From the NCBI GenBank assembly GCA_027487685.1, contig JAIYDC010000073.1:1-39843 (forward strand): DNA of 39,843 nucleotides, given 5' to 3'. Both the position numbers and the translations under genes were made by a program. The notes beneath the pieces were generated by a model. The model was not told the DNA's origin. It ran no database searches and saw nothing but the letters and a program-made list of their open reading frames with translations. Positions 1-39,843 of this stretch are shown here, in pieces (the stretch's first letter is position 1; every line of letters starts with the position of its first letter). Source of the DNA: Pseudomonadota bacterium (GTDB lineage Bacteria > Bdellovibrionota > Bacteriovoracia > Bacteriovoracales > Bacteriovoracaceae).

Positions 1-100
1 AGGGACTGGGCAGTATCTTAAAAATTTATCACTTAGGGCCGTTATGGACAAGAATTTAAACAGGATTCTTTTCTGAGCAATAATGTCGGTTATGTTAAAA

Positions 101-129
101 TTGCGCCTGACTTTATCCGCCAGTAAGAT
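101..129 (+). promoter_or_regulatory. Putative sigma-70 promoter of hpt
   Basis: A TTGCGC hexamer at 101-106 and a TAAGAT hexamer at 124-129 are separated by exactly 17 bases. They lie 27 bases ahead of the hpt start codon. The start is preceded by AAGGA at 142-146. Bases 1-100 hold no coding region or RNA that I can support. This is motif matching only. Confidence 0.4.
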
Positions 130-155
130 AGATCCCAACCTAAGGATACAGCACC

Positions 156-722
156 ATGAGCGATGAAAAAAATAAGTTCCCCTCGTCCTTCGTTTCCTCA
201 CAGTTCGTGAAATACATCGACGCCAAGGAGATTAAGGGTATCGTAGAGGCCCTTGGGAATACCCTATCTCAAAAGTACCAGGGGCAAGACCTAGTGCTGA
301 TCGGCGTCCTAAAAGGAAGCATGGTTTTTCTGGCAGACCTCGCCAGGGAAATCAAGGGCGTTAAGGTTTATGTGGACTTTGTCAAACTTCAGGCCGTTGG
401 TCGGAGTAAGGAAAACCACGGTACTATCACCATCAGTAAGGATATCACAACGAATCTACTTGACCGCAACGTTGTCATCGTGGAAGAAATTGTCGATACA
501 GGCCGGGCTTTAAGCTTTCTCAAAAAGAGGATTCTCTTAAGCTCCCCAAGGTCTCTGGAAGTTGTTACTCTCTTCGACAAGCCATACAAGAGAACAGTTA
601 ATATCCAGCCCGATCTTACGGGAAAAAAGATAGATGATCAGTTTATAGTAGGATATGGCCTAGACCTCGAAGACTATGGCCGTAACTTCGAACAGCTCTA
701 CTACTTAAAATATCCTAACTAG
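156..722 (+). CDS. hpt: Hypoxanthine phosphoribosyltransferase
   Basis: The product is a 188-residue purine-salvage phosphoribosyltransferase expected to convert hypoxanthine (and probably guanine) plus PRPP to the nucleotide in the cytoplasm. The PRPP-binding loop is visible at residues 106-119 (VVIVEEIVDTGRAL), and the upstream LIGVLKGS segment at 48-55 is the conserved loop next to the active site. The C-terminal part has the GYGLD.....RN pattern of this family. Length is typical. The ATG at 156 is chosen because AAGGA lies 9 bases ahead and a promoter-like pair sits upstream. The gene stands alone and is convergent with the lipoprotein gene to its right. Substrate preference between hypoxanthine and guanine cannot be read from the sequence. 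Confidence 0.9.
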   Translation: MSDEKNKFPSSFVSSQFVKYIDAKEIKGIVEALGNTLSQKYQGQDLVLIGVLKGSMVFLADLAREIKGVKVYVDFVKLQAVGRSKENHGTITISKDITTNLLDRNVVIVEEIVDTGRALSFLKKRILLSSPRSLEVVTLFDKPYKRTVNIQPDLTGKKIDDQFIVGYGLDLEDYGRNFEQLYYLKYPN

Positions 723-738
723 TGATTCCAGCAGCGTT

Positions 739-2673
739 TTAAGGTGCACCTTCGGCGAAGAGCTTAACAATCTCCCCTCGGGTTATGGCCAATGGGTTCA
801 TCTTTTTCAGCCAGACACCATCTCTGAATTCCCAGTGGGTGGACAAACCTGTAAGTGGTGCGACCTTGAGCTTCCCGTCAAAGTCATCGCGGCTCTTAAC
901 TTCACCTGCTAGGCGAAGGATCTCTGCACCGAGCTTCATCGCATCTAAGGTGAGGATTTCAATCAAACCGGCGGGTTTGCCGTTGAGCTCCTGATACTTT
1001 ACCAGCATCTGCTCATTAAGATCATGAGGATCATCCCCTACGAAGTAGAGCGTTCCCAGGTTTTTCTGTTCTTTCAAAAGGGACTTTGACACCCAGCTCG
1101 GACCCCCGACAACTTTAATACGATTCGCGTCGTAATAGTTTAACGTTGGAATGAGTTGAGTTGCCTCGTGAGGGTAGGTCGCCATAAATACCCAATCGAA
1201 ATCGAGCACTGGCGGAAGGGTCTGTACGCGCCGGATCGTTGTCTTCTCTAGAGCAAATACATCATCCAGAATCTTCAATTCCTCCGAGCGTTCTCGAGGG
1301 TATTTAAGTCCTAGAAAAAGCTGCGCCGTATCCCGATAATCATGAGTGTTCTTCTGAAAGCTGGCAACAGAGGTGATCTGGAGATTCTTAACCGCAGACT
1401 TCCGCCAGATCTCATCCACATAGCTCTTACCGGCCTCGTTATCCGGAAAAATTACGCCTACCCGAGAACCGAATTTCTTGATCATTTCATCGGAAAGTAG
1501 CGCCTCGATCTGGGATTCAACCGAACCCTGGACTTCGATCAAATGATGGTTTTTTTCATCCTTCGGAAGATTAATCTGAGAAAGGGAAATGTAGAGCACA
1601 CCATACTTGCGCGCCTCCAGGTACTCCGCCTTGGCCGTCTCGGGGAAGAGACCTCCGATGATAAACGCCACCTTTTCCTCACGTATGAGTTCGAGCACTG
1701 CCTGGGAGCCCTGAGCAGGTGAATCGGCGGAATCCTTCGTGTGAATCTTAACGGTCTCACTAAAACCAAGGGTCTTAAGGCCCGTGTCTACTCCACTCAA
1801 CGCCTTTTGCCCGAAGCTTAGCTTCTCTCCGGATAAAGGAAGCACAAGACCGATATCTGTGACGCTGATGCGGCCCGAGTTCTCCAGGCGAAGCTCGAAA
1901 TCTTTAACGAACTTCCCGATGATTTCGTCATCGCCAAACTCGCCGCGAAGCCACTTAATGACGTCAACCGCCCCGGACTTATCACCGGCGACGTAGCGGT
2001 TATCGACTTCTTGCTGGGCAAGAAGAGCTGCCGCATAATTCTTCGTTCCGCTCTGACCCTCTAAGATTTCTAATTTCTGGTCATGAGAGAGGTTTATATA
2101 TGAGTCACGCATGGGAGCGAAGAAGGGCGACGCTAGAGCATCCCCAGCGGACTTCGCGTCGGCTAAGAGAAGCAGAGAAGAGCTAACAATCTTTTCTGAG
2201 TCCTTAACTTTATTACCAAAGGCGAGAGAGAGATGGGCGTACTTCTTGACCTCCGGGTCAGTCAGCTGATGAATGTCGATCTTACGCAGCCGATCCTTTA
2301 ACTCAGTAAACTGACTAAGTTTGAAGTGGCCACTCCCCATGTTTAACTGAAGCTGGCTGTAAAGTTGACCATCCTTAGGTGTGTATTTTTCTGCAACCTC
2401 AAAGTTTAGGATCGCCTTCTCAACTTCCCCTACGTTAAAGAGTGTGACTCCCTTTAAATTATACTTGAGTGCTTTTTCAACCGCGGAGAGCTTATCGTCG
2501 GCCAGCTCACCTAGCTTCTCAATCGCCTGCTTTGGCTTATTGGCCCTGAGGAGAACCCGTGCCTCATCAAGCTTCTGCTTGGCAATTTCTGAGATTCCAG
2601 ACTCGTCTATCGGCTTCTTCTTCACTTGCGTACAAGAAGCAGCAATGAGGAGAATCACGAGGAGAATGCGCAT
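739..2673 (-). CDS. LpoA/LppC-like lipoprotein (penicillin-binding protein activator family)
   Basis: This 644-residue protein begins with a lipoprotein signal (hydrophobic run, then IAASC with Cys14 as the expected lipidation site). Residues about 20-260 are alpha-helical and TPR-like. From about residue 272 a periplasmic-binding-protein type I fold starts with IGLVLPLSGEKLSFGQKAL, which resembles the start of the LppC domain of LpoA. In Enterobacteria LpoA sits in the outer membrane and activates PBP1A for peptidoglycan synthesis. That role here is inferred from family only, and the TPR plus binding-domain order fits it. The start has an AAGGGAA ribosome-binding site and lies 34 bases downstream of a 23-base homopolymer. 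It is probably transcribed on its own, because a stem-loop separates it from dnaJ. A branched-chain amino acid binding lipoprotein is the main alternative. Confidence 0.75.
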   Translation of the reverse strand: MRILLVILLIAASCTQVKKKPIDESGISEIAKQKLDEARVLLRANKPKQAIEKLGELADDKLSAVEKALKYNLKGVTLFNVGEVEKAILNFEVAEKYTPKDGQLYSQLQLNMGSGHFKLSQFTELKDRLRKIDIHQLTDPEVKKYAHLSLAFGNKVKDSEKIVSSSLLLLADAKSAGDALASPFFAPMRDSYINLSHDQKLEILEGQSGTKNYAAALLAQQEVDNRYVAGDKSGAVDVIKWLRGEFGDDEIIGKFVKDFELRLENSGRISVTDIGLVLPLSGEKLSFGQKALSGVDTGLKTLGFSETVKIHTKDSADSPAQGSQAVLELIREEKVAFIIGGLFPETAKAEYLEARKYGVLYISLSQINLPKDEKNHHLIEVQGSVESQIEALLSDEMIKKFGSRVGVIFPDNEAGKSYVDEIWRKSAVKNLQITSVASFQKNTHDYRDTAQLFLGLKYPRERSEELKILDDVFALEKTTIRRVQTLPPVLDFDWVFMATYPHEATQLIPTLNYYDANRIKVVGGPSWVSKSLLKEQKNLGTLYFVGDDPHDLNEQMLVKYQELNGKPAGLIEILTLDAMKLGAEILRLAGEVKSRDDFDGKLKVAPLTGLSTHWEFRDGVWLKKMNPLAITRGEIVKLFAEGAP

Positions 2674-2707
2674 AAGTTCCCTTTTTACAGTAAAAACGGC
2701 TCCTAAG

Positions 2708-2730
2708 AAAAAAAAAAAAAAAAAAAAAAA
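2708..2730. repeat. Homopolymer of 23 A (T on the minus strand)
   Basis: An uninterrupted run of 23 A residues lies between dnaJ and the lipoprotein gene. On the transcribed minus strand it is T23 and lies 35-57 bases ahead of the lipoprotein start codon. Such a run is very unlikely by chance at this base composition. It may be slippage-prone, part of a promoter, or an assembly artefact. Confidence 0.95.
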
Positions 2731-2744
2731 TGTCTCTTCTATTT

Positions 2745-2768
2745 GGCCGAGGCCTAAGTGCCCCGACC
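2745..2768 (-). terminator. Stem-loop after dnaJ
   Basis: On the minus strand a 9-bp stem (GGTCGGGGC paired with GCCTCGGCC, two G-U pairs) encloses a 6-base loop, 12 bases past the dnaJ stop codon. The T23 tract starts 14 bases further on. The distance to the T tract is longer than in a canonical intrinsic terminator, so it may instead be a 3' stabilising hairpin. Confidence 0.45.
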
Positions 2769-2780
2769 GTTTAAGAAATT

Positions 2781-3926
2781 CTATTGGAACAGCTCACGAA
2801 CCCGCTCGAAGAAGCCCTTCGTCATAGGGTTGGACTGATTTTGCTCAAGCTCCTGGAGTTGCTTAAAGAGGTCACGCTGCTCTTTGCTAAGCTTGGCAGG
2901 TGTTTCAACGTGGATTGTAATGATTTGGTCTCCGAAGCCGTACCCGCCAAGCTTCGCAATCCCTTTGTTCCGGAGTTTCATCTTTTGACCGGACTGCGTC
3001 CCGTCGGGAATCTTCATAGAAACTCTGCCGCCTAGGGTAGGAATCTCTACTTCGGTTCCAAGTGCAGCCTGAGAGAAAGTGATCGGAACTTCACAGTGAA
3101 CATCATAGTCGTCACGTTTAAAGAATTCGTGTGGCTCAATGTGGATTAAAACGAAGAGATCTCCTGCCGGGCCTCCATTAGAGCCTGAGTCACCCTGGCC
3201 AGTAAGCTTGAGCCGCTGGCCCTCGTCGATCCCCGCTGGAACCTTAACTGAAAGTTTCTCACGCTTCTTATTGCGACCTCGGCCGGCGCAAGTTTCGCAG
3301 GCATCTTTGATGGTTTGCCCGGAGCCATGGCACTTAGGGCAAGGCTGCGCTATCGTAAAGAAGCCTTGTTGCCGGCGCACTTCACCGTGACCCTGGCACA
3401 TATCACAGGTTGTTGGACCAGATCCTTTCTTGGCGCCGGTTCCCTGACAGGTCTCACAGCCTACCGAGCGAACAATCTGAACTTCCTTTTCAACCCCAAA
3501 AGCAGCCTCTTCGAATGTGGCGTACATTTCTGTCTGAAGATCGTCTCCGGCAGTGGCACGCGAACGTCGTCGTCCACCGGCGGCCCGGCCGCGCTGACCT
3601 CCAAGGATGTCGCCAAAAATATCACCAAAGATATCCCCGAGATCGCCGAAATCCCCAGAGAATCCACCCTGGAATGGGCCCGCCCCTCCGGCGCCGCCTT
3701 GCTCTGCCGCGTGGCCCATCCGGTCGTACATGGCGCGTTTTTGATCATCGAGAAGGATGTCGGCCGCGTGGGACGCCTCTTTAAATTTTGACTCCGCATC
3801 CTTGTTGCCAGGGTTCTTGTCCGGATGATGCTGCATCGCCTGTTTCCGGTAAGCCTTCTTGATCTCTTCCTTAGTTGCGGTCTTCCCCACACCAAGAACT
3901 TCGTAGTAATCGCGTCTTTCGCTCAT
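2781..3926 (-). CDS. dnaJ: Chaperone DnaJ (Hsp40)
   Basis: The product is a 381-residue type I J-protein that delivers substrates to DnaK and stimulates its ATPase. The J domain carries HPD at residues 34-36. A Gly/Phe-rich stretch follows (about 75-125). Then come four CxxCxGxG zinc repeats ([32 protein letters not shown]) and the two C-terminal beta domains. Length is typical. The gene follows dnaK by 59 bases. That gap contains a strong 10-bp stem-loop whose 3' arm includes the only good ribosome-binding sequence (GAGGGG, 11 bases ahead of the ATG), so its translation may depend on the stem opening. Confidence 0.97.
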
Positions 3927-3935
3927 AATGTATAA

Positions 3936-3961
3936 AGCCCCTCAGCGTAGACTGAGGGGCT
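3936..3961 (-). promoter_or_regulatory. dnaK-dnaJ intergenic stem-loop covering the dnaJ ribosome-binding site
   Basis: A perfect 10-bp stem (AGCCCCTCAG with CTGAGGGGCT) encloses a 6-base loop. Read on the minus strand it ends in GAGGGGCTTTATACATT just before the dnaJ ATG, so the GAGGGG ribosome-binding sequence at 3938-3943 is inside the 3' arm. The short TTTATA tail is a poor T tract. It could act as a weak terminator that sets DnaK above DnaJ, or as a translational gate such as an RNA thermometer. Confidence 0.65.
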
Positions 3962-3985
3962 CCCGTTTAAAGTGGATTTTAAAAT

Positions 3986-5896
3986 CTAAACTTCTTTGTA
4001 ATCAGCGTCAACTACGTCGTCCCCGTCGTCTTTTTTCTTAGAGGAATCTGATTCCTGCTGGGCACCCGCACTGGCACCGGCGTCAGCGCCGGGGGTCTGA
4101 TACATGAACTGGGCAAGGCTGTGAGCGACGTTTTGAAGTCTCTCAGTTGCTGCCTTAATTTCGTCCAGAGACTCGGACGTGAGTTTAGTTTTAGCTTCAC
4201 TGATCGCTCCTTCAATTTCGGCTTTCTTGTCGGCCGGGACTTTGTCGCCAGCGTCCTTCACACCCTTTTCGGCGGCGAAGACGAGGCTGTCGAGATTATT
4301 GCGCGCATCGACGACTTCACGGCGCTTCTTATCCGAGTCACGGTTTTTTTCCGCCTCAACCACCATCCGCTTAATCTCCTCTTCCGAGAGACCAGATCCG
4401 GAAGTGATAACGATATTCTGAGATTTACCTGTTGCTTTGTCCGTCGAGGTCACATGTACGATTCCGTTCGCGTCGATGTCGAAAGTAACTTCGATTTGCG
4501 GAACTCCCCGTGGAGCTGGCGTAATGCCCGTAAGGTCGAAGCGACCCAAGCTCTTGTTGTCGGCCGAAAATTCGCGCTCGCCTTGGAGTACGTGAATGGA
4601 CACCGCTGGCTGATTATCAACGGCGGTAGAGAAAACTTGTGACTTCTTAGTTGGGATCGTCGTGTTCTTTTCGATGATCTTGGTGAAGACGCCGCCAAGG
4701 GTTTCAATACCGAGTGAGAGCGGAGTCACGTCAAGGAGAAGAACGTCTTTAACGTCACCACCGAGAACACCACCCTGGACTGCTGCACCAGCTGCGACGA
4801 CCTCATCCGGGTTCACTCCCCGGTGCGGTTCCTTGGCGAAAATTTCTTTAACCTTCTGCTGGACGATAGGCGTCCGAGTAGCACCGCCAACGAGGATCAC
4901 ATCGTGAATCTCGTTCAGGGCGAAACCCGAGTCCTTGATCGCTGTCTTACATGGAGCGACGAGTTTTTCAATCAGGTCAGCGATGAGCGACTCGAACTTA
5001 GCACGTGAGAGATTAAGGTTGAGGTGTTTCGGCCCGCTCGCGTCCATGGTGATGAACGGAAGGTTGATATCGGTTTGAGTAACGCTTGAGAGTTCGTGCT
5101 TCGCCTTCTCAGCTGCTTCCTTCAAGCGCTGGAGCGCCATCTTGTCATTCCGAAGGTCGAGGTTAGTTTCTTTCTTAAACTCGTCTGCCATCCAGTTAAT
5201 AATCCTGTAGTCGAAGTCCTCACCACCGAGGAAGGTGTCACCGTTAGTGGCCTTGACTTCAAAGACGCCATCAGCAGTGATCTCTAGGATCGAGACGTCG
5301 AAAGTACCGCCTCCGAGATCGAAGACAGCGATGTTTTTATCCTTCTTAATATCCTGGCCATAAGCGAGCGCCGCGGCCGTTGGCTCATTGATGATTCGCT
5401 TGACGTCGAGGCCTGCGATCCGGCCGGCATCCTTCGTCGCCTGTCTTTGGGCATCGTTGAAGTAAGCAGGAACAGTGATAACAGCTTCAGTGACAGCATG
5501 ACCGAGGTAATCCTCAGCAGATTTTTTCATCTTCTCAAGGATCTTCGCTGAAATCTCCTGAGGGGAGTATTCTTTGCCGTCGACCCTGACCCAAGCGTCG
5601 CCGTTTTTATTGGCAAAAATCTCAAATGGTGCGACACGTTTGAAGTGTTCTACTTCCTTGTCTGTAAATTTTCGTCCGATGAGCCGCTTGATTCCAAAGA
5701 GGGTCTTGCTCGGGTTCGTAACTGCTTGGCGCTTAGCAACCTGGCCAACGAGGTTCTCCCCGTTACTGGCGAAACCAATGATAGACGGCGTGGTGTTGTG
5801 ACCCTCGGCGTTGGGAACGATTTTGTAGGCCCCGTTTTCCATCACGGCAACACACGAGTTGGTGGTACCTAAGTCAATTCCGATAATCTTTCCCAT
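3986..5896 (-). CDS. dnaK: Chaperone DnaK (Hsp70)
   Basis: This 636-residue Hsp70 folds and refolds cytoplasmic proteins in an ATP-driven cycle with DnaJ and GrpE. The nucleotide-binding domain starts with GIDLGTTNS at residues 5-13 and includes the [10 protein letters not shown] phosphate loop. The interdomain linker [16 protein letters not shown] is intact, followed by the substrate-binding beta domain, the helical lid and an acidic tail ending in DADYKEV. AAGGAG precedes the ATG. The gene lies 33 bases after grpE and 59 bases before dnaJ, so a grpE-dnaK-dnaJ operon is likely. Nothing is missing compared with the family. Confidence 0.98.
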
Positions 5897-5929
5897 ATAA
5901 ATCTCCTTATGATTTTAAAAAAACGTTTT

Positions 5930-6472
5930 TTATTGCTTATCACTCGCAACGACGACTTTCGCCGCCCGAAGAAGTCGTCCGTTCAGGCTATAGCCTTTTT
6001 GGAACTCCTTAACTACTTGGTTAGGTTTAGCTCCTTCAACGTACTCCTGAGCAATGGCTTCGTGGAGGTGCGGATCGAAATCTTTGCCGACAGAGGCTAC
6101 CAAAGTCAGACCATGCTTTCCTAACGTATCAATGAACTGCTTCGTGACCATGTCCATGCCCACAACGATGTTCTTGATCTTTGGATCTTGATCGTGCTTG
6201 AGCATCTCGGTTGTCCGCTCAAAGTTATCAACAATCTGAAGGAGGTCCGAAAGTACTCTTTCATTTCCATACTTCACAAGATTTTCACGCTCACGCTCAA
6301 CGCGCTTCTTGTAGTTGTCCATTTCCGCGGCGAGGTAGTAGTATTTGGCCTTGAAATCGACCTCTTCTTTTTTAACCTCTGGTTGAGTCTGAGCTTCGTC
6401 GGCCACGGATCCTGTTGCTGTCTGCTCTTCTTTCGTTTCTTCCGGCTTGTCGTTCATGTTTTGGTTTTCCAT
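5930..6472 (-). CDS. grpE: Nucleotide exchange factor GrpE
   Basis: The 180-residue product releases ADP from DnaK. The first 45 residues are acidic and low-complexity, as is usual. A long helix (about 40-95) follows, and the C-terminal beta domain contains the conserved VGKDFDPHLHEAI segment and a GYSLNGRLLRAAKVVV end, which correspond to the family's signature regions. It is the first gene of the grpE-dnaK-dnaJ block. A sigma-32-like promoter lies just upstream, and there is no CIRCE inverted repeat and no hrcA in front of it. Confidence 0.96.
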   Translation of the reverse strand: MENQNMNDKPEETKEEQTATGSVADEAQTQPEVKKEEVDFKAKYYYLAAEMDNYKKRVERERENLVKYGNERVLSDLLQIVDNFERTTEMLKHDQDPKIKNIVVGMDMVTKQFIDTLGKHGLTLVASVGKDFDPHLHEAIAQEYVEGAKPNQVVKEFQKGYSLNGRLLRAAKVVVASDKQ

Positions 6473-6503
6473 TTCGTACTCTCAGGTCATTGGGTTATGC
6501 ATG

Positions 6504-6532
6504 TAAGATGGTGCCAGAGGCTTCGGTGTCAA
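6504..6532 (-). promoter_or_regulatory. Putative heat-shock (sigma-32 type) promoter of grpE
   Basis: On the minus strand TTGACA (6527-6532) is followed after 13 bases by CACCATCTTA (6504-6513). The E. coli sigma-32 pattern is CTTGAAA, 11-16 bases, CCCCATNT. The -10 element matches at seven of eight positions and the spacing is right. A start site near 6497 would give a leader of about 25 bases. The position ahead of grpE-dnaK-dnaJ supports the reading. Confidence 0.55.
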
Positions 6533-6597
6533 TGTTTGGGCAATAATAAAACAGCGCTTAGTATGTTTCCGACCGAACACTTCATGCCTGATTCCAA

Positions 6598-7707
6598 CTA
6601 CTTGGCAATGGACCCCTTGGCCTCACTCCGAAAAATGTCATCCATCAGAGAATCCAGCAAGATAAACCCTCGAGCATTGAGTTTTACCTTTTGCTCATCG
6701 CAGCTGGCATAACCTTTTGCCTCCCAATCATTTATGACGGAAGTATGCTCCTTATTGAATTTAAATCCATCTGAAGTTCGTAGCGCGAGGTAGGTCTCCT
6801 CAAGGTTACGCTCAGCTGGTTTGAGATTTTCAACCTCCACATCAGCTTTGCTCACCTTCCATTTGTAACGAAGGGCCGCATTTTCCGTCGCAAGGTAGCC
6901 GGTGCCTGTTGGGCCTAACGCAGCGACGTTTTCACCGCGCCAATAGCGCTGATTGTGCTTGGATTCAAAGCCTGGTTGTGCAAAATTCGAGACCTCATAG
7001 TGGTGAAAGCCCAGACTAGTCAGGTAGTCGCTAACAAATAGGTACTCGTCGCGCACATACTCGTCCTCAGGCATTTCCTGAGCATAAGGGTATTTCGATC
7101 GAGCATTTAAAATGTAAAGGCTGATATGCTTGGGTGAGAACTCCAACAGGCGGTCGAGTTCTGCGCGAATGTCCCGACCTCTCTCCTTGGAGAACGGTAC
7201 CCCAAGAAGGAAATCAAGGGAGAAGTTCCAATTCCCTCGCTGGACTTCACCCAACAGGTCGAGGCTCTCGGCCAGGCCGTGAGAGCGATCGAGAATTTTC
7301 AGAAAAGAGGGGTTGAGAGACTGTGTCCCGATAGAGATCCGGTTTAGTCCTATGGCCTGCCACGCCTCTAGGAGCGCCGGAGTCCAGGCCCCGGGGTCGA
7401 CTTCCATGGTGAACTCTACGTCATTTGTGAGTGGGCCCGGCAGAAGACGATCGCGGAAAAATTCCGCCCCATCCGCGCCCCAAAGTGAGGGTGTTCCCCC
7501 ACCAAGGTAAATGGTCTCAAGAGGTGCCCAGGTAAAGCCAGCATCGCGCAGGAGAATTTCATGCCGCCGGACCGACGCCTCTAAAAACTGATGAAACTTC
7601 TCAATCTGAAGACCTGGCCCATCAAATTTCTGCTTGTAAAAGTCGCAGTAGTTGCAGAGGTGCCGACAGAAGGGAACGTGAAGATAGAGGCTTGACACCC
7701 GAGTCAT
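6598..7707 (-). CDS. hemW: HemW-like radical SAM protein (coproporphyrinogen III oxidase-like)
   Basis: This 369-residue protein has a CX3CX2C iron-sulfur motif at Cys14, Cys18 and Cys21 in FCRHLCNYCDF, followed by YLGGGTPSLW near residue 70, both typical of radical SAM enzymes of the HemN/HemW group. The short N-terminus and the CNYCDF variant fit HemW, a heme-binding protein proposed to deliver heme, rather than HemN, which is about 450 residues and has a longer N-terminus. The gene is divergent from the M16 protease and lies 125 bases upstream of grpE, with a separate promoter for the latter. Enzyme activity on coproporphyrinogen is doubtful for this subfamily. Confidence 0.85.
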   Translation of the reverse strand: MTRVSSLYLHVPFCRHLCNYCDFYKQKFDGPGLQIEKFHQFLEASVRRHEILLRDAGFTWAPLETIYLGGGTPSLWGADGAEFFRDRLLPGPLTNDVEFTMEVDPGAWTPALLEAWQAIGLNRISIGTQSLNPSFLKILDRSHGLAESLDLLGEVQRGNWNFSLDFLLGVPFSKERGRDIRAELDRLLEFSPKHISLYILNARSKYPYAQEMPEDEYVRDEYLFVSDYLTSLGFHHYEVSNFAQPGFESKHNQRYWRGENVAALGPTGTGYLATENAALRYKWKVSKADVEVENLKPAERNLEETYLALRTSDGFKFNKEHTSVINDWEAKGYASCDEQKVKLNARGFILLDSLMDDIFRSEAKGSIAK

Positions 7708-7788
7708 CAGATATAATTTCCTTTATAAATCAGTGTGGCCGAAGAGATAATAGGGCAAATCTTTTACGATGTCTCACCTAAGGAATCC

Positions 7789-10347
7789 ATGAAAATCGAT
7801 CAAGTGAAGCTAGATAACAAACTTCAGACCCTCTTCATCCACTCTCCGGGTTGCTCCGCTGGCACCGTTCAGGTCTGGTTTCGCGCTGGTTCTGCGCTTG
7901 AGCAACACGACAACCAGGGTATTGCGCACTTCCTTGAGCACATGTTCTTCAAGGGCACTCCGACTAGGCCAGGACCGCAACTCGCCCACGACATAGAGTC
8001 TTATGGCGGGGAGGTCAACGCCTTCACCTCATTTGACTATACCTGCTACTACATTAACACCCCGAGCCTCTTCCTCGACAAGTCTGTCGACATCCTTTTG
8101 GACATGGTCGCAAACCCGCTCTTCATCGATGAGGATATTCCAGCTGAACAGCAAGTGGTCTTCGAGGAGTACAGAAGGGCCATGGACAATCCATCGCAGT
8201 TTAACTTCATCAAACTTCAAGAAGCGTCGTTTACCGGCGGCTATAAGCACCCAATCCTCGGTCGTGAAGACACCATCCTGAAATTCTCCCGCAAACAGAT
8301 CAGTAACTTCCGGGAAAACTACTACAACCTTGAGAACGCTCTCCTCGTTGTCGCTGGAGACTTGAAAGATCGTGAGGCCCTGGAATCCAAGATCAGTTCG
8401 TTCCGCCTGCCACAAGGAAAGAAGTCCGAATTTGGTCCCTTCAAGGTCAATCCTGAGGCTTCAGTCAATGTGCACGAGAAGGACACCCGTCAGGCAACAC
8501 TCACTCTGTGTCTACAGTCACCTGAGTATCAAGACATCACAGCCGCAGGCCAGGACCTTGCCATCAATTGCCTCGCTCATGGGGAGACGTCTCGGTTTTA
8601 CCAAGCACTCGTGGCGAAGACCTCTCTGTGTAATGGCGTTGCCGGATCAAGCATGTACTTCGCCCACGGAGGTGTGCATATGCTTAAGATGAGCTTTCCA
8701 GTGGAAAATCTCAACAAGGTGTCTCACCTTTTCATGGAAACGCTAAGAGAGGCCATCGGCACAGGCTTCAAGCCCGATGAACTGACGAAGATCAAAAACC
8801 AGTATATCTCTTCAAAAATCTACGAGCGCGAGTCAATTGAATCCTATGCCTTTAGCCTGGGCCATGGCTTCGCGCAGTCCGGGAACATCCACTGCGAAGA
8901 CGATTTCATTGAGCGGATCAGAGCGGCCAGTGTGGATGATGTTCGCAAGGGCCTGATCGAGGTCTTTAAGAATCCGTCACACTTCACTCTCCAGGTCCCA
9001 ATGGGTACGAAAACAGGACCTCTCTCCCGCGAACTCATGCGATGGCAGAAAGCGCTTAAGGCAAGTGTTGCCAAGGCCAAAGGACCAGCTGCAAGTGCAC
9101 CCATCGGAACCTCTAAGCATGACCCGGCAGTGGTCGTGACTGAGTTAAAACCAGGAATCACTTTTATTTACCGTCAAAATAAGCTCACGCCCACTTTCGT
9201 CATGCATGCCTATATGAAAGGCGGTCAAAGCTTCGAGACACCCAAGACTGCTGGAATTCACCACCTGGTTGGCCGACTCCTGACTTACGGTTATAAAGGG
9301 ACAGGATACTCCAAACTAAAGAACGAGCTCGAGTCACTTTCTTCTTCCCTTAGCGGCTTCTCGGGCAAAAACGCCTATGGGCTCACTCTTCATGGCCAGA
9401 CAAAGGACTTCGAAAAGCTAGGTGGCCACTTCTTCGGAACACTTTTACAACCGGAACTGCCGAAAAAGTTCTTTGAACATGAAAGGAAAGTGATTCTCAG
9501 GGCCCTAGATAATCAGAAGGAAGATCCAACTAAGCAAGCTTTCAAGGCCTTCTACCGGATGGTCTTCAACGACCATCCCTACGCTATGGATCTGGCGGGG
9601 ACACCAGCGACTCTGAAGTCGTTTACACCGGCCTCTCTTAAGAAAATTCATGGCGCCCACCTCAAAAATTCACATCTCGTTATCACGTACTGCGGAGATC
9701 TAGATTTTTCTGTCGTCCAGCACGAACTCCTCGCACTCCTTGCACCTCTGCCTCCGAGAAAGGTGGCCAAGCGTGCTGCTAAGAAGCCGAAGGCTATCCG
9801 TGGACGTGCCGAGCACCTTGACTTTAAACGCGAACAGACTCAGATCATCATAGGCGCACCGGCTTACCCTATCGGTACTCGTGAGGACCTTTACCTCAAG
9901 ATGATCTCCGCTCATCTTTCAGGCCAGAGCTCCGAGCTATTTGTTGAGGTTCGGGACAAACAAGGGCTCTGCTACTCTGTATCACCAGTCCATGTCTCAG
10001 CACTTGAGGCGGGCTGCTGGGCAATCTATATTGGCTCGGGCCACGATAAGACCGAAGCAGCTGTAGCGGCCATCACTCGCATCCTTAATAATCTTCGGGA
10101 CAAAGGAATTAAAAAGGAAGAATTCGAGCGGATTAAAACAATGATCGATGGGCAAAATCTGTTGGGAATTCAAACGAACGAGGACTATGCACAATTCTAT
10201 TCTATTCCTGTCCTACACGGACTTGGACTGGATTATCCTCACCGGAACAATGACGCCATCAGGTCGGCGAAGTATGAAGACTTTCAGGCGTTCCTCGAGA
10301 AGTTCTTTGGTAGTAAATGGAATATTGTTAAGGCTGGGCCTCGGTAG
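7789..10347 (+). CDS. M16-family zinc metalloprotease, two fused domains
   Basis: The chosen start is the ATG at 7789, preceded closely by AAGGA. The frame also has an upstream GTG at 7735 without a good ribosome-binding site. The 852-residue product has the inverted zinc motif HFLEH (His47, Glu50, His51), with the third ligand expected at Glu126/Glu127 in FEEYRR, as in pitrilysin-type enzymes. A second M16 domain starts near residue 460. Its equivalent motif reads HHLVGR (His491, His492), so it has lost the catalytic residues and probably helps hold the substrate. No signal peptide is visible, so it is probably cytoplasmic or exported by another route. Peptidase substrates are unknown. It is convergent with a response regulator gene to its right. 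Confidence 0.88.
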   Translation: MKIDQVKLDNKLQTLFIHSPGCSAGTVQVWFRAGSALEQHDNQGIAHFLEHMFFKGTPTRPGPQLAHDIESYGGEVNAFTSFDYTCYYINTPSLFLDKSVDILLDMVANPLFIDEDIPAEQQVVFEEYRRAMDNPSQFNFIKLQEASFTGGYKHPILGREDTILKFSRKQISNFRENYYNLENALLVVAGDLKDREALESKISSFRLPQGKKSEFGPFKVNPEASVNVHEKDTRQATLTLCLQSPEYQDITAAGQDLAINCLAHGETSRFYQALVAKTSLCNGVAGSSMYFAHGGVHMLKMSFPVENLNKVSHLFMETLREAIGTGFKPDELTKIKNQYISSKIYERESIESYAFSLGHGFAQSGNIHCEDDFIERIRAASVDDVRKGLIEVFKNPSHFTLQVPMGTKTGPLSRELMRWQKALKASVAKAKGPAASAPIGTSKHDPAVVVTELKPGITFIYRQNKLTPTFVMHAYMKGGQSFETPKTAGIHHLVGRLLTYGYKGTGYSKLKNELESLSSSLSGFSGKNAYGLTLHGQTKDFEKLGGHFFGTLLQPELPKKFFEHERKVILRALDNQKEDPTKQAFKAFYRMVFNDHPYAMDLAGTPATLKSFTPASLKKIHGAHLKNSHLVITYCGDLDFSVVQHELLALLAPLPPRKVAKRAAKKPKAIRGRAEHLDFKREQTQIIIGAPAYPIGTREDLYLKMISAHLSGQSSELFVEVRDKQGLCYSVSPVHVSALEAGCWAIYIGSGHDKTEAAVAAITRILNNLRDKGIKKEEFERIKTMIDGQNLLGIQTNEDYAQFYSIPVLHGLGLDYPHRNNDAIRSAKYEDFQAFLEKFFGSKWNIVKAGPR

Positions 10348-10358
10348 AGACCTAGCCT
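10331..10358. terminator. Weak stem-loop at the convergent M16/response regulator junction
   Basis: AGGCTGGG at 10331-10338 can pair with CCTAGCCT at 10351-10358 (one G-U pair), with a 13-base loop covering both stop codons. Neither side has a real T tract, so termination activity is doubtful. Confidence 0.25.
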
Positions 10359-10837
10359 GCAGAAAGAACTTTTCGAATCCGGTTATACTTTAAACGGAAG
10401 AGATTAATCATCTTCAGCTGTTTTTGAACCAGATCTGGATCTTTTTCCTGGGAAAGCTTTTGAAGTCGCATCCCGATCTCGATCCAAATCGGGACTGATT
10501 CTAAAAAAGATTCAGGGTCGATTGGCTTTAACATGTAGTCGAGGGCCCCGAGGCGCATCGCCTCGGTAATTCTAGGTACGTCGTCGTGGGCCGTAAGCAT
10601 CACTACAGCACAAGACAAACTACGGGCGCGGATCTCTCCAAGAAACTCAAGACCGCTTTTCCCAGGCATAGATATGTCAGAGACAATCAAAGGTGGTAGG
10701 TGCTTCTCAAGGCTAGCTAGTGCAGCGTCGGCATTGGGGGCCCCAACTACGCGGAACCCATTCAACTGAAGGAAGGAGCACATAAAATCCAGGAGATGCT
10801 CTTCATCTTCAACAACTAATATTTCCGTTCCAATCAT
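10352..10837 (-). CDS. Single-domain response regulator (CheY-like receiver)
   Basis: The 161-residue protein is a receiver domain with the acidic pair at Glu10/Asp11, phospho-acceptor Asp54 (SDISMPG), Thr82 (MLTAHD) and Lys104 (MLKPID). It ends in about 45 residues of helical, charged sequence without a recognisable DNA-binding or enzymatic domain. It should therefore signal through protein contact after phosphorylation by an unlinked histidine kinase, since none is in the window. GGAG precedes the ATG. It lies 59 bases after the unknown 199-residue gene on the same strand and is probably co-transcribed with it, so a functional link between the two is plausible. Confidence 0.88.
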   Translation of the reverse strand: MIGTEILVVEDEEHLLDFMCSFLQLNGFRVVGAPNADAALASLEKHLPPLIVSDISMPGKSGLEFLGEIRARSLSCAVVMLTAHDDVPRITEAMRLGALDYMLKPIDPESFLESVPIWIEIGMRLQKLSQEKDPDLVQKQLKMINLFRLKYNRIRKVLSAG

Positions 10838-10896
10838 AAATTCTCCAATAACTACCTATCGGACGAATGGAGTTTTTCGTGAATTAAAAATTGGGC

Positions 10897-11496
10897 TTAA
10901 GAAACCTTACGGTTACCGGACGTTACGACTCCACTTACTAGAAGTTCCTGGTCTGAGACCGGCTCATCTCGGAGTACCTTTTGAAAGACAATATTCTTCT
11001 CAAAACCCCGTTCCCGAGAAGCAAGGAGCATGAGAAGCGTTGTCAGTGATCCGAAAGAGGTCGCAACCATCCCGTAGAAATCCGGAATATCTAAGAACTT
11101 TGGCGTGACCGTGTTCAAATGAGAATACGCCATCCTACCAATCTGCCCGTAGTACTGAATGTCGATGATCTTTTTATTAACAGACTCTGAAAAGAACCCA
11201 CAGATCAGGAGCGACATGTCTCCGACCTCTTTATAAACTCGCTTCTGCACATCTCGAGTCTGCTGAGTTGCCTCGAGGAGCTTTATTCCGAGAATCTTCT
11301 CACGCAACTTACCCTCAGAGGTTTCAAAGTACATTTCCGAGAGAGCAAATTTGTCGAGGACATCACTGGAGTAGAAAATAATTGATTCCGGAACTGGGCA
11401 AAGAGATTTCTTGTTAAGCTCGGAGAGACCGTCGTAAAAAAAACCCTTCAGGTTTGTAGACAGGATGATCTTTTTCTCTGCGGCATCATTCGGCAT
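10897..11496 (-). CDS. Conserved-looking protein of unknown function next to a response regulator
   Basis: I do not recognise the family. The 199-residue product has no signal peptide. It is mixed helical sequence with one moderately hydrophobic stretch around residues 148-164 (YGMVATSFGSLTTLLMLLA) that may be a buried helix rather than a membrane span. Two cysteines (in SLCPVP and LLICGFF) do not form a motif. The codon use resembles its neighbours. It precedes the single-domain response regulator on the same strand, so it may be an output or partner protein for that receiver. The start at 11496 is followed by a normal-looking hydrophilic N-terminus and has a GGAAGAG ribosome-binding sequence upstream. 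Confidence 0.7.
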   Translation of the reverse strand: MPNDAAEKKIILSTNLKGFFYDGLSELNKKSLCPVPESIIFYSSDVLDKFALSEMYFETSEGKLREKILGIKLLEATQQTRDVQKRVYKEVGDMSLLICGFFSESVNKKIIDIQYYGQIGRMAYSHLNTVTPKFLDIPDFYGMVATSFGSLTTLLMLLASRERGFEKNIVFQKVLRDEPVSDQELLVSGVVTSGNRKVS

Positions 11497-11598
11497 AAGC
11501 TCTTCCTCCCCAGTCTATTTTAGCATAGCCCAGAATCCCGCCATTTCATTCCATGGAATTATTTTCCCCGTCATCTAAAACCATGAAATAATAGGGCC

Positions 11599-12330
11599 AT
11601 GAAAAGACTCCGGATTCTCTTTGCAGTCGTACTCTTGATCTTTGCCTTGCCCTCTTGGCGGCTTCTGGATCTGGCAGCCATTGGAAGCCCCGTCGAGCTT
11701 CCCGTCGCGCTTGCCCTCGCCCTTTGGTTCGTTATGTTTTTGATAGTGCCCATAAAACTCTTCCGTCACCAACTCAAGGTGCCGCTCCTTGCTCTCCTCG
11801 CCGGAGGTTTTGCCATAGGGGCCTGGCATTCGGGTCCGCTCTCCAAGATGGCATCGCGGGACCCAGAGTTTAATCATTGCGGATCTCTGACCTATACCGG
11901 GAATTTTTATCCGATCCGACAGCTGCTAACAGAGGCCCACCAAGATGACCTCGACGCCAGAAACCAATTATGCTGGATCAGAAAACTCATTGCTCGAGTC
12001 CCTAGAAGCTTCGACCAAGACGCAGAGGTTGAGTTCTACACCAAACTCATGCGGGAGCGACTCCTCAAGCCAGAACTCAAATACCGAGTAAGCCTGCCGC
12101 TCATTGCCCTTCTGCACTTCAGGATTCACGGGGCGAGCAATAACATCGCTGGCGCCAAAGCAGTCTATGAGTCCCTGCATTTTTGGATTACCCAGTATAC
12201 GGAGGAGATCCAAAACCGTAGCTACTCGGCCTGGAGCTGGCCTCATTCGAATTACATCCAATGGGAGTATGGGCTGGTTGAGCGCAACTGGCAGAGGCTG
12301 ATTGAGGGAATAACAATCGAAACCAATTGA
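11599..12330 (+). CDS. Unknown inner-membrane protein
   Basis: The 243-residue product has about three hydrophobic segments in the first 85 residues (about 5-22, 33-52 and 62-78). A soluble C-terminal domain follows, with several Trp/Tyr-rich helices (for example the SYSAWSWPHSNYIQWEYG segment). I recognise no family. The topology suggests a membrane anchor with a helical domain of roughly 150 residues on one side. The ribosome-binding site is weak (AGGG only two bases ahead of the ATG), so expression may be low or the start may lie slightly downstream. The gene stands alone and is convergent with the carboxylase operon. Confidence 0.6.
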   Translation: MKRLRILFAVVLLIFALPSWRLLDLAAIGSPVELPVALALALWFVMFLIVPIKLFRHQLKVPLLALLAGGFAIGAWHSGPLSKMASRDPEFNHCGSLTYTGNFYPIRQLLTEAHQDDLDARNQLCWIRKLIARVPRSFDQDAEVEFYTKLMRERLLKPELKYRVSLPLIALLHFRIHGASNNIAGAKAVYESLHFWITQYTEEIQNRSYSAWSWPHSNYIQWEYGLVERNWQRLIEGITIETN

Positions 12331-12356
12331 AGCAAACTCTTGGGACTCAAGTAAGC

Positions 12357-12836
12357 CTAGGACTCGATTTCAACCATGAGGAAACCTGCCTCTAGAGCCT
12401 GGCCCTCACGGACGTTAATTGACTTAACGAGTCCATCTGCTCCGGCCTTGATCTCGTTCTCCATCTTCATCGCCTCGAGAATCAGGACAGTCTCCCCTTT
12501 GACCACGGAGTCGCCCTCTTTCTTAAGAAGCTTCACGACCTTGCCAGGCATCTGAGTCACAAGAGCACCTGCTCCGCCTTTATTAAGACCTGAGGGCTTA
12601 AAGCCACGATAGACCTTATACATCTCTGAATTTGAAACAAGGACCTCGTTAACTCCGAGTGCGGAAAGTTTTTTCCAGGCGATGCCATCAAAGGAATAGA
12701 AGTGTTTTCCAGCGAGAGAGCGAACGTGGAGACGAGTTTTCCTGCCCTCGTGAATAAACTCCATCACCGGACCGGGATGGACTTCGACGTCGAGGCTAAA
12801 CTCCTCCATGTCCTGATTGATAAAGTAGTATCTCAT
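12357..12836 (-). CDS. Biotin carboxyl carrier protein of an acyl-CoA carboxylase
   Basis: The 159-residue protein carries the biotinylation motif EAMKM with Lys124 as the acceptor, inside a normal biotinyl/lipoyl domain (about 92-157). The first 85 residues are beta-rich and are not part of the usual carrier domain. In position they correspond to the BT linker that joins the biotin carboxylase to the carrier in fused propionyl-CoA carboxylase alpha chains. Thus the alpha chain seems split into two genes here. Its ATG overlaps the biotin carboxylase stop by four bases (ATGA), which indicates translational coupling as the last gene of the operon. Confidence 0.85.
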   Translation of the reverse strand: MRYYFINQDMEEFSLDVEVHPGPVMEFIHEGRKTRLHVRSLAGKHFYSFDGIAWKKLSALGVNEVLVSNSEMYKVYRGFKPSGLNKGGAGALVTQMPGKVVKLLKKEGDSVVKGETVLILEAMKMENEIKAGADGLVKSINVREGQALEAGFLMVEIES

Positions 12837-14266
12837 CTGTGGCCTGCCTGGTTAATTTCGATTGCCGCGACCTTGAGCATGAAGGCCTGAATATCTTCCT
12901 TCGGTGCCACCCGATCCTGAGGCTTAACGGTGCCAATGTAGTTGGTCGAATAGTTCCCGGCCTTGAAGGTCTGCTCGTCCAGGATAACCTTATGAAGCGC
13001 GATATTGGTCTTGATCCCATCGATCTGAAGACCATCTATGGCGGAGCGGATTTTCCGGAGGGCAACCTCACGGTTAAGACCCCGCGCAATGAGCTTTCCA
13101 ATCATGGGATCAAAATCAGGAGTAATCGTGAAGCGCTGATATATGCAGTGGTCGAAACGAATTCCTTGGGGAAAAGTAGTCTCAAATCCGACAATCTTTC
13201 CGGGTGCCGGAAGCATTGAGACCGGGTCCTCGGCGCAGATCCGGAGCTCGATCGCATGCCCGTGGATCCGGATCTCATCCTGAGATTTGAAATCGAGCGG
13301 TTCACCGAATGCCGCCTTGATCATGTTGGCAACGAGGTCAACTCCCGTAATCTCCTCGGTGATAGGATGCTCCACCTGAATTCGCGTATTCATCTCGAGG
13401 AAGTAGAACTTTTTGTCCTCACCCATAATAAACTCGACGGTACCAGCAGAGTCATAGTTCACGGCACGTGCGCATTTAACGGCAGTCTCGCAAATAGATC
13501 GGCGAAGCGCTTCGTCAGTTCCGATGAATGGTGAGGGCGCTTCCTCGATGATCTTTTGATGCCGCCGCTGAACAGAACACTCACGCTCAAATACGTGGTA
13601 AACGTTCCCTTTCTTGTCCGCAAGGATCTGAACTTCAATATGGTGAGGGTTAAGAATATACTTTTCAACGAGGAGTGCTGCATAACCGAAACTCGACAAG
13701 GCCTCGCGCTGAACCGCTGCAAAGTTGTTACGAACATCAGCCTCTGAATAACAAGGCCGCATTCCTTTGCCACCACCTCCGGCGACGGCCTTGAGAAGGA
13801 TCGGGTAACCCATCTCTTGGGCGAGAGCTATCGCCTCTTCCACCGTAGGAACTTCTCCAACGGATCCAGGAACAACCGGAACACCGGCCTCCTTCGCGAC
13901 CTGCTTTGAAATATCTTTCGCACCCATCTTGTAGACGGCCGTAGGATTCGGTCCGATAAAAATGATACCCTTCTTCGCAAGGGCCTCTGAGAACTCGCGG
14001 TTTTCAGACAGAAACCCGTAACCCGGGTGGACGCCGTCGATTTTATGCTCATCAATCAGCTTCATGATTTTCGGAATATCGAGGTAGGTTTCCTTATTAT
14101 TATTTCCGGCCAGATGAACCCATTCCTGGCAGTATTCGAGATGTGGCGGCTCAGTCTCGTTATCTGTCCAAACCCCGACAGAGACAAGACCAAGCTCATT
14201 CAGAGCCTTGGCAACGCGGATAGCGATCTCGCCGCGGTTAATGATGAGTACGCGTTTACCTTTCAT
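12833..14266 (-). CDS. accC: Biotin carboxylase subunit of an acyl-CoA carboxylase
   Basis: The 477-residue enzyme carboxylates carrier-bound biotin with ATP and bicarbonate. It shows [10 protein letters not shown] at 80-89, the ATP-grasp glycine loop GGGGKG at 163-168, and the [14 protein letters not shown] active-site segment near residue 295, all intact. It ends without a carrier domain, which is supplied by the next gene. The symbol names the enzyme family. The context beside a PccB-type carboxyltransferase suggests it belongs to a propionyl- or acyl-CoA carboxylase and not necessarily to fatty-acid synthesis. It overlaps its neighbours by four bases at both ends. Confidence 0.9.
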
Positions 14267-15822
14267 AGTGGAATATTCCCATGTTTGCGATCCGGCATCG
14301 GAATCTTCTTATTCTCTAGGGCCTTGAGATACTGATAGAGACGCTGGCGTGTAAGCTCCGGAGAAATGATCTCGTCGATGTAGCCTAGCTCAGCTGCCCG
14401 ATACGGATTTGCAAAGTTATTTTCGTAGTTCTCGACCAGCTCTGCCTTCTTCCGGTTAAACTCATCACCCTTGAGGCCCACGAGTTCGTTTCGGAAGATG
14501 ATATTCACGGCTCCCTCCGCCCCCATCACAGCAATCTCGGCGGTTGGGTAAGCAAGGTTAATGTCGGCCCTGATGTGCTTTGACGCCATGACATCATAAG
14601 CCCCGCCGTACGCCTTCCGCGTGATCAGCGTAATGAGTGGCACTGTGGCTTCACAGTAGGCATAAAGGAGCTTCGCCCCGTGACGGATGATGCCGCCATA
14701 CTCCTGAACAGTCCCAGGCAAGAAACCAGGGACGTCGACTAGCGTAATAATAGGAATGTTAAAGGCATCACAGAAGCGAACAAAGCGAGCGCCTTTAACT
14801 GAAGAGTCGATGTCGAGGCATCCGGCCAGGAAGCTCGGTTGGTTCGCCACGATGCCCACCTTAACTCCACCAATGGAGGCAAAGCCGGTGAGGATGTTCT
14901 TCGCGAAACCCGCGTGAACCTCAAGGAAGTGCTGGTCATCGATCACTTCGAGGATCAGCTCATGCATTTCGTAGGGCTTCTTAGAATTGTCTGGAATAAA
15001 ATTTTTAAGTTTATTATTCGCCCGTGAAACTGGATCCGTGGTGAGCCTCGGAACTTGCTTGGCGCGATTGCAAGGAGGAATAAACGCAAGGAGTTCACGA
15101 ACACGCTCAAAACAATCGTCTTCATCATCAGTCCGAAAGTGCGCGACGCCAGATTTTTCATTATGAGTATGAGCACCACCAAGGGCATCCTTGGTCACTT
15201 CTTCATGAGTCACAGTCTTAATCACATCTGGGCCGGTAACAAACATATAAGACGTCTTATCCACCATGAAGATGAAGTCGGTCATCGCGGGTGAGTAGAC
15301 CGCTCCGCCAGCACAAGGTCCCATAATGAGAGAAATCTGCGGAATCACACCCGAAGCTTGGACGTTCCGATAGAAGATCTCAGCGTAACCGGCCAGGGAC
15401 TCAACGCCTTCCTGAATCCTTGCGCCACCGGAATCGTTGATACCGATAACCGGAATCTTGTTCTCGAGAGCAAAGTCCATGACTTTACAAATTTTCTTCG
15501 CGTAGGCCACCCCAAGGGCTCCACCCCAGCAGGTGAAGTCTTGCGAGAAGAGGGCAACCTGTTGGCCATTGATTTTCCCGATGCCGGTCACAACGCCATC
15601 ACCGAGATACTTCGTTTTTTCCATACCAAAAGAATTGCAGCGGTGAACGACATACTTATCAAACTCGATGAATGTTTCGGGATCGAGGAGCTTATTGATC
15701 CGTTCACGGGCAGTGTACTTACCCTGCTCGTGATGCTTATTTATCCGCTCAACTCCACCACCAAGCTCTGCTTGCTGGCCCAAGGCCACGAGCTGCTCTC
15801 GCTTCTGTTCGTTGGTCAGCAT
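14263..15822 (-). CDS. pccB: Acyl-CoA carboxylase carboxyltransferase subunit, PccB type
   Basis: The 519-residue protein has both halves of the crotonase-like carboxyltransferase. The first glycine-rich oxyanion segment reads [11 protein letters not shown] and the second [11 protein letters not shown]. It transfers the carboxyl group from biotin to an acyl-CoA, most likely propionyl-CoA to give methylmalonyl-CoA. The Asp after KAYGGAY is, as I recall from the Streptomyces enzymes, the position that favours propionyl-CoA over acetyl-CoA, so that choice is an inference. It lacks a zinc ribbon, unlike AccD. It is the first gene of the operon, with GGAGGG ahead of the ATG and a promoter-like pair upstream. 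Confidence 0.88.
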
Positions 15823-15847
15823 AGACCCTCCTCAAATGTGTCCGGAA

Positions 15848-15876
15848 GTTATACCTTGGTTCATGGGGAGGGTAAA
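15848..15876 (-). promoter_or_regulatory. Putative sigma-70 promoter of the acyl-CoA carboxylase operon
   Basis: On the minus strand TTTACC (15871-15876) and TATAAC (15848-15853) are separated by 17 bases. They match four and five of six consensus positions. They lie 26 bases ahead of the carboxyltransferase start and just beyond the terminator of the preceding operon. Confidence 0.5.
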
Positions 15877-15901
15877 GAATTGACACTACAAGACAACAAA
15901 A

Positions 15902-15928
15902 GACTCCCCGAAAAAGATCCAGGGAGTC
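15902..15928 (-). terminator. Terminator of the TIGR02147/secreted-protein operon
   Basis: On the minus strand GACTCCC and GGGAGTC form a 7-bp stem with a 13-base loop, followed by TTTTGTTG. It lies 23 bases past the stop of the last secreted-protein gene and separates that operon from the carboxylase promoter. Confidence 0.65.
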
Positions 15929-15951
15929 AAAAGAAGAAAACTAGTTTTTGC

Positions 15952-16764
15952 TTATCGGCAGCTGATTCCACCTTCGATACGGTAGCTGATTTCATCAAAG
16001 CTGCCGTAGACCTCGTACAACTTCTGACGCTTTGCCGATTCACTCATCCCGGCCTGGTTAAATGCCGTGAGATCTTGCCAGATATCCTTGAGCTCAAGGA
16101 TTTCACAAGCGTAGGCAGAACCGTAAACGAGTTCAGAAAGCTCCTTGTAGCCTGCGCTAGCAATTACCTCAGAAGCTGTCAGATACGCCGCCGATGGTCC
16201 AAGAGGGAAAATCTGCCCGCCACGACGGATAACAAGTGAGCTGTTCGCAAGCACCAGCATATCGCCAACCATCTCGAGGACATTTCGCTCAAACTCGAGA
16301 GTCCGGGAGTAACGGCACCCTGTTCGTCGAGACTGACAACTGTAGTATCGGTAGTCGATGCGCTCGGCGGAGGAGAAGATCAGATCATAAAAACTCTCTA
16401 GAGCAATCGCCGTCGCCTTAAGACCCCTTATGTCACGACCCACTTCTTGATTGAGAACAGATCCGAGGCCATAAGCGTGGCCGATCAAACGTAGTATAAC
16501 AGGATTGACGTCCCCATACCGCTGGCCAACGTAAGGCCGCAGGCCCCCAATAAGAAGATCAACAGCTTCCCGAAAATTACCGTTTTGGCTTGCAAACGAA
16601 GCGTTTTGGCGCGCCCTTTCGAGACCCCGAAGTGTTCGGTCACAGTAAGCACGGAATTCGGCGTCTACGTCACTCTCCGGTTCCGGAAATTCTCCACTCC
16701 CCGACGCCGGAGCGTTGGTCAAAAAAGAGAGGCCAAGTAAAAATGCAAAGGTCCAGTTTCTCAT
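15952..16764 (-). CDS. Secreted cysteine-containing protein of unknown family (paralogue A)
   Basis: I do not recognise the family. The 270-residue product begins with a signal peptide (hydrophobic 5-17, cleavage probably near SGSGEF) and is otherwise helical. Cysteines occur in AYCDR, YYSCQSRRTGC, SAYACE and at the very end, ISCR. It shares an order of features with the gene just upstream (an early C-D pair, a Y-[S/T]-RRTG segment, a [YF]-[GA]-S-A-x-x-C segment and a C-terminal Cys). The two are therefore diverged paralogues. It is the last gene of an operon headed by a TIGR02147 regulator, 23 bases after its paralogue, and is followed by a terminator. The likely location is periplasm or outside the cell. 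Confidence 0.75.
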   Translation of the reverse strand: MRNWTFAFLLGLSFLTNAPASGSGEFPEPESDVDAEFRAYCDRTLRGLERARQNASFASQNGNFREAVDLLIGGLRPYVGQRYGDVNPVILRLIGHAYGLGSVLNQEVGRDIRGLKATAIALESFYDLIFSSAERIDYRYYSCQSRRTGCRYSRTLEFERNVLEMVGDMLVLANSSLVIRRGGQIFPLGPSAAYLTASEVIASAGYKELSELVYGSAYACEILELKDIWQDLTAFNQAGMSESAKRQKLYEVYGSFDEISYRIEGGISCR

Positions 16765-16787
16765 ACAATTTATCCCCTAAGTTTCGT

Positions 16788-17627
16788 TTAATAACGGCAC
16801 GTCCGTGTGGCCGTAAGTTCGATAATATGTTGAAGCTCTAATACAAAGCGGTTGATACGAATCGCGTCGTCCTTGGGCCCTGAACGACCGTCGAGATATG
16901 TCTGCACCTGCCGCGACAAGCGAAGAAGGAGTTTTGACTGACACTCGAGTGCACTGGCGAAGACTGTTTCATTGAGGTCTGCTGCGGTTTCTTTTGAGAG
17001 GTACGTAAGCGCCTGAAGAAACTGCGGAGCAGGAACAGTCGTATAAAAAGAGCTCCTGTCAGTTTTGAGTCGAACGAAGTTCGATTTCAGTCCTTCAATT
17101 TGAGAAAGCGCAACCAACACAAGCTGTTCCTCAAGTTCACGAGTTCCGGTTCTTCTTGTTGAGTACGGGATATAATGCTGCCGATCTACGGCACTCGCCA
17201 CCAAGGCGATATGGTTGGTGTACCAGTCAAGGAAGCTTAAGTACCCTTGGATCTGCAAAGTGGCGCCGAGACCTGGTTGAATCCCTCGACCACCAAAGAC
17301 TGCTGGGATGCCCAAGAGCTGGGAGAGCTTTATCCCGCGGGTAATCGCCCGTAGTGTGAGCGAGTTCTCCGGTGTTGCTTCGGTATCCTGGCTTGACGCT
17401 GCTGCGGCGACGAGACCTTCGTAGAAGACTCGGAGCGCCCCGATCCGATCACCCTCGATATTCAATCGGTCGAGGGCCTCAGTCCGAATTTCACGAACCA
17501 TGATCGCCGCATCGTCGCACCAGCTAATGAGAGCGAAATTCACACCGCCCCCGATTCCGCTCCCACCTGCTGCAAATACCGCTAGGGATGTTACGAACAT
17601 AACTCCCGCTATACATTTCTTGATCAT
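16788..17627 (-). CDS. Secreted cysteine-containing protein of unknown family (paralogue B)
   Basis: The 279-residue product has a signal peptide (hydrophobic 7-19, probable cleavage after VFAAG) followed by a short glycine-rich stretch. The rest is helical. The segment YIPYSTRRTGTRELEE matches YYSCQSRRTGCRY of paralogue A, and ETVFASALECQ matches ELVYGSAYACE. Both proteins end with a Cys within four residues of the C-terminus. I recognise no known domain. It lies 15 bases after the TIGR02147 gene and 23 bases before paralogue A, so one transcript is likely. Confidence 0.75.
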   Translation of the reverse strand: MIKKCIAGVMFVTSLAVFAAGGSGIGGGVNFALISWCDDAAIMVREIRTEALDRLNIEGDRIGALRVFYEGLVAAAASSQDTEATPENSLTLRAITRGIKLSQLLGIPAVFGGRGIQPGLGATLQIQGYLSFLDWYTNHIALVASAVDRQHYIPYSTRRTGTRELEEQLVLVALSQIEGLKSNFVRLKTDRSSFYTTVPAPQFLQALTYLSKETAADLNETVFASALECQSKLLLRLSRQVQTYLDGRSGPKDDAIRINRFVLELQHIIELTATRTCRY

Positions 17628-17642
17628 ATCTACTCCTTGTAA

Positions 17643-18545
17643 TTATTCTGTAATTTGTATGAGCTGAGCACCGAGCTGAACTACGATGTCACTGCTACTA
17701 TCAGTTGCGGACCCATATTGTTCTAAAATCTTTTTTGTAAACGCCTTCATCTCTGACCTGAGCTGCTCGAAGCCAGCACGTGGGATACTTAAAGTGATGA
17801 GCTGGGCCGCGCGCTGGTCGTAAGGCTTGTTTGTCATAGCATCAGCAGCAGAAAGTGCGAACTGATGATGAAGATTGGACGAATTCTGGAAATTCACGGT
17901 CGTGTCCTCAAAAAGAACAACCGGCTCGGACTGTACGAGTCTGCCCGCATCATTCCTGGTGATAAGACCCAGTCCCTGTAGATCTGCTAGTCCTTCGATG
18001 ACCTTATCCTTGGAGAGCTTTCGCCCGAGCTTCTGGATGATCCATTCTGGATCCTCGCGGAAATCTCGTAACTCAATCAGTTCGCGAAGGACGACGAGAT
18101 GCCATTCATTGAGGTAGCGGTATTGGTGCTCGAGGACTTTTACAAGCTTGGCCTTCTTACCTCTGGCCCCGACCTTCATCCGCTCAAAGAAGCAGATCTT
18201 TTCTTTCTCCGAATTGGCCTGATTGAACAGGACCATGTTTTCAAAATAAATGGATTCCTCACCGGAGAGCTCCATGGCAGTCGAAAATCCAAGAATGGAC
18301 TTTGAAGTAAGATTGCGCTTGTTTTTAATCACTAAGCCCAAGTATCCGCGAGAATTCTTCCCGAAACCGGCGGCGTAAATGAAGGCGTTCTCCGAAAACC
18401 CTGGGCTTCGGTTCTTCTTAAAGAGGTACATATCCCGGAGGAAGGGGCGGTAGTTCAAGTAATTGAAAACTGCAGGTCGCTCCGTAACGATTCTCTCTTC
18501 AATATTTTCTTCGACCCCATTGGGGGCCACTTCTGTTACTTGCAT
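17643..18545 (-). CDS. TIGR02147-family protein, probable transcription regulator
   Basis: The 300-residue protein has the features I associate with TIGR02147/DUF4423. After a 30-residue lead comes NYRPFLRDMYLFKKNRSPGFSE, then FGKNSRGYLGLVIKNKRNLT, a helical middle part and a winged-helix-like segment (WIIQKLGRKLSKDKVIEGLADLQGLGLI). This family is abundant in Bdellovibrio relatives and often sits beside secreted proteins of unknown function. A regulatory role is inferred from the helix-turn-helix-like regions, and no target is known. AAGGA precedes the ATG. It heads the operon with paralogues B and A and is divergent from a secreted peptidase across a 125-base region holding a 9-bp inverted repeat. 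Confidence 0.82.
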   Translation of the reverse strand: MQVTEVAPNGVEENIEERIVTERPAVFNYLNYRPFLRDMYLFKKNRSPGFSENAFIYAAGFGKNSRGYLGLVIKNKRNLTSKSILGFSTAMELSGEESIYFENMVLFNQANSEKEKICFFERMKVGARGKKAKLVKVLEHQYRYLNEWHLVVLRELIELRDFREDPEWIIQKLGRKLSKDKVIEGLADLQGLGLITRNDAGRLVQSEPVVLFEDTTVNFQNSSNLHHQFALSAADAMTNKPYDQRAAQLITLSIPRAGFEQLRSEMKAFTKKILEQYGSATDSSSDIVVQLGAQLIQITE

Positions 18546-18567
18546 TGGGTTTCCTTATTGCCGGACA

Positions 18568-18573
18568 TCTATA
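18568..18573 (-). promoter_or_regulatory. Putative -10 element of the TIGR02147 gene
   Basis: On the minus strand TATAGA at 18568-18573 lies 22 bases ahead of the start codon. The best -35 candidate 16 bases upstream is TTAATT, a weak match. One arm of the inverted repeat (18579-18587) falls in the spacer, which would suit an operator. Confidence 0.35.
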
Positions 18574-18578
18574 GCCCG

Positions 18579-18646
18579 ACTGCTGACAGAATTAACAGAC
18601 AATGTAAAAGATACCCAGTTGAAAGTGACGACCACCAGTCAGCAGT
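18579..18646. promoter_or_regulatory. Divergent control region with 9-bp inverted repeat
   Basis: ACTGCTGAC at 18579-18587 and GTCAGCAGT at 18638-18646 are perfect reverse complements separated by 50 bases. One arm is 5 bases upstream of the -10 of the TIGR02147 gene and the other 9 bases upstream of the -10 of the peptidase gene. The same core recurs as a palindrome at 19738-19756. This arrangement fits a shared operator, possibly bound by the TIGR02147 protein. The assignment is inference. Confidence 0.5.
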
Positions 18647-18655
18647 AAACCGACC

Positions 18656-18661
18656 TATAAT
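18656..18661 (+). promoter_or_regulatory. Putative -10 element of the secreted peptidase gene
   Basis: A perfect TATAAT lies nine bases ahead of the ATG at 18671, with no recognisable -35 box. If used, transcription would begin only about three bases ahead of the start codon, giving a nearly leaderless mRNA. No ribosome-binding sequence precedes this ATG. Confidence 0.4.
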
Positions 18662-18670
18662 CTGCGGCCT

Positions 18671-19747
18671 ATGCATTGGACCTACATGCTTCTTTTATTA
18701 CTCGCCTTTGACGCCCTGGCAGCCGGGGACTCGACAGGCGTTACCCGTTGGAATCGGCTTGGAATTAGCTTCGAGGCACGCACCGAGGTCTTCCGATCCT
18801 CACAGTCGCAACTCCTCTCGGCCAGCACCGAGATCGCCTATGCGATCACTAACCTACAAGAAGAACACCTGAATGCAGTTCACGACACCTTTCTTAAAGA
18901 CCATGCACTAGTTATTCTTTTTGAGAAGAACAGTGGCACAGACGCCATGTTTTTTCCCCCGAAAACCCTTCGACCAGACAGTGAAGAATGGATTATCTCA
19001 CTCTCCCCGGGTCTCCTCTCATCTCCCACCTACCTACGGATTGTGGCACATGAGTACTTTCACGCCGTTCACTTCGCCCTTAACCCCGGAGAGCTAGATT
19101 GGATCCGCGAGGGCTTGGCCCAACTCTTCGAGCACATTGTTTTCGGAGGCTTCAATGCGGCCCATGTCCATGCTTCACTCACCAATAGTGATTACGGACT
19201 TGAGGAAACCTTTGATCCCAATAGCTACAGTCCAGAGAAGTACGGAAATACGCTGCTCTACTTTTACTATATAAACACCCAGTGCTCTTTAAATAACGCC
19301 CTCTTCTGGAACCAAATCCGCGCAAGTTCACCTGGTCGATCTGGAATCTCCAACACACTCTCTAAGCTAGCTTCTCCATTGGCGCACTGCCGTAACTTTG
19401 AGACAAGTGCTGCGGCATTCTCAGTCGCCAGGCTTGTCAATGCCTTCAGTGGCTTCGAGCAGTCTTCAGCAACTTCAATCCTTAACACAGATAAGCGTCT
19501 TTCCATCGATCCCACATTTGAGCGCAGACTTATCGCTAACCCCCTTGAGTACTGGCGTAGACTCAAGCACTGGCGGCCGATCCGAATCACCTCGCCAACT
19601 GCGCTCATCATCGCTCCCTCTTCACCAATCGACATTAGATGGCTTGGTCTCGAGCGGGCCTACCCCTACCGAGTCCGTGAGCTCGGATCCAGGGACCTCA
19701 GAGGGCTAGGACCCAAGTGGGACGTTGGCCTTTTTCGTGCTGACTGA
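18671..19747 (+). CDS. Secreted HExxH metallopeptidase-like protein
   Basis: The 358-residue product has a signal peptide (hydrophobic 5-17, probable cleavage after DALA). It also has a zinc motif HEYFH (His127, Glu128, His131) followed by WIREGLAQLFEH, where Glu147 would be the third ligand, as in gluzincin-type peptidases. The spacing of 15 residues between the motif and that Glu is on the short side. No family beyond the peptidase MA clan is recognised. It is expected to be periplasmic or exported. It is divergent from the TIGR02147 gene and runs in the same direction as three more secreted-protein genes. A downstream ATG at 18686 is an alternative start that would shorten the signal peptide by five residues. 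Confidence 0.75.
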   Translation: MHWTYMLLLLLAFDALAAGDSTGVTRWNRLGISFEARTEVFRSSQSQLLSASTEIAYAITNLQEEHLNAVHDTFLKDHALVILFEKNSGTDAMFFPPKTLRPDSEEWIISLSPGLLSSPTYLRIVAHEYFHAVHFALNPGELDWIREGLAQLFEHIVFGGFNAAHVHASLTNSDYGLEETFDPNSYSPEKYGNTLLYFYYINTQCSLNNALFWNQIRASSPGRSGISNTLSKLASPLAHCRNFETSAAAFSVARLVNAFSGFEQSSATSILNTDKRLSIDPTFERRLIANPLEYWRRLKHWRPIRITSPTALIIAPSSPIDIRWLGLERAYPYRVRELGSRDLRGLGPKWDVGLFRAD

Positions 19748-19756
19748 AAGTCAGCA
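19738..19756. promoter_or_regulatory. Palindrome with the same core as the divergent operator
   Basis: TGCTGACTGAAAGTCAGCA is a perfect 8-bp inverted repeat with a 3-base centre and overlaps the peptidase stop codon. Its TGCTGAC/GTCAGCA core is that of the repeat at 18579-18646. AGTCAGC recurs at 19794-19800. It is not followed by a T tract, so an operator for the next gene is more likely than a terminator. Confidence 0.45.
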
Positions 19757-19847
19757 GAATCAACATTGAATTTTTTACACTTCAACTCAACCCAGTCAGC
19801 GGCTGTGTTAGGTTCACTCCACATTTGCTCTAAAGGGAGATTACGAT

Positions 19848-20546
19848 ATGAAATCACTAGTCATCATGTTCGCCATACTTTGCGCGGGCCAAACCCAAGC
19901 CTCAATCGAGGTCGGAACCTACGAAGGCATCGATAATAACCGGGGCGCCTTCGAGCTCCATGTTAGAGACATACCGGAGCGTCGAGGAAGTTTTATCGGT
20001 CTTCTTGTAAACGCCAGAGAAACCAAGGTCCGTGCTTATCTTATAGATGGCTTCTCTGCCAGTAGATACGGCTTCCTTTCCATGCGCTTAACCGGCAACT
20101 ACAACCTAGGTGTGAGCAGCACAGTCCCGGCCCTGGGTCTCACCGTTAGCGGAGACTCGATGGTTCTCACCCCCAACGACGATCGAAACGATATGGGTTT
20201 CGCTTCATCTATCACTTTTAAGAAGGCAAGCCGTCAGACCGTGAAATGGGTCCCTCTCATCGCTGGGAACTATAGCGGACGTGATCTCGTAGTCTCGGCT
20301 CTCGATGCCGAGTCAGAGTCCACAGTCTCAAGCAAGGTCACTGGTTTGACTGGAGATTATGTCCTCCGCGAAACCCGGAACGACATGTATGTATTACTGA
20401 ATTCTGAACTTACTCCAACGGGAGTCAAGCTAAGTAAAGATGCTACCCGCTTTGTGCTCTTCCTCGCAGGAACGCGCTGGAACCCAGCGCGCATGCTTGT
20501 CGTAGATAGTGCCACCGGGACAACCCTTGGTATAAAGAACCGTTAA
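19848..20546 (+). CDS. Secreted beta-rich protein of unknown family with two similar halves
   Basis: The 232-residue product has a signal peptide (1-18, cleavage probably after TQA) and then two regions of similar plan. The first begins VGTYEGIDNN near residue 22 and the second AGNYSGRDLV near residue 138. Each continues as alternating beta strands with a late Arg/Phe/Leu-rich strand. There is no cysteine in the mature part. The pattern suggests a duplicated beta-sandwich or barrel, but I recognise no family. AAGGGAGA precedes the ATG. It lies 100 bases after the peptidase gene, a gap that holds the TGCTGAC palindrome, and 17 bases before the next gene, so it probably starts or joins the transcript for the paralogue pair. 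Confidence 0.7.
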   Translation: MKSLVIMFAILCAGQTQASIEVGTYEGIDNNRGAFELHVRDIPERRGSFIGLLVNARETKVRAYLIDGFSASRYGFLSMRLTGNYNLGVSSTVPALGLTVSGDSMVLTPNDDRNDMGFASSITFKKASRQTVKWVPLIAGNYSGRDLVVSALDAESESTVSSKVTGLTGDYVLRETRNDMYVLLNSELTPTGVKLSKDATRFVLFLAGTRWNPARMLVVDSATGTTLGIKNR

Positions 20547-20563
20547 TTTAAGGAACTTAGCAT

Positions 20564-21922
20564 ATGAAATTTTTAAACTTCACAACTCTTTTAGTTTTGG
20601 CGACGTTGAGTGGACCCACATTCGCCCAACAGCGTCGACAGGCGCTTCCAGAGATTCCAGCACCTCGGGAGCTCAAAGAAGTCTCCTCAGACTTTGCAGA
20701 AGGAACAATCACACGCCTCTCTGATCAAGACGTCGCGCTTTTTCTTCCGTGGGCACAGAATGCCCAGTCCGTCCTCACGAAGGCCATTCGCGACGCTGAG
20801 ACGATGACGGTCCAGAATCAGGTTCGTCACCTCACAAACATCATGAAATCCGTTGTAAGGAATTCGGCACAAAAAAACTATCAATTGTTTATGCGCTTCG
20901 CCCTCAATAGGACTCTCCTACTTGTTCAAGAGCTCACGGCACAAAGCGATTGGAATGTACCTGGAACAGTAGAAAACGTACTAGACCTCCAGGTCCGAGG
21001 CATCAACCTCGCTCTTGAATTCTATGAGTCAGACCTTGCATACCAGCGCCGTGTGGCACGTGGCCAGAGCACAGTCGCTCTCGAGTACGCCCGCTTTGGC
21101 GCTGCGTTTGGAAAGGCGATGCTTTCCTCAATCCAAAACGTCACGGATGCCTCCGCTCAATACCGTCTCCTCTATAAAACACTTGAAATGATCAACTGGG
21201 ATTTCTCAAGAGATACCCAGGCAATCGACTTCGCTGACACGATAGTTGAGATTTTCAACACGCTAAACACTCTCGAAGAGCAACCGGGGAACGATGACTA
21301 CCAGAGCGTTCTTGCGATCCGCCGGCTGACTGTTCTTTTGGGACCTGTCCGCACAGTCGAACGGATCATTCTTATGAGCAACGAGGAGTCGCGACGCCAA
21401 ATCGAGGAACAGGAGCGCAACGACCGTATGCGCAGTGCCCTCACGAACGGTATAGGTGTGATCGTCGAAAATACTTTTTTCATCATCAATGGCGCATCTC
21501 AGGCGGAGCTCTACTCAAGATGTATTGCTCAGGTTCCTGGAGGTTCGATAGACGAAATCGCCTTCGCAACGGGTGGAAAGTCCTTAAGAGTAATGACTAA
21601 TTCCTCATATTACTGGAACAAAGAACAGGTCTGCCAAAATGTTCTGACTGCCCAGACCTTTCAGGCCCATGACCGTCCACTTACTGTCTACGGATCTGTC
21701 GAGGAGAGAAGCTTCACATTCTCAGGAACTTCAATAACTGCACTCATGTACCAGTGCAGCCAGTTCTACACTACACGAGTCCAGGGACTTTCGATCGACC
21801 AGATGACTATAGGTGTTTACAACAACCCGCCAGTGCCGCACACGAACTCGTCCTACTACTGGAACTCAATGACTGCCACCTGTGGAACAATCTTCACTCG
21901 CGCGCTTTCACAGGGATTGTAA
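20564..21922 (+). CDS. Secreted helical protein with C-terminal cysteine repeats (tandem paralogue 1)
   Basis: The 452-residue product has a signal peptide ending near TFAQ. Residues about 30-260 form a helical domain shared closely with the next gene (for example AEGTITRLS, FMRFALNRTLLLVQEL, SDLAYQRR, ASAQYRLLYKTLE). The last 150 residues differ from that gene and contain two repeats. Each has one Cys near a Tyr (LYSRC, LMYQC), then the identical TNSSYYWN, then a second Cys (QVCQN, ATCGT), suggesting a disulfide per repeat. No family is recognised. AAGGA precedes the ATG, and the next gene starts one base after its stop codon. Confidence 0.78.
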   Translation: MKFLNFTTLLVLATLSGPTFAQQRRQALPEIPAPRELKEVSSDFAEGTITRLSDQDVALFLPWAQNAQSVLTKAIRDAETMTVQNQVRHLTNIMKSVVRNSAQKNYQLFMRFALNRTLLLVQELTAQSDWNVPGTVENVLDLQVRGINLALEFYESDLAYQRRVARGQSTVALEYARFGAAFGKAMLSSIQNVTDASAQYRLLYKTLEMINWDFSRDTQAIDFADTIVEIFNTLNTLEEQPGNDDYQSVLAIRRLTVLLGPVRTVERIILMSNEESRRQIEEQERNDRMRSALTNGIGVIVENTFFIINGASQAELYSRCIAQVPGGSIDEIAFATGGKSLRVMTNSSYYWNKEQVCQNVLTAQTFQAHDRPLTVYGSVEERSFTFSGTSITALMYQCSQFYTTRVQGLSIDQMTIGVYNNPPVPHTNSSYYWNSMTATCGTIFTRALSQGL

Positions 21923-21923
21923 G

Positions 21924-23318
21924 ATGAAAGCAAAGGCTTTAACTCTAAGTTTACTCTTCTTTGCCTCGGCCACGGCCATTGCAAAAGACCTTCCCAATGT
22001 TCCAGCCCCTAGGGAGTTGACTGAGGTTGGTAGCGAGTTCGCAGAAGGCACAATAACCCGACTCTCTGTAGAGGACATTAGCATCTTTATACCATTTGCG
22101 CAGAATGCGAAGTCAGTTCTGACCAAGGCACTTGCCGATTCAGAAACAATGCCAGTGCAGCAACAGGTCCGGCATCTTTCTAATAGCATGCGAGCCGTAG
22201 TCCGTAACTCAGGTAAGAAGCAGTACCAGACCTTTATGAGGTTTGCACTTAACCGAACTCTCCTCCTGGTTCAGGAGCTTCTCAAAGAAGCAGATATTCG
22301 AACCCCAGGGACTCTCGAAAATGCTCTTGACCTTCAGGTGCGTGGGATTAATGTAGCACTCAAATTCTTTGAATCAGATCTAGCTTATCAGCGCCGCGAA
22401 CGAAGTGGGGGCGATACAGTTAACCTCAACTACGCTTCTTTTGGAGCGGTCTTCGCTGCCAGCTCACTTCGTTCCATACAAAACGTCTTAGACGCCTCGG
22501 CCCAATATCGGCTTCTCTACAAGACATTAGAAATCTTTAACTGGGATGTGACGAGAGACCGGCACGCTATAGAGGTCGCAGATACTATCGTTGATATCTT
22601 CAATACTCTCTCTGCGCTTCAGGAAGTACCCTCTTCCGACGACCAAGAAAATATTCTTAGCATTCGAAGGCTGACTCTGCTCATTGATCCAGTCTCCGAT
22701 GTCGAAAGAGTGATTACCGAAGCGATAAAGCGCGCAGAAGAAGCAGTCCTCCGGCAGCAACAAGAAGCTCAACGTCAGGCAGATCGTGAGCGGCGTAGGC
22801 AACAGTTCCGGTTCTTAGTTGGTCAAGCCGTCATCGATGTCACGAACCCCGAGGAACCGCGCAGGGCCACTGTTCACGAGCTCCGGGACGAAGTAGTCAT
22901 ACTTCGACTTCCTGGAAGTAAGTTTGAAGCGGTGTCGACTAATAATCTCGCTCGCACATCAGGTTGCCTCCTTAATTACTGCGTCGGAAGTAGCTTCATC
23001 AATACTCAGCGAGATAATTACTATGTAAAGGTCGTCGCTATCGCTCAAGATGACACCTTAGTCATCGAATTCACTGAAGGTGAGGGCTACCGCGGTAGGC
23101 TTGGGGCCGGCTGGACCCCTGAGTCTTTTGCTCACACCAATGGATGTGCAGGAGATATCTGCGTGGGCGATCGGGTTTATGTCATGGAACGTGATTTTCG
23201 TGCTCGAGTCATCGGCATCCAGGACAACGGGGAGATGATCATTCAGGGCTTAGATGGTGATTTGAAGGATCTAAGGGGCGGGTTCTGGACCCGTGATCAG
23301 GTAACAAAAATAGAGTAG
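21924..23318 (+). CDS. Secreted helical protein with different C-terminal repeats (tandem paralogue 2)
   Basis: I place the start at the ATG at 21924, one base after the preceding stop, with AGGGA upstream and a clear signal peptide (MKAKALTLSLLFFASATAIA). An earlier in-frame start would spoil it. The 464-residue product shares the helical domain of paralogue 1 up to about residue 245. A Gln/Arg-rich coiled stretch (about 247-285) follows. The C-terminus has two beta-type repeats with GC-x4-CVG (SGCLLNYCVG and NGCAGDICVG), each preceded by a segment ending in an acidic or basic loop. This tail is unrelated to that of paralogue 1. A strong terminator follows the gene. Confidence 0.8.
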   Translation: MKAKALTLSLLFFASATAIAKDLPNVPAPRELTEVGSEFAEGTITRLSVEDISIFIPFAQNAKSVLTKALADSETMPVQQQVRHLSNSMRAVVRNSGKKQYQTFMRFALNRTLLLVQELLKEADIRTPGTLENALDLQVRGINVALKFFESDLAYQRRERSGGDTVNLNYASFGAVFAASSLRSIQNVLDASAQYRLLYKTLEIFNWDVTRDRHAIEVADTIVDIFNTLSALQEVPSSDDQENILSIRRLTLLIDPVSDVERVITEAIKRAEEAVLRQQQEAQRQADRERRRQQFRFLVGQAVIDVTNPEEPRRATVHELRDEVVILRLPGSKFEAVSTNNLARTSGCLLNYCVGSSFINTQRDNYYVKVVAIAQDDTLVIEFTEGEGYRGRLGAGWTPESFAHTNGCAGDICVGDRVYVMERDFRARVIGIQDNGEMIIQGLDGDLKDLRGGFWTRDQVTKIE

Positions 23319-23327
23319 TCAAAAAAA

Positions 23328-23350
23328 GGGCCCGGATCTAATCCGGGCCC
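23328..23350. terminator. Shared bidirectional terminator
   Basis: A perfect 10-bp GC-rich stem (GGGCCCGGAT with ATCCGGGCCC) has a CTA loop. On the minus strand it is followed by seven T residues, a classic intrinsic terminator for the sigma-54 activator. On the plus strand the tail is only CACTTTGTT, so it is weaker there for the secreted-protein operon. Confidence 0.88.
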
Positions 23351-23377
23351 CACTTTGTTCAAAAAATAAATATCGTA

Positions 23378-24973
23378 CTATTCCCCGGCCGCCCTCTTCT
23401 GAGCACGCTTATCGAGCCCATACTTGTCGACTTTCATGATAAGTCCAGCTCGCGAGATCCCAAGTTCCTTGGCAAGTTTCGACTTATTGAAGGCACAACG
23501 CTTGAGGCCCTCGCGGATCATGAGGATCTCGAGTTCTTCCAAAGCTTCCTTGAGTGAACCATTAGTATTAACGCCTTTGAGGAAAGCTCCTGCCCCACTG
23601 GCTTGGTGAGAATGTGTTTCACCGCTCTCCAGGATACGGGCGGAGAGCATATCAGGGGTAATGTTCTTATCTTCTCCGGCCAGCACGACGAGCCGTTCAA
23701 CCTCGTTTTGAAGCTCTCGAACGTTACCAGGCCAATGGAAATCCAACATCTTCTCGAGACACTTTTTAGAAAAGGTCTTCAGAGGTACGCCGGCCTCCTC
23801 GCATCGTTTTTGAAGAAAAAAATCCATGAGTACAGGAATGTCTTCCTGCCGCTCTCTAAGGGATGGTAGTGCAACGTTAATGACATTAATTCTGTAGTAA
23901 AGATCTTCCCGGAACTCACCTTTTGCGATCATTTCCTTAAGATTTTTGTTGGTCGCAGCTATGACTCTAACGTTGACTTTTTTTGGCGTCGTCGCTCCGA
24001 CCGGCATAAAGGTTCCTTCTTGAAGGATCCGTAGTAATTTCACCTGCATCGACGGCGACGTGTCCCCGATCTCATCGAGAAAGAGTGTTCCACCATTTGC
24101 GACTTCGAAAACGCCCTTTTTGTCTTTTATAGCACCAGTAAATGAGCCCTTGACATGCCCAAAGAGCTCGGAGTCGAGGAGATTATCGTTGAAAGCAGAG
24201 CAGTTGACGGCCATAAAAAGCGCGTCTTTGCGTGGAGAATTGTAGTGAATGGCCTTCGCCACCATTTCCTTACCAGTACCGTTTTCGCCTTGAATGAGAA
24301 TCGAAGACTCGGAGTTCGAGACCTTGGAAAGGAGATGGTAAACCATCTGCATCTTCTTCGATTTACCGATAAGATTATGATAACGGTATTTGTTGCCCAG
24401 TTCAGAGTTGAGATCCATAATCCGCTCTTCCCGCTTAGAAATCTCAGCGTGGAATGTACCGACTTCATCGGCTGCGATATAAACAAGTTCCTTCATTTCT
24501 GTATAGAAGCGCCCAGAGAACTTTTTAACCTTGGCCACCGCTGACTTAGCGTCCTCTACTAAGATCCCGCAATCGACCATTTTTTGAACGACGTGCTCGA
24601 GCTCTTCCGAGGTGGTAGTGTCTTTAAAATAAGGATAAGCAACTACAATGCCACAAAATTCGTCTTCAACGACCACCTTGTGGGCATATCCATAAGTGCC
24701 TGGGAAGAATGCACTAAACTCATAAGCCTCATCGCTCGAGGAATTAAAGTATTCGAGCACTCTTTCGATGTCTGCCTCGAGCCACTCATGCCCAAAGGAA
24801 TGAGTCATCTGGAGCTTTAGGAACGGAGACTTAAAAGCATAATTTGGGTCCTGCATGAACTGAACGCGTCCATGAGTATCAACAAACAAAAGATCAAGAC
24901 CGTACCAATTACCTATAATCTTCTCCAAACTTTTAGTCGTATGAAGTTCTCTTATCGCCTTCCAATCAATCAT
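23378..24973 (-). CDS. Sigma-54-dependent transcriptional activator with unusual N-terminal sensor
   Basis: The 531-residue protein has a central AAA+ domain with Walker A GENGTGKE (229-236), Walker B GGTLFLDEIGD (294-304) and the sigma-54 contact loop written GSFTGA (276-281) instead of GAFTGA. A Fis-type helix-turn-helix is visible near the C-terminus (NKSKLAKELGISRAGLIMKV). The first 185 residues are not a receiver. They contain a GLDLLFVDTHGRVQFM segment and a CGIVVAYPYF segment resembling a PocR- or GAF-like ligand domain, followed by a helical linker. It should activate sigma-54 promoters in response to an unknown signal. The gene is flanked by the thioredoxin gene upstream, 117 bases away. 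Confidence 0.9.
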   Translation of the reverse strand: MIDWKAIRELHTTKSLEKIIGNWYGLDLLFVDTHGRVQFMQDPNYAFKSPFLKLQMTHSFGHEWLEADIERVLEYFNSSSDEAYEFSAFFPGTYGYAHKVVVEDEFCGIVVAYPYFKDTTTSEELEHVVQKMVDCGILVEDAKSAVAKVKKFSGRFYTEMKELVYIAADEVGTFHAEISKREERIMDLNSELGNKYRYHNLIGKSKKMQMVYHLLSKVSNSESSILIQGENGTGKEMVAKAIHYNSPRKDALFMAVNCSAFNDNLLDSELFGHVKGSFTGAIKDKKGVFEVANGGTLFLDEIGDTSPSMQVKLLRILQEGTFMPVGATTPKKVNVRVIAATNKNLKEMIAKGEFREDLYYRINVINVALPSLRERQEDIPVLMDFFLQKRCEEAGVPLKTFSKKCLEKMLDFHWPGNVRELQNEVERLVVLAGEDKNITPDMLSARILESGETHSHQASGAGAFLKGVNTNGSLKEALEELEILMIREGLKRCAFNKSKLAKELGISRAGLIMKVDKYGLDKRAQKRAAGE

Positions 24974-25090
24974 ATAGACGCTCCCCCATTATTCAAAAAT
25001 GCCCATCCTAGAACATTATTCGTAGGCGTCTTACATATCGACATATTGTCAGTTTTCTTGACATGAGATTTGTCTGAATGAGGGATTTAT

Positions 25091-25657
25091 TTACAGCTTC
25101 GTGGCAGATATCTGTAAGAATTCGCCAAAGCTTTGAAAAAACAAAGGTTTATTCCACTCTTGGGGACCCATGTATTTACGTAGTGTCACCTTATCCGAGG
25201 AAAATACATAGGTTTCAGGCACTCGAGTCGTTCCATAAATATCTCTATGGATACTCTTATTGTCCAAAAGCCAAAAGATGCTCGATTTAGGCAGTACCAA
25301 GGTTTTTAGAAGTTTCTGTATCTTCACCTTGTCATCATTAACAGCCACTAAAAGAAACTTAACGTCATCTCTGCCTTCAAAACGCTTTATGAGCGACAAT
25401 AACTCAGGCAGCTCTGCCTCACAAGGAGCACACCAAGTCCCCCAAAAATGGACAACAAGAAGCCCTACAGGCTGGTCGTAAAGTGCCCGTGGTTCAAATA
25501 AGGTCCCATCCAGGTTTTCGAAATTTCCTAGTGGCAAACTTGAAAGGATTGCATCTGGCGTAGTAGCTAGCTGAGACTCAAGATCCTGCTTTTGGTAGTA
25601 GGAATAAGCAAAAGCCACTAAGATGATGAAAAGTATGATTATGATTCGTTTAAGCAT
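25091..25657 (-). CDS. TlpA/ResA-like membrane-anchored thioredoxin
   Basis: The 188-residue product has an N-terminal membrane anchor (residues 4-20) and a periplasmic thioredoxin fold with WCAPC (Cys76 and Cys79) in HFWGTWCAPCEAELPELL. Such proteins reduce disulfides, for instance for cytochrome c maturation. The actual partner here is unknown. The ATG abuts the T tract of the rplQ terminator. The only ribosome-binding-like sequence (GAGGG, 10 bases ahead) lies inside that terminator's stem. It may depend on read-through from the ribosomal operon. Codon use and base composition are AT-rich like the ribosomal block. Confidence 0.88.
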   Translation of the reverse strand: MLKRIIIILFIILVAFAYSYYQKQDLESQLATTPDAILSSLPLGNFENLDGTLFEPRALYDQPVGLLVVHFWGTWCAPCEAELPELLSLIKRFEGRDDVKFLLVAVNDDKVKIQKLLKTLVLPKSSIFWLLDNKSIHRDIYGTTRVPETYVFSSDKVTLRKYMGPQEWNKPLFFQSFGEFLQISATKL

Positions 25658-25663
25658 AAAAAA

Positions 25664-25685
25664 AAGGCCCTCGTAAGAGGGCCTT
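25664..25685 (-). terminator. Terminator of the ribosomal super-operon
   Basis: A perfect 9-bp stem (AAGGCCCTC with GAGGGCCTT) with a 4-base loop is followed on the minus strand by a run of T residues (eight at 25658-25665, the last two overlapping the stem). It lies 11 bases past the rplQ stop. The T run ends exactly at the ATG of the thioredoxin gene. Confidence 0.9.
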
Positions 25686-25696
25686 AGTATTAAATC

Positions 25697-26053
25697 TTAC
25701 TCAACGAAAGCAATAAATGCTTCCTTCGCTCCATCACCTAGCCGACCCTCGGCAAGCTTTAGTATACGGGTGTAGCCACCAGGTCGTTGCTTAAATTTTG
25801 GAGCAACGGTTGAAAAAAGTGACACAACAGCTTCCTTATTATTAAGCTTCGTAAAAGCAAGCCTACGATTAGCAATAGTATCTACCTTCGCCAGAGTAAC
25901 AAGTTTCTCAACGAAAGGCTTGATGGCTTTGGCCTTAGTTTCAGTTGTACGAATTTTTCCATGTATGATCAGCTCCATCGCCAATCCCTGTACAAGTGCT
26001 TTTCGATGCTGTGGCTTAACGCCAAGTTTATATTTGTGGTTACCATGTCTCAT
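25697..26053 (-). CDS. rplQ: 50S ribosomal protein L17
   Basis: The 118-residue product is L17, recognised from its start MRHGNHKYKLGVKPQHRKAL and the TTETKAKAIKPFVEKLVTLAK segment. It ends early, without the long extension some species carry. It lies 22 bases after rpoA and is the last gene of the super-operon, with a strong terminator after it. This is the usual rpoA-rplQ order. Confidence 0.97.
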   Translation of the reverse strand: MRHGNHKYKLGVKPQHRKALVQGLAMELIIHGKIRTTETKAKAIKPFVEKLVTLAKVDTIANRRLAFTKLNNKEAVVSLFSTVAPKFKQRPGGYTRILKLAEGRLGDGAKEAFIAFVE

Positions 26054-26075
26054 ATAATTCCCCTAGTAAGAACGC

Positions 26076-27095
26076 TTAGTCAGCGTGCTGAACCTGCTTC
26101 ATAATATTATCTACTTTCATACCAAGTCCCAGACCCATAGATGAAAGAATTTCTTTTATCTCATTAAGGGACTTTCGCCCAAAATTCTTCGTTCTAAGCA
26201 TTTCGCCTTCGGTCTTGGAAACAAGCTCGTAAATATACTTTATGTTTGCATTCTGTAAACAATTAGCAGAACGAACTGAAAGCTCTAGTTCTGAAACTGG
26301 TTTTAAGAGTGCCTCATTAGCTACACCTCCCGAGGCTGCTGTGGCAGCTGGCTTGACTTCAGAAGGAGCGTCCTTGTCTTCAAAATTTAAGAAAACAGAA
26401 AGCTGATCGCGAAGAATTTTTGCAGAGATTGCTACTGCATCAACCGGATCAATTCCCGCATTGGTCCAAACCTCAAGTGTTAGCTTGTCATAGTCTGTTC
26501 TCTTTCCAACTCTGCTGTTAGTTACTGTATAGTTAACGCGATGAACAGGAGAGAAAAGTGTATCAATATAAATCCACCCCAAAGGAAGATCAAATACATC
26601 CTTGTTATCTAAAGCAGTAACGTACCCTTTTCCACGAGCTACCTTAAGCTCCATCCGAATAGAGCCACCCGAGGACACATTACAAATTGTATGGTCAGGA
26701 TTTAATACTTTCACATGAGCGTTTTCTTGTATGTCAGAAGCCCTTATAGCTCCTTCAGAACTCTTATCGAGAATCAGTGTAACTTCTTCTTTATCAAGGA
26801 TCTTGAATCGAACCTCTTTGAGATTAAGAATAATCTCAGATACTTCTTCCTTGATATTGTTTAAAGTTCCAAATTCATGATCTACACCATCAACTTTAAC
26901 TGCAACAATACCTGCCCCCTGAAGTGAGGACAAAAGAACTCTTCTGAGAGAATTGCCAAGGGTAAGTCCATAACCACGCTCTAAAGGCTTGGCAGTAAAC
27001 TTACCGTAGTTTGACTTTAAACCTTCAGTATCAACTTCAAGCGCCGCTGGACGAATCATTCCTGTCCAGTTTTTACTCATGAAAGAATTCATCAT
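26076..27095 (-). CDS. rpoA: RNA polymerase subunit alpha
   Basis: The 339-residue product assembles beta and beta-prime and contacts promoters and activators. The N-terminal domain has the [21 protein letters not shown] signature, and the C-terminal domain (about 262-325) has [17 protein letters not shown] and the [11 protein letters not shown] motif. A variable linker rich in Ala and Pro lies between. The frame begins with two adjacent ATGs at 27095 and 27092. AGGAG is 2 bases before the first and 5 before the second, so translation probably starts at 27092. rpsD is not found between rpsK and this gene. Confidence 0.97.
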
Positions 27096-27139
27096 AACTC
27101 CTAAATGCTAACGGTGAAATACAGGAAAAAAGCTAGTAC

Positions 27140-27571
27140 TTAAACTCTTCTTCTCTTGGGTGCGCGACAGCCGTTGTGCGGCATCGGGCTCATATCAGCA
27201 ACAGAAGTAATTCGAAGGCCGGCTGCCAAAAGAGCGCGGATAGCGTTTTCACGACCAGCCCCAGGACCCTTTACCTTTACATCAACAGACGATAACCCAT
27301 GCTCGGCAGCCTTCTTAGCAGCCTCTTGAGAAGCGACCTGAGCGGCAAAAGGAGTTGATTTTTTGGAACCACGAAAACCAAGTCCACCAGATGATGCCCA
27401 AACAACAGCATTTCCGTCAGCATCACTAATGGTGACAATAGTGTTATTGAAAGATGCGTGTATATGACATACACCATGGGATAAATTCTTTCGGACTTTC
27501 TTCTTCCCACCCTTGGAGCTTGCAGCACCTGAGTTCATTCCAGAAGTTTTTTGTGCATTAGTTGTTGCCAT
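27140..27571 (-). CDS. rpsK: 30S ribosomal protein S11
   Basis: The 143-residue product is S11. The core starts at [18 protein letters not shown] and ends in the typical [14 protein letters not shown]. An N-terminal extension of about 20 residues, rich in Ala, Ser and Lys, makes it longer than the E. coli protein (129). It follows rpsM by 15 bases and precedes rpoA by 44. No rpsD fits into that gap. Confidence 0.97.
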
Positions 27572-27586
27572 ATGAACCTACCTTAA

Positions 27587-27967
27587 TTATTTCATTGCCT
27601 TAACTGATTTCTTCCCTGCTATTGCGACAGCAGGGCCCTTGCGAGTTCGAGCGTTCGTATGAGTACGCTGGCCACGGACCGGCAGCCCTCTACGATGTCG
27701 GATTCCGCGGTAGCAACCAAGGTCTTTTAGTCGCTTTATATTAAGTGCTATTTCCCGTCGAAGATCTCCCTCAACAGTATATTCATCAAGTGCCGTACGG
27801 ATTGCCTGGACTTCTTCCTCGGTAATCTCATTTGAACTCTTGTTCCCATTAATTCCAACTTTAGCCAGAACCTCTGAAGCAACCTTTGGGCCAACTCCAT
27901 AGATAGCTCTAAGAGCTATGCTCATTTTTTTATTTCTTGGTAAATCTACACCTAACAAACGTGCCAT
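27587..27967 (-). CDS. rpsM: 30S ribosomal protein S13
   Basis: The 126-residue product is S13, with [26 protein letters not shown] at its start and the [22 protein letters not shown] signature that contacts tRNA and 16S rRNA. It starts 12 bases after rpmJ and opens the alpha part of the ribosomal block. Confidence 0.97.
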
Positions 27968-27979
27968 ATATTTCCCCTA

Positions 27980-28096
27980 CTATCCTTGTTTCTGCTTATG
28001 CTTCGGATTAACTTTACAAATAACCCGTAAAACGCCCTGGCGCTTTACAACTTTGCAGTCTTTACAGATTGGTTTTACTGATGAACGTACTTTCAT
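27980..28096 (-). CDS. rpmJ: 50S ribosomal protein L36
   Basis: A 38-residue reading frame starts [20 protein letters not shown] and ends NPKHKQKQG, the canonical L36. The zinc ligands Cys11, Cys14, Cys27 and His33 are all present, so this is the zinc-binding form. It lies five bases after infA and 12 before rpsM, its standard place. Confidence 0.96.
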
Positions 28097-28101
28097 AATT
28101 A

Positions 28102-28326
28102 TTAACCCTTACTTCTAAAGATGATTCGACCTTTATCAAGGTCATATTTACTAATCTCAATCACTACCTTGTCACCAGGAAGGATCTTGATAAAATTCAT
28201 TCTCATCTTCCCACTGATATGTGCTAGTACCACATGACCATTTGGAAGCTTAACTCTAAACCGTGTATTAGGTAGAAGTTCAAGAACTTCCCCTTCCACT
28301 TCAATTGTGTCAATTGACTCAGCCAT
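28102..28326 (-). CDS. infA: Translation initiation factor IF-1
   Basis: The 74-residue product is a single S1-like OB fold that binds the 30S A site during initiation. [22 protein letters not shown] and [18 protein letters not shown] are the family's core. AGGAAGG precedes the ATG. A 71-base gap from adk carries a small hairpin and a promoter-like pair, so it may also be transcribed on its own. Confidence 0.96.
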
Positions 28327-28349
28327 GCCCTTCCTAAAAAGTAAGTGAC

Positions 28350-28378
28350 CTTATATAAAAATAAAAACTATAAGACAA
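28350..28378 (-). promoter_or_regulatory. Possible internal promoter ahead of infA
   Basis: On the minus strand TTGTCT (28373-28378) and TATAAG (28350-28355) are 17 bases apart, 24 bases before the infA start. The region is AT-rich, which raises the chance of a false match. Confidence 0.35.
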
Positions 28379-28394
28379 TAAATTTAATTCCAAA

Positions 28395-28412
28395 ACGTCA
28401 CACTTTTGACGT
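28395..28412 (-). terminator. Small stem-loop over the adk stop codon
   Basis: ACGTCA and TGACGT form a perfect 6-bp stem with a 6-base loop, overlapping the adk stop, and only three or four T residues follow. It may be a weak terminator or a processing site that separates adk from infA. Confidence 0.3.
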
Positions 28413-29033
28413 AATTATTTTATAAATCTCATCTACTTTCGCTTCAGCATCAACCTTTATTAAACGACCCAGCCCCTCATAGTAGCTTAAAACAGGACTT
28501 ACAGTTTCCGAGAATACCTTGAGGCGATTAGTTATGACCTCTTCCTTGTCATCAGGTCTCTGAGTAAGATCAGTTCCACCACATATATCGCATATGCCCA
28601 TTATCTTAGGCTTCTTAGAAATGAGATTATATATAGCACCGCAATTCTTACAAGTCCTGCGATTCGTTAGTCTTTCAACCAACATATCAGAATTAATTTC
28701 GAAGTATACAGCAACAGACGAAGAACCTGTAAGCACGTCTCTGTCAAGTGTTTGTGCCTGAGTCAGATTTCTTGGATAGCCATCAAAAATATACTGGTGC
28801 TGCAAAAGATCTATGTTGGCCTGTAGGAGCTTTATTACATGCTCATCAGAAACCAACTGCCCAGAATCCATGACCTTCTTTACCTCTAAACCCAAGACAG
28901 AAAATTTTGCAATTTCATTACGAAGCAGATCACCTGTAGAGACATGCCTGAAGCCTCTGTCAGCAACAAACCTGGATGCTTGAGTACCCTTGCCGGATCC
29001 GGGAGCTCCAATAAAAATAAGGTGAGATTTCAT
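28398..29033 (-). CDS. adk: Adenylate kinase
   Basis: The 211-residue enzyme interconverts ATP, AMP and ADP. The P-loop GAPGSGKGT is at residues 9-17 and the lid carries four cysteines (CKNC and CDIC), so the lid binds zinc as in Gram-positive and some other enzymes. I set the start at the ATG at 29033, which overlaps the secY stop by one base (TGATG). A TTG codon just upstream is a less likely start. The tight overlap suggests translational coupling to secY, and adk sits at its usual place downstream of secY. Confidence 0.95.
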   Translation of the reverse strand: MKSHLIFIGAPGSGKGTQASRFVADRGFRHVSTGDLLRNEIAKFSVLGLEVKKVMDSGQLVSDEHVIKLLQANIDLLQHQYIFDGYPRNLTQAQTLDRDVLTGSSSVAVYFEINSDMLVERLTNRRTCKNCGAIYNLISKKPKIMGICDICGGTDLTQRPDDKEEVITNRLKVFSETVSPVLSYYEGLGRLIKVDAEAKVDEIYKIITSKV

Positions 29034-30352
29034 CAAAACCTTTTTACCCCAGAATACTTCCCCTTAACTTTATAGGCTGTATCAAGGCGTTGAGAAATCA
29101 AAAAACCCTCCGCTTGAGCCATAGTGTCAATTGCAACTCCTACCAAAATTAAGAGTGAGGTTCCGCCGAAATAAAATGGAACTTTTGCGTAATTAAACAA
29201 TATTGCTGGCATCAGACAAATAGCGGCTACATATACTGCGCCCACCAATGTGAGTCTACTAATCACCTGATTAAGAAAAATTGCAGTTTGCTCGCCAGGT
29301 CTGATGCCTGGAATAAAGCCCCCATTCTTTTTGAGTGATTCAGATACGTCATCAGTTTTGAACTGAATTGTTGAATAGAAGTAAGCAAAAAAAACAATCA
29401 GAGCAATGAAAACACAATTATAGAGCATCTTGCCTGGGTAAAATAGCTGCTCAATATTCGAAAAATACAACTTGGCAGGGCTATTTTGAGGCACAAATTG
29501 CGAAATCGTTGTTGGAAATCCAAGCAGCGCGCTGGCAAAAATCGGAGGCATTACTCCAGATATATTAACTTTAATTGGCAGGTGAGACGACTGACCGCCA
29601 AAAACCCTGTTGTTTACAACTCTTTTAGCGTACTGGACAGGTACTTTTCTAAAAGCTCTTTCTACGAAAATGATGAACCAGAAAGATACTAGCATAATTG
29701 CAACTACGATCAGGAGATTGGGGATACTCATTTCACCATTTTGCAAGAGATTAAATGTATCTCTCATTCCACCAGGTATTCCTGCAGCAATGCCTGCAAA
29801 AATAACAAGGGATATACCATTGCCTATGCCTCTCTCAGTAATTTGCTCACCTAGCCACATAACGAACATGGTTCCAGCTGTTAAACTAATAACCGTTAAG
29901 AGACGAAAACTGATTCCCGGATCTATAACAACTGGTAGACCATTGGGTGACTTTATGTTTTCAAGTCCAACCGCTAAACCGTACCCCTGGAAAAAACATA
30001 ATAAAACCGTAGCGTAGCGTGTATATTGAGATATCTTTTTATGGCCGTCAGGCTCCTTCTGTAATTCCCCTAAGGCTGGTATCGAGTATGACAGAAGAGA
30101 AAAAATAATTGACGAGGTAATATAGGGCATTATACCTAACGCAAGCACTGAAAAACGCTCAAGAGCTCCTCCAGAGAATGTGTTAAAAACACTGAAAAGT
30201 GAACCCTTCATACCATCGAAAAATGAAGAGAGAGCAGCTCCATCAACACCCGGTGTAGGAACTTGAGTTGCTACCCTATAGATTCCCAACATGAGGATAG
30301 TGAAGAAGACACGCTTTTTTAGCTCTTCGAGCTTAGAGACATTAGATGACAT
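29033..30352 (-). CDS. secY: Preprotein translocase subunit SecY
   Basis: The 439-residue protein is the channel subunit of the Sec translocon in the inner membrane. Ten hydrophobic segments can be followed, and the signatures VPTPGVDGAAL and ALGIMPYITSSII early, and PLKVNISGVMPPIFASALL-like (LPIKVNISGVMPPIFA) later, are clear. The cytoplasmic C5 loop with GFIPGIRPGEQT is intact. It follows rplO by 17 bases, and its stop overlaps the adk start. Confidence 0.97.
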   Translation of the reverse strand: MSSNVSKLEELKKRVFFTILMLGIYRVATQVPTPGVDGAALSSFFDGMKGSLFSVFNTFSGGALERFSVLALGIMPYITSSIIFSLLSYSIPALGELQKEPDGHKKISQYTRYATVLLCFFQGYGLAVGLENIKSPNGLPVVIDPGISFRLLTVISLTAGTMFVMWLGEQITERGIGNGISLVIFAGIAAGIPGGMRDTFNLLQNGEMSIPNLLIVVAIMLVSFWFIIFVERAFRKVPVQYAKRVVNNRVFGGQSSHLPIKVNISGVMPPIFASALLGFPTTISQFVPQNSPAKLYFSNIEQLFYPGKMLYNCVFIALIVFFAYFYSTIQFKTDDVSESLKKNGGFIPGIRPGEQTAIFLNQVISRLTLVGAVYVAAICLMPAILFNYAKVPFYFGGTSLLILVGVAIDTMAQAEGFLISQRLDTAYKVKGKYSGVKRF

Positions 30353-30369
30353 CCTTGTATCCTTATAAA

Positions 30370-30825
30370 TTAAGCATTCTCTACTTTTCCGCCAGCTTTC
30401 TTAATCAATTCAAGAGCTTTGGCAGAAAATTTAGCTATGCCATGAAAGGTAAGAGCTTTATTGAAGTCCCCCTTGGCGAGGATCTTTATTGGCAAAGATT
30501 TATTGATGCCACTTAAGAAACCCTTCTCGATCAAAGTTTCCCGTGTAACTGGCTCTGCAGAGAACTTAGCTGATAGCTTTTCGAGATTTAAAATAGCATA
30601 GTCAGTTCTGAAAGCGGCATTACTAAATCCAACCTTAGGTAAGCGTCGATAAAGAGGCATTTGACCGCCCTCGAAGCCTATTCTAATTCCGCCACCACTG
30701 CGAGCTTTTTGGCCCTTGTGACCTTTGCCTGCTTGTGTTCCTTGTCCTGACCCTTGTCCACGACCAATGCGCTTAATATTTTTATGAGCACCCTTAGGGC
30801 TTCTCAATGTTTTCAAAGTTAACAT
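30370..30825 (-). CDS. rplO: 50S ribosomal protein L15
   Basis: The 151-residue product is L15, identified by the glycine-rich RIGRGQGSGQGTQAGKGHKG segment and GFEGGQMPLYRRLPKVGF. These bind 23S rRNA early in 50S assembly. It is 12 bases after rpmD and 17 before secY, the usual spc order. Confidence 0.97.
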   Translation of the reverse strand: MLTLKTLRSPKGAHKNIKRIGRGQGSGQGTQAGKGHKGQKARSGGGIRIGFEGGQMPLYRRLPKVGFSNAAFRTDYAILNLEKLSAKFSAEPVTRETLIEKGFLSGINKSLPIKILAKGDFNKALTFHGIAKFSAKALELIKKAGGKVENA

Positions 30826-30837
30826 ATTTGACCTCTA

Positions 30838-31017
30838 TTATTTAACAATCTCTAGCCATTGAATCATAGACTTAATCATTCCACGAACCGCAGGAGTATT
30901 CTCAAGCGTTCTGGAGTTATTAATTTTCCTTAATCCAAGACCTTTAATAGTTGCTTTTTGCTTTTCAGTACACGCTATAGTACTTCTAATCAGTTTAACC
31001 GTAATTTGCTTATTCAT
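30838..31017 (-). CDS. rpmD: 50S ribosomal protein L30
   Basis: A 59-residue reading frame begins MNKQITVKLIRSTIACTEKQ and has GLGLRKINNSRTLENTPAVRGMI, the L30 core. Length matches the E. coli protein (59). It lies between rpsE (nine bases) and rplO (12 bases), its expected place. Confidence 0.95.
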   Translation of the reverse strand: MNKQITVKLIRSTIACTEKQKATIKGLGLRKINNSRTLENTPAVRGMIKSMIQWLEIVK

Positions 31018-31026
31018 ATAATCACC

Positions 31027-31656
31027 TTAAGCTTTTGTAGCTTTAGCTTTTGCCCTAACACGAAGACCCTTAGTACTTACCCCTCTCGCCAGTGCAACCT
31101 CATCAAGGGAGCGCAGATTCTTGAGAGCTTTAAACGTAGCTTTAACTATATTGTGGGGATTAGAACCACGTACTGATTTAGTAAGAACATTCTTCACTCC
31201 AGCTAGCTCGAGGATTGAACGACAAGCACCAGCTGCCTTAATCCCTGTACCTTCCCCGGCTGGCTTAAGAAGAACTTCGCCGGCTCCAAACAAACCGAGT
31301 ACCTCATGGGGAATAGTACCATTTTCAATTGAAACTTTAATCATACGCTTAGAAGCTTTCATGCCTGCCTTGCGTATAGCGTCAGGAACCTCTTTTGCTT
31401 TGCCTAAACCGTAGCCAACTTTTCCGTTCTTGTCGCCTACAACTATAAGCGCAGCAAAGGAGAACCTACGTCCACCCTTAACAACCTTAGCTACTCTGTT
31501 TACAGCAACTACTCGCTCCTCTAAGTCGGGGTTTAAACCATCCTGAACTGGCTTCTTCTCCTGACGAGGCCCTCGCTGAGGGCGCTTCCCGCCCTTCCTC
31601 TCAGTCTTTGGCTCGTTATCTGTTTCCGTGATCTCAGTAGTATTATCTTCACTCAT
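31027..31656 (-). CDS. rpsE: 30S ribosomal protein S5
   Basis: The 209-residue product is S5, with the double-stranded RNA-binding segment [28 protein letters not shown] and the C-terminal domain containing [10 protein letters not shown]. The first 45 residues are an acidic-then-basic extension (many Glu, Lys, Arg) absent from E. coli S5 (167 residues). Its function is not known to me. Confidence 0.97.
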
Positions 31657-31668
31657 AAGGTCCCCTAA

Positions 31669-32043
31669 TTAAATTTGAATACCGTTTTCACGTATGGAAT
31701 CGGCGAGTGCTTTAATAACACCCGTGTACTGTTTTCCACTTCTATCAAAAACGGCTCTAGCGAGATTATTCTTCTTTAGTGATGCAGCTACTACAGCACC
31801 TACTTTTTTTGCACCCTCTGCATTTGCATGTTCGGCAGCCTTGGACTTTCCGAACGTCTGAACAGAAAACAAAGTTGTTGATTTCACGTCATCGATCGCC
31901 TGAACTCTTAGGTGCTTGTTCGATTTCGTCACACACAATCGGGGAGCCTCAGCAGAACCGACAACTTTCTTTCTAATAGATAATCGCCTCCGGTATTCCT
32001 TGGCTTTTGACTCATTCTTGATCTTTGATGTATTTTTTCTCAT
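31669..32043 (-). CDS. rplR: 50S ribosomal protein L18
   Basis: The 124-residue product is L18, a 5S rRNA-binding protein. PRLCVTKSNKHLRVQAIDD and FDRSGKQYTGVIKALADSIRENG match the family. It lies 10 bases after rplF and 12 before rpsE. Confidence 0.96.
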   Translation of the reverse strand: MRKNTSKIKNESKAKEYRRRLSIRKKVVGSAEAPRLCVTKSNKHLRVQAIDDVKSTTLFSVQTFGKSKAAEHANAEGAKKVGAVVAASLKKNNLARAVFDRSGKQYTGVIKALADSIRENGIQI

Positions 32044-32053
32044 ATCTCACCTA

Positions 32054-32593
32054 TTATTTTTTTGCGCCAGTTTTACCGGCTTTTCTGATGATTTTCTCAT
32101 CCGTATACTTCAAGCCCTTACCCTTATATGGCTCAGGCTCCCTGAAAGACCTAACTTGTGCAGCAACAAATCCTACTAGCTCCTTGTCGCATCCGTGAAG
32201 CTCAATAACATTCTTAGTTACGGTCGCCGTTACGCCCTTAGGGAGCTTATAATCAATTGGATGAGAATAGCCAAGATTGAGGGTAAGGGTCGTTCCGGAT
32301 ACTGCAGCTTTATAACCAACCCCATTGAACTCTAGAGATTTTATAAAGCCTGTTGTCACACCGGTAACCATATTGCCAAGCAAGGTTCTCGACATTCCCC
32401 AAATTGCCCGAGCAGTAGTAGACTCGTTAATAGGAGTCACATTTAACAGCTTGTCGGCTTTTTCAATCTTCACATCTTTGTGAAATGTGTATGTAAGATG
32501 ACCCTTAGGTCCTTTAACATCAACTATAGATCCATTGACTTTAACTTCAACTTTATCAGGAATGCCAATGGGCTTTTTTCCAATACGTGACAT
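32054..32593 (-). CDS. rplF: 50S ribosomal protein L6
   Basis: The product is 179 residues when started at the ATG at 32593 (MSRIGKKPIGIPDKV), which has GGAG seven bases ahead. An in-frame TTG 12 bases earlier is unlikely. The repeated L6 domain and the C-terminal EPEPYKGKGLKYTDEKIIRKAGKTG signature are present. It follows rpsH by 12 bases. Confidence 0.96.
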   Translation of the reverse strand: MSRIGKKPIGIPDKVEVKVNGSIVDVKGPKGHLTYTFHKDVKIEKADKLLNVTPINESTTARAIWGMSRTLLGNMVTGVTTGFIKSLEFNGVGYKAAVSGTTLTLNLGYSHPIDYKLPKGVTATVTKNVIELHGCDKELVGFVAAQVRSFREPEPYKGKGLKYTDEKIIRKAGKTGAKK

Positions 32594-32605
32594 AAGATAC
32601 TCCAA

Positions 32606-32989
32606 TTACCAAACGTTACAAATGATTTCGCCACCAAGCTTTAGTGTAGTTGCTTTGCGTGAAGATACGATTCCCGCAGAGGTTGAAACAACACTTACGC
32701 CAAGGCCAGAAAGTACGCGAGGCATATCTCGATAGCTTTTATAAACTCTTAAGCCAGGGGTTGAAACCCTTTTTAAGCCAACCAAAGCCCCATCCTTTAA
32801 ACTAATCTTTATCACAATCTCAGACGGCGATTTTGCCGCAATTTTAAAGGATTTAATAAAGCCTTCTTCTTTCAAGACACGGCAAATATTTGCCTTAATT
32901 TTACTTGCAGGCACGTCCAGCTTTTCCAAGCCAGCCTTGTTTGCATTACGAATTCTAGTTAACATGTCAGCGATAGGGTCTGTCATCAT
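32606..32989 (-). CDS. rpsH: 30S ribosomal protein S8
   Basis: The 127-residue product is S8, with DPIADMLTRIRNANKAG at the start and the VSTSAGIVSSRKA signature near the end. In E. coli S8 represses the spc operon by binding near rplE. Whether that holds here cannot be seen. The frame has two adjacent ATGs (32989 and 32986). Confidence 0.96.
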   Translation of the reverse strand: MMTDPIADMLTRIRNANKAGLEKLDVPASKIKANICRVLKEEGFIKSFKIAAKSPSEIVIKISLKDGALVGLKRVSTPGLRVYKSYRDMPRVLSGLGVSVVSTSAGIVSSRKATTLKLGGEIICNVW

Positions 32990-33006
32990 AATGTGTTCCT
33001 CTTCCC

Positions 33007-33312
33007 TTACCAGCTAGCCTTGGTCACACCTGGGATGAGACCATTGTTAGCAAGTTCACGGAATTTATTACGGCTAAGTTTAAAATCACGGTATACGGCG
33101 CGTGGCCTTCCTGTAAGCTCACAGCGATTACGTACTCGGTTCACATTTCCGTTACGCGGGATCTTCTGAAGCTTTAAGCGAGCACTCTCTCTCTCGTCTT
33201 CACTCAGTTTCAGGTCAATCGCTTTTGACCTTAACAAAGCTGCTTTCGGCGCATACTTTTTAGCCAGCTTTTGTCTTTTTTTATTTTTAACTACAGCACT
33301 TAATCTTGCCAT
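33007..33312 (-). CDS. rpsN: 30S ribosomal protein S14 (zinc-independent form)
   Basis: The 101-residue product is the long S14 without the CxxC zinc ligands. [28 protein letters not shown] is its conserved core. It is nine bases after rplE and 17 before rpsH. Confidence 0.96.
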
Positions 33313-33321
33313 GGTTCCCTC

Positions 33322-33864
33322 TTACTTTTCTCTGAAAGGCATGCCGAACTGCTTTAAAAGTTCGCGACCCTCTTCATTATTTGTTGCTGTTGTTACAAAG
33401 CTAATCCCAAGACCACGGATCTTATCAATCTTATCGTAGTCTATTTCAGGAAAGATGATTTGCTCCTTGAGCCCCATTGTATAGTTGCCTTTACCGTCGA
33501 AGCCCTTGGGAGAAAGACCACGAAAGTCCTTCACACGTGGCAAAGACAGGTTGATTAAGCGATCAAGAAACTCATACATTTGTTCACCACGCAGGGTAAC
33601 AAAAGCACCAAGTGCTTGATCTTGCCTAAGCTTAAATGAAGCAATAGACTTCTTAGCTCTCGATACCACGGGTTTCTGCCCGGTAATCGCTGTTAGATCT
33701 GTAACAATACTATCAACGACCTTTCCATTAGATACTGCGTCTCGAGTTACGCAGTTTACAATGATTTTTTCAAGCTTCGGGATTTGTTGTACATTCCTAT
33801 ACTTGAATTTATCTTGCATTTTTTTTCTTACCTCTGAATCATACAGAGCTTTCAAACGTGCCAT
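33322..33864 (-). CDS. rplE: 50S ribosomal protein L5
   Basis: The 180-residue product is L5, which binds 5S rRNA and touches P-site t[35 protein letters not shown] and [22 protein letters not shown] are the family's segments. It is 16 bases after rplX. Confidence 0.97.
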
Positions 33865-33880
33865 ATATGCCTACCTCAGA

Positions 33881-34195
33881 TTACTTGATTTCAAGATTGC
33901 TTTTTGCAGCAACTCGACCAGTGTTTTTGCCAGCTTCCTGTTTAACTTTAACTCGAGTTGGCTTACCTGATTTAGGATCCAAAAGAGAAACGTTACTGAT
34001 ATGGATGGCTTTTTCCAGATCAATGATCCCACCTTGTTGATTAGCCTGACTTGGCTTGATGGCTTTTTTCACTACGTTAATACCTTCAACAATAAGACGG
34101 TTAGTCTTGAAGTTGATTGACCTGACTTTGCCCTGCTTACCCTTGTCTTTTCCGGCAAGCACTTGGACAGTATCGTTTACTTTCAGCTTTTGCAT
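33881..34195 (-). CDS. rplX: 50S ribosomal protein L24
   Basis: The 104-residue product is L24, an assembly initiator. The KOW motif DTVQVLAGKDKGKQGKVRSI lies at its start. Length and position (19 bases after rplN) are typical. Confidence 0.97.
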   Translation of the reverse strand: MQKLKVNDTVQVLAGKDKGKQGKVRSINFKTNRLIVEGINVVKKAIKPSQANQQGGIIDLEKAIHISNVSLLDPKSGKPTRVKVKQEAGKNTGRVAAKSNLEIK

Positions 34196-34214
34196 TTTTC
34201 CTCCAACACGCTGA

Positions 34215-34583
34215 TTAGAGCACTTCGTGAGCGAGTGAACAGATTTTAGAAAAACTCTTATTCCTCAATTCTCTCGCGACGGGCCCAAAAATACGTGTAC
34301 CTACTGGTTCATTATTTGCTGCAATAATGACCACACTGTTTGTATCAAAATTAATATAAGATCCGTCTTCTCGTCTTATCGGATAGACTGTTCGCACTAT
34401 AACTGCTTTCTTGACATCGCCCTTCTTAACTTTCCCCCCTGAAATAGCTTGCTGAACGGCAACAACAATAACATCTCCCACCTGTGCGCTCATATGCTTG
34501 GATCCGCCTAAAACCTTGATACATTGTACTGTTTTGGCACCAGAGTTGTCGGCTACATCAAGAATCGTTTGCTGCTGAATCAT
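34215..34583 (-). CDS. rplN: 50S ribosomal protein L14
   Basis: The 122-residue product is L14, a bridge protein of the subunit interface. It begins [20 protein letters not shown], and ends in [25 protein letters not shown]. Length is the family's usual 122. Confidence 0.98.
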
Positions 34584-34594
34584 ATTTTACTCCA

Positions 34595-34840
34595 CTACTT
34601 AACGACAGAAACAAGTTCCCATCTCTTTAACTTAGAGTAGGGTTTTGATTCGACAATTGTTACTACATTACCAAGAGACGCATTCTCTAATTCATCATGT
34701 ACATGGTACTTCTTAGACTTGGTAACAAATTTATTGTATTTAGGATGCATGGTCTTGCGCTCGACCCTAACAATGATTGTTTTTGAAGCTTTATCGCTTA
34801 CGACTTCACCTGTAAGTGTTCTTTTAAATTGTATGCTCAT
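34595..34840 (-). CDS. rpsQ: 30S ribosomal protein S17
   Basis: The 81-residue product is S17, an OB-fold primary 16S binder, with LTGEVVSDKASKTIIVRVER and the HPKYNKFVTKSKKYHVHDE core. It is 12 bases after rpmC and 11 before rplN. Confidence 0.97.
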   Translation of the reverse strand: MSIQFKRTLTGEVVSDKASKTIIVRVERKTMHPKYNKFVTKSKKYHVHDELENASLGNVVTIVESKPYSKLKRWELVSVVK

Positions 34841-34852
34841 AATTCACCCGTA

Positions 34853-35041
34853 TTAAATTTTAGCGTTTTTAGCAGTCAACAGTCGGGCTATATCTTTCTT
34901 AAGCTCTTTCACTGTGTGGGCTTTTTCAGTAGCCGTTGTGAATTTGTTGAACTTTTTATTAAAAAGCTCTGTCTTAAGAACTGAAACCTTGTCAGCTATC
35001 TCTTTTACGCTCAGTTTTGAAATCTCGCTTGTCTGTAACAT
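34853..35041 (-). CDS. rpmC: 50S ribosomal protein L29
   Basis: The 62-residue product is L29, a helical hairpin near the exit tunnel. I place the start at the ATG at 35041, five bases after AGGAG. A GTG two codons earlier lies too close to that site. VKELKKDIARLLTA is the conserved end. Confidence 0.93.
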   Translation of the reverse strand: MLQTSEISKLSVKEIADKVSVLKTELFNKKFNKFTTATEKAHTVKELKKDIARLLTAKNAKI

Positions 35042-35062
35042 AACCACTCCTACTAATCCAGT

Positions 35063-35509
35063 TTATTCCGCAGCTTCAGAGACAACATTAGTTGATTCCA
35101 AATCCACTTTTGATACGATCTTTGTTCTAACTGGAAGCTTATATTTTGCGAGGCGAAGAGCAGCGTCTGCCGTAGCTTTATCAACTCCACCGATTTCAAA
35201 AAGAATTCTGCCAGGCTTTATTACTGCCACCCACTCTTCAGGTGCACCCTTACCCTTACCCATCCTAACTTCAGCTGGCTTCTTAGTAAGTGATTTATCA
35301 GGGAAAATCTTGATCCACATCTGACCTCCCCGTTTAGTTTCGCGAGAAATTGCAATACGGGCGGCTTCGATCTGTCGGTTAGTTATGAATCCACAAGTCG
35401 TCGCCTGGAGACCAAACTCACCGAATGTAAGCGTATTTCCAGAGTGTGCAGCACCAGTCATCCGGCCCTTCTGCATTTTTCTGTGTTTTACTCTTTTAGG
35501 ACTTAACAT
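35063..35509 (-). CDS. rplP: 50S ribosomal protein L16
   Basis: The 148-residue product is L16, which helps place tRNA in the A site. [17 protein letters not shown] and [29 protein letters not shown] are the signatures. It carries about ten extra acidic residues at the C-terminus compared with E. coli (136). Confidence 0.97.
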
Positions 35510-35531
35510 ATAATACCTCTAAGTAATTGAA

Positions 35532-36158
35532 TTATTTGTAAATCTCGCCTTTGTACACCCACACCTTTACCCCAATGATTCCATAGGTAGTTTTAGCTGT
35601 GGCAGTGTTGTAATCGATGTCGGCGCGAAGTGTGTGCAGAGGGACTTTCTTTTCGGCATAGCCCTCTGTCCGAGCAATTTCTGCCCCACCAAGACGGCCT
35701 GCACACTTGATCTTTATGCCTTTGACGCCAGACCTAAAGGCGGAAGTCATCACTTTTTTCATAGCTCTTCTAAAAGCAACACGCTTTTCTAACTGCTGAG
35801 CAATGTTTTCAGCAATAAGCTTAGCTTCAGAGTCCGGGCGTTTTACTTCCGCGATATTGAAAAACAAAGGGCAGTTTGTAATTTTTTTAAGGTCATTACG
35901 GATCTTTTCTATCCCGGTACCTTTTTTACCAATCGCAACACCTGGCTTCGCAGAATAGACTGTGACCTTAACCTGGTCGGCAGTGCGTGTAATTTCAGTC
36001 TTTGCAATTGCTGCTTGAGCAAGTTCAACATCGATGTAATTTCGAATTGCTAAATCTTGCTGGAATATGACTGCGTAATTATTTTTAACGTACCAATTAG
36101 AATGCCAGGTTTTGATGTAACCTAATCTAAAGCCGTATGGATTTACCTTTTGTCCCAT
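35532..36158 (-). CDS. rpsC: 30S ribosomal protein S3
   Basis: The 208-residue product is S3. The start MGQKVNPYGFRLGYIKTW, the KH-domain GKKG loop and the C-terminal GRLGGAEIARTEGYAEKKVPLHTLRA segment are all present. It sits in the mRNA entry channel. It is 17 bases after rplV. Confidence 0.98.
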   Translation of the reverse strand: MGQKVNPYGFRLGYIKTWHSNWYVKNNYAVIFQQDLAIRNYIDVELAQAAIAKTEITRTADQVKVTVYSAKPGVAIGKKGTGIEKIRNDLKKITNCPLFFNIAEVKRPDSEAKLIAENIAQQLEKRVAFRRAMKKVMTSAFRSGVKGIKIKCAGRLGGAEIARTEGYAEKKVPLHTLRADIDYNTATAKTTYGIIGVKVWVYKGEIYK

Positions 36159-36175
36159 TTTAGTCGTTCTCCTGA

Positions 36176-36508
36176 TTAAGCTTCTTTAAGTGAAAGAGTG
36201 ATGTAGCTTGACTTCTTACTGATCTGATAAGCACGACCCTGAGCACGCGGCATTATACGCTTCAAAGATGGACCTTCATCAACCTTAACCATTTCGATTA
36301 CAAGATTGTCTAAGTCATACTTCTTAGAGCTTGCAGCTATTGCAAGACCACTGTTTATCAATTTTGTTACAACTATCGCTGTTTCTTTCTTTTCGCAAAA
36401 GCGAAGAATCTTTAAAGCCTCTTCTACTTTTTTTCTGCGAATTAAGTTAACTACTTGGCGCACCTTACGAGCAGAGGTGCCAACATTATTGTTTTTTACC
36501 GTGATCAT
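36176..36508 (-). CDS. rplV: 50S ribosomal protein L22
   Basis: The 110-residue product is L22, whose loop lines the exit tunnel. SARKVRQVVNLIRRKKVEEAL and the PRAQGRAYQISKKSSYITLSL end are diagnostic. The start codon is 10 bases after the rpsS stop. Confidence 0.97.
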   Translation of the reverse strand: MITVKNNNVGTSARKVRQVVNLIRRKKVEEALKILRFCEKKETAIVVTKLINSGLAIAASSKKYDLDNLVIEMVKVDEGPSLKRIMPRAQGRAYQISKKSSYITLSLKEA

Positions 36509-36518
36509 AATCTACCTC

Positions 36519-36806
36519 TTACTTGTCACCAGAAGCTTTTTTATCAGCTGCTGTGTGACCGTTGAAAGTACGAGTCAGTGCGAATTCACCAAACTTGTGC
36601 CCAACCATGTTATCAGTAACATAAACTGGAATAAACTTCTTACCGTTGTGAACAGCAAAAGTTAATCCAATAAAATCTGGCACAATCGTAGAACGACGTG
36701 ACCAAGTCTTTATCACTGTATTTCCTTTAGTATTCTTTTTGGCCTCTGTTGCCTTCTTAAATAGATAGGTATCTACGAAAGGACCTTTTTTAACTGAACG
36801 TGCCAT
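36519..36806 (-). CDS. rpsS: 30S ribosomal protein S19
   Basis: The 95-residue product is S19, which forms a complex with S13 at the head of the small subunit. [12 protein letters not shown] and the [22 protein letters not shown] signature are clear. It follows rplB by 12 bases. Confidence 0.98.
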
Positions 36807-36818
36807 TATTTTCCCCTA

Positions 36819-37643
36819 TTACTTTCTTCTCTTAACGATGAACTTGTTGGTTCTCTTGTTCTTCCTAGTCTTATAGCCCCGAGTAGGAAGTCCCCAAGGA
36901 GAGACTGGATGTCGACCACCAGAAGTACGACCTTCACCACCACCGTGCGGGTGATCAACAGGGTTCATGACAACGCCACGAACAGAAGGGCGGATACCGC
37001 GGTGGCGATTTTTCCCGGCCTTCCCGATATTCTCAAGTTCGTGCTCGATTTTGCCAACTTGCCCTATGGTAGCTCTACAAACTGATGGAACCTTGCGAAG
37101 CTCGCCTGAAGGCAATCGTAGAAGTGCGAAGTCCCCCTCCTTGGCCATTAGCTGGGCATAAGATCCTGCAGAGCGCGCAAGCTGACCACCTCGTTTAGGA
37201 TACAGCTCTACGTTGTGAACAAGAGTACCTACAGGTATGTCTTTAAGAAGCTTAGAATTTCCAGCCTTTATGTCAGCGTTATCAGATGAGATGATAACAT
37301 CTCCAACTTTCATTCCAACTGGGGAAATAATATAAGCTTTTTCCCCATCTGCATAAACAACTAGAGATATGTTACAAGTTCGGTTGGGATCATGCTCTAT
37401 GGACTTAACAGTAGCTGGAATATCTAGTTTAGAGCGCTTAAAATCTACTAAACGATACTTTTGTTTAGCACCGCCGCCAATGTGGCGTGTAGTAATACGA
37501 CCCTGAGAGTTACGACCTGCAGTCCTCTTCTTGCTAACAAGAAGAGCTTTATAAGGGGCAACACCCCTCGTCAAGTCACCAGTCACAACTACCATTTCTC
37601 TCTGAGATGGTGTGATTGGGCGGAATTTTTTTAAAGTTGCCAT
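36819..37643 (-). CDS. rplB: 50S ribosomal protein L2
   Basis: The 274-residue product is L2, needed for subunit joining and peptidyl transfer. The conserved [15 protein letters not shown] segment with its essential histidine and the basic C-terminus are intact. It is 17 bases after rplW. Confidence 0.98.
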
Positions 37644-37660
37644 ACTTTTAACCTTTTACC

Positions 37661-37951
37661 TTAAATGCCCTTGAAGAATTCAATCTTCTGGCCGTCTTGC
37701 AGTTGAACGTAAGCCTTCTTTGAGGAAGCAGACTTCTTATAGCCACGGCCAGCACGCTTGCTCTTACCTGGAAGTATAGAGGTGCGGACGCTAACGACCT
37801 TTACATCAAAGAACCTTTCAACTGCGCTCTTAATTTGGTTTTTGTTTGCCTTCGTATTAACAACGAATGCGTATCTATTGAAAGCTTCGGTCTCTTTCGA
37901 GGTCTTCTCAGTCAATAGTGGTTTAACTAATACATTTTCTAAACCTAACAT
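37661..37951 (-). CDS. rplW: 50S ribosomal protein L23
   Basis: The 96-residue product is L23, the docking site of trigger factor and SRP at the tunnel exit. VLVKPLLTEKTSKE and the FVVNTKANKNQIKSAVERFFDVKVVSV segment define it. It starts one base after the rplD stop, so translation is probably coupled. Confidence 0.97.
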   Translation of the reverse strand: MLGLENVLVKPLLTEKTSKETEAFNRYAFVVNTKANKNQIKSAVERFFDVKVVSVRTSILPGKSKRAGRGYKKSASSKKAYVQLQDGQKIEFFKGI

Positions 37952-37952
37952 C

Positions 37953-38570
37953 TTATACCAGCCTGCTAAGGAGTTTTTCGAAAGCTGCCTTCTCGATTAC
38001 CAAGTTTTCGAACTTCACTGCTTCGTATACACTGAATCCATCAACTGGGGCGCATTTTGCTTTCTCGAGGTTACTAACTGCGCGAGATACATTTTTATTA
38101 TCTTCAGCTGTTATAACGAGTGCAGGAAGAAGATTTCTTTCTGAAAGAATCTTAAACATGTCCTTCGTTTTACCAGAAGATTCTAGCTTCTCTACGATAT
38201 GAAGTTTTCCAGCTTGGTGCTTGTCTGCTAACACAGACGAAATAGCTACAAGCATCATCTTCTTGTTTATCTTCTGCTCGTAAGATCGCGGCTGTGGACC
38301 AAAAACAGTACCACCACCTGGCATAAGCGGAGATCGGGTTGAGCCCTGACGAGCATTTCCCGTTCCTTTTTGCTTAAACGGCTTCTTACCGCCGCCAGAA
38401 ACCATTGCCTTTGTCTTGGTAGCTACTGTCCCTTGTCTTCGGCCTGCAAGAGTAGCCTTGACGACTTGATGGACAACAGTGCCGTTGATTTTCTCGACTG
38501 ACAAATCAACGGTTGCCTTAATCGATCCGCTCTTTTCAAACTTTGTATTTAATACTGATACTTCAGTCAT
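37953..38570 (-). CDS. rplD: 50S ribosomal protein L4
   Basis: The 205-residue product is L4. The tunnel loop segment RQGTVATKTKAMVSGGGKKPFKQKGTG and the ARQGSTRSPLMPGGGTVFGP segment are typical. In E. coli L4 represses the S10 operon by acting on the rpsJ leader. Here possible leader structures lie between rpsJ and rplC. Confidence 0.97.
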   Translation of the reverse strand: MTEVSVLNTKFEKSGSIKATVDLSVEKINGTVVHQVVKATLAGRRQGTVATKTKAMVSGGGKKPFKQKGTGNARQGSTRSPLMPGGGTVFGPQPRSYEQKINKKMMLVAISSVLADKHQAGKLHIVEKLESSGKTKDMFKILSERNLLPALVITAEDNKNVSRAVSNLEKAKCAPVDGFSVYEAVKFENLVIEKAAFEKLLSRLV

Positions 38571-38584
38571 AACTTATTTCCCCC

Positions 38585-39235
38585 TTACTTCTTAATGGCT
38601 TTCGTAACTCGTACGAAACCATTTTTAGAGCCAGGGATTGAGCCTTTGAGGAGCATATAGCCCGCTTCAATATTAACTTCAACCACTTGGATATTTTGAA
38701 CCGTTGATGTTTCAACGCCCAGATGACCTGGCATCTTCTTTTCAGCAAACACACGTGCCGGTGTTGCACGGCAACCTATTGAACCCGGACGCCGATGGAA
38801 ATGAGATCCGTGAGCAGCTGGACCGCCCTGGAAGTTCCAGCGCTTCATAACCCCAGCAAACCCCTTCCCCTTTGATTCTCCTGTTACATCAACGTATGTA
38901 CTTACAGGGAATTGCTCCAATGAAGCTTCTTTTCCAAGAGCATCTGTTGATACTTCATCTAATTTAATCTCAGAAAGTTCGGATAGATGTTTTTCGATGC
39001 TTGCTTTCTTCAGGTGACCTTTCACGGGTGAAGTTGCAAGTGAGGCACGCTTCTCATGATAGGCTATTTGGTAAGCGGTGTAGCCATCTTTCTCAGTTGT
39101 TTTAACTTGTGAAATTACATTCGGAATTAGTTTGACTACTGTGACTGGAACGTGATTTCCGTTCTGGTCAAAGATTCTGGTCATGCCAGCTTTAATTCCG
39201 TAAAAAGCAGGCAGACTGACTTTTGAGTCTGACAT
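38585..39235 (-). CDS. rplC: 50S ribosomal protein L3
   Basis: The 216-residue product is L3, an early assembly protein reaching the peptidyl-transferase centre. FYGIKAGMTRIFDQNGNHVPVTVV and the GGPAAHGSHFHRRPGSIG loop identify it. A strong GGAGGG ribosome-binding site precedes it. The 89-base gap from rpsJ is long for this operon and is structured. Confidence 0.97.
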   Translation of the reverse strand: MSDSKVSLPAFYGIKAGMTRIFDQNGNHVPVTVVKLIPNVISQVKTTEKDGYTAYQIAYHEKRASLATSPVKGHLKKASIEKHLSELSEIKLDEVSTDALGKEASLEQFPVSTYVDVTGESKGKGFAGVMKRWNFQGGPAAHGSHFHRRPGSIGCRATPARVFAEKKMPGHLGVETSTVQNIQVVEVNIEAGYMLLKGSIPGSKNGFVRVTKAIKK

Positions 39236-39247
39236 TCGCCCTCCACA

Positions 39248-39321
39248 GCATCACCCTCTCACAGGGATGCATTCATGGTTAATAAAAAAAACTATAAAAA
39301 AATAAAAAGCTTTGAAGCTTT
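39248..39321 (-). promoter_or_regulatory. Structured rpsJ-rplC intergenic leader with terminator-like hairpin
   Basis: On the minus strand a stem of AAAGCT and AGCTTT (39306-39321) is followed by a long T-rich stretch. A second stem then covers 39248-39270 (GCATCCCT with AGGG and ATGC, two-base bulge, loop GTGAG) just ahead of the rplC ribosome-binding site. The order suggests a place where transcription or translation of rplC onward could be adjusted. Confidence 0.45.
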
Positions 39322-39324
39322 ATA

Positions 39325-39633
39325 TTAGTATTTGATCTCTACGTCAACACCAGCTGAAAGGTCCAGCTTCATAAGTGAATCTACTGTTTGCTGAGTAGGC
39401 TCAACTATGTCAATGAGACGCTTGTGTGTGCGCATTTCAAACTGCTCACGTGACTTCTTATCAATGTGAGGTGATCGAAGCACTGTATATCGATTGATCT
39501 CAGTAGGAAGAGGAATTGGACCAGCTACTCGAGCTCCCGTATTTTTTGCAGTTTGTACAATCTCCTGGACTGATGCGTCAAGAATGTTGTAGTCGTAGGC
39601 CCGAAGCTTGATGCGAAGTTTATTCGTCTTCAT
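39325..39633 (-). CDS. rpsJ: 30S ribosomal protein S10
   Basis: The 102-residue product is S10 (NusE), which also takes part in transcription antitermination. [24 protein letters not shown], the [35 protein letters not shown] segment and normal length identify it. GGAG precedes the ATG. It opens the S10 part of the block, just past a hairpin after tuf. Confidence 0.98.
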
Positions 39634-39659
39634 TAGATCTCCAAAAAAATTTTCTCGTC

Positions 39660-39688
39660 AAAATAGAAAAAGATAAGGCTTTTGTAAA
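39660..39688 (-). promoter_or_regulatory. Possible promoter of the S10 operon
   Basis: On the minus strand TTTACA (39683-39688) and TATTTT (39660-39665) are 17 bases apart, 26 bases before rpsJ. The -35 box lies within the loop and stem of the tuf terminator, so the two functions would share sequence. Confidence 0.4.
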
Positions 39689-39691
39689 GCC
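39677..39691 (-). terminator. Weak terminator after tuf
   Basis: GGCTTT and AAAGCC form a 6-bp stem with a 3-base loop, followed on the minus strand by TTATCTTTTT. It lies 23 bases past the tuf stop and is short, so partial read-through into rpsJ is likely. Confidence 0.5.
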
Positions 39692-39714
39692 CCATCCGTT
39701 ATATTTTTGACGTT

Positions 39715-39843
39715 TTAAGTAATAATATCAGAAACAGTGCCGGCACCGATTGTACGGCCACCTTCACGAATAGCAAAGCGAAGACCTTTCTCCATAGCAA
39801 TTGGCGCTATAAGCTCCACACCGAATGAAGTATTGTCTCCAGG
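39715..39843 (-). CDS. tuf: Elongation factor Tu, C-terminal end (partial)
   Basis: The last 42 residues and stop codon of EF-Tu are present, from PGDN onward, including [20 protein letters not shown], and ending in VSDIIT. The gene is cut by the window edge. In its domain III context this segment helps contact tRNA and EF-Ts. The order tuf-rpsJ is the standard str-S10 junction. Confidence 0.95.

Follow-up and report, generated by a model that had tools for sequence, protein, structure and literature searches.

The seven genes A to G that lie within the 39,843 nt stretch of DNA analysed here (the window, which is a whole contig from a genome of 3.79 Mb) appear to form one co-regulated system of exported proteins, a conclusion well supported by a gene order that recurs across families of the Bdellovibrionota and by a cassette-specific operator candidate found at both promoter regions. 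A sequence-only reading of this DNA had proposed a single functional system with a common control region, and that proposal now has strong support. Seven anonymous genes are thereby defined as a recurrent system that has a clear modular logic, a predicted operator and a new protein superfamily, in a phylum that is known for bacterial predation. Our preferred reading, to which we would give an even chance, is that they make up a self-contained cassette, in which a set of exported proteins is controlled by a TIGR02147 regulator, is assembled in the envelope or at the surface and carries exchangeable C-terminal modules.

Gene content of the locus

All seven ORFs were found on the strands and at the coordinates first given for them (Table 1), and the five proteins described there as unrecognised, A, B, E, F and G, match nothing in Pfam or NCBIfam above the cut-off; it was also correct that six genes (A, B, D, E, F and G) begin with a signal-peptide-like N-terminus. 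By a crude home-made rule such an N-terminus is found in 35 of 38 homologues of A/B, 40 of 44 of F/G, 18 of 20 of E, 15 of 24 of D and none of 30 of C, and in the same scan, by a rule equally crude, lipobox-like matches are limited to two F/G homologues. The true start of G is probably the ATG at 21924 rather than the GTG at 21882. The two sets of paralogues described previously are real, F and G being alike over their N-domain and A and B being remote paralogues with 21% identity in a profile-profile alignment. Terminators had been placed at both ends of the unit; both stem-loops exist, with stems of 10-11 pairs, but the number of terminator-like matches in the region is not above that in shuffled sequence (8 versus 9.4), so it is position and stem length that argue for the flanking terminators.

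Table 1. Features of the cassette, with positions in the window
Feature	Position	Strand	Evidence
Terminator-like stem-loop 3' of A	15902..15928	-	11-pair stem, then T-rich tail
Gene A, exported helical protein, 270 aa, paralogue of B	15952..16764	-	profile match to B, E 9e-7
Gene B, exported helical protein, 279 aa	16788..17627	-	alignment of 28 homologues
Gene C, TIGR02147/DUF4423 regulator	17643..18545	-	TIGR02147 E 5e-52
Operator half-site TGCTGAC, C side of divergent promoter region (candidate)	18581..18587	+	invariant in 5 orthologues
Operator half-site CCAGTCAGCA, D side of C/D region (candidate)	18635..18644	+	invariant in 5 orthologues
Gene D, exported HExxH peptidase (HEYFH...W.REGLAQ), predicted	18671..19747	+	invariant zincin residues in 17 homologues
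Palindromic operator candidate TGCTGACTGAAAGTCAGCA 5' of E, overlapping the D stop codon	19738..19756	+	in 5/6 aligned E promoters
Gene E, exported all-beta protein, N-terminal lipocalin/calycin-like barrel and second beta region	19848..20546	+	AlphaFold2 model, pLDDT 88
Gene F, helical N-domain (residues about 35-295) and two beta-beta-alpha-beta-beta-alpha C-terminal repeats	20564..21922	+	model pLDDT 88
Gene G, helical N-domain as in F and different C-terminus (repeats of type CVGDxV...GW)	21924..23318	+	64% identity to F over N-domain
Bidirectional terminator-like stem-loop 3' of G	23327..23351	.	10-11-pair stem on both strands

Recurrence across the Bdellovibrionota

Two profile searches that were blind to gene neighbourhood were run against 369 genomes of the phylum, one with the N-domain of F, which has matches in 27 genomes, and one with A/B, which has matches in 33 and brought in new loci of the same layout from further families. 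Later HMMs were built from the recovered loci, and the blind evidence is that of the two genome searches and the first-generation HMMs. The layout recovered is D<- ->C-A/B(-E)-F(n), where E is usual and F-type genes number one to five; beside the A/B and F homologues lie C, D and in many cases E, in keeping with the co-conservation of neighbours that the sequence-only reading had put forward as a check. By our own count D is divergent from C at 21 loci in 20 genomes and 10 families (f1, f4, f6, f8, f9, f11, f12, f16, f20, f21), a regulator followed by an A/B gene is found in nearly all cassettes, and a metallopeptidase-like gene is a near-constant member. Since related versions are present in many distant relatives the cassette is a real system, albeit one undescribed; literature searches returned no paper that names TIGR02147 and none on the cassette. 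Some homologues of F (L089-L093 and L097-L099), with genus g32 prominent among them, lack a cassette in the flanks examined.

At four loci (L144-L146 and L153) the A/B-F set adjoins a large P-loop ATPase in place of the TIGR02147 gene, with weak TPR and in some cases Trans_reg_C matches, these Pfam matches being below the cut-off. The same four loci have, in place of D, a protein of 809-845 aa in which the motif HEMIH is invariant and which is not matched by the D profile. As these variants replace both genes together, it is suggested that a regulator and a peptidase function are both needed. A further locus, L108, is perhaps also an A/B-F unit with a P-loop ATPase regulator, there without the different HExxH protein.

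The regulator and a common operator candidate

C is a clear member of the TIGR02147/DUF4423 family (NCBIfam; Pfam PF14394), matching TIGR02147 over residues 25-298 with 177 bits against a curated cut-off of 50 and matching DUF4423 as well, but it is set apart within that family by belonging to a seven-gene cassette with an operator candidate of its own. In the C/D intergenic region the half-sites TGCTGAC and CCAGTCAGCA do not vary among five orthologues, whose alignment has a mean column identity of 54%. The palindrome TGCTGACTnnnAGTCAGCA stands 5' of E, and its half-sites flank the C/D promoters; in the form TGCTGACTnnnAGTCAGC it is found 5' of E and again 5' of the second E of genome G022. 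Five of the six aligned E promoters contain it, and in G015 it is degenerate and the strict pattern is absent. When ten whole genomes were searched with the pattern TGCTGACTNNNNGTCAGC, matches were found only 5' of cassette E genes (in G000, the genome of the window, and in G006, G022 and G023). The pattern has no match in five cassette-less genomes, nor has the reversed-pattern control, and by our own arithmetic 14 fixed bases would be matched by chance about 0.03 times per genome. A single 9-base half-site taken alone is not clearly enriched in the window. On these comparisons the two arms have a common operator candidate that is specific to the cassette. In G015 the gene directly 3' of G is a second TIGR02147 gene (58% to C; L037:17018-17854, minus strand).

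A helical superfamily with variable C-termini

Profiles of A/B and of the F/G N-domain align end to end with an E value of 4.5e-10, and on this comparison they all belong to a single helical superfamily, for which there is no counterpart in Pfam or NCBIfam. In an alignment of 28 homologues B has a glycine-rich start, GGSGIGGG, and the residues Cys37, Asp148 and Cys229 are invariant. The model of F consists of a confident helical domain followed by two alpha-beta repeats. Foldseek and VIA-align gave no clear structural relative of the helical domain, the best hit, the designed repeat protein BRIC2 (Z 13.2), being within the helical background, and sequence searches of solved structures with A/B found nothing convincing.

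Homologues of F retain the N-domain, whilst their C-termini fall into 26 similarity clusters of unrelated types among 52 proteins, with that of G in a cluster separate from that of F. Pfam scans found FGE-sulfatase, HEAT and LamG modules amongst these C-termini, together with a sub-threshold WD40-like match. Such an arrangement, in which a constant N-domain is joined to exchangeable C-termini in adjacent paralogues and a peptidase belongs to the set, recalls in outline the architecture of polymorphic toxin systems (PMC3482391), and the N-domain could serve for delivery, carrying interchangeable C-terminal effectors to competitors or prey. However, the cassette differs from those systems in that no toxin or immunity part was detected: Pfam scans of 20 cassette proteins, mostly F-type, found no toxin domain, a result that divergent toxins could escape, in the window neither F nor G is followed by a small gene of immunity type, and several of the C-termini resemble binding modules. 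We regard delivery of effectors as very unlikely. Within the cassettes one F-type gene is often followed by another.

Three loci of family f4 (L050, L083 and L085) have up to five F-type paralogues in tandem with differing C-termini, some with outer-membrane beta-barrel-like ends, and by visual impression some F-type C-termini end in aromatic residues in the manner of an outer-membrane barrel. Separate exported proteins about 260-290 aa long (L042-L048), mostly from genomes without the cassette, likewise contain the C-terminal repeat domain of F.

A predicted metallopeptidase and an all-beta protein

In D the residues H127, E128, H131, W144, E147, G148 and A150 are invariant in 17 homologues, and of these H127, E128, H131 and E147 make up the zincin signature, i.e. 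HExxH with a downstream conserved Glu. D is metallopeptidase-like and is predicted to be of zincin type, with zinc-dependent proteolysis as its activity. It has a distant match to the solved structure of the neutral metalloprotease 7bb8 (E 6e-6), and its HExxH region is common to the MXAN_6640 family of putative metalloproteases (NF045524, E 2e-9); membership of that family was considered and rejected, the score being 37.5 bits against a cut-off of 140.

The N-terminal half of E has the barrel topology of calycin/lipocalin-like proteins such as U-Omp19 and AimA, but there is no sequence match to these and the Z scores are within background. The best scores from Foldseek and VIA-align are Z 8-10 to calycin-like barrels, hits to generic barrels that are not decisive; against 7mhw the barrel gives Z 8.0 and an rmsd of 2.9 over 89 residues, and other barrels score alike. 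A sequence search of solved structures with E found nothing convincing, and E in family f4 was recovered by iterated profiles only.

The retention of all zincin residues by D, and the alignment of E to the protease inhibitor U-Omp19 at Z 8.0, would be consistent with a secreted digestive or prey-damaging set used in predation, with D as the protease, E as its cognate inhibitor and A, B, F and G as accessory or substrate-binding proteins. In Bdellovibrio bacteriovorus the exit phase brings a rise in one DUF4423 protein, Bd3700, and in several secreted proteases (PMC12546842), an observation that serves as no more than a lead. U-Omp19 is however one among other barrels at a Z of 8 that lies within the barrel background, E and D are not always adjacent, and a patchy spread within the genus (five of 26 members) misfits a core function in predation. 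We consider a digestive set unlikely.

TIGR02147 genes beside glycine-rich exported proteins

The context of the cassette hints at a role for the TIGR02147 family, in that its genes have exported proteins with glycine-rich starts as neighbours. Besides C, the TIGR02147 genes of this genome (L179-L183), and those sampled in G015 and G038 (L184-L203), mostly adjoin exported proteins. By a crude signal-peptide rule a glycine-rich mature start, e.g. GGNGGDVIVC, is found across the three genomes in 17 of 29 exported proteins adjacent to TIGR02147 genes and in 2 of 55 other exported proteins (Fisher p 2e-8). Such a GNGGDVVVC-like mature N-terminus is possibly a sorting or assembly signal. B, which adjoins C, has the same type of start, so that the cassette resembles an expansion of a common two-gene unit.

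The same adjacency, and the start of B, speak for a different reading, in which the cassette is a larger version of that unit, the exported proteins are envelope sensors or chaperones and C reports their state. C is cytoplasmic, though, and no signalling link from the periplasm to C is visible in the cassette, and an envelope-sensing unit is to our minds a rather improbable explanation.

A model for the cassette

In the preferred reading, that of a self-contained and surface-assembled cassette, C would bind the TGCTGAC/GTCAGCA sites and switch both arms together, and the cassette proteins would leave the cytoplasm via Sec. In the periplasm or at the surface the common helical domain would act as a docking module that brings A, B, F and G into one assembly with the beta protein E, shared homology being the one observation that suggests such assembly. 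D may trim or mature these proteins, and any outward-facing work, be it binding or enzymatic, could be done by the C-termini of F and G, which vary and would be tuned in each lineage. The cassette may have a role in predation or at the cell surface, as first suggested. The broader proposal is of a phylum-wide exported machine, with a new helical docking superfamily, lineage-specific C-terminal modules, a dedicated metallopeptidase and regulator-operator pair, and interchangeable types of regulator and peptidase; it is put forward tentatively, and we lean against it in so complete a form.

Distribution in the genus and genomic site

The description of these genes as lineage-specific holds for close versions, which are confined to five of the 26 genomes of the genus, and does not hold for remote versions, which are phylum-wide. 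A and B are found in the same five genomes, as is full-length F, and within the genus A is present only in these cassette genomes. With F as query, a scan of the collection gave three loci, which belong to two MAGs in the genus; the two relatives that bear orthologues are public MAGs, one from a pond and one labelled Bacteriovoracaceae. F has no match among plasmids and phages, so there is no sign of a plasmid or phage element.

G000, G006 and G015 agree in the order of the seven genes, which are flanked by an accD-like gene on one side and an NtrC-like gene on the other. In several cassette-less genomes (loci L159, L161, L163, L165 and L174) the two flanking genes are adjacent, separated by about 100 bp, which constitutes an empty site; they are likewise adjacent in G022, where the cassette is elsewhere. 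In G022 and G023 the unit is found elsewhere in the rearranged order [F/G-type]-E-D<- ->C-B-A, together with a second E-F pair, and the types of gene are kept. By a tree of the accD-like gene the patchy spread takes three changes, which may be losses or transfers, with weak support, and in it G017, which has no match, groups with the cassette genomes.

Other members of the genus have different genes between the accD-like and NtrC-like genes. This interval (15823-23377 in the window; cf. L157, L160, L164, L166 and L170) contains small gene sets that differ between species of the genus, and may therefore be prone to insertion.
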